A DNA stretch of 64,000 nt from Winogradskyella aurantiaca (GTDB lineage Bacteria > Bacteroidota > Bacteroidia > Flavobacteriales > Flavobacteriaceae). Location of the stretch: the NCBI RefSeq assembly GCF_003362725.1, contig NZ_QKTV01000001.1, positions 124,001-188,000 on the forward strand, given 5' to 3'. The position numbers were made by a program, and so were the translations under genes. The notes below the pieces were generated by a model. It saw only the letters and a program-made list of their open reading frames with translations. It did no database searches and was not told the origin of the DNA. This document shows, one piece after another, positions 1 to 64,000 of the stretch. Each line of letters begins with the position of its first letter. Within the stretch, counting starts at the first letter, position 1.

Positions 1-2
1 TT

Positions 3-1613
3 ATGAATGCCGAAACCAAAGAAATTATTGAAGACACCTTAGTAGACATTAAATTCTCTGGAATGTCATGGTACAAAAACGAGGGCTTCTACTATTCCAG
101 CTACGATAAACCAGAAGGGTCCGAATTATCAGCCAAGACTGATCAGCACAAATTATACTATCACAAAATTGGAACCTCACAGAAAGATGATGCTTTAATC
201 TACGGTGGGACTGAAGCTGAAAAACACCGCTACATTAGTGGGGGCGTAAGTGAAGATGACAACTATCTGTTCATCTATCCACGAATTTCAACTTCTGGAA
301 CTAAGATGTTGATGAAAGATTTGTCTAAGCCCAACAGTCCAATAATAACAGTGCTTGGGAATACCGATACGGATTCCTACGTTATGGAAAATGTAGGGAG
401 TAAATTATTTATCATGACCAACATGGATGCCCCCAATCAAAAAATTGTGACTGTGGATGCTTCAAATCCAACTCCCGAAAATTGGGTGGATTTTATTCCT
501 GAAACAGAGCACGTTTTAAGCCCTTCAACTGGTGGAGGTTATTTCTTTGCTGAATACATGGTTGATGCCGTTTCTAAGGTATTGCAATACGATTATGATG
601 GTAACTTAGTTCGTGAAGTAGAACTTCCTGGTGTTGGAAGTGCGGGTGGCTTTGGTGCTAAAAAGGAAGATACAGAACTCTACTACTCTTTCACTAACTA
701 TGTGACTCCTGGAAGCATTTATAAGTTTGACATAAAAAATGGTACATCAGAATTGTTCCGTAAACCAAATATTGATTTTAATCCTGATGACTATGTGAGC
801 ACACAGGTATTTTATACCTCTAAAGATGGTACCAAAGTGCCCATGATTATCACTCATAAAAAAGGATTAGAAATGAATGGAAAGAATCCAACCATCCTAT
901 ATGGCTACGGCGGGTTTAACATTAGTTTGACTCCTTCATTTAGCATTACAAATGCAGTTTGGATGGAGCAGGGTGGAATTTATGCAGTACCTAACCTAAG
1001 AGGTGGTGGAGAATACGGGAAAGAGTGGCATGACGCCGGAACTCAAATGAAAAAGCAAAACGTCTTCGACGATTTTATTGCTGCGGGAGAATACCTGATT
1101 GCTAACAATTATACCTCATCGGAATATCTGGCTATTAGAGGTGGATCTAATGGGGGGCTACTGGTTGGTGCTACCATGACACAACGTCCAGACTTAATGA
1201 AGGTGGCTCTACCTGCAGTTGGAGTATTGGATATGCTGCGCTACCACACCTTCACTGCTGGAGCCGGTTGGGCATACGATTATGGAACCTCTGAACAAAG
1301 CAAAGAGATGTTTGAATACTTAAAAGGGTATTCACCAGTACATAATGTAAAAGCCGGAGTAGAATACCCTGCCACTATGGTCACAACCGGAGATCATGAT
1401 GATCGCGTGGTACCAGCGCACAGCTTTAAATTTGCAGCTGAGCTACAGGAAAAACAATCGGGTAACAACCCAGTCTTGATTCGTATTGAAACAGATGCTG
1501 GACATGGTGCAGGGACTCCTGTTAGTAAGACGATAGAACAATACGCAGATATTTACGGATTTACCCTATATAATATGGGCTTTGAAGTATTACCTAGTAA
1601 GTTAAAAGGATAA
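3..1613 (+). CDS. Prolyl oligopeptidase (S9A), 5'-truncated by window edge
   Basis: Serine peptidase of family S9A, which cleaves short peptides after proline. The 5' end lies outside the window: the first visible Met is already inside the beta-propeller part, and by comparison with the usual ~700 residues about 160-170 are missing. The remaining propeller runs to about residue 270, followed by a complete alpha/beta-hydrolase domain. The nucleophile is Ser382 in GGSNGG; the segment DHDDRVVP carries the catalytic Asp and substrate-binding Arg; AGHGAG near the C-terminus carries the catalytic His. All three catalytic segments are intact, so the enzyme is probably active. Whether it is secreted cannot be judged because the N-terminus is missing. 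It is separated from the ilv genes by a strong terminator, so it is an independent unit. Confidence 0.93.
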
Positions 1614-1638
1614 ACAATACATCACTTATATTAAAAAA

Positions 1639-1665
1639 CCGCTTGACAAATCAAGCGGTTTTTTT
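1639..1665 (+). terminator. Rho-independent terminator after prolyl oligopeptidase
   Basis: A perfect 8-bp stem CCGCTTGA / TCAAGCGG (1639-1646 with 1651-1658), a CAAA loop and a run of seven T, preceded by six A that extend the stem. It lies 25 bp after the peptidase stop codon. Confidence 0.92.
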
Positions 1666-1668
1666 AAT

Positions 1669-1822
1669 GTCTTATTAGTTGAATATCATATTAAATTATT
1701 CCTATTTGTTTGATTTTCAATTTGTTAGTTAAATAATAAGATCGCTGGCTTTAAGTCAACTTAAGTAATTGGACTTCTGCGAGTTACTTGAACTCCTAAT
1801 TTTAATCTAGATAAGTATTGAA
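1669..1822 (+). other. Upstream region of the ilv-thr gene run
   Basis: AT-rich stretch of about 150 bp that must hold the promoter of ilvE and the genes behind it. I see no convincing TTTG / TAnnTTTG pair. An 8-bp inverted repeat (TTAAGTAA 1761-1768 with TTACTTGA 1784-1791, one G-T pair) has no T-run behind it, and no short reading frame rich in Ile, Val, Leu or Thr codons is evident, so classical attenuation is not supported here. Confidence 0.4.
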
Positions 1823-2722
1823 ATGAGTCCATATTACAACGATAAAACACTAATATTCGCAGATGGTAATTACTTGTCACCTACAGAATTAAAGGGTGAC
1901 AGTTACAGTCAAACACTGCATTACGGCAATGGAGTATTTGAAGGTATACGATCCTACAAAACAGCCACAGGAGCACGAATATTCAGAGCCAAAGAACATT
2001 ATGAGCGTCTGATTTACGGCACAGAAGTAATGAATATTCCGTTTCATTACTCAATAAACGAACTTATTGACATCACTTATAAATTATTAGATCTCAATGG
2101 GTTTCAAGATGCCTATATCAGGCCAATTGTAGTTGCGGGCGCCAATATGGGCCTCGGATCGGCTGGAGAATCATCATTCATCATACAGTGCTGGGAATGG
2201 GGTAAGTTAATGGGAGATAAGCTCTTGAAGGTGAGAACCTCATCCTTCCAAAGACCAAATCCAAAATCTTGCTTCGTAGATGCCAAAGTAACGGGGCATT
2301 ATATCAATTCCATACTCGCCAGAAATGAATCAAGCGTCTCTGGACATGACGAAGCCATACTCCTTGACATCAATAATAATGTTGCAGAATGCTCTGGCGC
2401 TAATGTTTTTATTGAAAAAGATGGTCAATTGTTTACCCCTCCTAAAGGGCATATTATGCCTGGTATTACCAGAACCACCATCATTGAGATTTGCCAAGAA
2501 TTTGGCATACCTGTTGAAGAAAGACATTTTACAATCGATGAGATGAAATCAGCTGATAGCGCCTTTTTTACAGGAACTGCGGCTGAAGTGGTTGGCTTAA
2601 AATCTATTGATGATTATGTATTTCCAAAGTCGTGGGAAGAAACTCACGGCTATCGCTTAATGCATCTCTATAAACAAGAGGTACTAGGAGAACGTTCTAA
2701 CAACTATTCCAAGGCTATATGA
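1823..2722 (+). CDS. ilvE: Branched-chain amino acid aminotransferase
   Basis: PLP enzyme of fold-type IV that performs the last step of valine, leucine and isoleucine synthesis, transferring the amino group of glutamate to the 2-oxo acids. At 299 residues it has normal length. Lys155 (in [11 protein letters not shown]) is the expected Schiff-base lysine; EGIRSYK near residue 40, the [14 protein letters not shown] segment (204-217) and FTGTAAEV (249-256) are family signatures. It is the first gene of the co-directional run ilvE-ilvD-ilvB-ilvN-ilvC-ilvA-thrABC. Its TGA overlaps the ilvD ATG (ATGA), indicating translational coupling. D-amino-acid aminotransferase and aminodeoxychorismate lyase share the fold, but the context settles the assignment. 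Confidence 0.96.
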
Positions 2723-4398
2723 GTGCATTAAATAAATACAGCAAAACCGTCACCCAAGATCCAACTCAGCCAGCCGCACAAGCGATGCTTCATGCTATTG
2801 GTTTAACCAAAGAGGATTTCAATAAGCCCCTAATAGGAATAGCAAGTACGGGATACGAAGGAAACCCATGCAATATGCATCTCAACGATTTGGCTAAGCT
2901 TGTAAAAAAAGGCACCTTAAATGAAGATGTTATTGGGTTAATCTTTAATACCATTGGTGTGAGTGATGGTATCTCAATGGGTACACCTGGTATGCGCTAT
3001 TCACTACCTTCAAGAGATATCATTGCAGACTCCATGGAGACCGTGGTACAGGCTATGAGTTATGATGGTTTGGTAACTGTTGTTGGCTGTGATAAAAACA
3101 TGCCTGGCGCCTTACTTGCGATGATTCGTTTAAACAGACCCAGTATTCTGGTATATGGAGGCACTATAGATTCAGGATGTCATGAAGGAAAGAAATTAGA
3201 TGTTGTTTCAGCTTTTGAAGCATGGGGTAGCAAGGTGGCCGGAACCATTACTGAAAACGAATTTGAGACCATAGTTGAAAAGGCCTGTCCCGGTGCAGGT
3301 GCCTGCGGTGGCATGTATACCGCCAATACCATGGCATCTTCTATCGAAGCCTTGGGTATGGCTTTGCCATTTAACTCTTCTAATCCCGCGCTTAGCGAGG
3401 ATAAAAAGCAAGAAGCAATTAGGGCTGGAGAAGCTATGCGTATATTATTGGAAAAAGACATTAAACCAAGTGATATCATTACCCGAAAATCACTTGAAAA
3501 TGCTATAAGACTTATTACCATCCTAGGAGGGTCTACAAATGCAGTACTTCATTTCCTCGCCATTGCTAGAGCCGCCAATATTGATTTTACCTTAAAGGAT
3601 TTTCAAAATATTAGTGATTCCACACCTTTCCTTGCCGATTTAAAACCAAGCGGTAAGTATTTGATGGAAGATGTTCATGAGATTGGAGGCATTCCTGGAG
3701 TTCTTAAATACCTTTTAAAGAAGGGCCTAATCCACGGTGACTGCTTAACGGTAACAGGGAAAACTTTAGCTGAGAATTTATTGGATGTTAAAGACTTAAC
3801 AGAGGGACAAGATGTTATAAAACCAATAGAGAACCCTATAAAAATTACAGGTCACTTACGCATGCTATATGGTAATCTGGCTGAAGATGGAAGTGTAGCG
3901 AAAATAACTGGAAAAGAAGGCCTCCTATTCCGCGGTAAGGCGCGCGTATTTGAAGGGGAGTATGCCGCTAATGATGGCATTAGAAATGGTGAAGTACAAA
4001 AAGGAGATGTCGTTGTTATTCGTTATGAAGGCCCAAAGGGAGGACCAGGTATGCCCGAAATGTTGAAACCTACAGCTGCTATAATGGGAGCCGGACTAGG
4101 GAAAGATGTAGCCCTAATTACTGATGGACGATTCTCTGGTGGTACCCATGGTTTTGTTGTTGGTCATATTACTCCAGAGGCTCAGGAAGGTGGCACTATT
4201 GCACTTGTTGAAAATGGAGATATCATCACCATAGATGCCGAGACCAATACCATTGAATTGGAAGTATCCTCAGAAGTATTACGAGAACGTAAAAACAAAT
4301 GGAAGGCACCTGAACTGAAGTTTAGACGCGGTGTCCTTTATAAATATGCTAGGTCAGTAGCATCAGCCTCAAAAGGCTGTGTAACAGATGAATTCTAA
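2719..4398 (+). CDS. ilvD: Dihydroxy-acid dehydratase
   Basis: Fe-S dehydratase of the IlvD/Edd family, 559 residues, which converts 2,3-dihydroxy-isovalerate and 2,3-dihydroxy-3-methylvalerate to the 2-oxo acids. Three cysteines that bind the cluster in this family are present: Cys51 (GNPCNMH), Cys124 (GCDKNMPG) and Cys196 ([15 protein letters not shown]); Lys126 in the DKNMPG motif corresponds to the carbamylated Mg ligand. The spacing matches the short form carrying a [2Fe-2S] cluster rather than the longer E. coli type (inference from spacing). It overlaps ilvE by 4 bp and lies 35 bp ahead of ilvB. Phosphogluconate dehydratase and sugar-acid dehydratases are related, but the operon makes IlvD the clear call. 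Confidence 0.96.
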
Positions 4399-4433
4399 TT
4401 CTTAAACTCTGGGAGCCACATCATGATAAGATT

Positions 4434-6170
4434 ATGAAAGAAACACAAACCATTGAAAACATAACAAAAAGCACAGCTGTCACTGAACGAATAACAGGTA
4501 GCGAAGCTATTGTTCGATGTCTACTTGAAGAAGGGGTGAAAGTGCTATATGGTTATCCAGGAGGAGCCATTATGCCTGTCTATGATGAACTATTTAAGTA
4601 CCAGGATAAAATTCATCATGTGCTCACAAGGCATGAGCAAGGTGCTACCCATGCCGCCCAAGGCTATGCAAGAATTTCGGGAGAGGTAGGAGTGGCCATT
4701 GCTACATCCGGACCAGGTGCCACCAATTTAATAACTGGTATTGCAGATGCACAGATAGACTCGACGCCTATGGTTTGTATCACTGGTCAAGTGCCTTCAC
4801 ATTTATTAGGAAGTGATGCTTTTCAAGAAACTGATATTGTAGGTATTTCAACCCCCATCACTAAATGGAATCATCAAATTACAGAGGCGGCGGAAATTCC
4901 TGAAGTCATTGCCAAGGCATTTTACATTGCTAAAAGTGGGCGACCAGGACCTGTTTTAATTGACATTACAAAAGACGCCCAGTTTGAAGAGTTTGACTTT
5001 AAATATAAAAGATGTAAAGGTATAAGAAGTTATAAGCCTGTTCCAGAAACGGACATATCGTCTTTGGAGAAAGCAGCTGAACTTATTAATACCGCAAAAA
5101 AACCTTTAGTGGTATGGGGTCAAGGTGTTATACTTGGTAAGGCTGAAGAAGAATTTAAGGCAGTAATTGAAAAAGCAGGCCTGCCTGCGGCTTGGACTAT
5201 TTTAGGAGCCTCAGCAATACCCACATCTCATCCTTTAAATGTGGGTATGGTTGGCATGCATGGTAACTATGCGCCAAATATACTAACCAACGAATGTGAT
5301 GTGTTGATTGCTATTGGAATGCGATTTGACGACCGTGTGACGGGCAACCTGGCCAGCTATGCCAAGCAAGCTAAGATTATTCATTTTGAAATCGACCCAG
5401 CAGAAGTGGATAAAAATGTTAAAACAGACATTGCGGTTTTAGGGGATGCAAAGCAAAGTTTAAAAGACCTTTTGCCGTTACTTAACGCCAACTCCCATCA
5501 TGACTGGCATCAAAAGTTTAAAGATCTCTATAAAATAGAGTTTGAAAAAGTAATCAAATACGATCTGCACCCAACTAAAGAGGGACTCACAATGGGTGAG
5601 GTTCTCAAAGAGATCAATAAACAAACAAAGGGAGAAGCGGCTATTGTAAGCGATGTTGGCCAGCATCAAATGGTGGCCTGCCGGTATGCTGAATTTAATA
5701 CTTCTAAAAGTAATATTACATCAGGTGGCCTGGGGACAATGGGCTTTGGCCTGCCAGCTGCAATTGGTGCTAAAATGGCTGCCCCAGAGCGTGAAGTGGT
5801 TTCTATCTGTGGTGATGGTGGCTATCAAATGACCATTCAGGAATTGGGAACCATCTTTCAACAGAGAACTGCGGTTAAAGTGGTTGTATTAAACAACGAT
5901 TTTCTTGGTATGGTACGGCAATGGCAGCAATTGTTTTTTGACAAGCGCTATGCCTCAACAAAAATGACTAATCCCGACTTTGTAACCATTGCCAAAGGGT
6001 ATCATTTAAATGCCAGACGGGTAACTAAACGAGAGGAACTGGCAAGTGCCGTTGAGGAGATGATTGCCAGTAAAGAGCCTTACTTTCTGGAAGTTTGTGT
6101 GGAGAAAGAAGACAATGTTTTTCCAATGATCCCTTCAGGAGCTTCCGTATCAGATATAAGATTAGAATAA
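4434..6170 (+). CDS. ilvB: Acetolactate synthase, large catalytic subunit
   Basis: Thiamine-diphosphate enzyme that joins pyruvate to pyruvate or to 2-oxobutyrate, the committed step of valine/leucine and isoleucine synthesis. The 578-residue chain has the usual three domains: N-terminal Pyr domain with the proton-relay Glu68 (RHEQGATHAAQGYAR), a central domain, and a PP domain with the GDGG...NN ThDP/Mg motif (from about residue 460, ending VLNNDFLGMVRQWQQ). The N-terminal ~20 residues before TGSEAIVRCL are a variable extension. Its small subunit follows 2 bp downstream, so the two are expected to be co-translated and form a complex whose feedback control lies in IlvN. Confidence 0.96.
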   Translation: MKETQTIENITKSTAVTERITGSEAIVRCLLEEGVKVLYGYPGGAIMPVYDELFKYQDKIHHVLTRHEQGATHAAQGYARISGEVGVAIATSGPGATNLITGIADAQIDSTPMVCITGQVPSHLLGSDAFQETDIVGISTPITKWNHQITEAAEIPEVIAKAFYIAKSGRPGPVLIDITKDAQFEEFDFKYKRCKGIRSYKPVPETDISSLEKAAELINTAKKPLVVWGQGVILGKAEEEFKAVIEKAGLPAAWTILGASAIPTSHPLNVGMVGMHGNYAPNILTNECDVLIAIGMRFDDRVTGNLASYAKQAKIIHFEIDPAEVDKNVKTDIAVLGDAKQSLKDLLPLLNANSHHDWHQKFKDLYKIEFEKVIKYDLHPTKEGLTMGEVLKEINKQTKGEAAIVSDVGQHQMVACRYAEFNTSKSNITSGGLGTMGFGLPAAIGAKMAAPEREVVSICGDGGYQMTIQELGTIFQQRTAVKVVVLNNDFLGMVRQWQQLFFDKRYASTKMTNPDFVTIAKGYHLNARRVTKREELASAVEEMIASKEPYFLEVCVEKEDNVFPMIPSGASVSDIRLE

Positions 6171-6172
6171 CT

Positions 6173-6703
6173 ATGGATAAAGAGATTAAACATTTTACAG
6201 TATCTATTTATACCGAAAATAACATCGGGTTATTGAATAGGATTTCCGCCATTTTTCAGCGCAGACACATCAATATTGAAAGTTTAAACACATCTAGATC
6301 TGAAATTGACGGCGTTTCACGGTTTACACTGGTAGTGGATATAACAGAAGAGCAGATGAAAAAAATCATCGGGCAATTGGAACGGCAAGTGGAAGTCATC
6401 AAAGCTTATTATCACACAGATGAGGAAACCATTTATCAGATATCAGCCATCTTTAAAATAAAGTCGGATCTACTGTTTGAAGAGCGACAGATCCAAAATA
6501 TTATTAAGGAGAGTCATGCACGAATTGTAACGGTCAATAAAGAGTTCTTTGTTCTTGAAAAATCAGGAAGAAAACAGGAAATCGATTTACTGCATAGAGA
6601 ATTAAGTGCCTTTGGCATTATGCAATTTGTTCGTTCTGGGCGCATAGCAGTAACTAAAAACGAAATGAAAATATCAGAAATGCTCGCTGCATTTCAACAT
6701 TAA
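6173..6703 (+). CDS. ilvN: Acetolactate synthase, small regulatory subunit
   Basis: Regulatory partner of IlvB, 176 residues, longer than the ~95-residue E. coli IlvN and of the two-domain IlvH type. The N-terminal ACT domain (HFTVSIYTENNIGLLNRI, then INIESL and SRFTLVV) is the expected valine-binding region; a C-terminal ALS_ss_C domain follows from about residue 85. The ATG at 6173, 2 bp behind the ilvB stop, is chosen; an in-frame GTG at 6095 would add 26 residues inside ilvB that do not look like this family. Valine feedback is inferred from the family, not visible in the sequence. Confidence 0.94.
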   Translation: MDKEIKHFTVSIYTENNIGLLNRISAIFQRRHINIESLNTSRSEIDGVSRFTLVVDITEEQMKKIIGQLERQVEVIKAYYHTDEETIYQISAIFKIKSDLLFEERQIQNIIKESHARIVTVNKEFFVLEKSGRKQEIDLLHRELSAFGIMQFVRSGRIAVTKNEMKISEMLAAFQH

Positions 6704-6715
6704 ATCCCATTAGAA

Positions 6716-8215
6716 ATGTCAAATTATTTTAACACTTTATCATTAAGAGAACAACTGGCTCAATTAGGAAAATGCCGCTTCATGGAAGCTTCAGAATTTG
6801 AAGACGGAGTAACGGCCTTATTAGGAAAGAAAATTGTAATTGTAGGTTGTGGGGCACAAGGCCTTAATCAGGGATTAAACATGAGAGATTCTGGACTGGA
6901 TATTTCTTATGCCTTACGCCAACAAGCCATTGATGAGCAAAGAGCATCTTACAAGAATGCCACTTCAGAAGGCTTCACCGTTGGCACTTATGATGAACTT
7001 ATTCCAGAAGCTGATTTGGTGCTCAACCTAACACCGGATAAACAGCATACCAATGTGGTCAATTCAGTGATGCCCTTAATGAAAAAAGGAGCCACCTTGA
7101 GCTACTCTCACGGTTTTAATATTGTAGAAGAGGGTATGAAAATTCGAGAGGATATTACGGTGATCATGGTAGCACCCAAATGTCCAGGGACCGAAGTACG
7201 CGAAGAATTTAAACGTGGTTTTGGTGTACCAACCTTAACGGCCGTTCACCCTGAAAATGACCCAGAAGCTAAGGGTTGGGCACAAGCTAAGGCTTATGCT
7301 GTGGCAACTGGAGGCCATAAGGCTGGCGTTTTAGAATCTTCATTTGTGGCAGAAGTCAAAAGTGATTTAATGGGCGAACAGACCATTTTATGTGGACTGT
7401 TACAAACTGGGGCGATTTTATCATTTGATAAAATGGTAGAAGAAGGTATTGAGCCCGGATATGCGGCTAAGTTAATTCAGTTTGGATGGGAAACCATTAC
7501 CGAAGCTTTAAAGCACGGAGGTATTACTAATATGATGGATCGCTTGTCGAACCCAGCGAAAATAAAAGCCTTCGAATTAGCAGAGGAGTTAAAAGACATT
7601 ATGCGCCCCCTATTTGAAAAACATATGGATGATATCATCTCTGGTCATTTTTCAAAAACCATGATGGAAGACTGGGCTAATGATGATGTTAATCTGCTCA
7701 CGTGGAGGGCTGCTACTGGTGAAACAGCATTTGAGAAAACAGCATTAACCCCTGAGCATATTACCGAACAAGAGTATTTTGATCATGGCGTTTTATTGGT
7801 GGCCTTCGTAAAGTCTGGAGTTGAATTGGCTTTTGAAACCATGGTAAGTGCAGGTATCATAGAAGATTCCGCCTACTATGAATCCTTACACGAGTTACCC
7901 TTAATAGCCAATACCATTGCCCGAAAGAAACTATTTGAGATGAATCGTGTCATTTCTGATACTGCCGAATATGGTTGCTATTTATTTGACCATGCTTGTA
8001 AGCCACTTTTAAAAAAGTTTATGGAAAAGGTGGATACATCAGTAATTGGAAGGTCATTTTCAACCTCAACAGGGGTTGATAATATTGAACTTATTGCGGT
8101 CAATGATGCTATTAGAAACCATCCTATTGAAGCTGTTGGTCAACGTTTACGTGCTGCTATGACCGCTATGAAAACGATAAAGACAACAACGATTGAAGAC
8201 TCCGTGTTAGTTTAA
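6716..8215 (+). CDS. ilvC: Ketol-acid reductoisomerase (NADP+), class II
   Basis: Isomerises and reduces acetolactate and acetohydroxybutyrate to the dihydroxy acids used by IlvD. At 499 residues it is the long class II form with two knotted C-terminal domains, like the 491-residue E. coli enzyme, which it resembles very closely by eye. GCGAQG (44-49) is the dinucleotide-binding loop, and the ISYALRQQ segment carries the positions that usually contact the NADPH phosphate. [20 protein letters not shown] holds the Mg-binding Asp/Glu residues. It starts 12 bp after ilvN. Many Bacteroidota and most Gram-positives use the short class I form; the long form is a distinguishing feature but common in Flavobacteriia. 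Confidence 0.97.
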
Positions 8216-8256
8216 AAAAAGTAAAAATTCAAGAATTAAAAAAACACGTCCATTTA

Positions 8257-9525
8257 ATGGATAATCTAACCGCAATATACAGACCTACACTTGAAGCAGC
8301 AGAGTTAGCCGCTGAAAAATTACAGGGTATAGCCAAGGTCACACCTTTAATTAAGAATGAGCGCTATTCCAAGCATTTTAAGGCCAATATTCTGTTTAAA
8401 AGAGAGGATTTGCAGGTCGTACGCTCCTATAAAATAAGAGGGGCCTACAATAAAATCTCTTCCTTAAGTACAACTCAGATTGAAAATGGAATTGTTTGTG
8501 CAAGTGCCGGTAATCATGCACAAGGTGTTGCGCTTTCGTGTAAGCTTTTAAAAATCAACGGCACCATTTTCATGCCTTCACCAACGCCAAAACAAAAAAT
8601 TGAACAGGTTAAAATGTTTGGTGAGGACTATATAGATGTCGTATTAGTGGGTGACACCTTTGATGATGCCTATGATACGGCCATGGAACAATGTCAAAGG
8701 ATGAACAAAACCTTTATACATCCCTTTAATGATGAAAAAATTATTGAGGGACAAGCAACTGTTGGCCTAGAAATTATCGATCAAATTAAATCGCATCCTA
8801 TCGATTATGTTTTTGTCCCAATTGGCGGTGGTGGCCTCTCAGCAGGATTGTCTAGCATTTTTAAAATTCTATCTCCTCAGACCAAAATAATAGGGGTTGA
8901 ACCTAAAGGGGCGCCTTCTATGGCTACCTCCATTGAAAATAATAGAAATACCACACTAAAGTCTATCGAGAACTTTGTGGATGGTGCTGCTGTTAGGCGT
9001 GTTGGTGATCTAAACTTTAATATTTGTAAAGAGACTTTGGAAAATATTATCATCGTTGATGAAGGTAAAATCTGCCAGACAATTTTAGATCTTTACAATA
9101 AGGATGCTATAGTAGTGGAGCCGGCAGGAGCCCTCAGCTTGTCAGCATTAGCACAATACAAAGACCAAATAGCTGGAAAAAATGTTGTTTGTGTGGTTAG
9201 TGGTAGTAATAATGATATTACAAGAACGGCTGAAATTGAAGAACGAGCCCTTCTTTATGCACAGTTGAAACACTACTTTATTGTAAAATTTCCTCAACGC
9301 GCTGGAGCTTTACGAGAGTTTGTAACAACAATTTTAGGTCCAGAGGATGATATCACTCATTTTGAATACACTAAAAAGGTGAATCGTGAAAATGATGTGG
9401 CTGTGGTTGGTCTACAATTAAAATCTCCAGAAGATCTTCAACCTCTAATAACCAAAATGAAGCTTCATAATTTTTTTGGAAATTACCTCAATGATAAGCC
9501 AGAATTATTTCAATTCTTAATTTAA
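8257..9525 (+). CDS. ilvA: Threonine dehydratase (biosynthetic)
   Basis: PLP enzyme that deaminates threonine to 2-oxobutyrate, the entry step from threonine into isoleucine. The 422-residue chain has an N-terminal fold-type II catalytic domain with PLP-lysine Lys59 (RSYKIRGAYNK), an ASAGNHAQG cofactor motif and the glycine-rich phosphate loop PIGGGGLSAG, followed by one ACT-like domain from about residue 335 (FIVKFPQRAGALREFV). This is the shorter Bacillus-like form with one ACT-like module; E. coli IlvA (514 residues) has two. The regulatory domain supports a biosynthetic, isoleucine-inhibited enzyme over the catabolic TdcB type. It bridges the ilv and thr genes: 41 bp after ilvC, 19 bp before thrA. 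Confidence 0.94.
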   Translation: MDNLTAIYRPTLEAAELAAEKLQGIAKVTPLIKNERYSKHFKANILFKREDLQVVRSYKIRGAYNKISSLSTTQIENGIVCASAGNHAQGVALSCKLLKINGTIFMPSPTPKQKIEQVKMFGEDYIDVVLVGDTFDDAYDTAMEQCQRMNKTFIHPFNDEKIIEGQATVGLEIIDQIKSHPIDYVFVPIGGGGLSAGLSSIFKILSPQTKIIGVEPKGAPSMATSIENNRNTTLKSIENFVDGAAVRRVGDLNFNICKETLENIIIVDEGKICQTILDLYNKDAIVVEPAGALSLSALAQYKDQIAGKNVVCVVSGSNNDITRTAEIEERALLYAQLKHYFIVKFPQRAGALREFVTTILGPEDDITHFEYTKKVNRENDVAVVGLQLKSPEDLQPLITKMKLHNFFGNYLNDKPELFQFLI

Positions 9526-9544
9526 CCCTTAAAAACATTTCGAT

Positions 9545-11992
9545 TTGAAAGTACTGAAGTTCGGTGGTACCTCTGTAGCCAACGCCGAAAACATAAATAA
9601 AGTTATTGATATCGTTGCAACCGAATCTGAACAACAACCCCTTGTTGTGGTTGTTTCAGCCTTAGGTGGAATTACCAACGAATTATTGAAGGCTGGTGAG
9701 CTAGCGAATAAAAAAGATTTGAGCTATTTAGATCTATTTGAGTCTATTAAAAGACGTCATTTAGAAACCATCCATCTTCTAATTCCAGAGGATAAAAATG
9801 CACAAGTTTTACTTAAGGCCCAGGAACGACTTGAGGACCTAAATGAAATGCTTCAGGGTATTTATTTAATTAATGAGTTTTCCAACAAGACCAAGGATAC
9901 TATCTTAAGCTATGGTGAGTTATTATCGTCATTCATTATTTCAGAAACGCTGAAGAATCATGTTAAAGAGTCTGCCCTTAAAGATAGCCGTGAACTAATT
10001 ATAACTGATTCTAATTTCACCCAGGCCAATCTTAATATTTCACTAACAAGGCAGAAGGTCTCAGAATATTTTAAGGATACCAATGAAAAAATAACAGTCG
10101 TTCCAGGATTTGTTTCGAGGAATGAAAATCAGGATACTACCACCTTGGGACGTGGTGGGTCCGACTATACGGCTGCTATCATAGCGGCCATAATAAACGC
10201 CTCTTCTTTAGAGATTTGGACCGATGTAAGTGGTATGTTTACTGCCAATCCAAAACTGGTAAAGCAGGCTTTCCCAATTGAGCAAATATCTTATCAGGAA
10301 GCCATGGAACTGTCTCACTTTGGTGCTAAGGTGTTGTTCCCTCCTACGGTGCAACCTGCGCTTCAAAAACAGGTTCCCATCTATATTAAAAACACATTTG
10401 AACCCGAAGCGCCTGGCACTTTAATCAGTCATAAACCTAATGGAAGTAGAGGTCCAGTCAAGGGCATTAGTCACATTGAAGATATTGCATTGCTAACGCT
10501 GGAAGGAAACGGCATGATTGGGGTTCCAGGATTTTCTACACGTCTTTTCTCGAGCCTATCGAGAAGTGAAATAAATATTATTCTAATCACCCAAGCCTCT
10601 TCTGAACATTCCATTTGTGTTGGGGTTTTCAATTCCGATATTGCAAAAGCCAAGCAAGCCGTTGACAAGGAATTTGCCTATGAGATTTCATTGAAAAAAA
10701 TCAATCCCTTATTAGTAGAAGATGGCTTAGCCATTATAGCTGTTGTAGGCGATAATATGAAAAACCATCAGGGGATTAGCGGAAGAATGTTTAGGTCTTT
10801 GGGCAAAAATAATGTGAATGTAAGGGCTATTGCCCAAGGAGCATCGGAACGCAATATTTCGGCAGTCATTGCCCATAAAGACATTAAAAAAGCCCTCACT
10901 ACTTTACATAATAGGTTCTTCGAAAAGCAAACTAAAACACTAAATTTATTTATTGTTGGAGTCGGTAATGTGGGTTCCATTTTACTAAATCAAATAAAGC
11001 AACAGCATGACTATCTTCGAGAAAATCTCTTGCTTAATGTCAAGGTGGTTGGCATAAGTAACTCCAGAAAAATGATCTTTGATGAAGCAGGGCTTGACTT
11101 ATCTACTTGGACCGAAAGCATTAAAGATGGCCATTCAAGGACTGACGAATCCTTCTTCGAGACGGTCAAAAGTTTTAATTTAGGGAATAGCATCTTCATT
11201 GATATCACCGCAAATGAGGCTGTAGCTAAAACCTATGGTGCATATTTAAAAGAGAGCATTTCTGTAATTGCTTGTAATAAAATTGCTTGCTCCTCTACCT
11301 ATTCGGATTATCAAGAACTTAAAGAACTATCCAAAAAGTACAACGCAGGCTTTCTTTTTGAAACCAATGTTGGTGCAGGCCTACCAGTCATATACACTCT
11401 TAATAACTTGATAAATTCAGGAGATAAAATTAACAGTATTCAAGCAGTCCTATCTGGTAGCCTCAATTTCATCTTTAACAACTATAACGAGTCAACCAGT
11501 TTTTACGATGTTGTCAAACAAGCACAAGATGAAGGCTATACTGAACCGGATCCAAGAATTGATTTAAGTGGAGTTGATGTTGCCAGAAAGATTCTGATTC
11601 TCGCTAGAGAAGCAGGTTTTAAAATTGATCTGGGCGATATTGAAAATATCTCTTTTTTACCGAATTCGAGTTTAGAGGCAGGTTCAGTTGCGGATTTTTA
11701 TGAGACCTTAAAATCTGAAAGCGCCCACTTTGAACACTTGTATACTTCTGCCAAGAGTAAGGATTGTGAGCTCAAATATGTGGCTGAGTTCAATAATGGA
11801 AAAGCAAAAGTAGGGCTCAAAGAAATTAACAAAGACCATCCCTTCTATAATTTACAGGGAAAGGATAATATTGTTTTATTCTATACCGAACGTTATCCAG
11901 AACAACCACTTATTATTAAAGGGGCTGGCGCTGGAGCTGAGGTGACCGCATCTGGATTGTTCGCAGATATCATTACATTAGGCAGAAATTAA
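9545..11992 (+). CDS. thrA: Bifunctional aspartokinase / homoserine dehydrogenase I
   Basis: Fusion enzyme of 815 residues, close to E. coli ThrA. Residues 1-~290 are the aspartokinase domain (KVLKFGGTSVAN at the start, TTLGRGGSDYTAA near 200); ~310-460 hold the ACT pair that binds the feedback amino acid; from ~465 the homoserine dehydrogenase begins with the Rossmann motif FIVGVGNVGS and ends with the catalytic region around EGYTEPDPRIDLSGVDVARK. The start is a TTG at 9545: family proteins begin exactly at M-(K/R)-VLKFGGTSV and no ATG or GTG lies at the right place. It carries out steps 1 and 3 of threonine synthesis; step 2 (asd) is not in the window. Threonine feedback is inferred from the family. 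Confidence 0.96.
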   Translation: MKVLKFGGTSVANAENINKVIDIVATESEQQPLVVVVSALGGITNELLKAGELANKKDLSYLDLFESIKRRHLETIHLLIPEDKNAQVLLKAQERLEDLNEMLQGIYLINEFSNKTKDTILSYGELLSSFIISETLKNHVKESALKDSRELIITDSNFTQANLNISLTRQKVSEYFKDTNEKITVVPGFVSRNENQDTTTLGRGGSDYTAAIIAAIINASSLEIWTDVSGMFTANPKLVKQAFPIEQISYQEAMELSHFGAKVLFPPTVQPALQKQVPIYIKNTFEPEAPGTLISHKPNGSRGPVKGISHIEDIALLTLEGNGMIGVPGFSTRLFSSLSRSEINIILITQASSEHSICVGVFNSDIAKAKQAVDKEFAYEISLKKINPLLVEDGLAIIAVVGDNMKNHQGISGRMFRSLGKNNVNVRAIAQGASERNISAVIAHKDIKKALTTLHNRFFEKQTKTLNLFIVGVGNVGSILLNQIKQQHDYLRENLLLNVKVVGISNSRKMIFDEAGLDLSTWTESIKDGHSRTDESFFETVKSFNLGNSIFIDITANEAVAKTYGAYLKESISVIACNKIACSSTYSDYQELKELSKKYNAGFLFETNVGAGLPVIYTLNNLINSGDKINSIQAVLSGSLNFIFNNYNESTSFYDVVKQAQDEGYTEPDPRIDLSGVDVARKILILAREAGFKIDLGDIENISFLPNSSLEAGSVADFYETLKSESAHFEHLYTSAKSKDCELKYVAEFNNGKAKVGLKEINKDHPFYNLQGKDNIVLFYTERYPEQPLIIKGAGAGAEVTASGLFADIITLGRN

Positions 11993-11996
11993 GAGC

Positions 11997-12917
11997 GTGG
12001 AAAGCATCAAAATATTTGCACCAGCAACGGTAGCCAATCTCTCCTGCGGCTATGATGCCATGGGCCTGGCTTTAGAAGCTTTAGGAGATGAGATGTTATT
12101 TACTAAGACTAACACCAAAGGTGTAAGGATTAGTAAAATTTATGGTGCAGACCTCCCATATGAGGCTGATAAAAATGTAGCTGGAGTGGTTGCTAAATTA
12201 TTGCTGGATGACGCTAAAGTAGATTTTGGGCTTGACATCGAAATCTGGAAAAACTTTAAACCTGGAAGCGGATTGGGAAGTAGCGCCGCCAGTGGTGCTG
12301 GAGCAGCTTTTGCAGTAAATCAGCTTTTAGGATCTAAATACAGCAAGCTCGAACTTACCAAATTTGCCATGCAAGGTGAAGTAGCAGCTTGTGGATCGGC
12401 TATTGCTGATAACGTCGCCGCCTGTATTTATGGTGGCTTTGTATTGGTGAGAAGTTATGACCCTTTAGATATTGTGAGTATCCCTACACCATCAGATTTA
12501 GCTGTAACTATTATTCACCCTCAAATTGAAATAAAAACTGAAGATGCACGAAAGGTTGTTCCAGATTCCATTCCTATTAAAACAGCGGTATCCCAATGGG
12601 CTAATGTTGGTGGCCTCATCAGTGGATTATATTCTAGTAATTACGATTTAATAGGGGCTTCTATTCAAGATTTTGTTGTGGAGCCACAACGCAAACTACT
12701 AATACCAAAGTTTGATGATGTTAAAAAAGCAGCTTTGGAATCAGGTGCCTTAGGAGCTGGTATTTCAGGTTCAGGACCATCAATTTTTGCACTTAGTAAG
12801 GGGGATGCAACTGCTAAGCAGGTCGCTGAAACTATGGATCTGGTTTATGCTTCAACAGGTATTGATTATAATATATATGTATCGCATATCAGTAAAAATG
12901 GTACCAGGGTGTTATGA
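11997..12917 (+). CDS. thrB: Homoserine kinase
   Basis: GHMP-family kinase of 306 residues that phosphorylates homoserine with ATP. The N-terminal IKIFAPATVANLSCGYDAMG segment and the phosphate-binding loop PGSGLGSSAASGAGAA (near residue 90) identify it; GAGISGSGPSIFAL is the third GHMP motif. The start is a GTG at 11997, 4 bp after the thrA stop, giving the conserved N-terminus directly. Its stop overlaps the thrC ATG by 4 bp. Mevalonate-type GHMP kinases are excluded by context and by the homoserine-kinase-like N-terminus. Confidence 0.96.
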   Translation: MESIKIFAPATVANLSCGYDAMGLALEALGDEMLFTKTNTKGVRISKIYGADLPYEADKNVAGVVAKLLLDDAKVDFGLDIEIWKNFKPGSGLGSSAASGAGAAFAVNQLLGSKYSKLELTKFAMQGEVAACGSAIADNVAACIYGGFVLVRSYDPLDIVSIPTPSDLAVTIIHPQIEIKTEDARKVVPDSIPIKTAVSQWANVGGLISGLYSSNYDLIGASIQDFVVEPQRKLLIPKFDDVKKAALESGALGAGISGSGPSIFALSKGDATAKQVAETMDLVYASTGIDYNIYVSHISKNGTRVL

Positions 12918-14215
12918 GGTATTTTAGTCTAAATCATAAGGCCCCCGAGGTCTCTTTTCAAGAAGCAGTAGTAAAAGGTTTAGCTCCGGATAAAGGCTTG
13001 TATTTTCCAAATACTATTGAGAGCCTCTCTGAGTCGTTCTTTGAAACAATTGAATCTTTAGATCATGTAACCATTGCTTTTGAAGCGATTAAACAGTTTG
13101 TTGGTAACGAGATTCCTGAGCAAGATTTAAAAGCCATTCTTGAAGACGTCTTAAGCTTCGACTTTCCTATAGTTGAGATAGATAAAAACATTGCCTCTCT
13201 AGAGTTATATCATGGGCCTACTATGGCCTTTAAAGATGTTGGAGCACGATTTATGGCCAGATGCTTGGGTTATTTTAATAAGCAAAAAGATAGCCAAGAG
13301 GATATTACGGTTTTAGTCGCTACCTCTGGTGATACTGGCGGAGCTGTTGCAAGCGGTTTCCTGGGCGTGGATGGTGTAGAAGTAGTCATCTTATATCCCA
13401 GTGGTAAGGTAAGTGACATCCAAGAAAAACAATTGACGACTCTTGGTAATAACATCACATCTTTTGAAGTAGATGGTGTTTTTGACGATTGTCAGGCCAT
13501 GGTAAAGCGGGCCTTTTTGGACAAGGACCTCGAAGGGAAACGAAGCCTCACCTCAGCCAACTCTATCAATATTGCCAGGTGGTTACCTCAAATGTTTTAC
13601 TATTTCTTTGCCTACAAAGCATTAAAACACAAATCCGAAGCGCTCGTGTTTTCAGTACCAAGTGGCAACTATGGTAATATTTGTGCCGGGATGGTGGCTC
13701 AAAAATTAGGCTTACCAATACAGCACTTTGTAACCGGAACCAATGAAAATGATACCGTGCCAGAATATCTAAAGACAGGCAATTATAAAACTAAATCTTC
13801 TGTGGCCACAATTTCCAATGCCATGGATGTTGGTGCTCCAAGTAATTTTATTCGTATCAAAGAATTACACGATCATGATTTTAAAAAACTAAAAACAAAT
13901 CTTTCTGGTTTCAGTTATTCAGATGAAGAAACTATTGAAGCCATTAACTATTTAAATGAGACTAAAAACTATATTGCAGACCCTCATGGTGCTATAGGCT
14001 TTTTAGCTTTGAGAGACTATTTGGATTCTAATGACGGAATTCAAGGGGTGTTTTTAGAAACAGCTCACCCAATTAAATTCTTGCCGGTTATACCCAAACA
14101 AATAGCAGACAAAATTGAAACCCCAACTCAAATTGAAGCCCTTTTGCATCTTGAAAAGAAAAGTTTCGTGATTTCTGGTTACGAAGAACTAAAGCACTAT
14201 TTACTTAATAATTAG
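12914..14215 (+). CDS. thrC: Threonine synthase
   Basis: PLP enzyme of 433 residues that turns O-phosphohomoserine into threonine. Like E. coli ThrC it has the N-terminal RYFSLNH...V(S)F extension, Lys107 in GPTMAFKDVGARF as the PLP lysine, ATSGDTGGAVASGF as a cofactor loop and SANSINIARW(L)PQ. It overlaps thrB by 4 bp and is the last gene of the ilv-thr run; downstream there is only a weak terminator-like element. The clustering with ilvA means the product of this gene is the substrate of an enzyme encoded 4 kb earlier on the same transcript. Confidence 0.96.
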   Translation: MRYFSLNHKAPEVSFQEAVVKGLAPDKGLYFPNTIESLSESFFETIESLDHVTIAFEAIKQFVGNEIPEQDLKAILEDVLSFDFPIVEIDKNIASLELYHGPTMAFKDVGARFMARCLGYFNKQKDSQEDITVLVATSGDTGGAVASGFLGVDGVEVVILYPSGKVSDIQEKQLTTLGNNITSFEVDGVFDDCQAMVKRAFLDKDLEGKRSLTSANSINIARWLPQMFYYFFAYKALKHKSEALVFSVPSGNYGNICAGMVAQKLGLPIQHFVTGTNENDTVPEYLKTGNYKTKSSVATISNAMDVGAPSNFIRIKELHDHDFKKLKTNLSGFSYSDEETIEAINYLNETKNYIADPHGAIGFLALRDYLDSNDGIQGVFLETAHPIKFLPVIPKQIADKIETPTQIEALLHLEKKSFVISGYEELKHYLLNN

Positions 14216-14237
14216 CAAAATAAGGGTGCTTTTTTTA
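14214..14237 (+). terminator. Weak terminator-like element after thrC
   Basis: A 4-bp inverted repeat AGCA / TGCT (14214-14217 with 14227-14230) overlapping the thrC stop, followed by a run of eight T. The stem is short, so termination here is uncertain; it is the only candidate end of the ilv-thr transcript before the arginine leader. Confidence 0.4.
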
Positions 14238-14310
14238 TTGAGATCATAATTTTTTCAAGAATAAACACTAAATGAAGGGTCAATAAAAATATATTTTTAC
14301 TTTTACCCTT

Positions 14311-14418
14311 ATTAAACGCAAAGCAAAGATTTTGTTGGCCTTAATCTTAATATTCATATTCAGTTCTGTTGTTCTTCTCAACAACAGAAGGTTACGCCTT
14401 GCTTTCCGTCGCCCGTAA
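14311..14418 (+). CDS. Candidate arginine-rich leader peptide of the arg operon
   Basis: A short open frame of up to 35 codons between thrC and the first arg gene. It has a basic start (KRKAK), a hydrophobic middle rich in Leu, Ile, Phe and Val, and a tail with five arginine codons within nine positions: AGA AGG at 14386-14391, CGC at 14395, CGT CGC at 14407-14412, then CCG and TAA. A sixth Arg is at codon 3. There is no ATG: the start could be ATT at 14311 (giving KRKAK...), or TTG at 14332 or 14335. Its stop lies 18 bp before a terminator hairpin, and the acyltransferase gene begins 90 bp downstream. That layout is what ribosome-mediated attenuation needs, with ribosomes stalling at Arg codons when arginyl-tRNA is scarce. 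The missing ATG is the main doubt. Confidence 0.5.
   Translation: MKRKAKILLALILIFIFSSVVLLNNRRLRLAFRRP
14364..14389 (+). promoter_or_regulatory. Perfect 10-bp hairpin in the arg leader
   Basis: TTCTGTTGTT (14364-14373) is the exact reverse complement of AACAACAGAA (14380-14389), with a 6-nt CTTCTC loop. It lies inside the candidate leader peptide, just ahead of and including its first Arg codon pair. A second small stem, TTACG (14392-14396) with CGTAA (14414-14418), covers the rest of the Arg codons. Together they look like a structured mRNA leader. Possible roles are a pause hairpin or part of mutually exclusive structures; I could not find a strong antiterminator pairing by eye. Confidence 0.55.
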
Positions 14419-14436
14419 GGGTACACTACTATTTTT

Positions 14437-14465
14437 AGAACCTAGGTGAGTCCGGTTCTGTTTTT
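14437..14465 (+). terminator. Intrinsic terminator upstream of the arg operon (attenuator candidate)
   Basis: AGAACC (14437-14442) pairs with GGTTCT (14454-14459), with an inner GG/CC pair (14445-14446 with 14452-14453), followed by GTTTTT. It stands 18 bp after the stop of the Arg-rich leader frame and 42 bp before the first structural gene, so transcripts starting upstream of the leader must pass it. This is the expected place of an attenuator. Confidence 0.65.
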
Positions 14466-14507
14466 CAAACACTTCAAATTACATTTTAAACCAAAAACAC
14501 AATTGCA

Positions 14508-15131
14508 ATGAAAATTGTTATTGCTGATAAATCACATATCATTTATGCAGATGTCATCTGCAAAACCATTGAAGAAGCTGCCCAAGTTAGAGGAACTGGT
14601 ATTGCCAAACGACAACCAGATTATATTATCTCAAAAATGGAAAATGGTAACGCCGTAATTGCACTTGAGGGTGATCAATTTGCAGGATTCTGTTACATCG
14701 AAGCCTGGGGCCATGGTAAGTTTGTTGCTAACTCCGGATTGATAGTTCATCCCAACTTCAGAAATCAAGGCTTAGCTAAAAAAATCAAGAAAGTCATTTT
14801 TCGGCATTCCAGAACAAAGTTCCCAAATTCTAAAGTTTTTAGTATTACCACAGGCCTAGCTGTTATGAAAATGAACAGCGAATTAGGTTATAAGCCTGTT
14901 ACATTTTCTGAATTAACGGATGATCAATCCTTTTGGGATGGCTGTCAGACCTGTAAAAACTATGACGTTCTTCAGCGTACAGAGCAAAAAATGTGTTTGT
15001 GTACTGGAATGTTGTATGACCCTTCTCAACATACAAGGCCTGAGACAGGCAATCATAAATACGATAAAAAAGTTTGGACACGATTGAAAAATATCAAACA
15101 GTCGATGTTCCTAAAAAAAGAAAAAAAGTAA
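14508..15131 (+). CDS. GNAT-family acyltransferase heading the arg operon
   Basis: Protein of 207 residues with a GNAT fold: the beta-4/alpha-3 acetyl-CoA site is the VHPNFRNQGLAKKIKK segment (about 84-99), preceded by AVIALEGDQFAGFCYIE. The C-terminal third is unusual for a GNAT: it has CQTC and CLC cysteine pairs (about 145-166), which could bind a metal, and a very basic end (KKEKK). No argA or argJ is otherwise present in the window, and this is the first gene of the operon, 4 bp before argG, so the best inference is that it acylates glutamate in the first step of arginine synthesis. Given the SOTCase-like carbamoyltransferase downstream, the acyl donor may be succinyl-CoA rather than acetyl-CoA. 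Function is inferred from position and fold only. Confidence 0.7.
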   Translation: MKIVIADKSHIIYADVICKTIEEAAQVRGTGIAKRQPDYIISKMENGNAVIALEGDQFAGFCYIEAWGHGKFVANSGLIVHPNFRNQGLAKKIKKVIFRHSRTKFPNSKVFSITTGLAVMKMNSELGYKPVTFSELTDDQSFWDGCQTCKNYDVLQRTEQKMCLCTGMLYDPSQHTRPETGNHKYDKKVWTRLKNIKQSMFLKKEKK

Positions 15132-15135
15132 ACCG

Positions 15136-16314
15136 ATGAAAAAACTAGTAATTGCCTACAGCGGAGGCTTGGACACCTCTTATTGTGCCGTTAGTTTGAG
15201 CAAAGCAGGATATGACGTGCATGCTGTTAGCGTTAACACAGGGGGCTTTACCCTAGAGGAAATAAAAACTATTGAGAACAATGCCTATAAGATGGGGGTG
15301 TCTACTTATAAAAATATTGATGCCATTGCTACCTACTACAATAAGGTTATTAAATACTTAATATTTGGCAACGTTCTCAAGAACAATACCTATCCCCTAT
15401 CAGTAAGTGCTGAACGTATCATTCAGGCCATTGAGATTATTGAATACGCCAAGAGTATCAATGCCCAATACATTGCTCATGGGAGCACTGGTGCCGGTAA
15501 TGACCAGGTGCGTTTTGACATGATTTTTCAAACACTGGCCTCAGAGATTGAAATTATTACTCCAATAAGAGATGGCCAACTTTCGAGACAGGAAGAAATA
15601 GACTATTTAAAAGCTAATGGAATTGATATGTCATGGGAGAAAGCAAAGTATTCAGTCAATAAAGGACTTTGGGGTACTAGTGTTGGAGGTGATGAAACCT
15701 TAACATCCGAAAAGCCCTTGCCTAATTCTGCCTATCCTTCTCAATTAGAAAAAGAAACTAATGAGACCATTACCCTTAATTTTAATCAAGGTGAACTAGT
15801 GGGGATTAATGGAAATATGGGGGATTCTGAACAATGTATTAAAGCGCTAAATAATATTGCCACCAAGTTTGCTATTGGAAGAGATATTCATGTTGGTGAT
15901 ACCATTGTTGGGATTAAAGGACGTGTTGGCTTTGAGGCTGCTGCTGCTTTAATAACAATTAAGGCACACCACTTGCTAGAGAAACACACCTTAACTAAAT
16001 GGCAACTACAGCACAAAGAATACCTGTCAAGTTTTTATGGTATGCATTTACACGAAGGTCAGTATTTGGATCCTGTGATGCGAGATATTGAGGCCTTTCT
16101 GGATAATAGTCAATCGAAGGTAACCGGAAGTGTCTATGTGACTTTAAAGCCCTATCATTTTTCTTTAGATGGCATCAATTCTCCTAACGATTTAATGAGT
16201 ACAAAATTTGGTAGCTATGGTGAAGAAAATAAAGGCTGGACGGCAGAAGAGGCTAAAGGCTTTATCAAGATTATTGGCAATCAAAATAGAATATATCAAC
16301 ACGTAAATTCATAG
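15136..16314 (+). CDS. argG: Argininosuccinate synthase
   Basis: Joins citrulline and aspartate with ATP to give argininosuccinate. The N-terminal PP-loop AYSGGLDTS (residues 7-15) is the ATP-pyrophosphatase signature. At 392 residues the length is normal. Conserved downstream blocks include the STGAGNDQVRF segment and VNKGLWGTSVGG. The ATG at 15136 follows the acyltransferase stop by 4 bp; argC begins 2 bp after its end. Placing the two last-stage genes (argG here, argH at the end) around the acyl-intermediate genes puts the entire pathway from glutamate to arginine, apart from carbamoyl-phosphate synthase, in one operon. Confidence 0.96.
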   Translation: MKKLVIAYSGGLDTSYCAVSLSKAGYDVHAVSVNTGGFTLEEIKTIENNAYKMGVSTYKNIDAIATYYNKVIKYLIFGNVLKNNTYPLSVSAERIIQAIEIIEYAKSINAQYIAHGSTGAGNDQVRFDMIFQTLASEIEIITPIRDGQLSRQEEIDYLKANGIDMSWEKAKYSVNKGLWGTSVGGDETLTSEKPLPNSAYPSQLEKETNETITLNFNQGELVGINGNMGDSEQCIKALNNIATKFAIGRDIHVGDTIVGIKGRVGFEAAAALITIKAHHLLEKHTLTKWQLQHKEYLSSFYGMHLHEGQYLDPVMRDIEAFLDNSQSKVTGSVYVTLKPYHFSLDGINSPNDLMSTKFGSYGEENKGWTAEEAKGFIKIIGNQNRIYQHVNS

Positions 16315-16316
16315 CT

Positions 16317-17294
16317 ATGATAAAAGTTGGCATTATAGGAGGAGCAGGATATACCGCTGGAGAATTGATACGGTTATTGATCCATCACGAAAAAGTGACC
16401 ATAGATTTTGTATTTAGCACATCTAACGCTGCTAATAAAATATACGCAGTTCACCAGGATTTGGTTGGTGCCTTAGAACAAGAATTTACTAATACTTTAA
16501 ATCCAGATGTCGATGCAGTGTTTCTATGCTTAGGGCATGGCAATTCTAAAATGTTTCTTGAAGAAAACAATTTTTCAGACAATACTAAGATCATTGATTT
16601 GAGTAATGACTTTAGACTAAAGCCCAATCAGATTTTTAAGGGCAAAGAATTCATTTATGGACTCCCAGAATTACAAAAGGAGCATATAAAAGATACTAAT
16701 CATATTGCCAATCCCGGTTGTTTTGCCACCGCCATTCAATTAGCACTACTGCCCCTATTTAACTCTAATTTGGCTAAAAAAGATATCCATATAAATGCGG
16801 TGACTGGAGCTACAGGTGCGGGAACCTCACTGTCTAAAACCACGCATTTTACGTGGCGGGACAATAATTTTTCTTATTACAAGCCTTTTATGCACCAACA
16901 TTTAGATGAGATCAAGCAATCCGTAAAACAGCTGGATAACAATTTTAAGTCGGAAATATACTTTATGCCCAACCGGGGAAATTTCTCAAGAGGCATATTC
17001 GCAACAGCATACACAAAATATGAGGGCGGTTTAGAGGAGGCTAAACAAATCTATAAAAACTACTACAAAAACGACCCCTTCACTATGCTGTCAGATGATG
17101 AGATTCATCTTAAACAAGTTGTAAATACAAATAACTGTGTTTTACACCTACATAAGCACGAGAATCAATTATTAGTAACAAGTATTATAGATAATTTACT
17201 TAAGGGAGCTTCTGGTCAGGCCATACAAAACATGAACTTAATGTTTGGTTTTAACGAGTCCGAAGGGCTTAAACTTAAAGCAACTTATTTTTAA
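16317..17294 (+). CDS. argC: N-acyl-gamma-glutamyl-phosphate reductase
   Basis: NADPH-dependent reductase of 325 residues that turns N-acylglutamyl phosphate into the semialdehyde. It has the Rossmann start VGIIGGAGYTAGELIRLL and the catalytic cysteine Cys135 in HIANPGCFATA; the GATGAGTSLSKTTHF and H-rich substrate segments follow. The acyl group is probably acetyl or succinyl; this cannot be told from ArgC itself. It sits 2 bp behind argG and 41 bp ahead of the proC start. Confidence 0.95.
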   Translation: MIKVGIIGGAGYTAGELIRLLIHHEKVTIDFVFSTSNAANKIYAVHQDLVGALEQEFTNTLNPDVDAVFLCLGHGNSKMFLEENNFSDNTKIIDLSNDFRLKPNQIFKGKEFIYGLPELQKEHIKDTNHIANPGCFATAIQLALLPLFNSNLAKKDIHINAVTGATGAGTSLSKTTHFTWRDNNFSYYKPFMHQHLDEIKQSVKQLDNNFKSEIYFMPNRGNFSRGIFATAYTKYEGGLEEAKQIYKNYYKNDPFTMLSDDEIHLKQVVNTNNCVLHLHKHENQLLVTSIIDNLLKGASGQAIQNMNLMFGFNESEGLKLKATYF

Positions 17295-17335
17295 AATGGT
17301 TCCCTTTCTTTTTGGGAAATACAAATTACAATCAT

Positions 17336-18136
17336 ATGAAAATTGCAATTATAGGTACTGGAAATTTGGGGGCATCCATTGCAAAAGGCTTAATCACTAC
17401 CAATGCCATCACTTCTTTGTATCTCACTAAACGGAATATTGAAGGAATAAAATCATTTGAAGGCTATAAAAATGTCATCATAGGCACCAATAATATAGAA
17501 GCTGTGAAAGCCTCTGATGTACTAATTTTTACGGTACAACCAGGGCATTTTGAAGATATTCTTGAAACTATTAAACCTTACCTTAATGAAAACCATGTTA
17601 TAATCTCAGCAATTACTGGTTTTACAATTCCAAAGATTGAAACCCTCCTTGGAAGTCATAATTATATTATAAGAGCCATGCCCAATACGGCCATTGCAGT
17701 TGGTAAATCCATGACTTGTCTGTGCAGCAATGAGCAGGGCAAGAAACGCATAAAAATTGCTGAGGCCATTTTCAATCGGTTAGGCCATAGCATGACAATT
17801 CCTGAGTCACATATGCAAGCCGCTACTGTTGTATGTGCCAGCGGAATTGCCTTTTGGATGCGTTTAATAAGAGCTACGACCCAGGCTGCCATACAATTAG
17901 GTTTTGATTCCAAGGAAGCACAAGAACTTGCAATGTATACTAGTGAAGGCGCGGCTAATTTATTAATTACATCTGGCAGTCATCCTGAAATGGAGATTGA
18001 TAAAGTGACAACCCCAATGGGCTGTACGATAAAAGGCTTAAATGAAATGGAGCATAATGGCTTAAGTTCCTCCTTAATCCAAGGAATGGTAGCCTCTTTC
18101 GATAAAATCAACAACATAAAAAAGGAACAAATATGA
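17336..18136 (+). CDS. proC: Pyrroline-5-carboxylate reductase family protein
   Basis: Reductase of 266 residues with N-terminal Rossmann fold (MKIAIIGTGNLGASIAKGL) and the C-terminal ProC dimer domain (ATTQAAIQLGF...EGAANLL...DKVTTPMGCTIKGL). The normal reaction is the last step of proline synthesis, pyrroline-5-carboxylate to proline. The ATG at 17336 is preferred over an upstream in-frame TTG at 17312. It lies inside the arginine operon, its stop overlapping argD by 4 bp, so proline and arginine synthesis are co-expressed here; no proA or proB is seen in the window. An alternative is that it reduces a cyclised arginine-pathway intermediate, but nothing in the sequence demands this. Confidence 0.88.
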   Translation: MKIAIIGTGNLGASIAKGLITTNAITSLYLTKRNIEGIKSFEGYKNVIIGTNNIEAVKASDVLIFTVQPGHFEDILETIKPYLNENHVIISAITGFTIPKIETLLGSHNYIIRAMPNTAIAVGKSMTCLCSNEQGKKRIKIAEAIFNRLGHSMTIPESHMQAATVVCASGIAFWMRLIRATTQAAIQLGFDSKEAQELAMYTSEGAANLLITSGSHPEMEIDKVTTPMGCTIKGLNEMEHNGLSSSLIQGMVASFDKINNIKKEQI

Positions 18137-19269
18137 GCTTGTTTAACGTGTATCCTTTATACGATGTTACCCCAACGTTTGCACAGGATGTCTATGTGTA
18201 CGACGAAAAGGGTACTGAATACCTAGATCTTTATGGCGGGCATGCCGTGATCTCTATCGGGCATTCGCACCCGCGCTATATTTCTGCTATCACAGCTCAA
18301 GTTAAGAAACTCGGTTTCTACAGCAACTCCGTAAAAAACCCACTTCAATTGGAGTTAGCTCAAAAATTAGAAGTGCTTTCAGGTTGTGATAACTACCAAC
18401 TTTTTATGTGTAATTCAGGTGCGGAAGCCAATGAAAATGCTTTGAAATTAGCGTCATTTCACACGGGTAAATCAAAAATACTCGCATTTAAAAATTCGTT
18501 CCATGGAAGGACCTCTGCCGCTGTTGCCGCAACGGATAACTTAAAAATAGTGGCGCCAGTCAACGCACAACAGGAGGTTGATTTTGTAGAACTTGGGAAT
18601 CTAAAAGCAGTTGAATCCATTCTCAAAAACAATCAGACTTGCGCTGTCATTATTGAATGCATACAGGGAGTGGGTGGATTAGACCAGAGTACCACCGAAT
18701 TTTACCAGGGTTTAGAATCGCTTTGTAAAAAATTCAATACTGTTTTGATCGCTGATGAGGTCCAATCTGGTTTTGGAAGAACTGGTGAATTCTTTGCATT
18801 TCAAAAACACAAGATTACCCCAGATATTATTTCAATTGCTAAAGGCATGGGGAATGGATTCCCTGTTGGCGGTATACTCATAAACCCCTCAATTGAAGCC
18901 TCTTATGGACTACTAGGGACCACATTTGGGGGTAATCATTTGGCCTGTGCTGCAACCTTATCAGTTTTAGAAGTAATTAAAAATGAAGATCTAATGCAAA
19001 ATGCAACTGATATCTCTCAATACTTTCTTGAAAAAGCCAAACAACTTCCTAAGTTGAAAGCCATTAAAGGCCGAGGGCTTATGATTGGATTAGAGTTTAA
19101 TTTCCCTATTGCCGAATTACGGAAGCAACTTATTTTTAAGCACCACATCTTTACTGGGAGTGCTAAAAATCAAAATCTAATTAGAATTCTTCCACCCTTA
19201 ACCGTTAAAAAAAGACATATAGACACACTTTTTAATGCCTTAATTACAGAACTAGGAACCCATGAATAA
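18133..19269 (+). CDS. argD: N-acylornithine aminotransferase
   Basis: Class III PLP aminotransferase of 378 residues that makes N-acylornithine from the acylglutamate semialdehyde with glutamate as amino donor. It has the expected LADEVQSGFGRTG motif (here IADEVQSGFGRTG), Lys237 in IAKGMGNGFPVGG as Schiff-base lysine, and the SGAEANENALKLA segment. Being in an operon with argB, argC and the carbamoyltransferase, ornithine or GABA aminotransferase activity is unlikely. It overlaps proC by 4 bp and the next gene by 8 bp. Confidence 0.95.
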   Translation: MSLFNVYPLYDVTPTFAQDVYVYDEKGTEYLDLYGGHAVISIGHSHPRYISAITAQVKKLGFYSNSVKNPLQLELAQKLEVLSGCDNYQLFMCNSGAEANENALKLASFHTGKSKILAFKNSFHGRTSAAVAATDNLKIVAPVNAQQEVDFVELGNLKAVESILKNNQTCAVIIECIQGVGGLDQSTTEFYQGLESLCKKFNTVLIADEVQSGFGRTGEFFAFQKHKITPDIISIAKGMGNGFPVGGILINPSIEASYGLLGTTFGGNHLACAATLSVLEVIKNEDLMQNATDISQYFLEKAKQLPKLKAIKGRGLMIGLEFNFPIAELRKQLIFKHHIFTGSAKNQNLIRILPPLTVKKRHIDTLFNALITELGTHE

Positions 19270-20197
19270 TTATACCTCCATACACGATATTCTAGATCCT
19301 TTAGCTATGATAAAGGATGCTATAGCATTAAAGAATGAGCCTTTTAAGTTGGAAGCATTGGGCCGACATAAGACCTTGGTAATGCTGTTTTTAAATTCAA
19401 GTTTAAGAACACGCTTAAGCACTGAAAAAGCCGCTAAAAATTTAGGTATGGATGTTATGATCTTAAATCTAGACAATGCGTGGAACCTGGAATTTGAGGA
19501 TGGTTCAATCATGAACATGGGTACATCAGAACACATTCAAGAAGCAGCAAAGGTAATTTCACAGTATGCAGATATCATTGCTATTAGAGCCTTTCCCGGT
19601 TTAGTGGATAAAACGAAAGATGAATCAGAAATCGTCATCAATAGTTTTACAAAGTATGCCAATGTGCCGGTTATAAATATGGAAAGTTCAACAGCTCACC
19701 CATTGCAGGCCTTAACAGACGCCATCACTATAACTGAACTGGCCAAAAAGAAAACCCCTAAAGTTGTTTTATCATGGGCACCACATCCAAAAGCTTTACC
19801 TCAGGCTGTTGCCAATTCGTTTGTTGAAATGATGCAACGGTTAAATGTAGATTTTCAAATAACCCATCCTGAAGGATATGAATTGAATCCTGGTATTACT
19901 AAAGATTGCACCATTAATTACAATCAAGAGGATGCCTTGAGAAATGCAGATTTCGTCTACGTAAAAAATTGGAGTAATTACAAAGACTATGGCAAAGTTC
20001 TTAGTAAAGACCCTAATTGGATGATGACCAAGAACAAGTTAGGAAATGCTAGATTCATGCATTGTTTGCCTGTTAGAAGAAATGTAGTTGTAGAAGATTC
20101 CGTTTTAGACAGCCCCCAATCTGTGGTTATAGAACAGGCCAATAATAGAACCTATGCCGCTCAAGTGGTATTAAAAACCATCCTTGAAAACCAATAA
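19262..20197 (+). CDS. argF': N-acyl(succinyl/acetyl)ornithine carbamoyltransferase
   Basis: Transcarbamylase of 311 residues that acts on acylated ornithine rather than free ornithine. The carbamoyl-phosphate motif is FLNSSLRTR (43-51), the form typical of this subfamily, instead of the STRTR of ordinary OTCase; HPLQ (near 157) and HCLPVRRN near the C-terminus are also present. From established work, Glu92 in Xanthomonas N-acetylornithine transcarbamylase and Pro90 in Bacteroides fragilis N-succinylornithine transcarbamylase decide the acyl group. The corresponding residue here, just before the EHI motif, appears to be Ser89. A Ser at this site has been reported to favour succinylornithine, so a succinylated pathway is inferred. 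The alignment was done by eye from memory. Confidence 0.88.
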   Translation: MNNYTSIHDILDPLAMIKDAIALKNEPFKLEALGRHKTLVMLFLNSSLRTRLSTEKAAKNLGMDVMILNLDNAWNLEFEDGSIMNMGTSEHIQEAAKVISQYADIIAIRAFPGLVDKTKDESEIVINSFTKYANVPVINMESSTAHPLQALTDAITITELAKKKTPKVVLSWAPHPKALPQAVANSFVEMMQRLNVDFQITHPEGYELNPGITKDCTINYNQEDALRNADFVYVKNWSNYKDYGKVLSKDPNWMMTKNKLGNARFMHCLPVRRNVVVEDSVLDSPQSVVIEQANNRTYAAQVVLKTILENQ

Positions 20198-20198
20198 C

Positions 20199-20975
20199 AT
20201 GGAGACCCTAAAAATTGTAAAAATCGGTGGAAATATTATTGATAATCCTCAAGCGTTATCAGAGTTTTTGGAGCTATTTAGTGGCCTAGAAGGCAGGAAA
20301 ATCTTGGTTCATGGTGGAGGTAAATTAGCAACTCAATTGGCAGAACAAATGAACATTTCTGTTCATATGCATGAAGGCCGACGCATTACCGATGCCGCGA
20401 CTTTAGATCTGATAACAATGGTCTATGCAGGGAAAATTAATAAGGCTATTGTAGCTGATTTACAAAGTCATGGTTGCAATGCCATAGGTTTTACAGGTGC
20501 AGACGGTAATACTATTGTTGCGCGCAAAAGACCCATCAATATGGTAGACTTCGGATTTGTTGGAGACATCATATCTGTTGATACCACTATTTTAGAAGCA
20601 TTGTTAAGAAATGTCATAACCCCTGTATTTTGTGCCATAACACATGATAAAAATGGACAATTACTCAACACCAATGCAGATACCATCGCTTCTGAATTGG
20701 CTATTGGCTTTTCAAAGACGTTTCATACAGAACTGTATTACTGTTTCGAAAAAAATGGTGTTTTAGAACGAGTTTCTGATGAAGACTCTGTTATAGAGCA
20801 CATCGATACGGAATCCTATCAAGAGCTCCTTAAAAAAGGCATCATAATAGATGGAATGCTACCCAAACTCACCAATTGCTTCAAAGCTATTGATAGTGGT
20901 GTCCATAAGGTATGTATTGGTAAAACAGAGATGCTATTTGATGTGAATTCAACCTATACAAGTATTCAAAAATGA
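20199..20975 (+). CDS. argB: N-acylglutamate kinase
   Basis: Amino-acid-kinase family member of 258 residues that phosphorylates N-acetyl- or N-succinylglutamate. LKIVKIGGNIID at the N-terminus, ILVHGGGKLATQL near 40 and NTNADTIASELAI near 155 are the nucleotide- and substrate-binding blocks. The ATG at 20199 is 1 bp after the preceding stop; an in-frame TTG at 20184 would reach back into the upstream gene and is rejected. It overlaps argE by 4 bp. The short length is like the E. coli enzyme and lacks the N-terminal helix seen in arginine-inhibited hexameric forms, so feedback at this step is doubtful (inference). Confidence 0.94.
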   Translation: METLKIVKIGGNIIDNPQALSEFLELFSGLEGRKILVHGGGKLATQLAEQMNISVHMHEGRRITDAATLDLITMVYAGKINKAIVADLQSHGCNAIGFTGADGNTIVARKRPINMVDFGFVGDIISVDTTILEALLRNVITPVFCAITHDKNGQLLNTNADTIASELAIGFSKTFHTELYYCFEKNGVLERVSDEDSVIEHIDTESYQELLKKGIIIDGMLPKLTNCFKAIDSGVHKVCIGKTEMLFDVNSTYTSIQK

Positions 20976-22033
20976 TAAAAAAACTAACCAAAGAAGCTAT
21001 TAACCTATTAAAGGCTTTAATAGAAACACCATCTTTTTCAGGCGAAGAAGCAAAAACAGCTGCGCTTATTGAACAATGGTTTACCGACCATAACATTCCC
21101 TTTAAACGACAAAACAATAATATTTGGACTACTAATTTGCATTTCGATGATAGCAAGCCCTCTTTGCTTCTTAATTCCCATCATGACACGGTTAAACCCA
21201 ATAAAGCCTATACCAAAGATCCCTTTAAAGCCATTGAAGACAAGGACAAATTATTTGGTTTAGGTAGTAATGATGCCGGAGGTTGTCTTGTATCTCTTTT
21301 GGCGACTTTTACATATTTCTACGACAGGGAAGACCTCAACTATAATTTGGTGATGGTTGCTTCGGCTGAAGAAGAAAATAGCGGACCGAATGGCTTAAAC
21401 AGTATGCTTTCCGTTATTCCGGAAATTGATGTTGCCATTGTTGGGGAGCCTACTTTAATGCATCTTGCAATCGCAGAAAAAGGCCTTGTGGTATTTGATG
21501 CCAAGGTAAAAGGAACACCCAGTCATGCCGCGCATAAGAATGAGGACAATGCTATTTATAATACCATCGATGTGCTTCAGTGGTTTCAAGACTTCAAATT
21601 CGACAAAACATCAGAAGTCCTAGGGGATGTTAAAATGACCGTTACTCAAATAAATGCGGGTAAGCAACATAATGCAGTTCCCGCGGAAGTGGATTTGGTA
21701 ATTGATGTAAGGGTTAATGACAAGTATACTAATGAAAATGTTGCTTCTATACTTCAAGAAAAGTCCCCTTGCACAAGCATCCTCCCTCGCAGTTTAAGGC
21801 TTAACTCATCTTCTATACCAATAGATCATGATTTGGTTAAAGCAGGTATTGGAATGGGTAGGGATACTTATGGTTCACCAACGTTATCAGATCAAGCAGT
21901 TTTAAGTTGTCCTTCCTTGAAACTTGGGCCTGGTGACTCACTACGCTCACATACAGCAGATGAATTCATTCATATATCAGAAATAGAAGAAGGCATTGAC
22001 CTGTATATACAACTATTAGAACAAGTACTTTAA
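20972..22033 (+). CDS. argE: M20 deacylase (N-acylcitrulline/acylornithine deacetylase)
   Basis: Metallopeptidase-like deacylase of family M20, 353 residues. Zn-binding blocks are visible: NSHHDTVKP (His, Asp), GLGSNDAGG (bridging Asp), SAEEENSG (general base and ligand Glu) and the C-terminal LGPGDSLRSHTADE (His). Because the carbamoyltransferase upstream works on acylornithine, the substrate here is expected to be N-acylcitrulline, as known for the Xanthomonas ArgE-like enzyme, releasing citrulline for ArgG. The start ATG overlaps argB by 4 bp. Succinyl-diaminopimelate desuccinylase (DapE) is related, but the operon argues for the arginine pathway. Confidence 0.92.
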   Translation: MIKKLTKEAINLLKALIETPSFSGEEAKTAALIEQWFTDHNIPFKRQNNNIWTTNLHFDDSKPSLLLNSHHDTVKPNKAYTKDPFKAIEDKDKLFGLGSNDAGGCLVSLLATFTYFYDREDLNYNLVMVASAEEENSGPNGLNSMLSVIPEIDVAIVGEPTLMHLAIAEKGLVVFDAKVKGTPSHAAHKNEDNAIYNTIDVLQWFQDFKFDKTSEVLGDVKMTVTQINAGKQHNAVPAEVDLVIDVRVNDKYTNENVASILQEKSPCTSILPRSLRLNSSSIPIDHDLVKAGIGMGRDTYGSPTLSDQAVLSCPSLKLGPGDSLRSHTADEFIHISEIEEGIDLYIQLLEQVL

Positions 22034-22051
22034 TCGTCAAAAATATTAACT

Positions 22052-23326
22052 ATGAAACTTTGGGATAAAGGTTATTCAATCGACAAAAAAATAGAAAGCT
22101 TTACCGTCGGAAATGACAGAGAAATCGATTTAAAGATAGCTAAATACGATGTGCAAGCCTCCATGGCGCATGCGGTTATGTTGCAATCAATTGGGCTATT
22201 AAGCGAAGTAGAACTGGGGAAACTAATAGCCTCATTAAACGAACTCTCAGAAAATATAGAAGCTGGAGATTTTGTCATTGAAAACGATTTTGAAGATGTA
22301 CACTCCAAGATTGAATATGAGCTTACTAAATCTCTTGGTGATATCGGGAAAAAAATTCACACAGCAAGATCAAGAAACGACCAGGTTTTAGTGGCATTGC
22401 AGCTATATTATAAGGACAATTTAAAATTAATTGATTCTAAAATAAAAGTGTTTTTTGAAACCCTTTTAAACCTTGCCAATACTCATAAAGATCGTTTATT
22501 GCCCGGCTATACCCATTTACAAGTAGCTATGCCCTCATCATTTGGTCTATGGTTGTCAGCCTATGCAGAATTATTAATTGACGACGTATACATGCTCAAT
22601 TCTGTAATTAAAATTGTTGACCAAAACCCGCTGGGTTCCGCTGCTGGATACGGCAGTTCATTCCCAATAGATCGTGCAATTACCACTAAAGAGCTTAATT
22701 TTTCAACCCTTAAATACAATGTTGTTGCAGCTCAACTCAGCAGAGGAAAAAGCGAACGAGCAATTGCTAGTTCCTTAGGCGGCCTATGTAATACCATGGG
22801 GAGATTAGCGATGGATGTTTGTTTGTATATGAGTCAGAATTTCGGATTCATCAGTTTCCCAGACCATTTAACTACAGGAAGCAGTATTATGCCACATAAA
22901 AAGAATCCTGACGTTTTTGAATTAATACGAGGTAAATGCAATAAGGTTCAGGCCTTACACACAGAAATGCTACTTATCACTAATAATCTACCAAGTGGTT
23001 ACCATCGTGACTTTCAATTATTAAAAGAAAATATGATTAATGCTTTTGAAGATGTAAAAGACATGTTAGATATTTTCAATCATGCTATGCAGCAGATTAT
23101 TGTTAAGGATATCGACTTAAGTGAAGAAAAATATAGATTCCTCTTCACAGTAGATAGCATAAATAACTTAGTTGTGGATGGCATGCCATTCCGTGATGCC
23201 TATCAACATGTTGGGATGCAAGTTCAAAATAATACTTATCAACCGGATTTAGGAAAAAGGCATACGCACATTGGAAGTATGGGCAACCTAGCTTTAGATC
23301 AGATTCGGAAAAAATATCCCAAATAA
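22052..23326 (+). CDS. argH: Argininosuccinate lyase
   Basis: Fumarase/aspartase superfamily lyase of 424 residues that splits argininosuccinate into arginine and fumarate. The family signature GSSIMPHKKNPD lies at about residue 275; HTARSRNDQV (near 105) and the LPGYTHLQVAMPSSFG segment (near 150) are ASL-typical. The chain is somewhat shorter at its C-terminus than the 457 residues of E. coli ArgH, as is usual in Bacteroidota. It is the last gene of the operon; its stop overlaps a hairpin that serves mainly as terminator of the opposing gltBD transcript. Confidence 0.96.
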   Translation: MKLWDKGYSIDKKIESFTVGNDREIDLKIAKYDVQASMAHAVMLQSIGLLSEVELGKLIASLNELSENIEAGDFVIENDFEDVHSKIEYELTKSLGDIGKKIHTARSRNDQVLVALQLYYKDNLKLIDSKIKVFFETLLNLANTHKDRLLPGYTHLQVAMPSSFGLWLSAYAELLIDDVYMLNSVIKIVDQNPLGSAAGYGSSFPIDRAITTKELNFSTLKYNVVAAQLSRGKSERAIASSLGGLCNTMGRLAMDVCLYMSQNFGFISFPDHLTTGSSIMPHKKNPDVFELIRGKCNKVQALHTEMLLITNNLPSGYHRDFQLLKENMINAFEDVKDMLDIFNHAMQQIIVKDIDLSEEKYRFLFTVDSINNLVVDGMPFRDAYQHVGMQVQNNTYQPDLGKRHTHIGSMGNLALDQIRKKYPK

Positions 23327-23327
23327 A

Positions 23328-23350
23328 AAGGCATCGTTCACCGATGCCTT
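23328..23350 (-). terminator. Terminator between argH and gltD (mainly for gltBD)
   Basis: AAGGCATCG (23328-23336) pairs perfectly with CGATGCCTT (23342-23350), loop TTCAC. On the minus strand the stem is followed by TTTTTATTT (23329-23321), a good U-tract, so it ends gltB-gltD. On the plus strand only GAAAC follows, so it is weaker for argH. Confidence 0.8.
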
Positions 23351-23394
23351 GAAACTATGCTCTTGAATTGATAAACGACCAAGGATTTACTAGG

Positions 23395-24861
23395 TTAAAC
23401 TCTTGGCAAATCGCTATCGTCTTTTAATGGCAGATTAGAGTCGCCCATTAAATAAGCATCCACATGGTGCGCTGCCTGCCGTCCTTCAGAAATGGCCCAA
23501 ACGATCAATGATTGTCCGCGGCGCATATCACCAGCAGCAAATATACCCGGTACATTTGTTGTATAATCTTTAGTAGAAGCTTGAATATTGGTTCTAAAGT
23601 CCGTCTCAAGTCCAAATTGTTCCACTAAGGTATTTTCAGATCCTGTAAATCCTAAAGCCAAAAGCACCAAGTCACAAGCCCATTCTTTTTCCGTTCCCTC
23701 AATTTCACGGAGTTGTGGTCGTTCTCCTTCCTTCAATAGCCATTCTACCTCAACCGTTTTTAACGCTTTGAGATTACCCTGATTATCCCCTAAGAATTCT
23801 TTGGTAGATATACTGAAGAATCGATCCACACCTTCTTTATGTGAAGAACTTGTTCTAAGTTTCATTGGCCAATAAGGCCATGGCTGATGGGCTGGTCGCC
23901 CTTTTGTGGGCTTGCTTAAAATTTCAAAATTGGTGACTGATTTGGCACCATGACGGTTAGATGTACCAATGCAATCACTACCTGTATCTCCACCTCCAAT
24001 TACTATGACATTTTTATCTTTAGCTGAAATAATATTTTCGAAATCAATTAAACCATCCACATACTGGTTATTCATTTTCAAAAAATCCATGGCCTGAGTC
24101 ACTCCACTCAAATCGGCACCAGGGATAGGAATACTTCGTCTTACCGTAGCACCTCCACATAACACTATGGCATCAAAATTAGCCTTCAACTCCTGAGGAT
24201 CTACATTGACCCCAACATGGGCATTGGTTTTAAATGTAATTCCCTCTTCTTCTAGAACTTTTATGCGTCTGTCAATGACTTGCTTTTCCATTTTAAAATC
24301 AGGAATGCCATAGCGCAACAGTCCGCCAACTTTTTCGTCTCGTTCAAATACAGTAACGGAATGACCTGCTCTATTGAGCTGCTGAGCTGCTGCTAATCCG
24401 GCTGGGCCTGAGCCTATAACAGCCACCGTTCTGTTGGTTCTATTTTTTGGAGGTAAGGCTTTAATCCATCCTTCTTCAAAAGCAGTTTCAACAATATTTT
24501 TCTCAATATTTTCTATACTAACCGGATCCTCATTGATACCTAAAACACAAGCTTCTTCACAGGGAGCAGGACATAAGCGCCCAGTAAACTCTGGGAAATT
24601 ATTGGTTTTATGTAATATTTCCGCAGCTTCCTTCCATTTACCCTGATAGACCTTATCATTAAAATCTGGTATCAAATTCCCAAGTGGGCATCCACTATGG
24701 CAAAATGGAATACCGCAATCCATACAGCGCGCCCCTTGATCTTTAAGTTCTTGTTCCTGCATAGGAATTGTAAACTCCTTGTAGTTCTTAACACGTTCTT
24801 TTGGCGCTACATAGGATTCATCCTGTCGTTCAAATTCTAAAAATCCTGTAATCTTTCCCAT
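23395..24861 (-). CDS. gltD: Glutamate synthase (NADPH), small subunit
   Basis: FAD- and NADPH-binding beta subunit of GOGAT, 488 residues, which supplies electrons to GltB. The N-terminal Fe-S part has CMDCGIPFCHSGC (Cys46, 49, 54, 58) and a second set CPAPCEEAC; these bind two [4Fe-4S] clusters. The FAD motif GSGPAGLAAAQQL is at about 150 and the NADPH motif VIGGGDTGSDC at about 290. It lies 3 bp behind gltB and is the last gene of the pair. Confidence 0.96.
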   Translation of the reverse strand: MGKITGFLEFERQDESYVAPKERVKNYKEFTIPMQEQELKDQGARCMDCGIPFCHSGCPLGNLIPDFNDKVYQGKWKEAAEILHKTNNFPEFTGRLCPAPCEEACVLGINEDPVSIENIEKNIVETAFEEGWIKALPPKNRTNRTVAVIGSGPAGLAAAQQLNRAGHSVTVFERDEKVGGLLRYGIPDFKMEKQVIDRRIKVLEEEGITFKTNAHVGVNVDPQELKANFDAIVLCGGATVRRSIPIPGADLSGVTQAMDFLKMNNQYVDGLIDFENIISAKDKNVIVIGGGDTGSDCIGTSNRHGAKSVTNFEILSKPTKGRPAHQPWPYWPMKLRTSSSHKEGVDRFFSISTKEFLGDNQGNLKALKTVEVEWLLKEGERPQLREIEGTEKEWACDLVLLALGFTGSENTLVEQFGLETDFRTNIQASTKDYTTNVPGIFAAGDMRRGQSLIVWAISEGRQAAHHVDAYLMGDSNLPLKDDSDLPRV

Positions 24862-24864
24862 GAT

Positions 24865-27800
24865 TTAAGCTGTTTCTAATTGTTCTTTTTCTAATCGTAA
24901 TAAGGCCTGTCTGTATTCTTCTGGAAGTACTTTCTTAAACTTAGGCAGGTAGCTATCCCAATCCATTAAAATACGGATGGCTAAAGGACTATTTGTCGCC
25001 GCATAGTGATTTTCAATCAAGGTTTTTAATTGAAGCTCATCCTCATCTAATACCACAGGATCAATATTTAAATCTGCGGAATTACATAAGGATTTAAAGT
25101 TGTCATCCGTATCTAAAACATAAGCGATACCTCCGCTCATACCGGCACCAAAGTTTCTACCAACACTTCCTAAAATAACCGCAACACCTCCAGTCATGTA
25201 CTCACATCCATGGTCCCCAATGCCTTCCACAACAGCCTTAGCACCTGAATTCCTAACACAAAATCGTTCTCCAGCCTTTCCATTGATGTATACCTCACCA
25301 CTAGTTGCTCCGTAAAGGGTTACATTACCTGTTATAATGTTGTCTTCGGGGACTATGGTACTTTCTGAAGGCACTTTTATTATTAATTTACCTCCAGATA
25401 AGCCTTTACCTAAATAATCATTGGTATTACCATGAACCGTCATCCGGACTCCTGAAGTTGTAAAGGCACCGAAGCTTTGTCCTGCAGACCCCTTAAAATC
25501 AATGTTTATAGTATCCTCTGGAAGCCCTTGAGCTCCGTAAATTTTTGAAATTTCATTACTTACAATGGCGCCAATTGCTCTATCCATATTGGTTATGGGC
25601 AATTCTAAATGAGTGCGCTGCCTCCTAAACAAAGCTTGATGAGCTTGACTAATAATCTGAAAATCCAAATGCTTCTCTAAATTGTGATCCTGTTCTTCCG
25701 TATTGTATAGTTTCACCTCATCCGCCACCTCAACTTTATGAAGAATTGGAGTTAAGTCAATACCTGATGCCTTATAGTGTTCAATGGCTTTATTGCGATT
25801 TAATTTCTGAACCTGCCCCACCATTTCATTAACCGTTCTAAAGCCTAGTTTAGCCATGATTTCACGCAGTTCCTGAGCAACGAAATACATGTAATTCACC
25901 ACATGTTCGGGTTTCCCTTTGAATTTTTTTCGCAATTCTGGGTTCTGGGTTGCTATTCCAACTGGACAAGTATTTAAATGACAGACACGCATCATAATAC
26001 AACCAGATGCCACCAAGGGCGCTGTTGCAAATCCAAATTCTTCTGCCCCTAGTAAACAGGCGATGGCAACATCCCTTCCCGTTTTTAATTGCCCATCACA
26101 TTCCAGGATAACGCGGTTGCGCAAATCATTCATCACCAAGGTCTGTTGTGCTTCTGCTACCCCTAGTTCCCAGGGTAGTCCTGCATGACGCAATGAGGTC
26201 AACGGTGAAGCCCCTGTTCCACCGTCAAAACCTGAAATTAAAATAACGTCAGCTTTGGCTTTGGCTACACCCGCGGCCACGGTACCAACACCCACTTCAG
26301 AGACCAATTTTACATTGATTCGAGCTTCTCTGTTTGCTGACTTGGCATCAAATATTAATTGCGACAAATCCTCAATGGAATAAATATCGTGATGAGGCGG
26401 TGGAGAAATTAATCCCACATAAGGAGTAGAGTTTCTTGTTTTGGCAATCTCGCGATTCACCTTGGGTCCTGGTAGTTGGCCTCCTTCTCCAGGTTTGGCT
26501 CCTTGTGCTATTTTTATCTGTATTTCATTAGCGTTAGTCAAATAATTAGAAGTGACACCAAATCGTCCAGAAGCAATTTGTTTGATTGCCGAATTTCTCC
26601 AATCGCCCTGTGAACTCTTATAAAAACGCTCCTGATCCTCACCGCCTTCTCCAGAGTTGGACTTGCCACCAATCCTATTCATGGCTATGGCAAGATTCTC
26701 GTGCGCTTCTTTACTGATGGATCCATAAGACATGGCCCCAGTTTTAAACCGTTTCACAATCTCGGTCCATGATTCCACCTCCTCCAGTGGGATTGGATCA
26801 AACTGATCGAATTCAAATAGGCCTCTTATGGTCATCAAGCTTTTGGACTGATCATTGACCAACTTGGAGTATTCTTTATAGGTAGTGGTCTTATTTTTTC
26901 TAACGGATTCCTGAAGCTTTGCTATGGTTAGGGGGTTAAACATATGCTTTTCTTGCCCTCGCCTCCAACGGTAATCTCCTCCAACTTCAATATCCACATT
27001 GGTGTCATTAACCTGAAAGGCGCGTCTATGCCGCTTGACTATTCCTTGCTCAATCTCTCTCAAGCCTATCCCTTGAATTCGCGTTGGGGTATTGGGGAAA
27101 TACTTTTCAACGGTAGCCGTATTAATTCCTATACATTCAAATAATTGTGACGCCCTATAGGAGTTAAGGGTAGAAATTCCAATCTTGTTCATCACCTTTA
27201 AAATGCCTTTCCCAACAGCTTTATTGTAGTTTTTAATGGCTGTGAGGTACTCTAAGTCGGTAACGTCATTTGTATTGATTTGTTCCTGGACAATTTCATT
27301 AACGATATAAGGATTAACAGCGCTAGCACCAAACCCAAATAGCAGCGCAAAATGATGCACTTCACGAGGTTCAGCCGATTCTATTACGATGCTTACCTGA
27401 GAACGTTTACCGAGTTTGTGTAATGAATGATTGACATAGGAACAGGCTAACAATGCCGGAATTGGAGCGTGATTCTCGTCCACATAACGATCAGACAGTA
27501 TGATAATATTGGTGCCTTGGTCCACCGCTTTGGATGCTTTTGTCACTAAGTTATCCAAGGCAACTTCCAACTCGTTCAAGCCTCGATTTACTTCATATAA
27601 CATGGAAATAGAAGTGACCTTAAAATCTGGATTAGTTTCGTAGTTCCTTATTTTATCCAAATCGTGTTTTGAAATAACAGGGTTCTGGATTTTTAGTTTC
27701 TTACAATGTTCCGCATTGATATCAAACAAATTGACATCGCTTCCTAAAGTGAGACTGATGTCGGTAATCAACTCTTCTCGTATCCCATCCAAAGGAGGGT

Positions 27801-29364
27801 TTGTGACCTGAGCAAAAAGCTGCTTAAAATAATTGTAAACTAATTGTGGGCGCTCGGATAATACCGCTATTGGAGTATCACTTCCCATGGACCCAATGGG
27901 CTCTTTTCCTAACTGAGCCATGGGTCTGATTATCGTGTTTAAGTCTTCCTGAGTATATCCAAAAACGATTTCTCGCTTCTTGAGATCGATTTCATCATAT
28001 AGTATTGGCCCCTTTTTGGCAGAGATATCCTTTAGATGAATTAAATTTTCATCAAGCCATTTTCTATAGGGATGCTTGGAGGCTATGGTTTCTTTTATCT
28101 CCTCATCGTTGACAATTCTTCCTTCGTTCATATCCACTAAGAACATTTTGCCAGGTTCTAATCGCCCGTGATACTCCACGTTCTCTGGTTTAATGTCTAC
28201 TACACCTGTCTCAGAAGACATGATAACATTACCATTTTTAGTTACCGTATATCTCGATGGACGTAACCCGTTTCTATCTAGTACAGCTCCTATATAATTA
28301 CCATCCGTAAAAGGAATTGACGCTGGACCATCCCATGGTTCCATAACACAGGAATTATATTCGTAAAAAGCTCTTTTAGCATCAGACATATTGGGATTCT
28401 TTTCCCAAGCCTCAGGCACTAACATCATCATGGCTTCTGGTAAAGAACGCCCTGTCATCAATAGTAATTCCACAACCATATCTAAGGAGGCCGAATCTGA
28501 TTTTCCTTTTAGGACAGTTGGAATTATTTTTTTCAAATCCTCCCCAAAGGCATCGCTCTTCATAATCTCCTCACGAGAAAACATCCTGGATACATTGCCT
28601 CTAAGGGTGTTTATTTCTCCATTATGACAAATGTATCTGAACGGCTGTGCTAAATCCCAAGTAGGGAAGGTATTTGTTGAAAAACGTTGATGAACCAAGG
28701 CCAATCTAGTCTTTAAGGCAGAGTTATTTAAGTCTAAATAGTACTCATTAATATGTTCGGGTTTTAAAAGACCTTTAAAGATGATGATCTTGGTTGAAAG
28801 ACTTGGCAGGTAGAAGTACTGAGATTCGGATAAGCGCGAGTTGTATATAGTGTGTTCGGCTATTTTACGAGCAGCAAACAATTTAAGTCTAAACTCTTTA
28901 TCAGATTGGTCATTATCAGACTTCCCAATAAAAACCTGTTTAACATATGGTTCAGTGCTTCTGGCAATGTCTCCAAGAACCTCACTATTAACAGGGACAT
29001 CCCTCCAACCAATTAATTGCAAGCCTTGATTCTTTATCTCCGTTTCAAAAACATCAATACAATAGCTGCGTTGGTTTTCTTTCCTAGGCAAGAACACATT
29101 ACTAACAGCATATTGTCCGGCTTCTGGTAAATCAAACTCACAAAAAACAGTAAAGAACTTATGGGGAATATCTATAAGTATTCCAGCGCCATCACCAGTA
29201 ACTCCATCGGCACTAACAGCACCACGGTGTTCTAATTTTACTAGAATTTCTAGTGCTTTATGAATAATATCATTAGAACGCTTCCCTGTTAAACTACAGA
29301 TAAAGCCTGCGCCACAATTATCATGTTCAAATTCGGGTAAATAAAGACCTTGTTTCTTCAGCAT
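24865..29364 (-). CDS. gltB: Glutamate synthase, large subunit
   Basis: Alpha subunit of GOGAT, 1499 residues. Glutamine is hydrolysed by the N-terminal Ntn amidotransferase domain: Cys17 in EHDNCGAGF is the nucleophile, so a 16-residue propeptide must be removed. The central domain and FMN synthase domain follow; the [3Fe-4S] motif C-x5-C-x4-C ([12 protein letters not shown]) is intact, and the C-terminal GXGXG helix domain is present. With GlnA (divergently encoded 2.9 kb away) it forms the GS-GOGAT cycle. It is the first gene of gltBD and is transcribed from the 443-bp region it shares with the porin-amtB-glnA operon. Confidence 0.97.
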
Positions 29365-29561
29365 AACTCCTATTTTTTTAAGGGATCTTCAATCCGCTGT
29401 GAACTACTAATATATAGTCGTTAAGGCTATTAGAAAAAAAGTGAAATCACTTTTCCAAAATCGATAATTCTATTCGATTTTACTGAATAATCGTCAATAT
29501 AAAGGCGAATTATTGAAAAATTCCCAATGAAATTTTTTCTAATAAAACATGCTAAATATTA

Positions 29562-29580
29562 CGAAAACGTTTTCGAAAAC
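29562..29580. promoter_or_regulatory. Overlapping palindromes, possible operator (gltB side)
   Basis: The stretch from 29562 contains CGAAAACGTTTTCG (29562-29575) and GTTTTCGAAAAC (29569-29580), two perfect palindromes sharing one arm, so that GAAAAC, GTTTTC and GAAAAC alternate. The first resembles LacI/GalR-type operators. It lies about 200 bp upstream of gltB and 230 bp upstream of the porin. Confidence 0.5.
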
Positions 29581-29679
29581 TTCCTTTTAATAAGAATCTT
29601 TCAGTTTTTATGTGAATTTATTGACAATTATTAAATCTAGCGTTTGTCAATTTTATAAAATATCATCTTGAAAATCAAA

Positions 29680-29753
29680 TACCCCAAATTTTAAGGGGGT
29701 AAAAATAAAATATTCATAAAAATGCAATCTATACCCCTATTTTTTTGTGGGTA
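29680..29753. promoter_or_regulatory. Two matching 22-bp inverted repeats, putative nitrogen-regulator operators
   Basis: Site 1 (29680-29701) reads TACCCC, ten A/T-rich bases, GGGGTA, a perfect 6-bp inverted repeat. Site 2 (29732-29753) reads TACCCC, ten bases, TGGGTA, five of six arms matching. Both are exactly 22 bp and their centres are 52 bp apart, about five helical turns. Site 2 covers the -33 TTTG of the porin promoter. The spacing and duplication suggest cooperative binding by a dimeric regulator of nitrogen assimilation; the regulator is unknown. Confidence 0.6.
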
Positions 29754-29776
29754 CAAATAAAAATAAAATAGTTTTG
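29744..29776 (+). promoter_or_regulatory. Bacteroidota-type promoter of porin-amtB-glnA
   Basis: A -33 element TTTG (29744-29747), 21-bp spacer and -7 element TAGTTTTG (29769-29776), which fits the TAnnTTTG consensus of this phylum's primary sigma factor. The start of transcription is expected around 29780-29785, leaving a short leader before the ATG at 29808. Site 2 of the repeated operator overlaps the -33 element. Confidence 0.7.
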
Positions 29777-29807
29777 AGTGCTAATTAACTTTTTAAAACA
29801 GAGAATT

Positions 29808-30854
29808 ATGAAAAGAAAATTTACACTTTTGATGCTTATTGCAAGCTTGGGATTATTTGCTCAAGAAGAAGAAAAAAAGCGATTCACTCTTAGTGGTAGT
29901 GTTGACGCCTATTATCAAACTTTTTTAACTGCCCCTGACAACTTGGAACCATCGTTTGGTACGGCCTTCGCAGATCAAACAGGATTTGCCTTAGGTATGG
30001 GAAACTTAATTGCTAGTTATGAAGGAGATAAAGTAGGAGTAGTTTTAGACCTAGTTGTAGGGCCTAGAGGTGCTAGTGCTACTTTTAACTCAGACATTAT
30101 TGACGGTATAGTCAATCAGGCTTATGTTTATTGGAATGTCTCTGAAAAGACCACATTAACCTTTGGTAGATGGAATACATTTCTTGGGTACGAGGTAATT
30201 GCACCAGCTGCCAATTTCAACTATAGTACTTCCTACCTTTTTTCAAGCGGACCGTTTTCACACATAGGTTTAAAAGCTGATTTTGCCCTATCAGATGATT
30301 TTAGCCTAATGTTAGCCGTAACCAACCCTTGGGATGTTAATGATACGTCTACTACCGGGGAATATGCACTTGGTGCACAGTTAGGTTACAAAGATCAATA
30401 TCTTAATATTTATTATGATAGTGGAAAAAATGGAGGTCTAGGATTTGAGATTGATTATACTGGTGGCTTCAATTTCACTGAGGACTTCTTCCTTGGAATT
30501 AATGCTGCTTATAACGACAATAGTGGTGCGGGATTTTATGGAGCAGCACTTTACCCACAATACACATTTACAGATACTTTTGCACTGGGGTTAAGAGGTG
30601 AATACTTCTCACTACATGGATCTCAAGAGTTAGACGAAGGTACCGGCAATCTAGTTAGTGTTCCAGACCCAAGCGTGTTTGCAACCACTTTAACTGGAAG
30701 CTTCACGATAGAAAGTCTAATTATAAAACCAGAATTACGATTAGATTCTTTAACAAACGCCACGGGAGGCTTATACGGTAACGTAATTGATAAAGACGGA
30801 GCCCCTGCGGACAGTCTAGCCGCTTTCACATTAGCCGCTATTTATACATTTTAA
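29808..30854 (+). CDS. Outer-membrane beta-barrel porin (bbp2/OmpL-like)
   Basis: Protein of 348 residues with an N-terminal signal peptide (MKRKFTLLMLIASLGLFAQ, cleavage after about residue 19) and a chain of alternating hydrophobic and polar residues rich in aromatic and Gly residues, ending in IYTF, typical of a beta-barrel. It resembles the Bacteroidota putative beta-barrel porin-2 family. The ATG at 29808 is chosen because it starts the signal peptide directly; an in-frame GTG at 29778 lies within the predicted promoter/start-of-transcript region. It is 19 bp ahead of amtB, so the likely role is passage of ammonium or another nitrogen compound across the outer membrane (inference from context). 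Confidence 0.82.
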   Translation: MKRKFTLLMLIASLGLFAQEEEKKRFTLSGSVDAYYQTFLTAPDNLEPSFGTAFADQTGFALGMGNLIASYEGDKVGVVLDLVVGPRGASATFNSDIIDGIVNQAYVYWNVSEKTTLTFGRWNTFLGYEVIAPAANFNYSTSYLFSSGPFSHIGLKADFALSDDFSLMLAVTNPWDVNDTSTTGEYALGAQLGYKDQYLNIYYDSGKNGGLGFEIDYTGGFNFTEDFFLGINAAYNDNSGAGFYGAALYPQYTFTDTFALGLRGEYFSLHGSQELDEGTGNLVSVPDPSVFATTLTGSFTIESLIIKPELRLDSLTNATGGLYGNVIDKDGAPADSLAAFTLAAIYTF

Positions 30855-30873
30855 ACTAACTAAACTAATTATT

Positions 30874-32181
30874 ATGATTACTAAATTTCTAACATTTTAC
30901 ACTCATGCCTTAACCCTTCAAAAAGTTCCTGCAACTACTAAAGACATAGAAGATGCAGTTGCAGCGATAAATGGAGACTTAGGAATGTTATGGATGCTAT
31001 TATCCGGAATTCTAGTGTTTTTTATGCAAGCAGGATTTACACTTGTAGAATCCGGCATGACACGTTCAAAAAACGCCGTTAATATTGCAATGAAAAATTT
31101 GCTGGACATCTGTGTTGGCTCGCTCACGTATTGGCTTGTTGGCTACTCTCTAATGTATGGTGACACCTCAAACGGATGGTTTTTCTGGAGCGGTCTCTTC
31201 CAGGGTGAAGGAGCTGATTTGTTTTTTCAAACAATGTTCGCCGCTACAGCAGCCACTATTGTATCTGGAGCTATCGCAGGAAGAACAAAATACTCAACTT
31301 ATGTGGTATTCTCAATTGTCATGACTGCATTAATCTATCCTATTTCAGGAGGATGGCAATGGCAAGGTTCCGGTTGGTTAACTGAACTAGGATTTATCGA
31401 CTTTGCAGGATCTTCCATTGTACACTCAGTAGGTGGCTGGGCTGCTTTAGTTGCTGCGGTATTAGTTGGCCCTCGTATTGGAAAATTCGTCAATGGAAAA
31501 GTAATGCCTATTCCTGGTCACAATCAAATTTTGGCTACCCTTGGAGTATTTATACTTTGGTTAGGATGGTTTGGTTTTAACGGTGGTTCACAATTAGCTT
31601 GGGGCGGTGCTGACGCCATTGGAGCTTCCAATGTTGTATTGGTGACAAATCTAGCTGCTGCCGCTGGTGGATTAGGTGCTTTAATTACTACTTGGGTATG
31701 GTACGGTAAACCGCATCTTGCACAAACACTAAATGGTGCTCTGGCTGGTTTGGTGAGCATTACTGCTGGTTGCGGAAATATGACAGAAGGAGGTGCTGCA
31801 TTAGCTGGCTTACTTGGAGGTATTTTAGTCGTTTTTTCAATTGAATTTATCGAGAAAAAACTTAAGATTGATGATGCTATCGGAGCTGCTTCGGTACATG
31901 GAGTTGTAGGAGTCTGGGGAACTTTAGTTATTGGACTTTGGGGTGTAGATGGTGAAACAGGTATTGGTCTGTTTAATGGTGGCGGTGCTGGTCAGCTTGG
32001 TGTTCAAGCAATTGGAGCATTGGCTTATGCCGTTTGGGCAGTAGTACTTTCATGGATCGTATTATTCACATTAAAGAAGACTTTTGGCCTAAGGGTTAGT
32101 AAAGAGGTTGAAGAAAGTGGCTTAGACATTTCAGAACACGGAACACTTGCTTATCCAGGAAAACGAAATAGAGGTGAGTAA
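30874..32181 (+). CDS. amtB: Ammonium transporter
   Basis: Inner-membrane ammonium channel of the Amt/MEP/Rh family, 435 residues, with about eleven hydrophobic segments; the first is at about residues 40-62. Both pore histidines are present: His184 in IVHSVGGWAALVA and His342 in VHGVVGVWGTLVIG. The N-terminal ~30 residues are hydrophilic and probably lie outside. Usually an amtB gene is paired with a PII protein gene (glnK); none is found here, and instead the flanking genes are a porin and glnA. The transcript is probably porin-amtB-glnA. Confidence 0.96.
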   Translation: MITKFLTFYTHALTLQKVPATTKDIEDAVAAINGDLGMLWMLLSGILVFFMQAGFTLVESGMTRSKNAVNIAMKNLLDICVGSLTYWLVGYSLMYGDTSNGWFFWSGLFQGEGADLFFQTMFAATAATIVSGAIAGRTKYSTYVVFSIVMTALIYPISGGWQWQGSGWLTELGFIDFAGSSIVHSVGGWAALVAAVLVGPRIGKFVNGKVMPIPGHNQILATLGVFILWLGWFGFNGGSQLAWGGADAIGASNVVLVTNLAAAAGGLGALITTWVWYGKPHLAQTLNGALAGLVSITAGCGNMTEGGAALAGLLGGILVVFSIEFIEKKLKIDDAIGAASVHGVVGVWGTLVIGLWGVDGETGIGLFNGGGAGQLGVQAIGALAYAVWAVVLSWIVLFTLKKTFGLRVSKEVEESGLDISEHGTLAYPGKRNRGE

Positions 32182-32235
32182 AGAAAAATCTCTTTCGAGA
32201 TATCCTCAACAAAATTGAAATAAAAAACAGTTAAA

Positions 32236-33252
32236 ATGAGCAAATCAAAATTAGAATACATTTGGTTAGATGGCTATAAGCCAACCCAAAATATGAGAAG
32301 TAAAACTAAAATTGAAGAAAATTTTAGCGGTAAATTAGAAGATTGTCCTATTTGGTCTTTTGATGGGTCTTCTACTCGTCAGGCAACTGGAGATTCCTCA
32401 GATTGTTTATTAAAACCAGTGGCCATTTATCCAGACCCCACGAGAAAAAACGGTTATTTGGTAATGACTGAAGTCTTAAATGCTGATGGAACTCCTCATG
32501 AGTCTAATGGAAGGGCTACAATTGATGATGATGACAACGACTTTTGGTTTGGTTTTGAGCAGGAGTACTTTATAATGGATAAATCCACCCAATTACCCTT
32601 AGGCTTTCCGGTGGGTGGATATCCTGCACCACAAGGAATGTACTATTGCTCAGTAGGTGGCAAAAACACCCATGGCAGAGATTTGGTAGAAGAACATGCC
32701 AATATCTGTATAGACGCAGGGCTAAATTTTGAAGGTATAAACCAAGAGGTAGCTTCTGGTCAATGGGAGTTTCAACTATTTGCTAAAGGAGCAAAAAAGG
32801 CAGGAGATGAAATATGGATCGCTCGTTATATTTTAGATCGTCTTACGGAAAAATATGGCTATTATATTGAATATCACCCCAAGCCATTAGGTAAGGACAT
32901 GGACTGGAATGGTTCGGGTATGCATGCCAACTTCTCGAACACCACATTAAGAACATGTGGTTCTAAAGAAACGTATGAAAAAATATGTGAGTCCTTTAGG
33001 TCTGTGGTCAAGGAGCATATTTCAGTCTATGGAGAATTTAACGATCAACGTTTGACGGGTGAACATGAAACTCAGTCAATTGATGAGTTTTCCTATGGTA
33101 TATCAGACCGAGGCGCTTCAATTCGTATTCCTATTATTACAGTTGAAAAAGGCTGGAAAGGATGGTTAGAAGACAGAAGGCCTGCTTCTAACGGTGATCC
33201 TTATAAAATTGCAGGACGTATTATTAAAACTGTAAAGTCTGCAGTTATATAA
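32236..33252 (+). CDS. glnA: Glutamine synthetase, eukaryote-like type II
   Basis: ATP-dependent synthesis of glutamine from glutamate and ammonia. At 338 residues it is the short type II (GSII) form found in eukaryotes, some actinobacteria, rhizobia and Flavobacteriia, not the ~470-residue GSI or ~730-residue GSIII. WSFDGSSTRQATG near residue 40, FGFEQEYF near 105, NQEVASGQWEFQ near 170 and the MDWNGSGMHANFS segment near 225 carry the metal and substrate contacts; NDQRLTGEHET follows. GSII lacks the adenylylation loop of GSI, so control at protein level by that route is not expected. It lies 54 bp after amtB and is the third gene of the ammonium-uptake operon. Confidence 0.96.
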   Translation: MSKSKLEYIWLDGYKPTQNMRSKTKIEENFSGKLEDCPIWSFDGSSTRQATGDSSDCLLKPVAIYPDPTRKNGYLVMTEVLNADGTPHESNGRATIDDDDNDFWFGFEQEYFIMDKSTQLPLGFPVGGYPAPQGMYYCSVGGKNTHGRDLVEEHANICIDAGLNFEGINQEVASGQWEFQLFAKGAKKAGDEIWIARYILDRLTEKYGYYIEYHPKPLGKDMDWNGSGMHANFSNTTLRTCGSKETYEKICESFRSVVKEHISVYGEFNDQRLTGEHETQSIDEFSYGISDRGASIRIPIITVEKGWKGWLEDRRPASNGDPYKIAGRIIKTVKSAVI

Positions 33253-33286
33253 CTATTGTCTAAATAAACAATTTCAAGAAATTACG

Positions 33287-33321
33287 AAACGAGACTAACC
33301 AAATAAGGATGGTCTCGTTTT
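33287..33321 (+). terminator. Terminator after glnA
   Basis: AAACGAGAC (33287-33295) pairs with GTCTCGTTT (33312-33320), followed by T and then A/T-rich sequence. The stem is 9 bp with an additional inner CC/GG pair. It lies 34 bp after the glnA stop. Confidence 0.75.
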
Positions 33322-33355
33322 AAAGAGAAAATTGATTAGTTAGGTTTTATTTTGC

Positions 33356-33393
33356 AAAAAACCTTCTTAGCTCATACCGCTAAGAAGGTTTTT
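33356..33393. terminator. Bidirectional terminator between glnA and leuB
   Basis: A long perfect stem: the arm ending ACCTTCTTAGC (to 33371), preceded by five A, pairs with GCTAAGAAGGT starting at 33379 and followed by five T; loop TCATACC. Having A and T runs on the two sides, it can stop both the glnA transcript and the opposing leu transcript. Confidence 0.9.
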
Positions 33394-33443
33394 CATTTTA
33401 ATCACACTTTAGAAGCCGTGTAATTAAATATATGTCACTTAGA

Positions 33444-34562
33444 TTATATAATGGTAGACTGACCCAAATGAATATTAGTGAAGTTGATGTTTTTGTCCTT
33501 GGGATGGAAAATAAAATCTTCAATAAATTCACCGACTTTTGAAGTGGTGATGTTGCTGTATTTAGAATTAATATCTGGGGTTGTAATGTCCAGCTTCAAG
33601 GATTTTTCCACTGCTAATCGCAACTGCTCTGCCTCATTGTTTAGACCGAAATGGTCTAAGAGCATGGCCGCTGACAAAATGGAAGCGATTGGATTAGCAA
33701 TCCCTTTTCCTGCGGCTTGAGGATAGGATCCGTGAATGGGTTCAAACAAGGCGTGCTTTTCACCAATAGAAGCCGAAGCCAACAGGCCGATAGATCCGCC
33801 TATAACACTAGCCTCATCACTAATAATATCCCCAAACATATTTTCTGTTAAAATCACATCAAACTGTTTTGGGTTTAAAATCAACTGCATAGCCGCATTA
33901 TCCACAAACAAAAAGTCTAATTCAATATCTGGATAGTCACTGGCTACTTCCGTAGTGACTTTCCTCCATAGTCTTGAGCTCTCAAGCACGTTGGCTTTAT
34001 CAACCAGAGTTACCTTTTGATTTCTATTTTGAGCTGCTTTAAAGGCCAAATGGGCAATACGCTCTATTTCTTCTCTTGAATACGCGCATAAATCTGAAGC
34101 TAAATTTCCGTCTTCACTTAAATGTTTTTCCCCAAAATAGATACCACCTGTCAGCTCTCTATAGATACTTATGTCCGTCCCTTCTATGATATGCTTTTTA
34201 AGAGGAGACTTATCCAATAAGGTTTCATAGGCTTTTACCGGTCTGATATTAGCAAACAAACCTAATTCCTTTCTAAGCTCAAGGAGACCTTGTTCGGGCC
34301 GCACCTTTGCAGATGGGTCATTATCGTATTTTGGATGACCGATAGCTCCAAATAAAATAGCATCACTGGACTTACACAGTTCCAGGGTTTCATCAGGGAG
34401 CGGATCGTTATAATTATCAATGGCAATCGCCCCAACATCCGCTGTTGTGAATTTAAAACTATGGTCAAACTCTGAAGCAATGGCGTTAAGTGCCCTAATA
34501 GCCTGATTAGTTACTTCGGGACCAATACCATCACCTGGTAAAACTGCAATATTAAGTTTCAT
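33444..34562 (-). CDS. leuB: 3-Isopropylmalate dehydrogenase
   Basis: NAD-dependent oxidative decarboxylase, 372 residues, third enzyme of leucine synthesis. VLPGDGIGPEV at the N-terminus, the RELTGGIYFG motif near 140, and the NMFGDIISDEASVIGGSIGLL signature near 245 identify the family; the RPVKAYETLL segment preceding fits IPMDH rather than isocitrate or tartrate dehydrogenase. The start ATG at 34562 gives the conserved N-terminus; an in-frame longer version from 34604 would begin inside leuD and is rejected. It is the last gene of leuA-leuC-leuD-leuB, 10 bp behind leuD. Confidence 0.96.
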   Translation of the reverse strand: MKLNIAVLPGDGIGPEVTNQAIRALNAIASEFDHSFKFTTADVGAIAIDNYNDPLPDETLELCKSSDAILFGAIGHPKYDNDPSAKVRPEQGLLELRKELGLFANIRPVKAYETLLDKSPLKKHIIEGTDISIYRELTGGIYFGEKHLSEDGNLASDLCAYSREEIERIAHLAFKAAQNRNQKVTLVDKANVLESSRLWRKVTTEVASDYPDIELDFLFVDNAAMQLILNPKQFDVILTENMFGDIISDEASVIGGSIGLLASASIGEKHALFEPIHGSYPQAAGKGIANPIASILSAAMLLDHFGLNNEAEQLRLAVEKSLKLDITTPDINSKYSNITTSKVGEFIEDFIFHPKDKNINFTNIHLGQSTII

Positions 34563-34572
34563 AAGTCTTCCG

Positions 34573-35163
34573 TTAGTATGTTTTCTGGGCTTCAAAAGCC
34601 TCAATTAATTCTTTATTGTTAATCAAATAATCAATGTCATCATAGCCATTGATCAAACAGGTTTTTTTATAGGCGTCAATCTCAAAACTTTCAGATAGCT
34701 CTGAATCTAGAACTGAGATGGTCTGATTACTCAAATCAACTTCAATCTTCGATGAGGGATTAGACTCTATAATAGTCATTAAGTCATTTAAAAACCCCTC
34801 TGAAACTTGCACTGGGAGAAGACCATTGTTCAATGCATTTCCCTTAAAAATATCTGCAAAAAAACTGGACACCACCACCTTAAAACCATAGCCAGCAATA
34901 GCCCAGGCGGCGTGTTCACGACTGGATCCACATCCAAAATTATCTCCCGCCACCAATATACTTCCCGTGTATTGTGCTTTGTTTAAGTTAAAGTCCTTGT
35001 TTTCGCTACCGTCCTTGTTAAATCGCCAGTCTCTAAAAAGATTGTCTCCAAAACCCTTTTTATCGGTCGCCTTTAAAAAACGAGCAGGTATTATTTGATC
35101 AGTATCTACATTCTCAATGTTCAATGGAACGGCAGTCGATATAAGTGTTGTAAATTTCTCCAT
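34573..35163 (-). CDS. leuD: 3-Isopropylmalate dehydratase, small subunit
   Basis: Swivelling aconitase domain, 196 residues, partner of LeuC. The N-terminal [13 protein letters not shown] and the [17 protein letters not shown] motif (near 75-90) are diagnostic. The length fits the bacterial LeuD type (about 200) rather than the shorter archaeal type. It lies 26 bp after leuC. Confidence 0.96.
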
Positions 35164-35189
35164 AAACTAATTTGTAATTCTAATACCTA

Positions 35190-36575
35190 CTAATTCAAAT
35201 GTTCCGTAATATCAACTATTTTACCTTCCACGGCGGTTGCGGCTGCCACAAGTGGGCTCGCTAAAATGGTTCTGGACCCTTGCCCCTGACGACCCTCAAA
35301 ATTTCTATTTGAGGTAGACACACAATATTCACCTTGTGGAATCTTATCCTCATTCATGGCCAAACAGGCAGAGCATCCTGGTTGTCGTAACTGAAAACCG
35401 GCCTCATCAAAAATGTCTTTTAGGCCTTCTTTTATTATTTGAGCTTCCACTTGCTTACTACCAGGTACTAACCAGGCAGTAACATTTTCTGCTTTTTGTT
35501 TGCCCTTAATAAAACTGGCGGCAACCCTAAAATCTTCGATACGCGAATTGGTGCAGCTACCAATAAATACATAATTGATAGGTTTATCAATCAAACGCTC
35601 TCCAGCGCTAAAGTTCATATACTGTAAGGACTTATTAAATGACAGGGTGTCCTCTTCAGGTATCGCTTCGGTAATTTTTATACCCATTCCCGGATTGGTG
35701 CCATAGGTAATCATAGGTTCTATATCGTCCGCATCAAAGACGTATTCCTTGTCAAATATCGCTCCCTCATCAGTTGGTAGTGTTTTCCAATAAGCGACCT
35801 TCTCTTCAAAGGCTTTCCCTTTTGGTGCAAATTCACGTTCTTTTATATAATCAAATGTTGTTTGGTCTGGTGCAATCATCCCGCCTCGAGCACCCATTTC
35901 AATGCTCATGTTGCATACGGTCATTCGGCCTTCCATGCTCATGTTTTCGAAAACACTTCCCGCATATTCACAGAAATAACCCGTACCAGAATTAGTGCCC
36001 AGTTTTGAAATGATATATAAAATAACATCCTTAGGAAGCACTCCTTTCTTTAACGTTCCATTTACGGTTACTCTTAAACTTTTAGGCTTTTTAAGTAGTA
36101 GGCATTGACTAGCGAAAACCTGAGCTACTTGACTTGTGCCAATACCAAAAGCAATGGCGCCAAAGGCACCATGGGTTGAGGTATGGCTATCACCACAAAC
36201 CATGGTTATACCAGGTTGTGTGATTCCTAATTCCGGAGCCATAACATGTACAATACCATTGTACTTGTGACCCAATTCGTATAAGGTAATGTTGTTCTTT
36301 TCACAATTCTGTGAGAGCTGCTCCAACTGCTTCCGTGACAAAGCATCTTTAATTGGCTGATCCTGGTTTAAAGTGGGGGTATTATGATCGGCTGTAGCGA
36401 CAATCTGATCTGGTCTAAAAATTGGAATACCTCGACGCTCCAATTCATTAAAAGCCTGAGGGCTGGTAACCTCATGTATTAAATGCTGGTCAATGTATAA
36501 AATCTGCGGTCCATTCTCTATACTACTGACTACGTGTGAATCCCACACCTTATCAAATAATGCTTTCTTACTCAT
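35190..36575 (-). CDS. leuC: 3-Isopropylmalate dehydratase, large subunit
   Basis: Aconitase-family [4Fe-4S] subunit of 461 residues that, with LeuD, isomerises 2- to 3-isopropylmalate. The cluster cysteines are found in FIGSCTNSR and in [10 protein letters not shown] (C-x2-C), both in the C-terminal half. [15 protein letters not shown] and the ATADHNTPT segment are substrate-binding blocks of the LeuC type. It follows leuA without any gap and precedes leuD by 26 bp. Confidence 0.97.
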
Positions 36576-37751
36576 TTAAGCTGAAATAATTTGACGGTAT
36601 GCCTTACTAGTTTCGATGATCTGATGAATATCATTATCATCAATCTCTTTCTTTCTGTCTGCAAAATTGAGGAAGTTGGCATAAACTTCATCCAGTTGTA
36701 ACTTGGTTAAATCATACCCTACTTTTTTGGCTCTGTAGGCCAGGGCTGCACGACCACTTCTTGCTGTTAAAACAATTGCAGAATCTGTAACACCAACATC
36801 TTTTGGGTCAATAATCTCGTAGGTAGCTCGGTTTTTTATCACACCGTCCTGATGAATTCCCGAACTATGCGCAAAGGCGTTGGCACCAACAATTGCCTTG
36901 TTGGGCTGGGTATAAATTCCCATATTTTCACTTACCAACTGACTAATGCCATAAAGACGCTCAGTCTTAATGGAGGTATCAAGGTTTAAGTACGGATGCT
37001 GCTTTAATATCATAACCACCTCTTCAAGAGCCGTATTTCCAGCACGCTCACCAATACCATTAATGGTGCATTCAATCTGCCTAGCTCCATTAATAACCCC
37101 TTCTATAGAATTAGCGGTAGCCAAACCTAAATCGTTGTGGCAATGACAGGATAAAATGGCCTTTTCAATCCCCTTGACGTTCTCCTTGAGGTATTTCATT
37201 TTAGCACCATACTCGCTTGGCAAGCAATAACCCGTAGTATCAGGTATGTTTAAGACTGTAGCACCGGCCTTAATGGCTATCTCGCAAACACGCGCCAAAA
37301 ACTCATTGTCTGTTCTTCCGGCATCTTCCGCATAAAATTCCACGTCTTCCACAAAGGACTTTGCAAAAGTAACCGCATCATACGCCCGTTTTAAAATAGT
37401 TTCTCTATCAGAATTAAACTTGTGCTTGATGTGCGAATCTGAAGTGCCAATTCCAGTATGTATCCGTGGGTATTTGGCATCTTGGAGGGCTTCTGCTGCT
37501 ACTTTAATATCATTTTTAACGGCTCTAGTCAAGCCACAAACCGTTGCATTATTGACCAATCTTGAAATTTCAACAACAGAATTGAAATCTCCTGGGCTTG
37601 AGACTGGGAACCCAGCTTCAATTACATTTACCCCTAATTGATCCAGCTGTTCTGCGATGACTAATTTTTGCTTTGTATTGAGCTTACAACCAGGAACTTG
37701 CTCTCCATCCCTTAAGGTTGTATCGAATATTTGAACGCTTTGACTAGACAT
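36576..37751 (-). CDS. leuA: 2-Isopropylmalate synthase, short form without regulatory domain
   Basis: Condenses acetyl-CoA with 2-oxoisovalerate, the committed step to leucine. The TIM-barrel catalytic part is complete: [13 protein letters not shown] at the N-terminus, [13 protein letters not shown] (metal His pair) near 205 and [13 protein letters not shown] near 240, then the two linker subdomains including [10 protein letters not shown]. The chain ends at residue 391, where the E. coli enzyme (523) continues with the leucine-binding LeuA dimer domain. Feedback inhibition by leucine in the usual way is therefore not expected. Homocitrate and citramalate synthases are relatives, but leuC, leuD and leuB follow directly. 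It is the first gene of its operon. Confidence 0.93.
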
Positions 37752-37898
37752 TTGTTAAAATAATTTTTTCAGTTGTATTACGAATTTATACTTTGGTGTT
37801 TGAGTTAGGTTTTTTGTTTGAATTCAGTTTACGATGTTCAACAGAGAAAATTCCCTGTATAGGCTTGATTATCAGATTTTTAAATAATATTTTGATTG
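37752..37898. other. Divergent intergenic region leuA / hypothetical gene
   Basis: AT-rich stretch of 147 bp that must contain the promoters of the leu operon (minus) and of the helical protein gene (plus). No exact TAnnTTTG box, hairpin or leader peptide rich in leucine codons was found on either strand. Confidence 0.4.
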
Positions 37899-39461
37899 AT
37901 GACTAAGGAAGTTAAAGACCATTTATTTCTACTTATAAAATCGCTTACCAAATCGGAGAAGCGGCAATTCAAGTTATTTGTAGGTCGTCTTGACATTAAT
38001 CAGGACTCAAAATTCTTGCATCTCTTTAATTTTCTAGACAAAGCAAAAACCTATGACGAAGCTGCTATCCTCAATAATGGTATTATAAAAAAGCAGCAGT
38101 TGGCGAATGTTAAAGCGCACCTGTATAAACAAATTTTGATCAGTTTAAAACTGAACCCTTCACATCAAAATGTGAGACTTCAAATACGAGAACAGTTGGA
38201 TTTTGCCTCCATTCTATATCACAAAGGATTGTACAAACAGAGTTTAAGAATTTTAGATAAGTCCAAAGAGTTTGCTATCAAAAACGAGGAGAAGAATCTT
38301 GCTTATGAAATTGTAGAACTTGAGAAAATAATTGAATCCCAATACATCACAAGAAGTATTAGCAATCGCGCTGAAGATTTAACAAGGCAGGCTGAAGAAT
38401 TAAGCACCTTAAACATCACGGCTAGTAAACTTTCTAACCTATCACTTCAGCTTTATGGGATTATATTAAAATCTGGATATGTAAAAAATGAATCTGAACG
38501 GAATGAAATAACAACCTTTTTCGAGGACAGATTGCCCAAATATGATTTTAAATTGCTGGGGTTTCGTGAGAAACTGTGGCTTTACAATGCACACCTTTGG
38601 TTTAGTTTTTTGCTTCAGGATTTTAAAAACTGTTATCGTTTTGCTTCAAAATGGGTGAATTTATTTTATGAATATCCAAGGATGATTTCACTGAACCCAG
38701 TATTTTTTTTAAAAGGAAACAACTACTTGTTGGAATCTATTTTCTTTCTAAGAAAAAAAGAGCGATTTATTGAAGCCTATACTAATTTAAAGGGGCAACT
38801 AGAATCCTCATCGTTTCCGACTAACGAAAACATAAAAATACTGTCCTTTATTTACCTCAACACCCATAGCATAAATATGCACTTTATAGATGGGAGTTTT
38901 AATCAGGGCATCGATAAGATACCGAAAATAGAAGAGGAATTGAGACATTTAAGTTCAAAAATTGATACCCATTATAAAATGGTACTCTACTACAAATTTG
39001 CCTGCCTTCATTTTGGTGCTGGCAATAACAGGGAATGCATCCGCTATCTTCAAAAAATTATTTCAACTAAATCATTAAAAGCTCGTGAGGATCTTATGTG
39101 TTTTGCTAGGATTCTCAATTTAGTTGCACATTACGAAGCTGGATTAGATTTTCATCTTGACAGCTTACTGAAAAGCACCTACCGTTTCTTGATTAAAATG
39201 AACGATTTGCATGAGGTTCAAAAAGAAATGATCAAATTCATTAAAGGCCTTCAAGACATCTATCCAGGCCAGGTTAAAGCCGCTTTCTCCGAATTACATC
39301 AACGGCTAAAACAATACGAAGACCACCCTTTTGAACGTAGAGCATTTTTGTACCTGGATATCATTTCTTGGTTAGAGAGTAAAATTGAAAATGTTCCGGT
39401 TGGTGTCATTTTCAAAAGAAAGTTTTTAGAACAGTCTAGAGGTACATTGAAAGATCGATAG
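37899..39461 (+). CDS. Conserved all-helical protein of unknown function
   Basis: I do not recognise a characterised family. The 520-residue protein is predicted almost wholly alpha-helical, with repeated helix pairs (for example about 80-125, 175-215, 330-400) that suggest TPR-like or HEAT-like repeats. It begins MTKEVKDHLFLLIKSLTKSEKRQFKLFV, has no signal peptide or membrane segment, and is rich in Lys, Leu and Phe, so it is probably a cytosolic scaffold. Similar large proteins with this N-terminus are, from memory, frequent in Flavobacteriia. The ATG at 37899 is preferred to a TTG one codon earlier. Downstream, an ABC ATPase begins after 33 bp in the same direction. Confidence 0.75.
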   Translation: MTKEVKDHLFLLIKSLTKSEKRQFKLFVGRLDINQDSKFLHLFNFLDKAKTYDEAAILNNGIIKKQQLANVKAHLYKQILISLKLNPSHQNVRLQIREQLDFASILYHKGLYKQSLRILDKSKEFAIKNEEKNLAYEIVELEKIIESQYITRSISNRAEDLTRQAEELSTLNITASKLSNLSLQLYGIILKSGYVKNESERNEITTFFEDRLPKYDFKLLGFREKLWLYNAHLWFSFLLQDFKNCYRFASKWVNLFYEYPRMISLNPVFFLKGNNYLLESIFFLRKKERFIEAYTNLKGQLESSSFPTNENIKILSFIYLNTHSINMHFIDGSFNQGIDKIPKIEEELRHLSSKIDTHYKMVLYYKFACLHFGAGNNRECIRYLQKIISTKSLKAREDLMCFARILNLVAHYEAGLDFHLDSLLKSTYRFLIKMNDLHEVQKEMIKFIKGLQDIYPGQVKAAFSELHQRLKQYEDHPFERRAFLYLDIISWLESKIENVPVGVIFKRKFLEQSRGTLKDR

Positions 39462-39494
39462 TAACTTTGGTTTTTTAATGGTTTTCAGTAAAAC

Positions 39495-40406
39495 ATGCTA
39501 GAGGTAAAAGGAATTTCATTCACTTACGGTAGTACACCCATCCTGGAGAACATTACATTTTCCGTTGATAAAGGAGCCAATCTTGCAATTATTGGTGAAA
39601 GTGGCTCAGGGAAAAGTACCTTACTCAATCTCATCTATGGACAGTTCGACCTAAAACACGGTGAAATTTGGTGGAAAGACCAGCAAATACTTGGCCCAGC
39701 TTTCAACCTGGTCGTGGGTTATAATTTTATGAAGCAGGTCACTCAAGAATTTGACCTTATGCCTTTTACTACGGTAGCTGAAAATATTGGTGAATTCCTG
39801 TCTAATTTTTATCCTGAAGAAAAGGCCTCCCGTATTGCTGAATTGATCAAAGTGGTGGAGCTAGAGCCATTTGCTAATGTCAAAGTAAAGAATCTTAGTG
39901 GTGGACAGAAACAACGTGTTGCCCTTGCCAGAGCCTTGGCTAAAGAACCTGAAATTTTATTATTGGACGAGCCCTTCAGTCATATCGATAATTTTAAAAA
40001 GCAGTCCCTACGTCGTAATATTTTTGGTTATTTAAAAGAGTGCAGAATCACCTGCCTAGTTGCTACGCATGACAAAGATGACGTACTAAGTTTTGCCGAC
40101 GAGATATTGGTTCTTCATGAGCACGAAATTATCAGAAGAGGCGCACCTGAAATACTTTATCACAATCCAAAGCTCCCCCTAATTGCCTCCTTTTTTGGAG
40201 AATTCAATCAAATTAATGATAAGATATATTACGCGGATCAAATTCAAATCATTGAGCAATCAGATCATATAGCAACCGTGGAACAGTCTTATTTTAATGG
40301 GAATTCTTGGTTGGTAAAGGCCTTATTTGATGGGCAAACACTATTTATAAGGTCAGAAAAAGCAATTGAAAAGAACTCTTCAATTCAAATTCAATTTTCT
40401 TCTTAG
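39495..40406 (+). CDS. ABC transporter ATP-binding protein (orphan)
   Basis: ATPase of 303 residues with Walker A GESGSGKST (34-42), signature LSGGQ (134-138), Walker B LLLDEP (155-160) and the H-loop ATHDKDD. The ATPase domain ends near 225; the remaining ~75 residues are a beta-rich domain (INDKIYYADQIQII...) similar in position to the TOBE-like regulatory domain of PotA/FbpC importers. No permease or binding protein gene is adjacent, so the partner must be elsewhere. The stop overlaps that of the opposing MMPL gene. The substrate cannot be predicted. Confidence 0.9.
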   Translation: MLEVKGISFTYGSTPILENITFSVDKGANLAIIGESGSGKSTLLNLIYGQFDLKHGEIWWKDQQILGPAFNLVVGYNFMKQVTQEFDLMPFTTVAENIGEFLSNFYPEEKASRIAELIKVVELEPFANVKVKNLSGGQKQRVALARALAKEPEILLLDEPFSHIDNFKKQSLRRNIFGYLKECRITCLVATHDKDDVLSFADEILVLHEHEIIRRGAPEILYHNPKLPLIASFFGEFNQINDKIYYADQIQIIEQSDHIATVEQSYFNGNSWLVKALFDGQTLFIRSEKAIEKNSSIQIQFSS

Positions 40407-42652
40407 CGATCTAACCGCTTCAATAAGGCTGGTAAGTAAAAAATATCTGTTAATAAGGCAATTGCCACCGTCACCGCACAAAGCAACCCAAAATCCCGAA
40501 CTGAAGGTACTGCACTGGATGCGATAATTAGAAAGCCTACAACTAAGGCTATGGTTGTAGAGAATAGAGCGCTTCCCGTATATCGCATGGCATTATCCAT
40601 ACGTTCTTCTGGTGTTCCCTTAATCGTTTTACTTTTTCGGTACTTATAGACCAGATGTATGGTATCGTCCATGGCGATTCCCAACATGATGGGTGTGATC
40701 ATAGCTGTGGACACGTCCAACGGGATATCTAAAAGGCTCATGAAAATTGCTAAAATGGCCAAGGGCAAAACATTAGGAATTAACACCAGAATTGTAGTTC
40801 TAATATTTCTTATAAAAACAAAAAGACATAAGAAGCCCACAAAAAATGCTGCAAAAAAGGACTTGAATTGAGTTTCTAAAATAAAGTTGTTCAACTGAGA
40901 AAACACCACCGAAAAACCATTAATCTTTAGGTCGTAACTATCAGGATCAAACTGTTCTTTAAACCTGATTTTAATATCATCTAATAAGGTTTCTAACTCA
41001 GAGGTCCGGATCTCTTTAACACCTAAAACCAGGCCAGTGGTCTTAAAATCATCTGATACTAAAGTAAAAAACTGGTTGTCAGTCATTCCTATGCGCTGCA
41101 ATGCAAATTTGATTTTCTCTTCATTGATATTTGATTGAAACAATATCGGAGAACGAGCCTCTAAAAATTGTTTAAGATTGACTATCGAGACCGGATGTGC
41201 TGCAAAAATATTGCCTTCAAGGTTTGTTTGAAAGGACTCTAGTTTCTTAATGTTCTCCCGTTCTAACATACTCCCTTTATTGGTAGTGATATTCAATTGT
41301 AGTCTGGAACTACTATTCAACTCTTGCTCAACTATACGCAATTCATCTTTAGCCTGCCCTTCGGCCAAAAGATCAAGGGAGTTAGTATCTATGTCAACTT
41401 TAAAAACAGAGAAAATACCAAATACCAGGATAATACTAGAAACTACTATTATAGATATTTGACGCTTAGTCGTTAGTTGGTTGAGCCATTGAATAACAGC
41501 ACTTTGATTAAAAACTTTCCATTGTAAAACAGGTGTGGCCGATTTAAAATCTATGTTCATAAATGAAAAGCCAATGATTGTAACTAGATAGACTAAAATG
41601 AAACTTAGCAATAAGCCAACACAGGTAAATACACCCATTTCCTTAAATGCGGGAAGCGGCGAAAGATACAGCGCAAAATACCCTACAAAAGTGGTAAGAG
41701 TCGTATAAAAGCACGGTGTAAAACTCCGTCTTACGGTAAGCGTAAGTAAGTCGATTTTGGAACTATCTCCCATCAACAATCCTTCCTTATGATAGATATT
41801 GATAATATGTACCGCATCGCTCACACTGTAAACCATAAGAATGGTTGGTATGAGCATCGAAATCATATTTAAGGCAAAACCGAAAGACGTGATGATTCCA
41901 AAGAGGAGAGAAATGGGGACGACAACCGATAACAGCGATACTATTAAATAACGCTTACTCGGCAGCAAAAACAATAGCATAAGGCTAATAAAACCGATTG
42001 TGAGAATCCCAAAAATGAGACTTTCCTTATAAATTCCAACGCTATAGGCTTCGTTAAGAACTGGGGCTCCAGTAAGGTAATAGTCATTATAGTGCTCATC
42101 AATCACCTCACGTATATCCTTGGCAATTTGATCGCGCTGTGCTTCTATGCTCGGTGTGGGGTTTAATTGGATATAAAAAAACAGGTTCTTAAAATCTTCA
42201 GTGACCAACTGCTGTGAGATATTAGGCAATTTGGACATCAGGTTTTTCATGCCCCGTTCACTACGTCGAGGATTGTAAAGCGGTTGAAAAGAAATATCTC
42301 CCTTGGCATAAATAGGATACTCCGCTTTGGCCAAACTAAAGGAGGTTTTTACAAACCAAAGGGAGTCTATATGCTGATGAAATCTCGATAGACGCAGGAT
42401 ATTAAGGGAGTCCATGGCATTTTCTACTGGTATCATTCCAACAAAAATCTCATCGGAGCCGTACTGTTCCTGATAATCAATATAGGCTCTGTAACTAGGA
42501 TTATCTTCTAAAAACCATATTGCAAGAGAATTGTCAACACGTAACTTTTGAAACGTCTGGTATCCCGACAACCCCATTAATAGAGCTAAAAGGACCATTA
42601 TGCCAATACGGAATCGAATGATCTGGATGATTATGTGTCTCAACACTTTCAC
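40403..42652 (-). CDS. MMPL/RND-superfamily exporter, last gene of the T3PKS operon
   Basis: Inner-membrane transporter of 749 residues with the two-fold architecture of MMPL/HpnN proteins: a membrane segment at about 15-35, a large periplasmic loop, five segments at about 215-370, one near 400, a second loop and five more at about 600-745. IMLGIAMDDTIHLVYKYRKSK in the second half matches the Asp-containing TM4 motif used for proton coupling; the first half has TILMVYSVSDAVHIINIYH. MMPL proteins move lipids and polyketide-like lipids. Its start overlaps the PPTase stop by 1 bp, so it is likely the exporter for the product of this operon. Confidence 0.88.
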   Translation of the reverse strand: MKVLRHIIIQIIRFRIGIMVLLALLMGLSGYQTFQKLRVDNSLAIWFLEDNPSYRAYIDYQEQYGSDEIFVGMIPVENAMDSLNILRLSRFHQHIDSLWFVKTSFSLAKAEYPIYAKGDISFQPLYNPRRSERGMKNLMSKLPNISQQLVTEDFKNLFFYIQLNPTPSIEAQRDQIAKDIREVIDEHYNDYYLTGAPVLNEAYSVGIYKESLIFGILTIGFISLMLLFLLPSKRYLIVSLLSVVVPISLLFGIITSFGFALNMISMLIPTILMVYSVSDAVHIINIYHKEGLLMGDSSKIDLLTLTVRRSFTPCFYTTLTTFVGYFALYLSPLPAFKEMGVFTCVGLLLSFILVYLVTIIGFSFMNIDFKSATPVLQWKVFNQSAVIQWLNQLTTKRQISIIVVSSIILVFGIFSVFKVDIDTNSLDLLAEGQAKDELRIVEQELNSSSRLQLNITTNKGSMLERENIKKLESFQTNLEGNIFAAHPVSIVNLKQFLEARSPILFQSNINEEKIKFALQRIGMTDNQFFTLVSDDFKTTGLVLGVKEIRTSELETLLDDIKIRFKEQFDPDSYDLKINGFSVVFSQLNNFILETQFKSFFAAFFVGFLCLFVFIRNIRTTILVLIPNVLPLAILAIFMSLLDIPLDVSTAMITPIMLGIAMDDTIHLVYKYRKSKTIKGTPEERMDNAMRYTGSALFSTTIALVVGFLIIASSAVPSVRDFGLLCAVTVAIALLTDIFYLPALLKRLDR

Positions 42653-43215
42653 TAATAGGTAATGGAATAAGCAGCATAGCCCCCGTGATGGGTTAATGAT
42701 ATGGCCGCCTTAAGTTTGGAACCTTGATGGTAGATATGAGGAACCCCTGAACGATCTTTTCGTAAAGTCAAACACTCGTTTTCAATATTTAATTGTTCAG
42801 ACATTCTAGAAAAAAGGGTCTGTCGAATTTGTTTACTCTGAGACTCATGGTCGGGTGACACTTTTAAGATTTCTCTATGCACTGGCTTTTGAGCAATCGT
42901 TTCTGCGTAAATCATGCTGTTGTCTTTAACACATTGAACTTCTACACTAAAGTCTTGATAGCTCACCTCAGTTCTGGAAGATAAAGCAGAACAAACGAAG
43001 GCCTTGGGATTAAAAAATCGGGAAGGATATAGTTGCAAATAAGCCTTATAAGCCGCCTCTTTTATTGCCCAAAGTTGCCATATCGCAGAAAATTTGTTAG
43101 AAGATTGTCCTATTAATTCTTGTTCCTGAATGGTGAACAATTTATCTAAAAACCTTGGGTGCTGCCATTTAGAAATCCTGGCATAGCCTAGGTCAACAAT
43201 GTCATTTCCAATCAT
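42652..43215 (-). CDS. 4'-Phosphopantetheinyl transferase (AcpS-like fold)
   Basis: Protein of 187 residues that would load the phosphopantetheine arm on the ACP encoded directly upstream. The two defining motifs are present: IGNDIVDL (2-9, with metal Asp5) and WAIKEAAYK (49-57, with Glu53 and Lys57). The chain is longer than AcpS (~125) and shorter than Sfp (~225), with an additional C-terminal half ending in LTHHGGYAAYS. Start and stop overlap neighbours by 1 bp each. A PPTase dedicated to one cluster, next to a non-canonical ACP, suggests that the housekeeping AcpS does not serve this carrier well (inference). Confidence 0.85.
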   Translation of the reverse strand: MIGNDIVDLGYARISKWQHPRFLDKLFTIQEQELIGQSSNKFSAIWQLWAIKEAAYKAYLQLYPSRFFNPKAFVCSALSSRTEVSYQDFSVEVQCVKDNSMIYAETIAQKPVHREILKVSPDHESQSKQIRQTLFSRMSEQLNIENECLTLRKDRSGVPHIYHQGSKLKAAISLTHHGGYAAYSITY

Positions 43216-43466
43216 TAAGCTTCCAGCTTAGACTTGACAATACTCATGGCAGATTTTACATCCATCATCTGCTCCATATCCTCATTTTCTAATCTAATGT
43301 CGAAGGCATCTTCGATATCAAGAATAATATCTACCAAATTAGCCGAATTAATCTTGAGATCTTTTACAAAATCCGTGTCTTCTGATAGGTTTTTAAATGC
43401 CGCTTCATCTTGAATATAAGGTTCAATGATAGGTTTTAACTTGGCAATAAGCTCGTCTTTGTTCAT
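43215..43466 (-). CDS. Acyl carrier protein with non-canonical NSAN motif
   Basis: Small acidic helical protein of 83 residues. The attachment serine is Ser41 in KINSANLVDIILDIEDAF, where primary-metabolism ACPs have a D-S-L-D/E motif. The helix that follows (VDIILDIEDAFDIRLENED) is typical of ACP helix II and would dock the partner enzymes. It lies between the ketosynthase (22 bp) and the PPTase (1-bp overlap). It most likely carries the acyl chain that becomes the starter of the type III PKS. Confidence 0.88.
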   Translation of the reverse strand: MNKDELIAKLKPIIEPYIQDEAAFKNLSEDTDFVKDLKINSANLVDIILDIEDAFDIRLENEDMEQMMDVKSAMSIVKSKLEA

Positions 43467-43488
43467 AGCGTTATTTTACAAAGTAAAG

Positions 43489-44763
43489 TTACGCTTTATA
43501 ACGCTTAAATAAAACACAGGCATTGACATCTCCAAATCCAAAACTTGCTTTAGCAAGTATATTCAATGGTTTTTGAGTGTAACTTTGTGGAATGCATTTC
43601 AAAGGTACAAGCTTTGCAATTTCAGGATGGATATCTTCACAATTTAAATTAGGAGCTAAGAATTGATCTTTTAATTGCAGAATACTTGCCACAGATTCAA
43701 TAGCTCCAGCTGCGGCAAGGCAATGACCAATCATGGATTTAGTCGCATTAATATGCGGAAAGTCATCACCTGAACGGTCTAACGCTTGAACCCAGTTTTG
43801 CACCTCCACTGAATCTTTAGAAGTTGCTGTAAGGTGACCGTTGATCACATCAATTTCCGAAGCCTGCACTTCGCTGAACTCTAAGGCCTTTTTAATACAC
43901 TTTTGAACCGACTCTGAATTGGGTGCCGTTAAGGTACCTCCTTGGCGTTGACCACCAGAATTAACTGCCCCTCCTAATACTTCAGCGTAAATCGTAGCGC
44001 CACGCTCTAAGGCTGATTCGAGCGATTCCAACACTAGAGCACCTGCTCCACTACCTGGTACGAAACCTGAAGCCGAAGCACTCAAAGGTCTTGAACCTTT
44101 TTTGGGATTTGCATTATGCTTATAGGTCATAACCCGCATGGCATCAAAACCTCCCCAAACATAAGGGCCATGATCACTACAACTACCCACTAACATGCGT
44201 TTGGCTTTGCCTGAACAAATTCGGTCAAAACCCATGATTATAGCTTCAGTTCCTGTGCTACATGCTGACGAATTTGTAGTCACTTGATTGCCCAATCCCA
44301 GGATGCCACTCAAATAAGCGCTCACACCGCTCGTCATGGTTTGCAAGACAACCGTACTCCCTAAGCGTCTGACCTGGCCATCATCAAGTTTGTAAATAGC
44401 TTCTCGAAATTTCTCCACTCCAGAGGTCCCTGTCCCAAAAATGAGACCTGTTTCATCATCCAGCTTACTATCGGCATTGTTGTCAAAGCCTGCGTCCTTC
44501 CAGGCGTCAATTCCTGCGATACAACCGTAAAGAATCCCAGAACTATTAAATCCCCGCAGTTGTAAGTCTGTAAAGTAGTGTCGTTTGAACTCTTCAGAAA
44601 TACTAGGAATACCACCTATCTGGCAAGAAAATTTTAAATCCTCTAATTCAGGGAAATGTTGGATACCAGACACTCCTTCTTTCAATGATTGTAAAAAGGA
44701 CTCAAGGCCCACTCCATTTGGAGCCACCACACCCATTCCTGTAATAACAACGCGTTGGTTCAT
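43489..44763 (-). CDS. Beta-ketoacyl-ACP synthase (FabF/KAS-II-like)
   Basis: Condensing enzyme of the thiolase fold, 424 residues. The Cys-His-His triad of elongating KAS enzymes is present: Cys168 (NSSACSTG), His310 (INGHLTATSKDS) and His347 (KSMIGHCLAAAGAIE). The first His motif departs from the usual N-A-H-G-T-S-T by Gly and Leu substitutions. It overlaps the dehydratase gene by 4 bp. By its position with its own ACP, dehydratase and enoyl reductase it probably extends a dedicated acyl chain instead of serving bulk fatty-acid synthesis. A chain-length-factor role is unlikely because the Cys is intact. Confidence 0.9.
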   Translation of the reverse strand: MNQRVVITGMGVVAPNGVGLESFLQSLKEGVSGIQHFPELEDLKFSCQIGGIPSISEEFKRHYFTDLQLRGFNSSGILYGCIAGIDAWKDAGFDNNADSKLDDETGLIFGTGTSGVEKFREAIYKLDDGQVRRLGSTVVLQTMTSGVSAYLSGILGLGNQVTTNSSACSTGTEAIIMGFDRICSGKAKRMLVGSCSDHGPYVWGGFDAMRVMTYKHNANPKKGSRPLSASASGFVPGSGAGALVLESLESALERGATIYAEVLGGAVNSGGQRQGGTLTAPNSESVQKCIKKALEFSEVQASEIDVINGHLTATSKDSVEVQNWVQALDRSGDDFPHINATKSMIGHCLAAAGAIESVASILQLKDQFLAPNLNCEDIHPEIAKLVPLKCIPQSYTQKPLNILAKASFGFGDVNACVLFKRYKA

Positions 44764-45197
44764 GAGCTTAACATTCCTGAAATAATCCCTCGAGCCACTA
44801 ATTTCTCTTTGCTATTATACATATAAACTTTGCACTTCAATTTATTAAAGCGAAACACCTCTTTCTCTGAGCGTACTTTAACTGTCTCACCAGGAAATAC
44901 GGGAATATAAAAATCAACTTGATGAGAGGTTAGTGCAATTTGAGGATTTGTCAGACTATCTATGGATTGACCCATCAGATAAATGCCCAAACAAACCACT
45001 CCAATTTGAGCCATGCACTCCGTCAAAATAACCCCTGGGGTGACAGGATGGTCTTTAAAATGTCCTTGATAAAAATACGCATCATGTTTAAAGGTGTAAG
45101 CGCCTTCACAACCTTGTTCAGAAACAGATTCTAGGTGATCAACAAAAAGAAAAGGTTCCTTATAGGGCAATAATGATATGATCTGTCTACTATCCAT
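44760..45197 (-). CDS. 3-Hydroxyacyl-ACP dehydratase (FabZ-like hotdog)
   Basis: Single hotdog domain of 145 residues. LLPYKEPFLFVD (9-20) and QGHFKDHPVTPGVILTECMAQ (44-64) match the FabZ core, with catalytic His46 and Glu60. The family dehydrates 3-hydroxyacyl-ACP to trans-2-enoyl-ACP. It starts directly behind the reductase gene (no gap) and overlaps the ketosynthase by 4 bp. The second hotdog of FabA-type dimers is provided by homodimerisation. Confidence 0.88.
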   Translation of the reverse strand: MDSRQIISLLPYKEPFLFVDHLESVSEQGCEGAYTFKHDAYFYQGHFKDHPVTPGVILTECMAQIGVVCLGIYLMGQSIDSLTNPQIALTSHQVDFYIPVFPGETVKVRSEKEVFRFNKLKCKVYMYNSKEKLVARGIISGMLSS

Positions 45198-45995
45198 TTA
45201 TCTTAAGTGTTCTCCCCCATCTACGGGTATCACAGTTCCTGTAATCCAGGATGCCTCATCTTTACACAATAGATATACTGCATTAGCCACGTCCTCTGGT
45301 GTGGTAAGGCGCTTATTAGGATTACGTTTTAGGCTATGAGCCACAATCTTATCGCTTCCGGGAATCATGCGTAAGGAAGAAGTATCGGTCACCCCTGCTT
45401 GAATGCAGTTAGCTTTAATACCAAAAGGCGCCAACTCCAATGCAATATTTCTGGTAATGGCTTCAAGTGTCACCTTAGCGGCAGATACAGCCGCATAATT
45501 TTCCCAGGCTTTGGAATTTCCTTCACTCGTAAAACTGATGATACGTGCGTCTGAATCAAACAACTCTTCATCTAAAATAGCTTTGGTCCAATTGTATAAA
45601 CTAATACCCATCGCTTTAATAGTGAGCTCAAAATCATCAGACCTTAAGACCTGATTGTCCTTTGAGGTCATTGGTTTTAAATTACCCTTTGCTACGCTAT
45701 GAATCAGGGTTTTTATAGTCCCAGAATTACCTAATGTATCTTTGATATCCTGAATTATAACCTCCCGCTTTTCTGGCTTAAACGCATCCTGATTAAAACA
45801 CAACAACTCCACTCCCAGATCCTTGATCTCTTGAAAGGATTTCTCAATAGCCTCCATTTGACTTCTGGCATTTCTATGCACGATAATAATGCTCATGCCA
45901 TGATTTGCTAATTTTTTAGCTGTGGCTAGTCCCAATCCAGAACTTCCACCTAGTATTAGGGCCCATTGGTTCTTATTTTTGAATTCTTTTACCAT
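45198..45995 (-). CDS. SDR enzyme, FabL-like enoyl-ACP reductase candidate
   Basis: Short-chain dehydrogenase of 265 residues with cofactor motif ILGGSSGLGLA (14-24). The active site reads ENYAAVSAAKVTLEA: Tyr and Lys are separated by six residues (Y-x6-K), the spacing of enoyl-ACP reductases, whereas ketoreductases and most SDRs have Y-x3-K. The whole region resembles Bacillus FabL. The C-terminus DGGEHLR is as in FabI/FabL. It overlaps the type III PKS gene by 7 bp. It would saturate the chain made by the ketosynthase and dehydratase; no FabG-type ketoreductase gene is present in the operon, so that step must borrow a housekeeping enzyme. Confidence 0.8.
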   Translation of the reverse strand: MVKEFKNKNQWALILGGSSGLGLATAKKLANHGMSIIIVHRNARSQMEAIEKSFQEIKDLGVELLCFNQDAFKPEKREVIIQDIKDTLGNSGTIKTLIHSVAKGNLKPMTSKDNQVLRSDDFELTIKAMGISLYNWTKAILDEELFDSDARIISFTSEGNSKAWENYAAVSAAKVTLEAITRNIALELAPFGIKANCIQAGVTDTSSLRMIPGSDKIVAHSLKRNPNKRLTTPEDVANAVYLLCKDEASWITGTVIPVDGGEHLR

Positions 45996-47041
45996 CTCAA
46001 TAAGATTCGTTGTGCTGAAAAGCCTGGTCCAAAACTTAGCATTAAGCCATATTCACCTTTATTAATTCCTCTTTCTATAAATCGTTCTAAGACATATAGA
46101 ACTGTGGCACTACTCATATTTCCATACAGCCTTAAAACTTCTTTAGTATCATCAATATTTTTTCCCAAGTCACCAAACAGATCTTCAACCGTTTGAACAA
46201 TTTTCTTACCTCCAGGATGAAACACTAAATGTTGAATATCTGAAATACTAAGATCATTTTGCTCTAAAAATGGATGGATGATTGCTGGAAAATGATCTGC
46301 TATAGTTTGTGGTACTGTTTGATCCAAAACCATTTGTAATCCTGTATTTCGCAGTTTAAAGCCCATCATATGCTCCGCTTGGTAAAAGTGATACATGGAC
46401 TCATCGAGAATTTCAGGGCCTGTTTCATCCTCATAAGATGAGAGAATAACACTGGCGCAACCATCACCAAAAATTGCGGCGCTTACAATATTCACCATAG
46501 AATAATCGTCCAATTGAAATGTGGCCGTAGGAGATTCCATGGCTATAACCACAGCTCTCTTATTTGGATTAGCCTTAAGAAAGTTCTTTGCATATAAAAT
46601 CCCAGACACGCCAGCGGCACAACCCATTTCTGTCACTGGTAATCGCACAATATCCTCGCGCATGTTTAAACGATTAATTAAATATGCATCCAAAGAAGGA
46701 ATCATGATACCTGTACAACTTACGGTAATGATATAATCAATATCCTTAGCCTCTAAGTTAGCATTATCCAAAGCTTTTATAAGGGCCGCTTCAGCCAGTT
46801 TTATTCCTTCTCTTGTATAAATATCATTCTTTTCTTCAAAGGATGTTTTCAAAAACACTTCCTCTGCATCCATGATGGAGTAACGTCGATCCACGGCTGC
46901 ATTCTCGAATATCTTGAGCACCTTTCGCTTAAAGCGATCTTCCTGACCTTCTAACCATAATTCCACGAAGGGCAAAATGTCTTTGGTTTCACGCGTATAA
47001 GGAGGTAATTGTTTGGCGATTGCACTTATTTTTACGGGCAT
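45989..47041 (-). CDS. Type III polyketide synthase (chalcone/stilbene synthase family)
   Basis: Homodimeric CoA/ACP-dependent condensing enzyme of 350 residues. The catalytic triad is complete: Cys141 (TEMGCAAGVSG), His275 (LVFHPGGKKIV) and Asn308 (YGNMSSATVLYVLE). IFGDGCAS near 190 and the C-terminal LSFGPGFSAQRILL, the GFGPG-type loop, distinguish it from FabH. Bacterial homologues make alkylresorcinols, alkylpyrones or tetrahydroxynaphthalene. With an ACP-linked fatty-acid set, a methyltransferase and a flavoprotein in the same operon, a phenolic lipid or alkylpyrone is the best guess (inference). Product chemistry and starter cannot be read from the sequence. It starts 6 bp after the methyltransferase gene. 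Confidence 0.93.
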   Translation of the reverse strand: MPVKISAIAKQLPPYTRETKDILPFVELWLEGQEDRFKRKVLKIFENAAVDRRYSIMDAEEVFLKTSFEEKNDIYTREGIKLAEAALIKALDNANLEAKDIDYIITVSCTGIMIPSLDAYLINRLNMREDIVRLPVTEMGCAAGVSGILYAKNFLKANPNKRAVVIAMESPTATFQLDDYSMVNIVSAAIFGDGCASVILSSYEDETGPEILDESMYHFYQAEHMMGFKLRNTGLQMVLDQTVPQTIADHFPAIIHPFLEQNDLSISDIQHLVFHPGGKKIVQTVEDLFGDLGKNIDDTKEVLRLYGNMSSATVLYVLERFIERGINKGEYGLMLSFGPGFSAQRILLRW

Positions 47042-47047
47042 ATGGCG

Positions 47048-47767
47048 TTATTGCTTTTCTGTTTTAATAATCCATTGGTATCTAAATGCCCATTTCCATT
47101 TTATAACAAAAGGTTGGGCTAACTGTTTAGACATGTGTTCTAATTCTTCTTTTTTAAAGGCTCTTAATATTGAGGTTAAACCGTCCTGTTTTACCATATG
47201 GTTAGAAATGGTAATACCTAATAAACGAAATAACCCATAGGCTATTTCAGATCTTTGAAGGTCATTAACAACAATACCCAGATTGGACTGCTCTTTAAGT
47301 TGTTTGAGTAGTTTTAAGATTTCGATTTCTGAAAAATGGTGAAGAAAGAGGGTGCAGAGGGCGATATCACAAGTCTCTTCTTTAAACTGTTCTGAAAAAA
47401 TATCTTGGCTAGAATATTCAATCTCAGGATATGATTTAGATAGTTCTCTTGCATAGGCAATGGCATCCTTATTAGCGTCAACACCCAATAACCGAAACTT
47501 AAATTGCTGCTTCCTTCCATAATTGGCTACCTGTCTCAGCATATCGCCATGACCACATCCTAAATCTATAATCGTATAACTCTGTCCTTTCGTTCGATTC
47601 TTTAACAAACGGTCTATGCCATTAAGCGTAATCCTGTTTCCGCCAAGCCATTTATTGATACGACCTAGTTGATCCAATGTGTCGCGAAGTAGATCGCCCT
47701 GAATGGAAAAATCATCCATCAGTTCCTCCTCGTTACTTCTATATGTAGTATCTATAAACAAGCTCAT
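47048..47767 (-). CDS. Class I SAM-dependent methyltransferase
   Basis: Protein of 239 residues with SAM-binding motif I IIDLGCGHG (66-74), an acidic motif II (LLGVDAN) and motif IV region CDIALCTLFLHHFSE. It is soluble, unlike the membrane methyltransferase SrsB that acts on alkylresorcinols in Streptomyces, but the position between a type III PKS and a flavoprotein is the same as in the srsABC set. It may methylate a phenolic or pyrone oxygen or a carbon of the product. It overlaps the flavoprotein gene by 4 bp and ends 6 bp before the PKS start. Confidence 0.85.
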   Translation of the reverse strand: MSLFIDTTYRSNEEELMDDFSIQGDLLRDTLDQLGRINKWLGGNRITLNGIDRLLKNRTKGQSYTIIDLGCGHGDMLRQVANYGRKQQFKFRLLGVDANKDAIAYARELSKSYPEIEYSSQDIFSEQFKEETCDIALCTLFLHHFSEIEILKLLKQLKEQSNLGIVVNDLQRSEIAYGLFRLLGITISNHMVKQDGLTSILRAFKKEELEHMSKQLAQPFVIKWKWAFRYQWIIKTEKQ

Positions 47768-48900
47768 GCCTCTTTCATCGGTTTGCCGTGGGTCATTTTT
47801 ATAATTTGAGGAATCAAAAATGGGAAAACCCTCAAAACATTAAGAAGAAAGGCTGCTATTGAATCCTTTCGAAATAGATACGCAATTGTGTGCCCAACCT
47901 TAAGCCTAAAACTAAAGTTAGACTGCCATTTTCGTTTATAAACCGTTTCCAAGGCGCTTCTATCTGGTATTTCACCTTGAAGATAGGCAATAATGCAAAG
48001 TGATACTAATTGTGCAGACCTTATTGCCATTCCCATACCATTACCACATAGTGGATGAATCATTCCTGCTGAATCTCCACACATTAATATGTGGTTTTCA
48101 ACGGCCTCCTTTGTTTCAAAAGAGATTTGACTAATGCTTAATGGTTTCTCAAACTCAGGAGTGGTTTTTTGGTAGATCTCTTTCAAACGATCATTCTCAA
48201 AAAGTACTTTCTCTTGAAATTCCTCTAAGTCTTTATACTGTTTAAAAGACTCATAACTGGTAATATAACAAAGGTTAATATGATCATTCTCTACCTTGGA
48301 AACTCCACAATAGCCACCTTTAAAATTATGAAGCGCCACCTTGCTTTCTGGAAAATTACCAGAGACATGCATCTTTACACCCAAATAAGGTGATTTTCGC
48401 TTTATAAAGTTGCGGTCCATCTTAACATCCAAGTTGGATCGTTTTCCAAAGGAACCAATGACTAAATCTGCAGTAAGAATTCCTGAACCCTTTGTTGTTA
48501 AGATAAACTCATTATTCTCAAAGGAGGTTGAGGTTACGGTATCTTTTATCATGTTTACTCCCTTTGATTTGGCCAAAAGAAAAAGCTGATAATCCATTTG
48601 ATAACGACTCATCCCAAATCCACCAAGCGGCAGTTTGGCTCTAATTCTTCTATTAGATCGTGTTGTTAATTCAAACTCACTAATTTTTTTAGCGCCAAAT
48701 TCAAAGGGGTCAAACCCAAGTGATTTCAAATAAGGCAATACCTCGTTTGAAATGTATTCCCCACAGACTTTGTGTTTAGGATAATTGCCTTTTTCAATTA
48801 GTGTTACTAAACTCGCATGTTCTGATAGGTGAATGCTAGCGCATAAACCAGCTAAGCCCCCTCCAATAATAACAATATTTGAATTGGGTTTGTTTGTCAA
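47764..48900 (-). CDS. FAD-dependent oxidoreductase (geranylgeranyl-reductase/monooxygenase type)
   Basis: Flavoprotein of 378 residues in the PHBH/geranylgeranyl-reductase superfamily. The dinucleotide motif GGGLAG is at 13-18; KVCGEYIS (44-51) and CGDSAGMIHPLCGNGMGMA (second FAD motif) match the reductase-like branch. The C-terminal ~40 residues are hydrophobic with a run FLLNVLRVFPFLIP that may bind the membrane. In the type III PKS context it could hydroxylate the aromatic ring (as SrsC does) or reduce a double bond of a lipid chain; the sequence does not decide. It overlaps both neighbours by 4 bp. Confidence 0.85.
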   Translation of the reverse strand: MTNKPNSNIVIIGGGLAGLCASIHLSEHASLVTLIEKGNYPKHKVCGEYISNEVLPYLKSLGFDPFEFGAKKISEFELTTRSNRRIRAKLPLGGFGMSRYQMDYQLFLLAKSKGVNMIKDTVTSTSFENNEFILTTKGSGILTADLVIGSFGKRSNLDVKMDRNFIKRKSPYLGVKMHVSGNFPESKVALHNFKGGYCGVSKVENDHINLCYITSYESFKQYKDLEEFQEKVLFENDRLKEIYQKTTPEFEKPLSISQISFETKEAVENHILMCGDSAGMIHPLCGNGMGMAIRSAQLVSLCIIAYLQGEIPDRSALETVYKRKWQSNFSFRLKVGHTIAYLFRKDSIAAFLLNVLRVFPFLIPQIIKMTHGKPMKEA

Positions 48901-49400
48901 GGATTTAAAAAATGTACGACTTTTACGGTTACTGTTTTCCCTAGGAAACCACCACCTCCAACATCAAAATCACGACGGTTGATCTCAAACTCTGACTGGA
49001 ATGTTTCACGACCTCCTTCGGTTATTCTCCTTCCTCTAATGGTTATAGACCTGGTAGTGCCCTTGATACTTAAATCGGCATTTATTTGGTAAGCATTATT
49101 TCCTAAAGGCTTAACAGAAGTACTTTCTAATAGGATTTGAGGGTATTTTAATGCATCAAAATAATCCTCTTCCAATAAGTGTTTATCTCTTTTGGTGATT
49201 CCAGTTTCTATGGTGGCCACCAATACTTCGCCCTTAATGTCGGTTATATTACCCAAGCTATCCTGACCCAAACTGACCTTTGATTTTGAGAAAGCACCAT
49301 CAACATCAATTCCAAAGTTTTTAATGACAAAACTTATCTGTGTATTCTGAGACCACATTGAATGTGTTAGAAATACAAGAATAATTAGCATTAACCGCAT
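48897..49400 (-). CDS. Secreted YceI-like lipid-binding protein, first gene of the T3PKS operon
   Basis: Protein of 167 residues with a signal peptide (MRLMLIILVFLTHSMWSQ, cleavage near residue 18) and a YceI-like lipocalin fold: ISFVIKNFGIDVDGAF at the start, the FDALKYPQILLEST motif near 85 and the C-terminal VTVKVVHFL. YceI proteins bind long polyisoprenoid-like or other amphiphilic molecules in the periplasm. Its gene leads the operon and overlaps the flavoprotein gene by 4 bp. The most economical role is to receive or shuttle the lipid product in the periplasm (inference). A 68-bp gap separates it from the preceding GreA-like gene; no clear promoter box was found in it. Confidence 0.85.
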   Translation of the reverse strand: MRLMLIILVFLTHSMWSQNTQISFVIKNFGIDVDGAFSKSKVSLGQDSLGNITDIKGEVLVATIETGITKRDKHLLEEDYFDALKYPQILLESTSVKPLGNNAYQINADLSIKGTTRSITIRGRRITEGGRETFQSEFEINRRDFDVGGGGFLGKTVTVKVVHFLNP

Positions 49401-49468
49401 GTATCAAAATGTTTGAAATCAATGAAGTTACGGCAGAATTAGCAGTTAATAAAAAAGGAAGATGAGTT

Positions 49469-49918
49469 TTACAGAATTTTTATAATTTCCTGAGTTTCAT
49501 CTCTGAAAATTACAGTTTCTCCAACTCGCTTAGAAAATAATAACTGGCCGATAGGTGTATTTAAAGATATGGCATAATAGGAAATTCCGTCTGCAGAAAT
49601 TTTACCGGCACTTATAGAGATAAAATAATTAGCTTTATTAGTTGTCACTATACTTCCAAGGGCCACAGTATGATTGGTTTTATCAATTCTTATTCTCTTT
49701 AGAATGTTACGTTGTTCCTCAACTATCCTTAACTGGTTTCCCAGTTTCTCACGTTCTAATTGAATCATAGCACGGCCCGTTTCATGTTTATCACCTGCAC
49801 TACTCTTGGTTTCAGAGTTCAAACTGTTTTCAATATCAAGAATAGAATTTTGGAGAAGCCGAAGGCGCATACCAACCAAATCGCCACATTGTTCCAAAAG
49901 TTGTTTTTTTATGCTCAT
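49469..49918 (-). CDS. GreA/GreB-like protein with coiled-coil N-terminus
   Basis: Protein of 149 residues: an N-terminal helical hairpin (about 1-75, with LEREKLGNQLRIVEEQRNIL) and a C-terminal beta domain (ALGSIVTTNKANYFISIS..., SPIGQ-like NTPIGQLLFSKRVGE) that matches the C-terminal domain of transcript cleavage factor GreA. The hairpin carries the acidic/polar tip SAGDKHETGRAM. It therefore may bind RNA polymerase's secondary channel, as Gre, Rnk or DksA-like factors do. The chain resembles flavobacterial entries often labelled 3-oxoacyl-ACP synthase; nothing here supports that name. It overlaps the oxidoreductase gene by 4 bp. Confidence 0.72.
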   Translation of the reverse strand: MSIKKQLLEQCGDLVGMRLRLLQNSILDIENSLNSETKSSAGDKHETGRAMIQLEREKLGNQLRIVEEQRNILKRIRIDKTNHTVALGSIVTTNKANYFISISAGKISADGISYYAISLNTPIGQLLFSKRVGETVIFRDETQEIIKIL

Positions 49919-51030
49919 GTTGTCAGATTAGCCAAATCTTTGCCAACAGCGCTTCCAATAGCAATCCCCATTCCGCCCAGTCGCACACCACAAAACACCC
50001 GGTTATTTATTGCTTTTATAATTGGTTTCTTTTGATGCCCAACACCCATAATTCCTGACCATCGGTGTTCAACTTCAAAATGTATATCCTTAAGGATTAC
50101 CTCTTTTAACAAGGTTTCAAGCCTTTCTTGAACTAAATCCGTCAGGCCAAACTTAGCTGTTTCCTCAGTTTTAAAATCGAGATTTCGTCCTCCACCAAAT
50201 AGAATACGATCATTTATATTTCTAAAATAATAATAGCCTTTGTCCAAATGAAATGTTCCCTTGATTTCCATGTTTGGCATCGGGGTTGTCATAAGGACTT
50301 GGGCCCTTGCAGGAAGAACTTCTTCCTGGACTAGCTGCTGGGCAAATCCGTTGGTGGCCACCATTAGATAGTTTGTGTTGAATTCAAAATCATGGGTCAA
50401 CAGAGTAACTTGATTCGCTTGTTCAGTATATTTAATGAGCTGACAATTATTAATAATTAGAATGTTTTCAGAATAGGCCTTTTTTATTAAGGCTTGCATC
50501 ATTTTACCAGTATCTATCTGGCCTTCAAATTTGTTAAAACTATAATTATTGACAATCCCGTTGAACTTAAATGCATTGGGTTTTAGTGAAAATACCCCCT
50601 CAGAGAAAAGAGGTTGAAGCAATTGATTGACTTTAGGGATTTGGGCGACACATTCTTCATAGAAGGCCTGATCCTCTTTAAGGAAAAGTTCATAACCGCC
50701 TAATTCCTGATAATCGATAGCTTTATCACCTAAATTAGATCTAAGATATTGTATACCTTGCACCCGCTGATGGACTAATTTAAGCACCTCTTCCTCAGAA
50801 TGGTGATTAAGGTCGTCCAGAATTTCACTTAAGCTCCCAAAACAAGCAAAGCCCGCATTCTTGGTACTTGCCCCCTGTGGAAACATACCTTTCTCTAAAA
50901 TCAGTATTTTGGCGTTTGGGTGGAGTCGGCGTAATTCAAGGGCACAGCTAAGCCCCACAATACCGCTACCCACAACTGTGAAGTCTACATGGTTTAACCA
51001 GGATTCTATTTCCCAAAAAGATAAGCTCAT
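49915..51030 (-). CDS. FAD-dependent oxidoreductase, DAO family
   Basis: D-amino-acid-oxidase-type flavoprotein of 371 residues: the FAD motif VVGSGIVGLSCALELRR starts at residue 20, a second glutathione-reductase-like part covers the middle, and GVRLGGMGIAIGSAVGK near the C-terminus is the family's closing motif. DAO members oxidise amines of small substrates such as glycine, sarcosine or D-amino acids; the substrate is not evident. It is 10 bp downstream of a hairpin terminator for accC, so it has its own start of transcription or depends on read-through. It overlaps the GreA-like gene by 4 bp. Confidence 0.83.
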   Translation of the reverse strand: MSLSFWEIESWLNHVDFTVVGSGIVGLSCALELRRLHPNAKILILEKGMFPQGASTKNAGFACFGSLSEILDDLNHHSEEEVLKLVHQRVQGIQYLRSNLGDKAIDYQELGGYELFLKEDQAFYEECVAQIPKVNQLLQPLFSEGVFSLKPNAFKFNGIVNNYSFNKFEGQIDTGKMMQALIKKAYSENILIINNCQLIKYTEQANQVTLLTHDFEFNTNYLMVATNGFAQQLVQEEVLPARAQVLMTTPMPNMEIKGTFHLDKGYYYFRNINDRILFGGGRNLDFKTEETAKFGLTDLVQERLETLLKEVILKDIHFEVEHRWSGIMGVGHQKKPIIKAINNRVFCGVRLGGMGIAIGSAVGKDLANLTT

Positions 51031-51060
51031 AATTAAAAAAAGCTCCTAAAAATAGGAGCT
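51031..51060 (-). terminator. Terminator after accC
   Basis: Perfect stem AGCTCCTA / TAGGAGCT (51041-51048 with 51053-51060), loop AAAA. On the minus strand it is followed by TTTTTT (51040 down to 51035); on the plus strand by seven T. The accC stop lies just beside it. Confidence 0.9.
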
Positions 51061-51065
51061 TTTTT

Positions 51066-52415
51066 TTAATCTTCTAAAGGCTTCATTTCAAAGTCTTCCA
51101 TAAACTTAGTCGTATAATTACCTGCCAGATAATCAGGATGGTCCATTAATTGACGGTGAAATGGTATGGTTGTCTTAATTCCTTCAATAACAAACTCATC
51201 TAAAGCGCGCTTCATCTTATTTATGGCCTCCTCACGTGTCTGAGCAGTTGTGATGAGCTTGGCGATCATAGAATCGTAATTTGGAGGTATGATATAGCCA
51301 GCATAGACATGCGTATCCAATCTTACACCGTGCCCACCAGGAGCGTGAAGTGTCGTAATTCTTCCTGGAGACGGTCTAAAGTCGTTATAGGGATCCTCAG
51401 CGTTGATACGACATTCAATCGAATGCAGGTTTGGTGTATAGTTTTTACCAGAAATTGGGACGCCTGCAGCTACTAAAATTTGCTCACGAATCAAATCGAA
51501 GTCAATTACTTGTTCCGTGATTGGGTGCTCCACCTGAATCCGTGTATTCATTTCCATGAAATAGAAATTTCTGTGCTTATCTACCAAAAACTCTACAGTA
51601 CCTGCTCCTTCATATTTAATATATTCAGCAGCTTTAACGGCGGCTTTACCCATTTTATCACGCAATCTTTTGGTCATAAATGGAGACGGTACCTCTTCTG
51701 TTAGTTTTTGATGGCGTCTTTGAACAGAACAATCGCGTTCTGATAAATGACAGGCTCTTCCACGAGAGTCACCTACTACTTGTATCTCGATATGTCTTGG
51801 CTCTTCAATCAGCTTTTCCATGTACATGTCGTCATTACCAAATGCAGCCTTGGATTCTTGTCTAGCAGAGTCCCAGGCTGCCTTTAGATCTTCTTCTTTC
51901 CAAACAGCACGCATCCCTTTTCCACCACCACCAGCGGTAGCTTTTAACATGACTGGATAACCCGTTTCTAAGGCGATTTTTTTACAAGCATCGAAATCAG
52001 GAATAATGCCATCACTACCAGGAACACAAGGAACACCAGCAGCCTTCATAGTAGCCTTAGCTGTTGCCTTATCTCCCATTTTAGATATCATTTCTTCAGA
52101 AGCACCGATAAACTTAATGCCGTGCTCTTCACAAATCTTAGAGAATTTGGCATTTTCTGATAAAAATCCATATCCCGGATGTATCGCATCAGCGTTAGTA
52201 ATTTCGGCTGCTGCAATAACATTGGACATCTTTAGATACGATTCCGGGCTAGGAGCTGGTCCTATACAAACCGCCTCATCTGCAAACTTAACATGCAGAC
52301 TATCCGCATCAGCAGTAGAATATACAGCTACGGTTTTAATGCCCATTTCTTTACAGGTTCTAATAACACGTAGTGCTATTTCTCCCCTGTTAGCAATCAA
52401 TATTTTCTTAAACAT
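51066..52415 (-). CDS. accC: Acetyl-CoA carboxylase, biotin carboxylase subunit
   Basis: ATP-grasp enzyme of 449 residues that carboxylates the biotin on Acc[25 protein letters not shown] at the N-terminus, the Gly-rich ATP loop [12 protein letters not shown] near 160, the E-x-N metal motif [18 protein letters not shown] near 285 and the C-terminal [11 protein letters not shown] are standard. It is the third gene of fabH-accB-accC, 70 bp behind accB. Pyruvate and propionyl-CoA carboxylases share this domain; length and accB next door settle the call. Confidence 0.96.
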
Positions 52416-52485
52416 TTTGATTCAAGTTTGAAGATTAATATCCACCTAAGTGGAATTCAAAACCTATTCAATTAAATGAATATGG

Positions 52486-52971
52486 TTAAGACGGGTCTAC
52501 CATGAACAATGGCTGGTCAAATTCAACAGGAGATGCATCATCAACCAGTACCTTTACAATCTTACCTGATACCTCAGACTCGATTTCGTTAAAAAGCTTC
52601 ATCGCTTCAATCACACAAAGAACATCCCCTTCTTTAATTTCAGTACCTACCTCTACAAACACAGGTTTGTCTGGAGACGGTTTTCTGTAGAACGTTCCAA
52701 TAATTGGTGACTTAATAGTAATATATTTTGAATCATCTGCTGCCGCAGCAGGAGCTGCTGGGGCCGCTGGTTCAGCAGGAGTTGCTACTGGAGCTACAGG
52801 AGCAGCAGGAACTACTGGAGCTGCCGCCATTGGCATTTGCTGAACAATAGTTGTTTCTGAATCTTGTCCGGTTTTAATGGTGATTTTTACATCGCCAGTT
52901 TCCAGTTTAACCTCACTTGCGCCTGATTTTGCAACAAATCTGATTAAATTCTGAATTTCCTTTAAATCCAT
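52486..52971 (-). CDS. accB: Acetyl-CoA carboxylase, biotin carboxyl carrier protein
   Basis: Carrier protein of 161 residues. The N-terminal helical part (MDLKEIQNLIRFV) is the AccB signature; an Ala/Pro-rich flexible linker spans about 48-78, and the biotinyl domain has the target Lys125 in VIEAMKLFNEIE. It is located between fabH (26 bp) and accC (70 bp). Confidence 0.96.
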   Translation of the reverse strand: MDLKEIQNLIRFVAKSGASEVKLETGDVKITIKTGQDSETTIVQQMPMAAAPVVPAAPVAPVATPAEPAAPAAPAAAADDSKYITIKSPIIGTFYRKPSPDKPVFVEVGTEIKEGDVLCVIEAMKLFNEIESEVSGKIVKVLVDDASPVEFDQPLFMVDPS

Positions 52972-52997
52972 AATGTTGGTTTTGTTAGTTAAAATAG

Positions 52998-53993
52998 TTA
53001 AGAATTATAGGCCCACTTGTAATACAAAGCGCCCCAGGTAAATCCGCCACCAAAGGCAGCAAATATTAGGTTATCTCCTTTTTTCAGTTGTGATTCATAA
53101 TCACTTAAAAGTAATGGTAAGGTAGCAGAAGTGGTATTTCCGTATTTCTGAATATTCATCATCACTTTTTCATCTTCTAGATTGATTCTGTGAGCAGTAG
53201 CATCAATAATACGCTTATTAGCCTGGTGTGCTACTAACCAATCAACGTCGCTGTTAGTTAAATTGTTGCGTTTAACCACTTGTTCTGCAACATCGGCCAT
53301 ATTTGAGACAGCGTTTTTAAACACTGTTTTTCCATCTTGAAACACATAATGAGACCCTTCATTAAAGGTCTCCTCTGTTATTGGATAGGATGACCCTCCG
53401 TATTGTGCTCTTAAAAACTCGCGACCAGAACCGTCACATCTCAGCAATTCATCCTGTACACCAAAACCTTCTTCGTTTGGCTCAAATAACACAGCACCTG
53501 CACCATCTCCAAAAATAATACAGGTTGCTCGGTCCTTATAGTTAATGAAAGAAGAGTTCTTATCTGCTCCTATTAAAAGTACTTTTTTATAACGACCAGA
53601 TTCAATGTAAGAAGACGCTACGGACATACCATACAAAAAGCTTGAACAAGCAGCCTCTAAATCAAAAGCAAAAGCGTTTGTCGCACCAATTTCAGTAGCC
53701 GTATATGGGGCCGTTGCAGCAGCCTTCATATCGGGAGTTGCTGTTGCAACAAGAACAAGGTCTATGTCTTTGGGATCCACACCCGACTTAGATAGCAAAT
53801 CCTGGGCGGCATTAATGGCAAGAAAAGAGGTGCCTTTTCCTGGCTCTTTTAGAATTCTACGTTCTTTAATTCCAGTTCTGGTGGTTATCCATTCATCGTT
53901 GGTGTCCACCATGGTTTCCAGAATCTGATTTGTTAGTACATAATCTGGAACGTATGATCCTACAGCTGTAATAGCTGCTGTTATTTTACTCAT
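52998..53993 (-). CDS. fabH: Beta-ketoacyl-ACP synthase III
   Basis: Starts fatty-acid synthesis by condensing acyl-CoA with malonyl-ACP. In 331 residues it has Cys116 (LEAACSSFLY), the WLVAHQANKRII His motif near 245 and YGNTTSATLPLLL with the catalytic Asn near 275. The GGGFTWGALYYKW C-terminus is FabH-typical, unlike the type III PKS at 46 kb that has a GPGFS loop. It heads the fabH-accB-accC unit, separated from rpmF by a terminator. The 171 bp upstream contains two poly-T/poly-A rich stretches but no exact TAnnTTTG box. Confidence 0.95.
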   Translation of the reverse strand: MSKITAAITAVGSYVPDYVLTNQILETMVDTNDEWITTRTGIKERRILKEPGKGTSFLAINAAQDLLSKSGVDPKDIDLVLVATATPDMKAAATAPYTATEIGATNAFAFDLEAACSSFLYGMSVASSYIESGRYKKVLLIGADKNSSFINYKDRATCIIFGDGAGAVLFEPNEEGFGVQDELLRCDGSGREFLRAQYGGSSYPITEETFNEGSHYVFQDGKTVFKNAVSNMADVAEQVVKRNNLTNSDVDWLVAHQANKRIIDATAHRINLEDEKVMMNIQKYGNTTSATLPLLLSDYESQLKKGDNLIFAAFGGGFTWGALYYKWAYNS

Positions 53994-54121
53994 TATTGGC
54001 GTTTAAGTTAAAAACTCGGTTTTGACGAAAAATGCTCGTTTTTGGTCAAAAACCCCTCTTTTTTGGCAAATAATTATGCAAATTAAGCAGTTTTTGACAG
54101 ATTCAGGAAATTATAACAAAA

Positions 54122-54145
54122 AAAACGCCCGTTACCGGGCGTTTT
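54122..54145 (-). terminator. Terminator after rpmF
   Basis: AAAACGCCCG (54122-54131) pairs with CGGGCGTTTT (54136-54145), loop TTAC. On the minus strand TTTTTTTTG follows. It lies 20 bp behind rpmF and separates yceD-rpmF from fabH. Confidence 0.9.
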
Positions 54146-54165
54146 ATTATATGCGTGCATAATAC

Positions 54166-54366
54166 TTATGCTACATTTTCTTCCTGAGTATTGTCAATTA
54201 AAACCTGACCTCTGTAATATAACTTACCTTCGTGCCAGTGAGCTCTATGGTATAAATGTGGCTCACCAGTAGTTGGACAAGTAGCAATTTGCGGTGCAGT
54301 GGCTTTATAATGAGTTCTTCTCTTGTCTCTTCTTGTTCTAGAAATTTTTCTCTTAGGATGTGCCAT
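54166..54366 (-). CDS. rpmF: 50S ribosomal protein L32
   Basis: Small basic ribosomal protein of 66 residues. The start [20 protein letters not shown] is diagnostic. The four-Cys zinc ribbon of the canonical form is not present: only Cys30 ([17 protein letters not shown]) is left, with His residues after it, so it appears to be a zinc-independent type. The acidic tail is NTQEENVA. It lies 8 bp after yceD, the usual yceD-rpmF pair. Confidence 0.96.
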
Positions 54367-54374
54367 CTTAAATG

Positions 54375-54908
54375 TTATTTATCCGTTAATAGTTTTTTTA
54401 ATGAATCCCACCGGGGATCTTTATAATCGTCGTTGTTTTCGTTGTCTGTGTTCTTACTTGGACTTAGTTCTTCTAATTTGTCAAGAATGTCTGATTTCAA
54501 TGTCCCATCTTCAATACCTGGATGTACTTTTTTTAATGGCATTGCCAATACAATCATTTCATAGATGTATTGGGCGGCATTAATTTCGTATTCACCATGA
54601 GGAATAATGAGTATTTCTTCATTATCATCATTGTATTCCTCTCCAAACTTCACAACCAGTTTCAACTGGTCTTCTAATGGTAATTCAAATGGTTCGTTTG
54701 TTAGGTCACAATTGACATTCACATGACCGTTAACCGAGAATTCCAACTCCATAAGTGTTGTTTTTTTCTCAAAAACCAGTTCCACCAATAAATTGGCGGC
54801 ATTGAACTCATTATAATCTAAATCCTGAAAGAACGTATTATCTATTTGATAATCAAAATGGTGTTTTCCAATTTTCAATCCTGAAAATGAAATGCTGTAT
54901 GCCTTCAT
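54375..54908 (-). CDS. yceD: YceD/DUF177 family protein
   Basis: Protein of 177 residues of the DUF177 family, encoded next to rpmF in many bacteria and linked to 23S rRNA or ribosome assembly. The start at 54908 ([10 protein letters not shown]) is preferred because GGAGGG stands about 9 bp upstream; Met codons at 54917 and 54929 are also possible, and longer versions are excluded by a promoter box at 54940-54947. The middle has the [14 protein letters not shown]-type motif ([14 protein letters not shown]) that in relatives has paired Cys; only one Cys is present here. The C-terminus [15 protein letters not shown] is the family hallmark (PRW). Confidence 0.9.
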
Positions 54909-54939
54909 TTTTTTCATCCCTCCACTCATTTTGAGCGTG

Positions 54940-54947
54940 CAAATATA
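54940..54947 (-). promoter_or_regulatory. -7 element upstream of yceD-rpmF
   Basis: TATATTTG on the minus strand (reads CAAATATA on the plus strand), matching TAnnTTTG. It is about 32 bp ahead of the chosen yceD start and downstream of pdxA, so yceD-rpmF has its own promoter. Confidence 0.6.
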
Positions 54948-54996
54948 TAACTTTTTATCTAATCTTGAGGAAGATATGAACAAAAATTGTTAGTAT

Positions 54997-56037
54997 CTAA
55001 TCTCTGGAAACTTTCAAGGGCTGTTTGGAATAATGCCGGTACTCAGATCGGTTCCTAAAAATCTCGATCGCCATAAATATAGCCTTCTTAAACGAGCTCT
55101 CATCGGCGACGCCTTGACCTGCAATTTCAAAGGCTGTGCCATGATCTGGAGAGGTTCTAACTCGTGAGAGGCCAGCCGTAAAGTTAACGCCTTCACCAAA
55201 GGTTATGGTTTTAAATGGAATAAGACCCTGATCGTGATACGAGGCTATCACGGCATCAAAATTCTCATGATTTTTATTACCAAAGAAACTATCTGCTGCA
55301 TAAGGTCCGTATACCAACTGACCATTCTTTTGTAATTCTACCAGAGTTGGTTTTAAAATTTCGTCATCTTCCTTTCCAATAACCCCCTGGTCGCCAGCAT
55401 GTGGGTTGATAGATAACACCGCTATTTTTGGTTTACTCACTCTAAAATCCTGCTTTAGGCTCTCTGAAATGGTCTTAATCTTTCTAAGTATGAGGTCTTT
55501 ATCTATATGACTCGGTACATCTTTCACAGGTACATGATCTGTGAGCAACCCTACTCTTAACGTATCACTTACCATAAACATCAAACTATTTCCGTCTAGC
55601 TCCTGGTTTAAATAATCCGTATGCCCCGGAAACTTAAACTCTTCTGATTGGCTATTAAACTTATTAATTGGAGCCGTCACCAGAACGTCAATTTCACGAT
55701 TCTTCAGGGCTTCAACAGCGGCTTTTAGCGACTTGATAGCATACTTCCCAATATGAGCATCTTCCTCACCAAAATTAATATCAACACGGTCGCGCCAAAC
55801 ATTAACAACATTCATTTTGTTATGACCGATGTTGGATACCGTTTTGTACTCAAACAAATTAACCTTGCTGGAAAAATGTTTTTTGAAAAAGCTCATTAGT
55901 TTATAAGAGCCATATACGACTGGAGTGCAAAAATCATACATGCGTTGATCTTCAAAAGATTTCAAAATAATCTCAGATCCTATGCCATTGAGATCACCAA
56001 TTGAAATTCCAACTCTTATTTTTTTATCGCTTTTCAT
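54997..56037 (-). CDS. pdxA: 4-Hydroxythreonine-4-phosphate dehydrogenase
   Basis: NAD-dependent enzyme of vitamin B6 synthesis, 346 residues. VGISIGDLNGIGSEI at the start, the PGHTDYL metal/substrate motif near 135, IASYHDQGLIPFKT near 265 and RTSPDHGTAFEIAG near 300 carry the three metal-binding His. It is transcribed divergently from ribE, with 60 bp between them. Confidence 0.96.
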   Translation of the reverse strand: MKSDKKIRVGISIGDLNGIGSEIILKSFEDQRMYDFCTPVVYGSYKLMSFFKKHFSSKVNLFEYKTVSNIGHNKMNVVNVWRDRVDINFGEEDAHIGKYAIKSLKAAVEALKNREIDVLVTAPINKFNSQSEEFKFPGHTDYLNQELDGNSLMFMVSDTLRVGLLTDHVPVKDVPSHIDKDLILRKIKTISESLKQDFRVSKPKIAVLSINPHAGDQGVIGKEDDEILKPTLVELQKNGQLVYGPYAADSFFGNKNHENFDAVIASYHDQGLIPFKTITFGEGVNFTAGLSRVRTSPDHGTAFEIAGQGVADESSFKKAIFMAIEIFRNRSEYRHYSKQPLKVSRD

Positions 56038-56046
56038 ATTATGCCG

Positions 56047-56054
56047 TAACTTTG
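56047..56054 (+). promoter_or_regulatory. -7 element of ribE
   Basis: TAACTTTG, matching TAnnTTTG, 43 bp ahead of the ribE ATG. A -33 TTTG at the right distance is not exact. Confidence 0.6.
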
Positions 56055-56071
56055 CAAACCATTTAAGAGGA

Positions 56072-56079
56072 CAAATTTA
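56072..56079 (-). promoter_or_regulatory. -7 element of pdxA
   Basis: TAAATTTG on the minus strand, matching TAnnTTTG, about 35 bp ahead of the pdxA start. It faces the ribE element so the two promoters overlap in the 60-bp gap. Confidence 0.55.
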
Positions 56080-56097
56080 ACTATAAAAAGGCACACT

Positions 56098-56688
56098 ATG
56101 TTTACAGGTATCATTGAAGCTATGGGGGAACTGAAAAAGATTGATCATGAAGGTTCCAATGTGCACTTAACCATTGACAGTCCCATTACATCTGAGTTAA
56201 AAATCGACCAGAGTGTTGCACACAATGGAGTGTGCTTGACTGTAGTTAACATTGAAGGATCTGAATATACCGTAACTGCCATAGACGAGACGCTACAGAA
56301 AACAAATCTAGGGTCATTAAAAACAGGAGACTTTGTGAACCTTGAACGCGCTATGAAACTGGGTGCTCGGTTAGATGGTCATATTGTGCAGGGTCATGTG
56401 GATCAAACGGCAGTTTGCACAGAGGCCAAAGAACACGATGGAAGTTGGACTTTTACATTTGAATACGACCCCTCATTGTCCAACATTACAATAGAAAAAG
56501 GCTCCATTACCGTAAATGGCGTCAGCCTAACGGTTGTAAATTCTCAGGTTACTTCCTTTTCAGTGGCCATTATACCTTACACTTATGAGCATACAGGTTT
56601 CAAGCAAATTAAGTTAGGTGATAAGGTAAATTTAGAATTTGATGTAATTGGCAAATACGTGGCGCGCCTTCATCAAATTAATTCTTAA
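56098..56688 (+). CDS. ribE: Riboflavin synthase, alpha chain
   Basis: Dismutates two lumazines to riboflavin and a pyrimidine. The 196-residue chain has the two-fold lumazine-binding repeat: MFTGIIEAMGEL and GVCLTVV in the first half, GHIVQGHVD and GVSLTVV in the second. It stands alone between a divergent pdxA and a convergent small gene, whose end it overlaps by 11 bp. Confidence 0.96.
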   Translation: MFTGIIEAMGELKKIDHEGSNVHLTIDSPITSELKIDQSVAHNGVCLTVVNIEGSEYTVTAIDETLQKTNLGSLKTGDFVNLERAMKLGARLDGHIVQGHVDQTAVCTEAKEHDGSWTFTFEYDPSLSNITIEKGSITVNGVSLTVVNSQVTSFSVAIIPYTYEHTGFKQIKLGDKVNLEFDVIGKYVARLHQINS

Positions 56689-56902
56689 GACTCCCTTTCT
56701 TTATGGTCTTATAGATCTTATAAGATCCAAATAATAAACCGGCCAAAAATAGAACTACGAGGTAATTGTCAATTGGCAAACCTGGTGGAGGAGGTGATGG
56801 CCCAGGATCCGGAGTTGGCGGAATCTGGGTGTTTTGTAGACCAGATATGTTCCATGTTAAGAACAAAAGTAGCATTGAGGCAGAACGCATAATTTTATTC
56901 AT
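56678..56902 (-). CDS. Small secreted protein with PID-CTERM-like sorting tail
   Basis: Small protein of about 74 residues with three parts: an N-terminal signal peptide (MNKIMRSASMLLLFLTWNIS), a short proline-rich mid-part (PPTPDPGPSPPPPG), and a C-terminal PIDNYLVVLFLAGLLFGSYKIYKTIKK. The last part, Pro-Ile-Asp followed by a membrane helix and a basic end, matches from memory the PID-CTERM domain of Flavobacteriia, thought to be a protein-sorting signal. There is almost no mature protein, which is common in this group. The ATG at 56902 is selected; a longer frame to 56932 lacks an ATG. Its 3' end overlaps ribE by 11 bp. The role is unknown. Confidence 0.72.
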   Translation of the reverse strand: MNKIMRSASMLLLFLTWNISGLQNTQIPPTPDPGPSPPPPGLPIDNYLVVLFLAGLLFGSYKIYKTIKKGSLKN

Positions 56903-57070
56903 TATTACAATCAGCGATTGTAAAATTAGCACGTTGGTTTAATAGCGAGTTCAATTTTAACTAATTAGAATTCAAAAATATAAAAAATTGTCACTGTCTA
57001 AAACTATCGGGTATCAAATGCACATTTATATGTTGAAATCTTAAAAGAGGTATGAATTATCCTCAATAAA

Positions 57071-57101
57071 AAAACAGCCTTACTGATAGAAAGGCTGTTT
57101 T
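57071..57101 (-). terminator. Terminator of the tRNA gene
   Basis: AAAACAGCCTT (57071-57081) pairs with AAGGCTGTTTT (57091-57101), loop ACTGATAGA. On the minus strand the stem is followed by a T run. It lies 6 bp behind the tRNA 3' end. Confidence 0.88.
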
Positions 57102-57106
57102 TGGGG

Positions 57107-57180
57107 TGGTCTCACCAGGGCTCGAACCTGGGACCCTCTGATTATGAGTCAGATGCTCTAACCAACTGAGCTATGAGACC
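57107..57180 (-). tRNA. tRNA with CAU anticodon, probably tRNA-Met
   Basis: A complete cloverleaf of 74 nt on the minus strand: acceptor GGTCTCA / TGAGACC, D-arm GCTC...GAGC, anticodon stem TCTGA / TCAGA with loop CTCATAA (CAU), variable loop GGGTC, T-arm CCAGG-TTCGAGC-CCTGG, discriminator A. CCA is not encoded (CCC follows). CAU may be elongator Met or lysidine-modified Ile2; it is not an initiator type because the acceptor begins with a G1-C72 pair and the anticodon stem lacks three G-C pairs. Own promoter and terminator flank it. Confidence 0.93.
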
Positions 57181-57190
57181 ATTAGGGCTG

Positions 57191-57222
57191 CAATATTACT
57201 ACATATTTTAAAAGTGCCCAAA
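57191..57222 (-). promoter_or_regulatory. Promoter of the tRNA gene
   Basis: On the minus strand a TTTG (57222-57219), a 20-bp spacer and TAATATTG (57198-57191), one mismatch to TAnnTTTG. It sits between the mce stop and the tRNA, 10 bp from the tRNA 5' end. Confidence 0.6.
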
Positions 57223-57225
57223 CAT

Positions 57226-57630
57226 TTAAGGTTGAATGTCCTGACAGAGCTCCACCAAAACACCGTTACTAGTTTTAGGGTGCAGGAAGGCAACCAGCTT
57301 ATTATCAGCGCCTTTTTTTGGGGTTTCGTTTAACACCGTAAAGCCTTCTTCTTTGAGTCGTTCTATTTCAGAAACAATATCTTCTACATCAAAGGCTATA
57401 TGGTGAATACCTTCTCCTTTTCGTTCTATAAATTTAGTGATAGTACTATTGGGGTTAGTACCTTCCAGAAGCTCAATTTTATTGGGTCCTACCTGAAAAA
57501 ACGAGGTTTTTACACCTTCTGATTCTACCTCTTCTGTTTTATAGTGCGCTTCACCAAAAAGCTTTTCAAACAGACTATTGGATGCTTCAATATCCTTAAC
57601 GGCAATTCCAATATGTTCAATTTTTCTCAT
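57226..57630 (-). CDS. mce: Methylmalonyl-CoA epimerase
   Basis: Vicinal-oxygen-chelate enzyme of 134 residues that interconverts (2R)- and (2S)-methylmalonyl-CoA, used in propionate and odd-chain metabolism. KIEHIGIAVKDIEAS begins the first beta-alpha-beta unit with a metal His; GIHHIAFDVEDI and VLVELCQ supply further ligands. Length and the NPNSTITKFIERKGEGIHHIAF segment fit MCE and not glyoxalase I. The mutase genes are not in the window. Confidence 0.93.
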   Translation of the reverse strand: MRKIEHIGIAVKDIEASNSLFEKLFGEAHYKTEEVESEGVKTSFFQVGPNKIELLEGTNPNSTITKFIERKGEGIHHIAFDVEDIVSEIERLKEEGFTVLNETPKKGADNKLVAFLHPKTSNGVLVELCQDIQP

Positions 57631-57747
57631 AATGCTATTCGTTACAGAATTTAGATTCTAAAAGTACTTTGCTCCAGTTCTAGAAACTATGATTTATGTT
57701 ATTTTTATTATTCCAATTCAAATTTAGGCTATTCCTGCCCTAAGAAG

Positions 57748-57755
57748 TAATTTTG
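57748..57755 (+). promoter_or_regulatory. -7 element directly ahead of rbfA
   Basis: TAATTTTG, 4 bp before the ATG of rbfA (position accurate to about 1 bp). It matches TAnnTTTG, so the transcript would start at or near the ATG, that is with little or no leader. No clear -33 element. Confidence 0.5.
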
Positions 57756-57759
57756 TACT

Positions 57760-58152
57760 ATGGAATCTAACAGACAAAAAAAGATTGGCGGAATTCTTCA
57801 ACAGGATCTTGTTGAAATTCTTCAAGGTGCGGCCTCATCGAGTGGGTTTAAGGGAACTATTATTTCTGTAACTAAGGTGAAAGTCACCGTTGATCTGTCC
57901 ATTGCTAAGGTATACCTCAGTATTTTCCCTAACAAGGATGCCCAGGAATTACTGGACGGGATTCGGTCTAATACTCCAATGATCCGTCATGAAATTGCAC
58001 AAAGAACACGGCATCAACTCAGACGCATGCCGGAACTTGAATTCTTTATAGACGACTCATTAGAATATATCGACAATATTGAAAAATCGTTGAAACAAGG
58101 AGATAACCCAATAGAAAACCCAGACTTACTGGATAAACGCAAAAAATCCTAA
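57760..58152 (+). CDS. rbfA: Ribosome-binding factor A
   Basis: Small KH-like protein of 130 residues that binds the 30S subunit during late 16S processing and cold adaptation. ESNRQKKIGGILQQDLVEIL at the N-terminus, the ISVTKVKVTVDLSIAKVYLSIFP core, and HQLRRMPELEFFIDDSLEYIDNIEKSL near 80-105 are family hallmarks. The next gene starts directly after its stop codon. Confidence 0.95.
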   Translation: MESNRQKKIGGILQQDLVEILQGAASSSGFKGTIISVTKVKVTVDLSIAKVYLSIFPNKDAQELLDGIRSNTPMIRHEIAQRTRHQLRRMPELEFFIDDSLEYIDNIEKSLKQGDNPIENPDLLDKRKKS

Positions 58153-59358
58153 TTGAAGTTTCCGTTATACATTTCTAAACGGTATTTGTTCTCAAAAAGC
58201 TCAAACAATGCCATTAACATCATGGGGGGTATTGCTTCTGCTGGTATTGTAATATCGGCGGCAGCACTGTTTATTGTCTTATCTGGATTTGCCGGTTTAA
58301 AAACTTACAGTCTGCAGTTTATGTCCTACGTAGACCCAGACCTAAAGCTCAGCCCTTTAAAAGGTAAAAGTTTTACTTGGACTTCTGAGGATTCCATAGC
58401 CCTATCGAGAATAGAGGGCATTACAGCCTACTCCAAGATTATTGAAGAACGTGTTGTTTTGAACTCGGATAACAAAAATGTGCTGGCCACCCTTAAAGGT
58501 GTGGACGAGAACTTCCAATCGGTAACACGCATCGATTCTATGATACGCAGGGGGGCGTGGCTGACTAAGGAAACCAATCAAATTGTTTCTGGTTGGGGTA
58601 TCTCTAATCAATTGGCCTTTGGTATTTTGGATTATAGACGACCTTTAACCATCTATATTCCAAAAGCGGGAAAAGGGCAGATTACCAATGCCAAATCTGC
58701 TTATAATAGTTTAAGGGTAAGTAATATTGGATTGGTAGATATTAATGAAGAAATGAATAATGAGTTCATCTACGGTCCGGTTGAAATGGCTCAGTACCTC
58801 TTGGAATATGATAGCAATCAATTCTCTGCTTTAGAAATTAGGGCGGACGCAACTAAAGACCTTTCAGCTATCATTACGGCTATTCAGAATACCTTCCCCG
58901 ATCGATTTACAATTAAAACCAGGGCACAGCTGAACGATGCCTTGTATAAAATGCTTAACACTGAAAACTTGGCTGTATACCTCATCTTTACCTTGGTCAT
59001 CATCATTGCGCTATTTAATGTGATTGGGGCTATTATTATGATGATCTTAGATAAGAAAAACTCTCTCAACACTTTGTATTCTTTGGGTGTTGAGATTAGA
59101 CAAATCAAACAAATATTTTTCTTTCAGGGGAGTTTATTAACCCTAATTAGTGGAACAGTAGGGCTACTTATTGGCCTGATACTGGTCTGGTTGCAAAAAC
59201 AATTTCATCTGGTATACTTAACGCAAGAGTTGCCTTATCCTGTTGACATTGTTATTTGGAATATTGTTCTGGTGTTAGTCACCATTTATGTGTTAGGAAT
59301 TCTCGCCTCACAAATAGCGTCACAACGCATTAATTCTAAACTGGTAAAGCCTAACTAG
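58153..59358 (+). CDS. ABC transporter permease, LolC/LolE-FtsX type
   Basis: Inner-membrane protein of 401 residues with the MacB/FtsX layout: a transmembrane helix at about 20-45, a periplasmic domain to about 265, and three C-terminal helices (about 270-300, 315-345, 365-390). The N-terminus KFPLYISKRYLFSKSSNNAINIMGGIASAGI is typical of flavobacterial LolC/E-like permeases, which extract lipoproteins with the ATPase LolD. No ATPase is adjacent. The start is a TTG at 58153 directly behind the rbfA stop, indicating translational coupling. It overlaps convergent dusB by 8 bp. Confidence 0.87.
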   Translation: MKFPLYISKRYLFSKSSNNAINIMGGIASAGIVISAAALFIVLSGFAGLKTYSLQFMSYVDPDLKLSPLKGKSFTWTSEDSIALSRIEGITAYSKIIEERVVLNSDNKNVLATLKGVDENFQSVTRIDSMIRRGAWLTKETNQIVSGWGISNQLAFGILDYRRPLTIYIPKAGKGQITNAKSAYNSLRVSNIGLVDINEEMNNEFIYGPVEMAQYLLEYDSNQFSALEIRADATKDLSAIITAIQNTFPDRFTIKTRAQLNDALYKMLNTENLAVYLIFTLVIIIALFNVIGAIIMMILDKKNSLNTLYSLGVEIRQIKQIFFFQGSLLTLISGTVGLLIGLILVWLQKQFHLVYLTQELPYPVDIVIWNIVLVLVTIYVLGILASQIASQRINSKLVKPN

Positions 59359-60346
59359 CGAACTCGTAGTCGGAGAATTTTTCCAATACCTCATCAAAAG
59401 CAGCAAATACATCCTTTGAATCATCACTGGTTACCATTTTCATGCGATATTCCTTAAAATTGGGAATGCCTTTAAAATAATTGGTATAGTGTCGCCTCGT
59501 TTCAAATACCCCTAGTTTTTCACCCTTCCAATCTATAGACATTTGAAGGTGACGCCTTGCGGCTTCTACACGCTCTGCCAGAGAAATTGGCGCCAGGTGT
59601 TCACCGGTTTTAAAAAAGTGTTTGACCTGTTTAAAGAACCATGGATTTCCAATCGTAGCACGACCAATCATAGCTCCATCCAGACCATATTCATCACGCA
59701 TCTCAACAGCGCGTTCTGGAGTATTGACATCGCCATTTCCAAATACAGGAATGTGCATTCTTGGATTATTTTTAACAGCCGCAATAGGCTTCCAATCAGC
59801 ATTACCCTTATACATCTGGGCACGTGTTCTACCATGAATGGCTATGGCCTTACAACCCACGTCCTGAAGGCGCTCTGCAACTTCAACAATTTTTATAGAA
59901 TCATGATCCCAACCCAATCGGGTTTTTACAGTAACGGGGAGATTTGTCCGTTTAACCATTTCAGCAGTGAGTTTCTCCATCAGGCAAATATCCTTGAGAA
60001 TTCCAGCTCCAGCCCCCTTACTCACTACCTTCTTAACTGGGCATCCAAAATTAATATCAATAATGTCAGGATTGGATTTTTCAACAATATCAATGGTTTG
60101 GAGCATGCTATCCATGTTGGCACCAAATATCTGAATGCCAACAGGACGTTCCTTTTCATAGATGTCCAATTTCATCACACTCTTGGCGGCATTTCTTATT
60201 AAACCCTCAGAAGAAACAAACTCGGTATAAACCACATCTGCACCTTGTTCTTTGCAAAGTGCTCTAAAGGGTGGGTCACTCACATCCTCCATGGGAGCGA
60301 GTAACAATGGAAAGTCGCCTAGTTCTATGTCGCCTATCTTAACCAA
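59351..60346 (-). CDS. dusB: tRNA-dihydrouridine synthase B
   Basis: FMN-dependent enzyme of 331 residues that reduces uridines in the tRNA D-loop. APMEDVSDPPFRALC near residue 16, GCPVKKVVSKGAGAGIL near 100 (catalytic Cys), the AIHGRTRAQMYKGNADW segment and GAMIGRATIGNPW near 230 are standard. The start appears to be a TTG at 60346: it gives the family-like N-terminus VKIGDIELG and there is no ATG in frame near it. A -7 box stands 14 bp upstream, so the leader is very short. Confidence 0.95.
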   Translation of the reverse strand: MVKIGDIELGDFPLLLAPMEDVSDPPFRALCKEQGADVVYTEFVSSEGLIRNAAKSVMKLDIYEKERPVGIQIFGANMDSMLQTIDIVEKSNPDIIDINFGCPVKKVVSKGAGAGILKDICLMEKLTAEMVKRTNLPVTVKTRLGWDHDSIKIVEVAERLQDVGCKAIAIHGRTRAQMYKGNADWKPIAAVKNNPRMHIPVFGNGDVNTPERAVEMRDEYGLDGAMIGRATIGNPWFFKQVKHFFKTGEHLAPISLAERVEAARRHLQMSIDWKGEKLGVFETRRHYTNYFKGIPNFKEYRMKMVTSDDSKDVFAAFDEVLEKFSDYEFAS

Positions 60347-60359
60347 ATCAATTTTTTTG

Positions 60360-60367
60360 CAAAGCTA
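60360..60367 (-). promoter_or_regulatory. -7 element of dusB
   Basis: TAGCTTTG on the minus strand, matching TAnnTTTG, 14 bp before the TTG start. Confidence 0.55.
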
Positions 60368-60399
60368 CGGTTTATTGTAAAATGGTCATAATCCTAGAC

Positions 60400-60801
60400 T
60401 TATGAGGCCTTCTGAAAGCACTTGGAATTAAGCACCCAGGCCGAATATAACCCAAGAACAAGTTCGCCGATTAGCCCTATGCTAAAGGCTGTAGAAGGTA
60501 TCCCATCAAAGATGACACTTAGAATACGGCCAAATCCTAAGCCCAACATAAATAGGGCATTTGAAATCAGTGCTGCATGCAAAAATTTAGGATTGAACAG
60601 GCCAAAACACCACAAGGAAGCCAAAGCTAAATACAAGCCCATAACCCCTTTTGAAAAGTTCTGCTCATCAATGGTGCTCAATGAAATATCTAAAAGGACC
60701 TCTGGATTAAACCCATAAATAAAGGCGGCAGGAATTACCACTAATACTGATATGATTAGCGATATCTTTAAATGGATTTTGGTTATAAGAGGTGCTTGCA
60801 A
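60400..60801 (-). CDS. Small integral membrane protein (DUF4345-like)
   Basis: Protein of 133 residues with four predicted transmembrane helices (about 10-30, 48-68, 74-95, 105-127) and few charged residues, resembling the DUF4345 family from memory. The start is a TTG at 60801; no ATG is available near the N-terminus. It follows the M28 peptidase by 2 bp and is likely co-transcribed. The function is unknown. Confidence 0.7.
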   Translation of the reverse strand: MQAPLITKIHLKISLIISVLVVIPAAFIYGFNPEVLLDISLSTIDEQNFSKGVMGLYLALASLWCFGLFNPKFLHAALISNALFMLGLGFGRILSVIFDGIPSTAFSIGLIGELVLGLYSAWVLNSKCFQKAS

Positions 60802-60803
60802 GT

Positions 60804-62066
60804 TTAGAATTTAACTGTTGTTACTATTAAACTATCTCCACGCTTAACAGTTATGTTGGTAACATCACCTTTTTCAAAGACTGACAGAGCACGCATATAG
60901 CTCATCATGTCCGATACCGCACTGTCTCCTAATTTCACTACAATATCCCCTTTTTTAATTCCGGCATTAAATGCTGGTGTCTCTTCCCGGGTACCATCAA
61001 TACGCATGCCTTTACCATCATATAAATAATCTGGCACTACACCTAAACCAACCTTGAATCTGGGAACTTCTTCACTTTCGTTCTTCGTTGTCCTAAAAGC
61101 CAACTCACCATTATCATCAAGATCTGTAATGATGTCGAAAATATAGGTGGATATAAATTCCATACCCTGGTAATTGAGCTTCTCTGCATCATCCCCTGGC
61201 TTGTGGTAATCTTCATGTTGTCCAGTAAAAAAATGCAACACGGGAACATCAATCAAATAAAAGGAGGTGTGGTCACTTGGTCCAACACCGCTTTCGGTCA
61301 TTACAAGTTTAAACTGTTCGTTATTGGCATTGAGTGTTTGTTTAAACATTGGTGAGGTACCTACCCCATGAACCGCTAGCGTTTTGTCTTCTTTTAACCG
61401 ACCTACCATGTCCATGTTAATCATATAGTTAATCTTCTGCGAATCAATGGTTGGGTTTTTTGAAAAATAATTGGACCCTAAAAGTCCCATTTCCTCCCCA
61501 GAAAAGGCAATGAAAAGGTAATTGTTATTATCGCGGATTTCGACCGCCTGAGATTTTTCTACTAGTTTTCCAGCTAAATCAAGCATAATAGCAACTCCAC
61601 TTGCATTATCATCGGCTCCGTTATGAACAGCTTTGTCTTCTCCTCGATATAAGGACCCCTCGCCACCATAACCCAAATGGTCATAGTGGGCACCAATAAC
61701 AATGGTTGTTGGTGCCTGGTTATCAATAAAGCCAATGACGTTTCTACCTGTTATAGTACTATCTGAATTGGTAGTAAACTCTACGTCCTCATGTGGGTCT
61801 GTTTTGGGTTTAAAAGAAAATTCCTGGACAAAGCCTTTAGTTCCCAAAGGTTGTACTTGCATCTCTTCAAATCGAATTTGAATATATTCTAATGCCTTCA
61901 GTTCGCCGGGGGTTCCGGTTTGTCGGCCTTCTAGTTGATCGTCCGCCAGATAACTCACATCATCCTTCATCTTTTGAGAATATAAGTACCTCTTGTCTGT
62001 AGAATCACTATTTCTGCAGGAAGCCAACAGGATAATTAGAATGACTATAACAAAATGCTGTTTCAT
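60804..62066 (-). CDS. M28 family zinc peptidase lipoprotein with PDZ domain
   Basis: Exported lipoprotein of 420 residues: lipobox LASC with Cys17. The M28 domain (about 100-325) shows its zinc ligands in GAHYDHLG (His), NGADDNASG (Asp), FSGEEMGLLGS (catalytic Glu and ligand), NMDMVGR (Asp) and TGQHEDYHKPGDD (His). A PDZ domain covers about 335-415 (GIKKGDIVVKLGDSAV). Aminopeptidase activity is the family role; anchoring to a membrane makes scavenging of peptides likely. Upstream it shares a 59-bp divergent promoter region with the TolB-like gene. Confidence 0.92.
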   Translation of the reverse strand: MKQHFVIVILIILLASCRNSDSTDKRYLYSQKMKDDVSYLADDQLEGRQTGTPGELKALEYIQIRFEEMQVQPLGTKGFVQEFSFKPKTDPHEDVEFTTNSDSTITGRNVIGFIDNQAPTTIVIGAHYDHLGYGGEGSLYRGEDKAVHNGADDNASGVAIMLDLAGKLVEKSQAVEIRDNNNYLFIAFSGEEMGLLGSNYFSKNPTIDSQKINYMINMDMVGRLKEDKTLAVHGVGTSPMFKQTLNANNEQFKLVMTESGVGPSDHTSFYLIDVPVLHFFTGQHEDYHKPGDDAEKLNYQGMEFISTYIFDIITDLDDNGELAFRTTKNESEEVPRFKVGLGVVPDYLYDGKGMRIDGTREETPAFNAGIKKGDIVVKLGDSAVSDMMSYMRALSVFEKGDVTNITVKRGDSLIVTTVKF

Positions 62067-62076
62067 GTTGATACCT

Positions 62077-62084
62077 TATTTTTG
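62077..62084 (+). promoter_or_regulatory. -7 element of the TolB-like gene
   Basis: TATTTTTG, matching TAnnTTTG, 41 bp ahead of the ATG of the plus-strand gene. It lies only 2 bp from the opposed -7 element of the M28 gene. Confidence 0.5.
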
Positions 62085-62086
62085 TT

Positions 62087-62094
62087 CAAAATTA
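62087..62094 (-). promoter_or_regulatory. -7 element of the M28 peptidase gene
   Basis: TAATTTTG on the minus strand, matching TAnnTTTG, 20 bp ahead of the ATG at 62066. Confidence 0.55.
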
Positions 62095-62125
62095 GCTATA
62101 AATCATCAGTATTAAAACTAAGCAA

Positions 62126-63238
62126 ATGATCAAGAAATTTTTGGTATTACTTGCTGTCACAGCAATTGTATCCTGTAAAGACAAAGCTTCTAATGAAAAT
62201 TCAGTTGCAACTTCTGATATGGCTTCAACTGAAGGATTTGATTCTTTAATTTATCCTGAAGAACGCAAACATTTTAAATCTATACGACAGATTACTTTTG
62301 GTGGGGATAATGCCGAGGCCTACTGGAGTTTTGATGATAAAAAGCTTATTTTTCAATCAAATTTTAAGGATTGGGGAGTTAACTGCGACCAGATGTTCCT
62401 GATGAACCTTGAAGACAGCTTTGAAAACCACAAACCCCCAATGGTTAGCACGGGAATGGGCAGAACCACCTGTTCTTATTTTCTGCCGGATAACAAACAC
62501 ATTATCTACGCTTCAACCCATTTGGGGGCTGAAGAGTGCCCGGATACACCACTGAGAAAAAATGGAAAATATATCTGGCCCATTTACGATAGTTATGACA
62601 TATTTGTGGCGGATCTACAGGGGAATATTGTAAGCCAGCTGACTAATGAAGTGGGTTATGACGCTGAACCAACTGTATCTCCGATGGGTGATAAAATCGT
62701 GTTTACATCAACACGCAGCGGGGATTTGGAATTATACACCATGAATCTTGATGGATCGGATGTTAAACAAATAACTAATGAATTGGGCTATGATGGAGGA
62801 GCCTTCTTTTCACCCGATGGCAGCAAAATTATTTTCAGATCATCCAGACCAAAAACGGAGCAGGAGATCAAAGAGTATAAAGAATTGTTAGCAGAAGGAT
62901 TGGTTGAGCCAACTAATATGGAGCTTTATATCTGCAATGCTGATGGTTCTGATTTAAGGCAGCTTACAGATCTTGGTAACGCTAATTGGAGTCCTTTCTT
63001 TCATCCATCAGGAGATAAAATCCTGTTTTCTTCAAACTTTGAAGCCGAGCGTGGGTTTCCTTTTAATTTATACATGATAGACATCGATGGGAAAAACCTA
63101 ACCAGAATTACCCATGGTGAAACCTTTGATGCCTTCCCAGTATTTTCCAATAATGGTAAGTATCTGGCCTTTTCATCGAACCGAAATAATGGTGGAAACA
63201 GGGATACCAACCTGTTTATAGCAGAGTGGCAGGATTAA
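62126..63238 (+). CDS. TolB-like PD40 beta-propeller lipoprotein
   Basis: Exported lipoprotein of 370 residues, lipobox IVSC with Cys17. Five or more PD40 (WD40-like) repeats follow: the pattern SPDG/SxDxxxIxFxS recurs at SFDDKKLIFQSN, SPMGDKIVFTST, SPDGSKIIFRSS, HPSGDKILFSSN and SNNGKYLAFSSN, with LDGSDVKQIT / ADGSDLRQLT between. This is a TolB-type propeller, though without the N-terminal TolB domain. A role in the cell envelope or in binding is likely; catalytic activity is not apparent. The 3' end is 5 bp from the convergent beta-barrel gene. Confidence 0.88.
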   Translation: MIKKFLVLLAVTAIVSCKDKASNENSVATSDMASTEGFDSLIYPEERKHFKSIRQITFGGDNAEAYWSFDDKKLIFQSNFKDWGVNCDQMFLMNLEDSFENHKPPMVSTGMGRTTCSYFLPDNKHIIYASTHLGAEECPDTPLRKNGKYIWPIYDSYDIFVADLQGNIVSQLTNEVGYDAEPTVSPMGDKIVFTSTRSGDLELYTMNLDGSDVKQITNELGYDGGAFFSPDGSKIIFRSSRPKTEQEIKEYKELLAEGLVEPTNMELYICNADGSDLRQLTDLGNANWSPFFHPSGDKILFSSNFEAERGFPFNLYMIDIDGKNLTRITHGETFDAFPVFSNNGKYLAFSSNRNNGGNRDTNLFIAEWQD

Positions 63239-63243
63239 GAATG

Positions 63244-64000
63244 TTAATTTTCTCGCTCTTTGATTCGTTCCCGTTCTTGAACATCGGATGTGCGCTCGTT
63301 TGAAACTAATTTGGTGTTACCAAACTTATAGCGGAATCCCAGCTTAATAAACCTATTGTCAAGATTGGAGAAATAAGAATTGGACTGATTGAGATACTCC
63401 GTTGTTACCAGAACATCCTGCTCGTTAAAAAGATCTTCCATCGACAAAGTAATAACCGCTCTATCATCCCATAAAGACTTTGAGATACTCAAGTCAGAAT
63501 ACAGCCGTGCTGACACCAAACTCAATCCCTGCAAACTTTTAGAAGCGTAGGTCAAGTTAAAATTTATATTGAGTGAATTGTCTTTTAGTAAGCTCAACGT
63601 ATTTGATAGTTGACTGTAATTAGTCCATTGGGACAAGGAAACAAAATCATCATTAATTTGAGTTTCTTCGGTTATATTAAAAAAGGAGGTTAGTGCAAAA
63701 ACGCTCCAACGATCCGTCAAATAGAAATCTACCCAAAGGTCAAAGCCATATTCCACCGTTTTATCAAGATTAGCTGGAATATAGGCGATTATATTGGTGT
63801 TATTGTTTTGTCGTGGTAATTCCTGAATATCACCTTTCCTGTATGAATAATAGGATTGAGCTGTAAAATATTTTAGAAAATTAACCCCGATTTCAAAGTA
63901 GTCTCTAAAGGTGGGTTGAAGAAGTGGATTTCCAACCACCACGGTATTTTCATTTAGAAAAAACCTAAACGGGTTCAGATTACTATAATTGGGTCTGGTT
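63244..64000 (-). CDS. Outer-membrane beta-barrel / TonB-dependent receptor, C-terminal part (truncated)
   Basis: The open frame runs past the right window edge, so only the last ~250 residues are visible. The first readable part (TRPNYSNLNPFRFFLNE, then VVVGNPLLQPTFRDYFEIG) is the motif found in the C-terminal barrel of flavobacterial TonB-dependent receptor-like OMPs, and the strands alternate to the end with a C-terminal KFGNTKLVSNERTSDVQ tail. The barrel is incomplete at the window edge; plug and signal peptide lie outside. The substrate is unknown. A shorter frame from a GTG at 63942 is only an internal start. Confidence 0.85.
   Translation of the reverse strand, partial: TRPNYSNLNPFRFFLNENTVVVGNPLLQPTFRDYFEIGVNFLKYFTAQSYYSYRKGDIQELPRQNNNTNIIAYIPANLDKTVEYGFDLWVDFYLTDRWSVFALTSFFNITEETQINDDFVSLSQWTNYSQLSNTLSLLKDNSLNINFNLTYASKSLQGLSLVSARLYSDLSISKSLWDDRAVITLSMEDLFNEQDVLVTTEYLNQSNSYFSNLDNRFIKLGFRYKFGNTKLVSNERTSDVQERERIKEREN

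Follow-up and report, generated by a model that had tools for sequence, protein, structure and literature searches.

A run of ten co-directional genes in Winogradskyella aurantiaca on balance probably encodes a self-contained phenolic-lipid pathway, in which a chain on a type II acyl carrier protein (ACP) would be converted to an alkylresorcinol-type ring and then to a methylated hydroquinone or quinone lipid. The run was taken from the list of open reading frames and lies on the minus strand at 49400-40403 of the window, which is the whole stretch of 64,000 nucleotides that was analysed. The ten genes form one unit and are not neighbours by chance. The genes, and those that lie upstream of them, are as follows.

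48897..49400, minus strand: YceI-family protein, 167 aa (PF04264, 5.6e-25); accessory
47764..48900, minus strand: FAD-dependent oxidoreductase, 378 aa, predicted aromatic hydroxylase (FAD_binding_3, GG-red-SF/QhpG-like); core
47048..47767, minus strand: class I SAM-dependent methyltransferase, 239 aa (Methyltransf_25, 1.4e-13; PRK06202-like, 144.7 bits); core
45989..47041, minus strand: type III polyketide synthase (PKS), 350 aa (PF00195 and PF02797, above cut-offs); core
45198..45995, minus strand: SDR, FabL-like enoyl-ACP reductase (PRK08063 FabL, 159.7 bits, below cut-off); common, dispensable
44760..45197, minus strand: FabZ-like 3-hydroxyacyl-ACP dehydratase (PF07977, 3.1e-13; FabZ model, 65.6 bits); core
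43489..44763, minus strand: FabF-like ketosynthase, 424 aa (fabF model, 274.5 bits, under equivalog cut-off); core
43215..43466, minus strand: ACP, NSAN replacing DSLD (PF00550, 9.9e-5); core
42652..43215, minus strand: Sfp/AcpS-superfamily phosphopantetheinyl transferase (PPTase; PF01648, 2.5e-12); core
40403..42652, minus strand: MMPL/HAE3-like RND membrane protein, 749 aa (PF03176, 6.1e-25; HAE3 TIGR00921, 173.6 bits full-length, below cut-off); accessory
52998..53993, minus strand: presumably fabH; outside the operon core
52486..52971, minus strand: presumably accB; outside the operon core
51066..52415, minus strand: presumably accC; outside the operon core

Every family name in the ten-gene run is backed by Pfam and NCBIfam profiles. 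The junctions in transcription order are overlaps of 4 and 4 bp, a gap of 6 bp, an overlap of 7 bp, a gap of 0 bp, an overlap of 4 bp, a gap of 22 bp, and overlaps of 1 and 1 bp. With these six overlaps and three gaps and the profile matches, the families, order, and tight spacing of ten minus-strand genes that the sequence-only reading had described are borne out, as is its description of a type III PKS beside separate type II genes of its own for acyl chains.

The same-strand run continues upstream of the ten genes into accC, accB, and fabH, which the sequence-only reading had missed. These three names are assumed from the translations and general family knowledge rather than from a profile search, and the genes are predicted to serve malonyl-CoA supply and initiation of fatty acid synthesis. 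The accC gene lies upstream of the operon in 42 of the 70 relatives with room for it. No promoter stands out directly before the YceI gene, where promoter-like matches are at chance level, and the Bacteroidota promoter pattern TAnnTTTG was not seen by eye within 49400-49470.

The core set consists of seven genes, which encode the FAD protein, methyltransferase, type III PKS, FabZ-like and FabF-like enzymes, ACP, and PPTase. A search of flavobacterial genomes for the ordered set, suggested by the sequence-only reading, found the order and strand of this core to be identical in 73/73 relatives, counting loci where all seven genes are visible. Among 60 related genomes, one and the same set of 13 carries the genes for the PKS, FAD protein, FabF-like synthase, and ACP. 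The claim of a single operon is upheld by these two observations. Pairwise identities among the core proteins also rise and fall with those of the PKS (Mantel r 0.56-0.90, 0/999 permutations). The core operon is held together across many marine and freshwater flavobacteria, with a distribution among the 60 related genomes that is patchy even between genera of one family.

Three of the ten genes, for the FabL-like reductase, YceI, and most of all MMPL, lie outside the conserved core as accessory genes. The MMPL gene is present in 28 of the 69 loci with room for one, 41 of 71 relatives have a YceI gene directly before the FAD gene, and the SDR gene is absent from about 9 of 73 loci as judged by the distance between the PKS and dehydratase genes. 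The earlier suggestion that MMPL exports the product and passes it to YceI therefore cannot describe the general mechanism of the pathway and is plausible only in the lineages that have both genes. The YceI protein has a signal-peptide-like segment at its N-terminus. Its nearest solved relatives are TT1927b and other YceI proteins, and some relatives are named polyisoprenoid-binding.

The search of other phyla covered chromosomes through the best 80 loci only. The plasmid search returned type III PKS matches of at most 35% identity, of which the best, from Streptomyces, lies in a record that carries no annotation. The two annotated plasmid neighbourhoods that were examined were both of the isoprenylcysteine-type methyltransferase (ICMT) kind.

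The proposed chemical steps, including where the chain comes from, which ring is formed, and where the product resides, are as follows. The divergent ACP would be activated by the dedicated PPTase. The acyl chain would be built on this ACP by the FabF-like, FabZ-like, and, where present, FabL-like enzymes together with the FabG of the cell. The PKS would receive the chain from the ACP, extend it by malonyl units, of which a resorcinol takes three, and close a resorcinol-type ring. The methyltransferase would methylate either the ring itself or its hydroxyl groups, and hydroxylation of the ring by the FAD enzyme would give a methylated alkyl-hydroquinone or quinone. The lipid may then be flipped or exported by MMPL and held in the periplasm by YceI, where these are present.

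The catalytic residues of the operon enzymes are intact as judged from their sequences. The FabF-like synthase retains its active-site Cys; a ketosynthase that scores better is a separate protein encoded elsewhere in the genome. The GHFKDHP motif is seen in the FabZ-like dehydratase. The SDR has Tyr and Lys(+7), the Y-x6-K spacing of enoyl reductases, in 21/21 sequences, and its top PDB sequence match is 3oic, an enoyl-ACP reductase [NADPH]. It is called FabL-like rather than FabL as it lies under the NCBIfam equivalog cut-off (159.7 vs 328 bits). Several relatives lack this reductase, so the chain there may be unsaturated or reduced by housekeeping enzymes. A ketoreductase is absent from the ten genes. 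The operon ACP carries NSAN where the housekeeping ACP carries GADSLD, and the motif was checked in relatives too. This loss of the canonical DSLD fits the presence of a dedicated PPTase in the operon; a second Sfp/AcpS-type PPTase gene is located elsewhere in the genome.

The PKS belongs to the type III (CHS-like) family by both Pfam domains, its Cys-His-Asn triad, and its fold. The triad C141-H275-N308 is invariant in the alignment (31/31 sequences). The predicted model (pLDDT 91.5) has Pks11 and CylI as its top PDB folds, and structures of CylI have been determined in the presence of a beta-ketoacyl substrate analogue and of a resorcinol product. F228 of the PKS is invariant in 29/29 sequences and aligns with a Trp of Pks11 that is probably the equivalent of ArsB W281. 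In ArsB/ArsC, aldol closure to a resorcinol is favoured when the W281 position holds an aromatic residue (PMC6274091). Phe252 of ORAS, which may occupy the same position as F228, plays a like role (PMC8086630). The position is taken by Leu in CylI and by Tyr in THNS, so the residue is not decisive. F228 and the predicted fold together tend to favour a resorcinol over a pyrone as the probable PKS product.

The same assembly line could instead form alkyl-alpha-pyrones by lactone closure, followed by methylation and oxidation. Pks11, the closest solved structure, is described as a methyl-branched alkylpyrone synthase, and both kinds of product are common from related type III enzymes. However, the putative cyclisation switch is the bulky aromatic F228 and not Gly, resorcinol-to-quinone pathways typically encode a flavin oxidoreductase beside the PKS, and the pairs of PKS and isoprenylcysteine-type methyltransferase belong to another clade with another partner. 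We regard pyrones as a possible but unlikely product.

The tailoring enzymes would suit the proposed resorcinol-derived lipid. The model of the FAD protein (pLDDT 86.7) has 3-hydroxybenzoate 6-hydroxylase as its top PDB fold, and the protein is predicted to be nearest to aromatic hydroxylases. Fold similarity is at the level of the family (mostly TM 0.6-0.8 and 12-20% identity), and the matches also include halogenases and a geranylgeranyl-reductase-like protein. A flavin-dependent halogenase was rejected by eye, since the sequence has a single Trp and so no WxWxIP. The methyltransferase is of the soluble class I type and not an ICMT.

In a narrower form of the phenolic-lipid pathway, a membrane quinol or quinone of a new class would be made from the operon's own type II acyl-ACP module. 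YceI would shuttle this polyketide through the periplasm, and the compound would serve the flavobacterial envelope, in the membrane or periplasm, as an antioxidant or redox carrier. The operon for polyketide quinones (PkQ) likewise consists of a type III PKS, methyltransferase, and oxidoreductase (PMC9927152), and such a role has been proposed for mycobacterial and Streptomyces PkQ. The polyisoprenoid-binding names among YceI relatives also agree with a carrier. About 40% of the loci lack YceI, however, and the patchy occurrence within one family is as for a non-essential trait, so we hold this form to be rather improbable.

It is very unlikely that the PKS forms a small aromatic of its own while the FAS-like genes serve a different product, a lipid, the two being mere neighbours. 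DpgA, which uses malonyl-CoA only, is the top NCBIfam match of the PKS, though far under the cut-off (185 vs 425 bits). Against this, the PKS, ketosynthase, and ACP strictly co-occur, keep their order, and diverge in parallel, and in 73/73 loci the PKS gene is flanked by the tailoring genes on one side and the FAS genes on the other. Flexirubin or dialkylresorcinol pigments are common in flavobacteria and their pathways share the ACP, ketosynthase, dehydratase, PPTase, and MMPL types, but such a pathway can be given almost no credence here, as the ring maker is a type III PKS and the genome has no DarB (best match 32 bits vs cut-off 550).

The phenolic-lipid pathway has no characterised product in the literature searched, subscription papers being mostly outside its coverage, which agrees with the sequence-only reading. 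Type III PKS clusters made up 9% of the biosynthetic gene clusters in one survey of Flavobacteriaceae, among the commonest predicted (PMC7440613), and flavobacterial ones have been reported as orphan, matching no known compound in the surveys that checked (PMC9860996, PMC9323603). This work adds a defined core gene set, its separation from accessory genes, and testable chemistry. The pathway might account for an envelope lipid of abundant bacteria and would offer a clean, discrete model of chain transfer from a stand-alone type II ACP to a type III PKS.

In Planctomycetota, Cyanobium, and actinobacteria, alkylresorcinols or polyketide quinones are the products of operons with a type III PKS, methyltransferase, and oxidoreductase (PMC10896814, PMC9927152), and a type III PKS, methyltransferase, and flavin oxidoreductase were likewise found within one operon here. 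The earlier analogy with the logic of SrsABC and Ars is supported by the same kinds of enzymes in published operons. In SrsABC (Streptomyces griseus) and PkqABC (Mycobacterium smegmatis, Streptomyces MNU77), the PKS adjoins a methyltransferase and an oxidoreductase or hydroxylase that act on the alkylresorcinol (PMC9927152), but these three-gene operons have no ACP, ketosynthase, dehydratase, enoyl reductase, or PPTase of their own. PkqA-type enzymes have Trp at the ArsB-281 position (PMC9927152), whereas Phe228 would take this position here, as placed through Pks11. The HidABC hierridin operon (Cyanobium) and planctomycetal operons have the three enzyme kinds in common with shown alkylresorcinol products (PMC10896814), but they lack a dedicated acyl-ACP module and differ in gene order, which is methyltransferase, oxidoreductase, and type III PKS in the planctomycetal operons and FAD protein, methyltransferase, and PKS here. 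The comparison with Hid is one of gene content and order. The Saltatorellus operon includes a lipid/isoprenoid-binding protein gene, and its PKS made alkylresorcinols (PMC10896814).

BpsAB-like pairs occur in Bacteroidota and other phyla with about 34% PKS identity, but they have two genes, Trp at the switch, and an isoprenylcysteine-type methyltransferase, the last identified in part by eye. Membership of this group was ruled out by the class I methyltransferase and the PKS clade. The fatty-acid machinery of the ArsABCD operon (Azotobacter vinelandii) passes ACP-bound chains directly to type III PKSs (PMC6274091), a transfer that is proposed here from the co-occurrence of the ACP and PKS. Ars has multidomain (type I) synthases and two type III PKSs, in contrast to the discrete type II genes, one PKS, and tailoring enzymes here. 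In the pathway to (7.7)paracyclophane, other synthases elongate an ACP-loaded chain and the type III PKS CylI closes the resorcinol (PMC8086630), which is similar to the proposed route and agrees with the fold match; its type I PKSs, halogenase CylC, and dimerising CylK are not among the ten genes. The chemistry would thus resemble the Srs/Pkq/Hid and Ars pathways, whereas the gene set differs from each.

The window contains all ten open reading frames proposed by the sequence-only reading, on its minus strand and ordered as claimed, and their family names match the Pfam and NCBIfam results. The operon and the genes leading into it are as follows.

54145-54122, before fabH: terminator-like hairpin that has more G-C pairs than any other and carries a full T tail
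53993-49469, minus strand: upstream run into the operon, comprising fabH, accB, accC, a DAO-like oxidoreductase, and a GreA-like 149-aa protein (names assigned by eye)
49400-40403, minus strand: operon comprising YceI, FAD protein, methyltransferase, type III PKS, FabL-like reductase (SDR), FabZ-like dehydratase (DH), FabF-like synthase (KS), ACP, PPTase, and MMPL

Six of the operon junctions are overlaps (4, 4, 7, 4, 1, and 1 bp) and three are gaps (6, 0, and 22 bp). Every gap in the same-strand upstream run is 70 bp or less. In this lineage at least, genes for malonyl-CoA supply sit next to a gene for an enzyme that consumes malonyl-CoA. The accC gene is found upstream of the operon in 42 of the 70 relatives with room, and other operon loci have different neighbours.

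The reading of the operon as a single unit is borne out by its conservation. A pattern scan covering a single genome from each species identified at least 559 stretches that encode a PKS relative, a number that takes in more distant homologues and is not an operon count, and the best 80 of these were read. The seven core genes (FAD protein, methyltransferase, PKS, DH, KS, ACP, and PPTase) are all visible in 73 loci, every one of which keeps their order and strand. The PKS is present at ortholog level in 13 of 60 relatives, and searches with the FAD protein, KS, and ACP each return the same 13 genomes. One of them carries a FAD gene with one in-frame TAA (G009:C43:7259-8356) that reflects either decay or sequencing error, the operon being otherwise conserved. 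Pairwise identities of the other core proteins track the PKS identities (Mantel r 0.90 for KS, 0.89 for DH, 0.88 for FAD protein, 0.81 for methyltransferase, 0.79 for ACP, and 0.56 for PPTase; attained by 0 of 999 permutations). These correlations are graded as no more than consistent with joint inheritance because species relatedness contributes to them.

The remaining genes vary. MMPL comes after PPTase in 28 of the 69 loci that offer enough room, most of them from Winogradskyella, and 41 of 71 loci carry YceI immediately upstream of the FAD gene. Both are accessory; therefore, the proposed export by MMPL and hand-over to YceI cannot be a general step. The SDR gene is absent in about nine of 73 loci, as judged from a PKS-to-DH distance that is too short or occupied by another ORF, and also in loci L143-L147 from other genera. 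Some relatives (L156, 7030-7590; L111, 4250-4810) have a 186-aa ORF between SDR or PKS and DH that, by eye, looks like a REP-associated (Y1) transposase. In some genomes the operon is extended by a second methyltransferase (37-38% identical to that of the operon) and a membrane protein of 143-145 aa, as in L067 (13863-15574) and L099, in the latter after PPTase.

The closest PKS relatives are 83-87% identical and belong mostly to Winogradskyella and close genera. Of 395 evenly drawn Bacteroidota genomes, 60 match the PKS at E <= 1e-50, and these matches fall into two clearly distinct classes. The 33 matches above 500 bits are the clade of the window PKS, found mostly in Flavobacteriaceae and in three genomes from two other families of the same class. 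Two genomes from one of those families nest among Flavobacteriaceae sequences in the PKS tree with modest support, which is likely explained by horizontal transfer. The other 27 (about 170-220 bits) are a different system, judging from the two members read (L160 and L161), where an isoprenylcysteine-type methyltransferase gene comes right after the PKS gene.

All 31 aligned PKS sequences share the triad C141-H275-N308, and a further cysteine, C109, lies in the VSCTG segment and is aligned with THNS. The PKS model (pLDDT 91.5) is closest in fold to Pks11 and CylI, the latter a resorcinol-forming enzyme whose chains arrive carrier-bound. Residue 228 is Phe in all 29 clade members and Trp in both sequences of the other class, and it aligns with the Trp in MGW of Pks11. 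We infer, via the alignment described in PMC9927152, that this Trp would correspond to ArsB W281, where an aromatic residue favours aldol closure (review PMC6274091). F228 may thus point to aldol closure; this is a lean and not proof because CylI carries Leu there.

The FabF, FabZ, FabL, and ACP models score under the NCBIfam cut-offs, so the operon proteins are divergent relatives and not housekeeping enzymes. The same genome has a higher-scoring ketosynthase (204 vs 117 bits) adjoining a canonical ACP, a second PPTase gene, and a third, divergent ketosynthase (G000:C10:437125-437805), possibly part of a separate cluster for a lipid or pigment. All 21 SDR sequences have the Lys at position +7 from the Tyr, which is the enoyl-reductase spacing. 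NSAN replaces the DSLD of housekeeping ACP in the operon ACP. A dedicated PPTase would make sense, because the acidic residues absent from NSAN are known AcpS contacts. The FAD protein model (pLDDT 86.7) has 3-hydroxybenzoate 6-hydroxylase as top fold; UbiH, UbiI, halogenases, and one geranylgeranyl-reductase-like protein are also listed.

We think that an acyl chain would be assembled on the operon's own ACP and transferred to the PKS, which would close the ring to a resorcinol that is then methylated and hydroxylated. Type III PKS clusters of flavobacteria have been reported without a known product. Comparable logic has been documented for the Srs, Pkq, Hid, planctomycetal, and Ars systems. 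However, discrete type II parts with one PKS and tailoring enzymes form a combination that has no match among those described systems.
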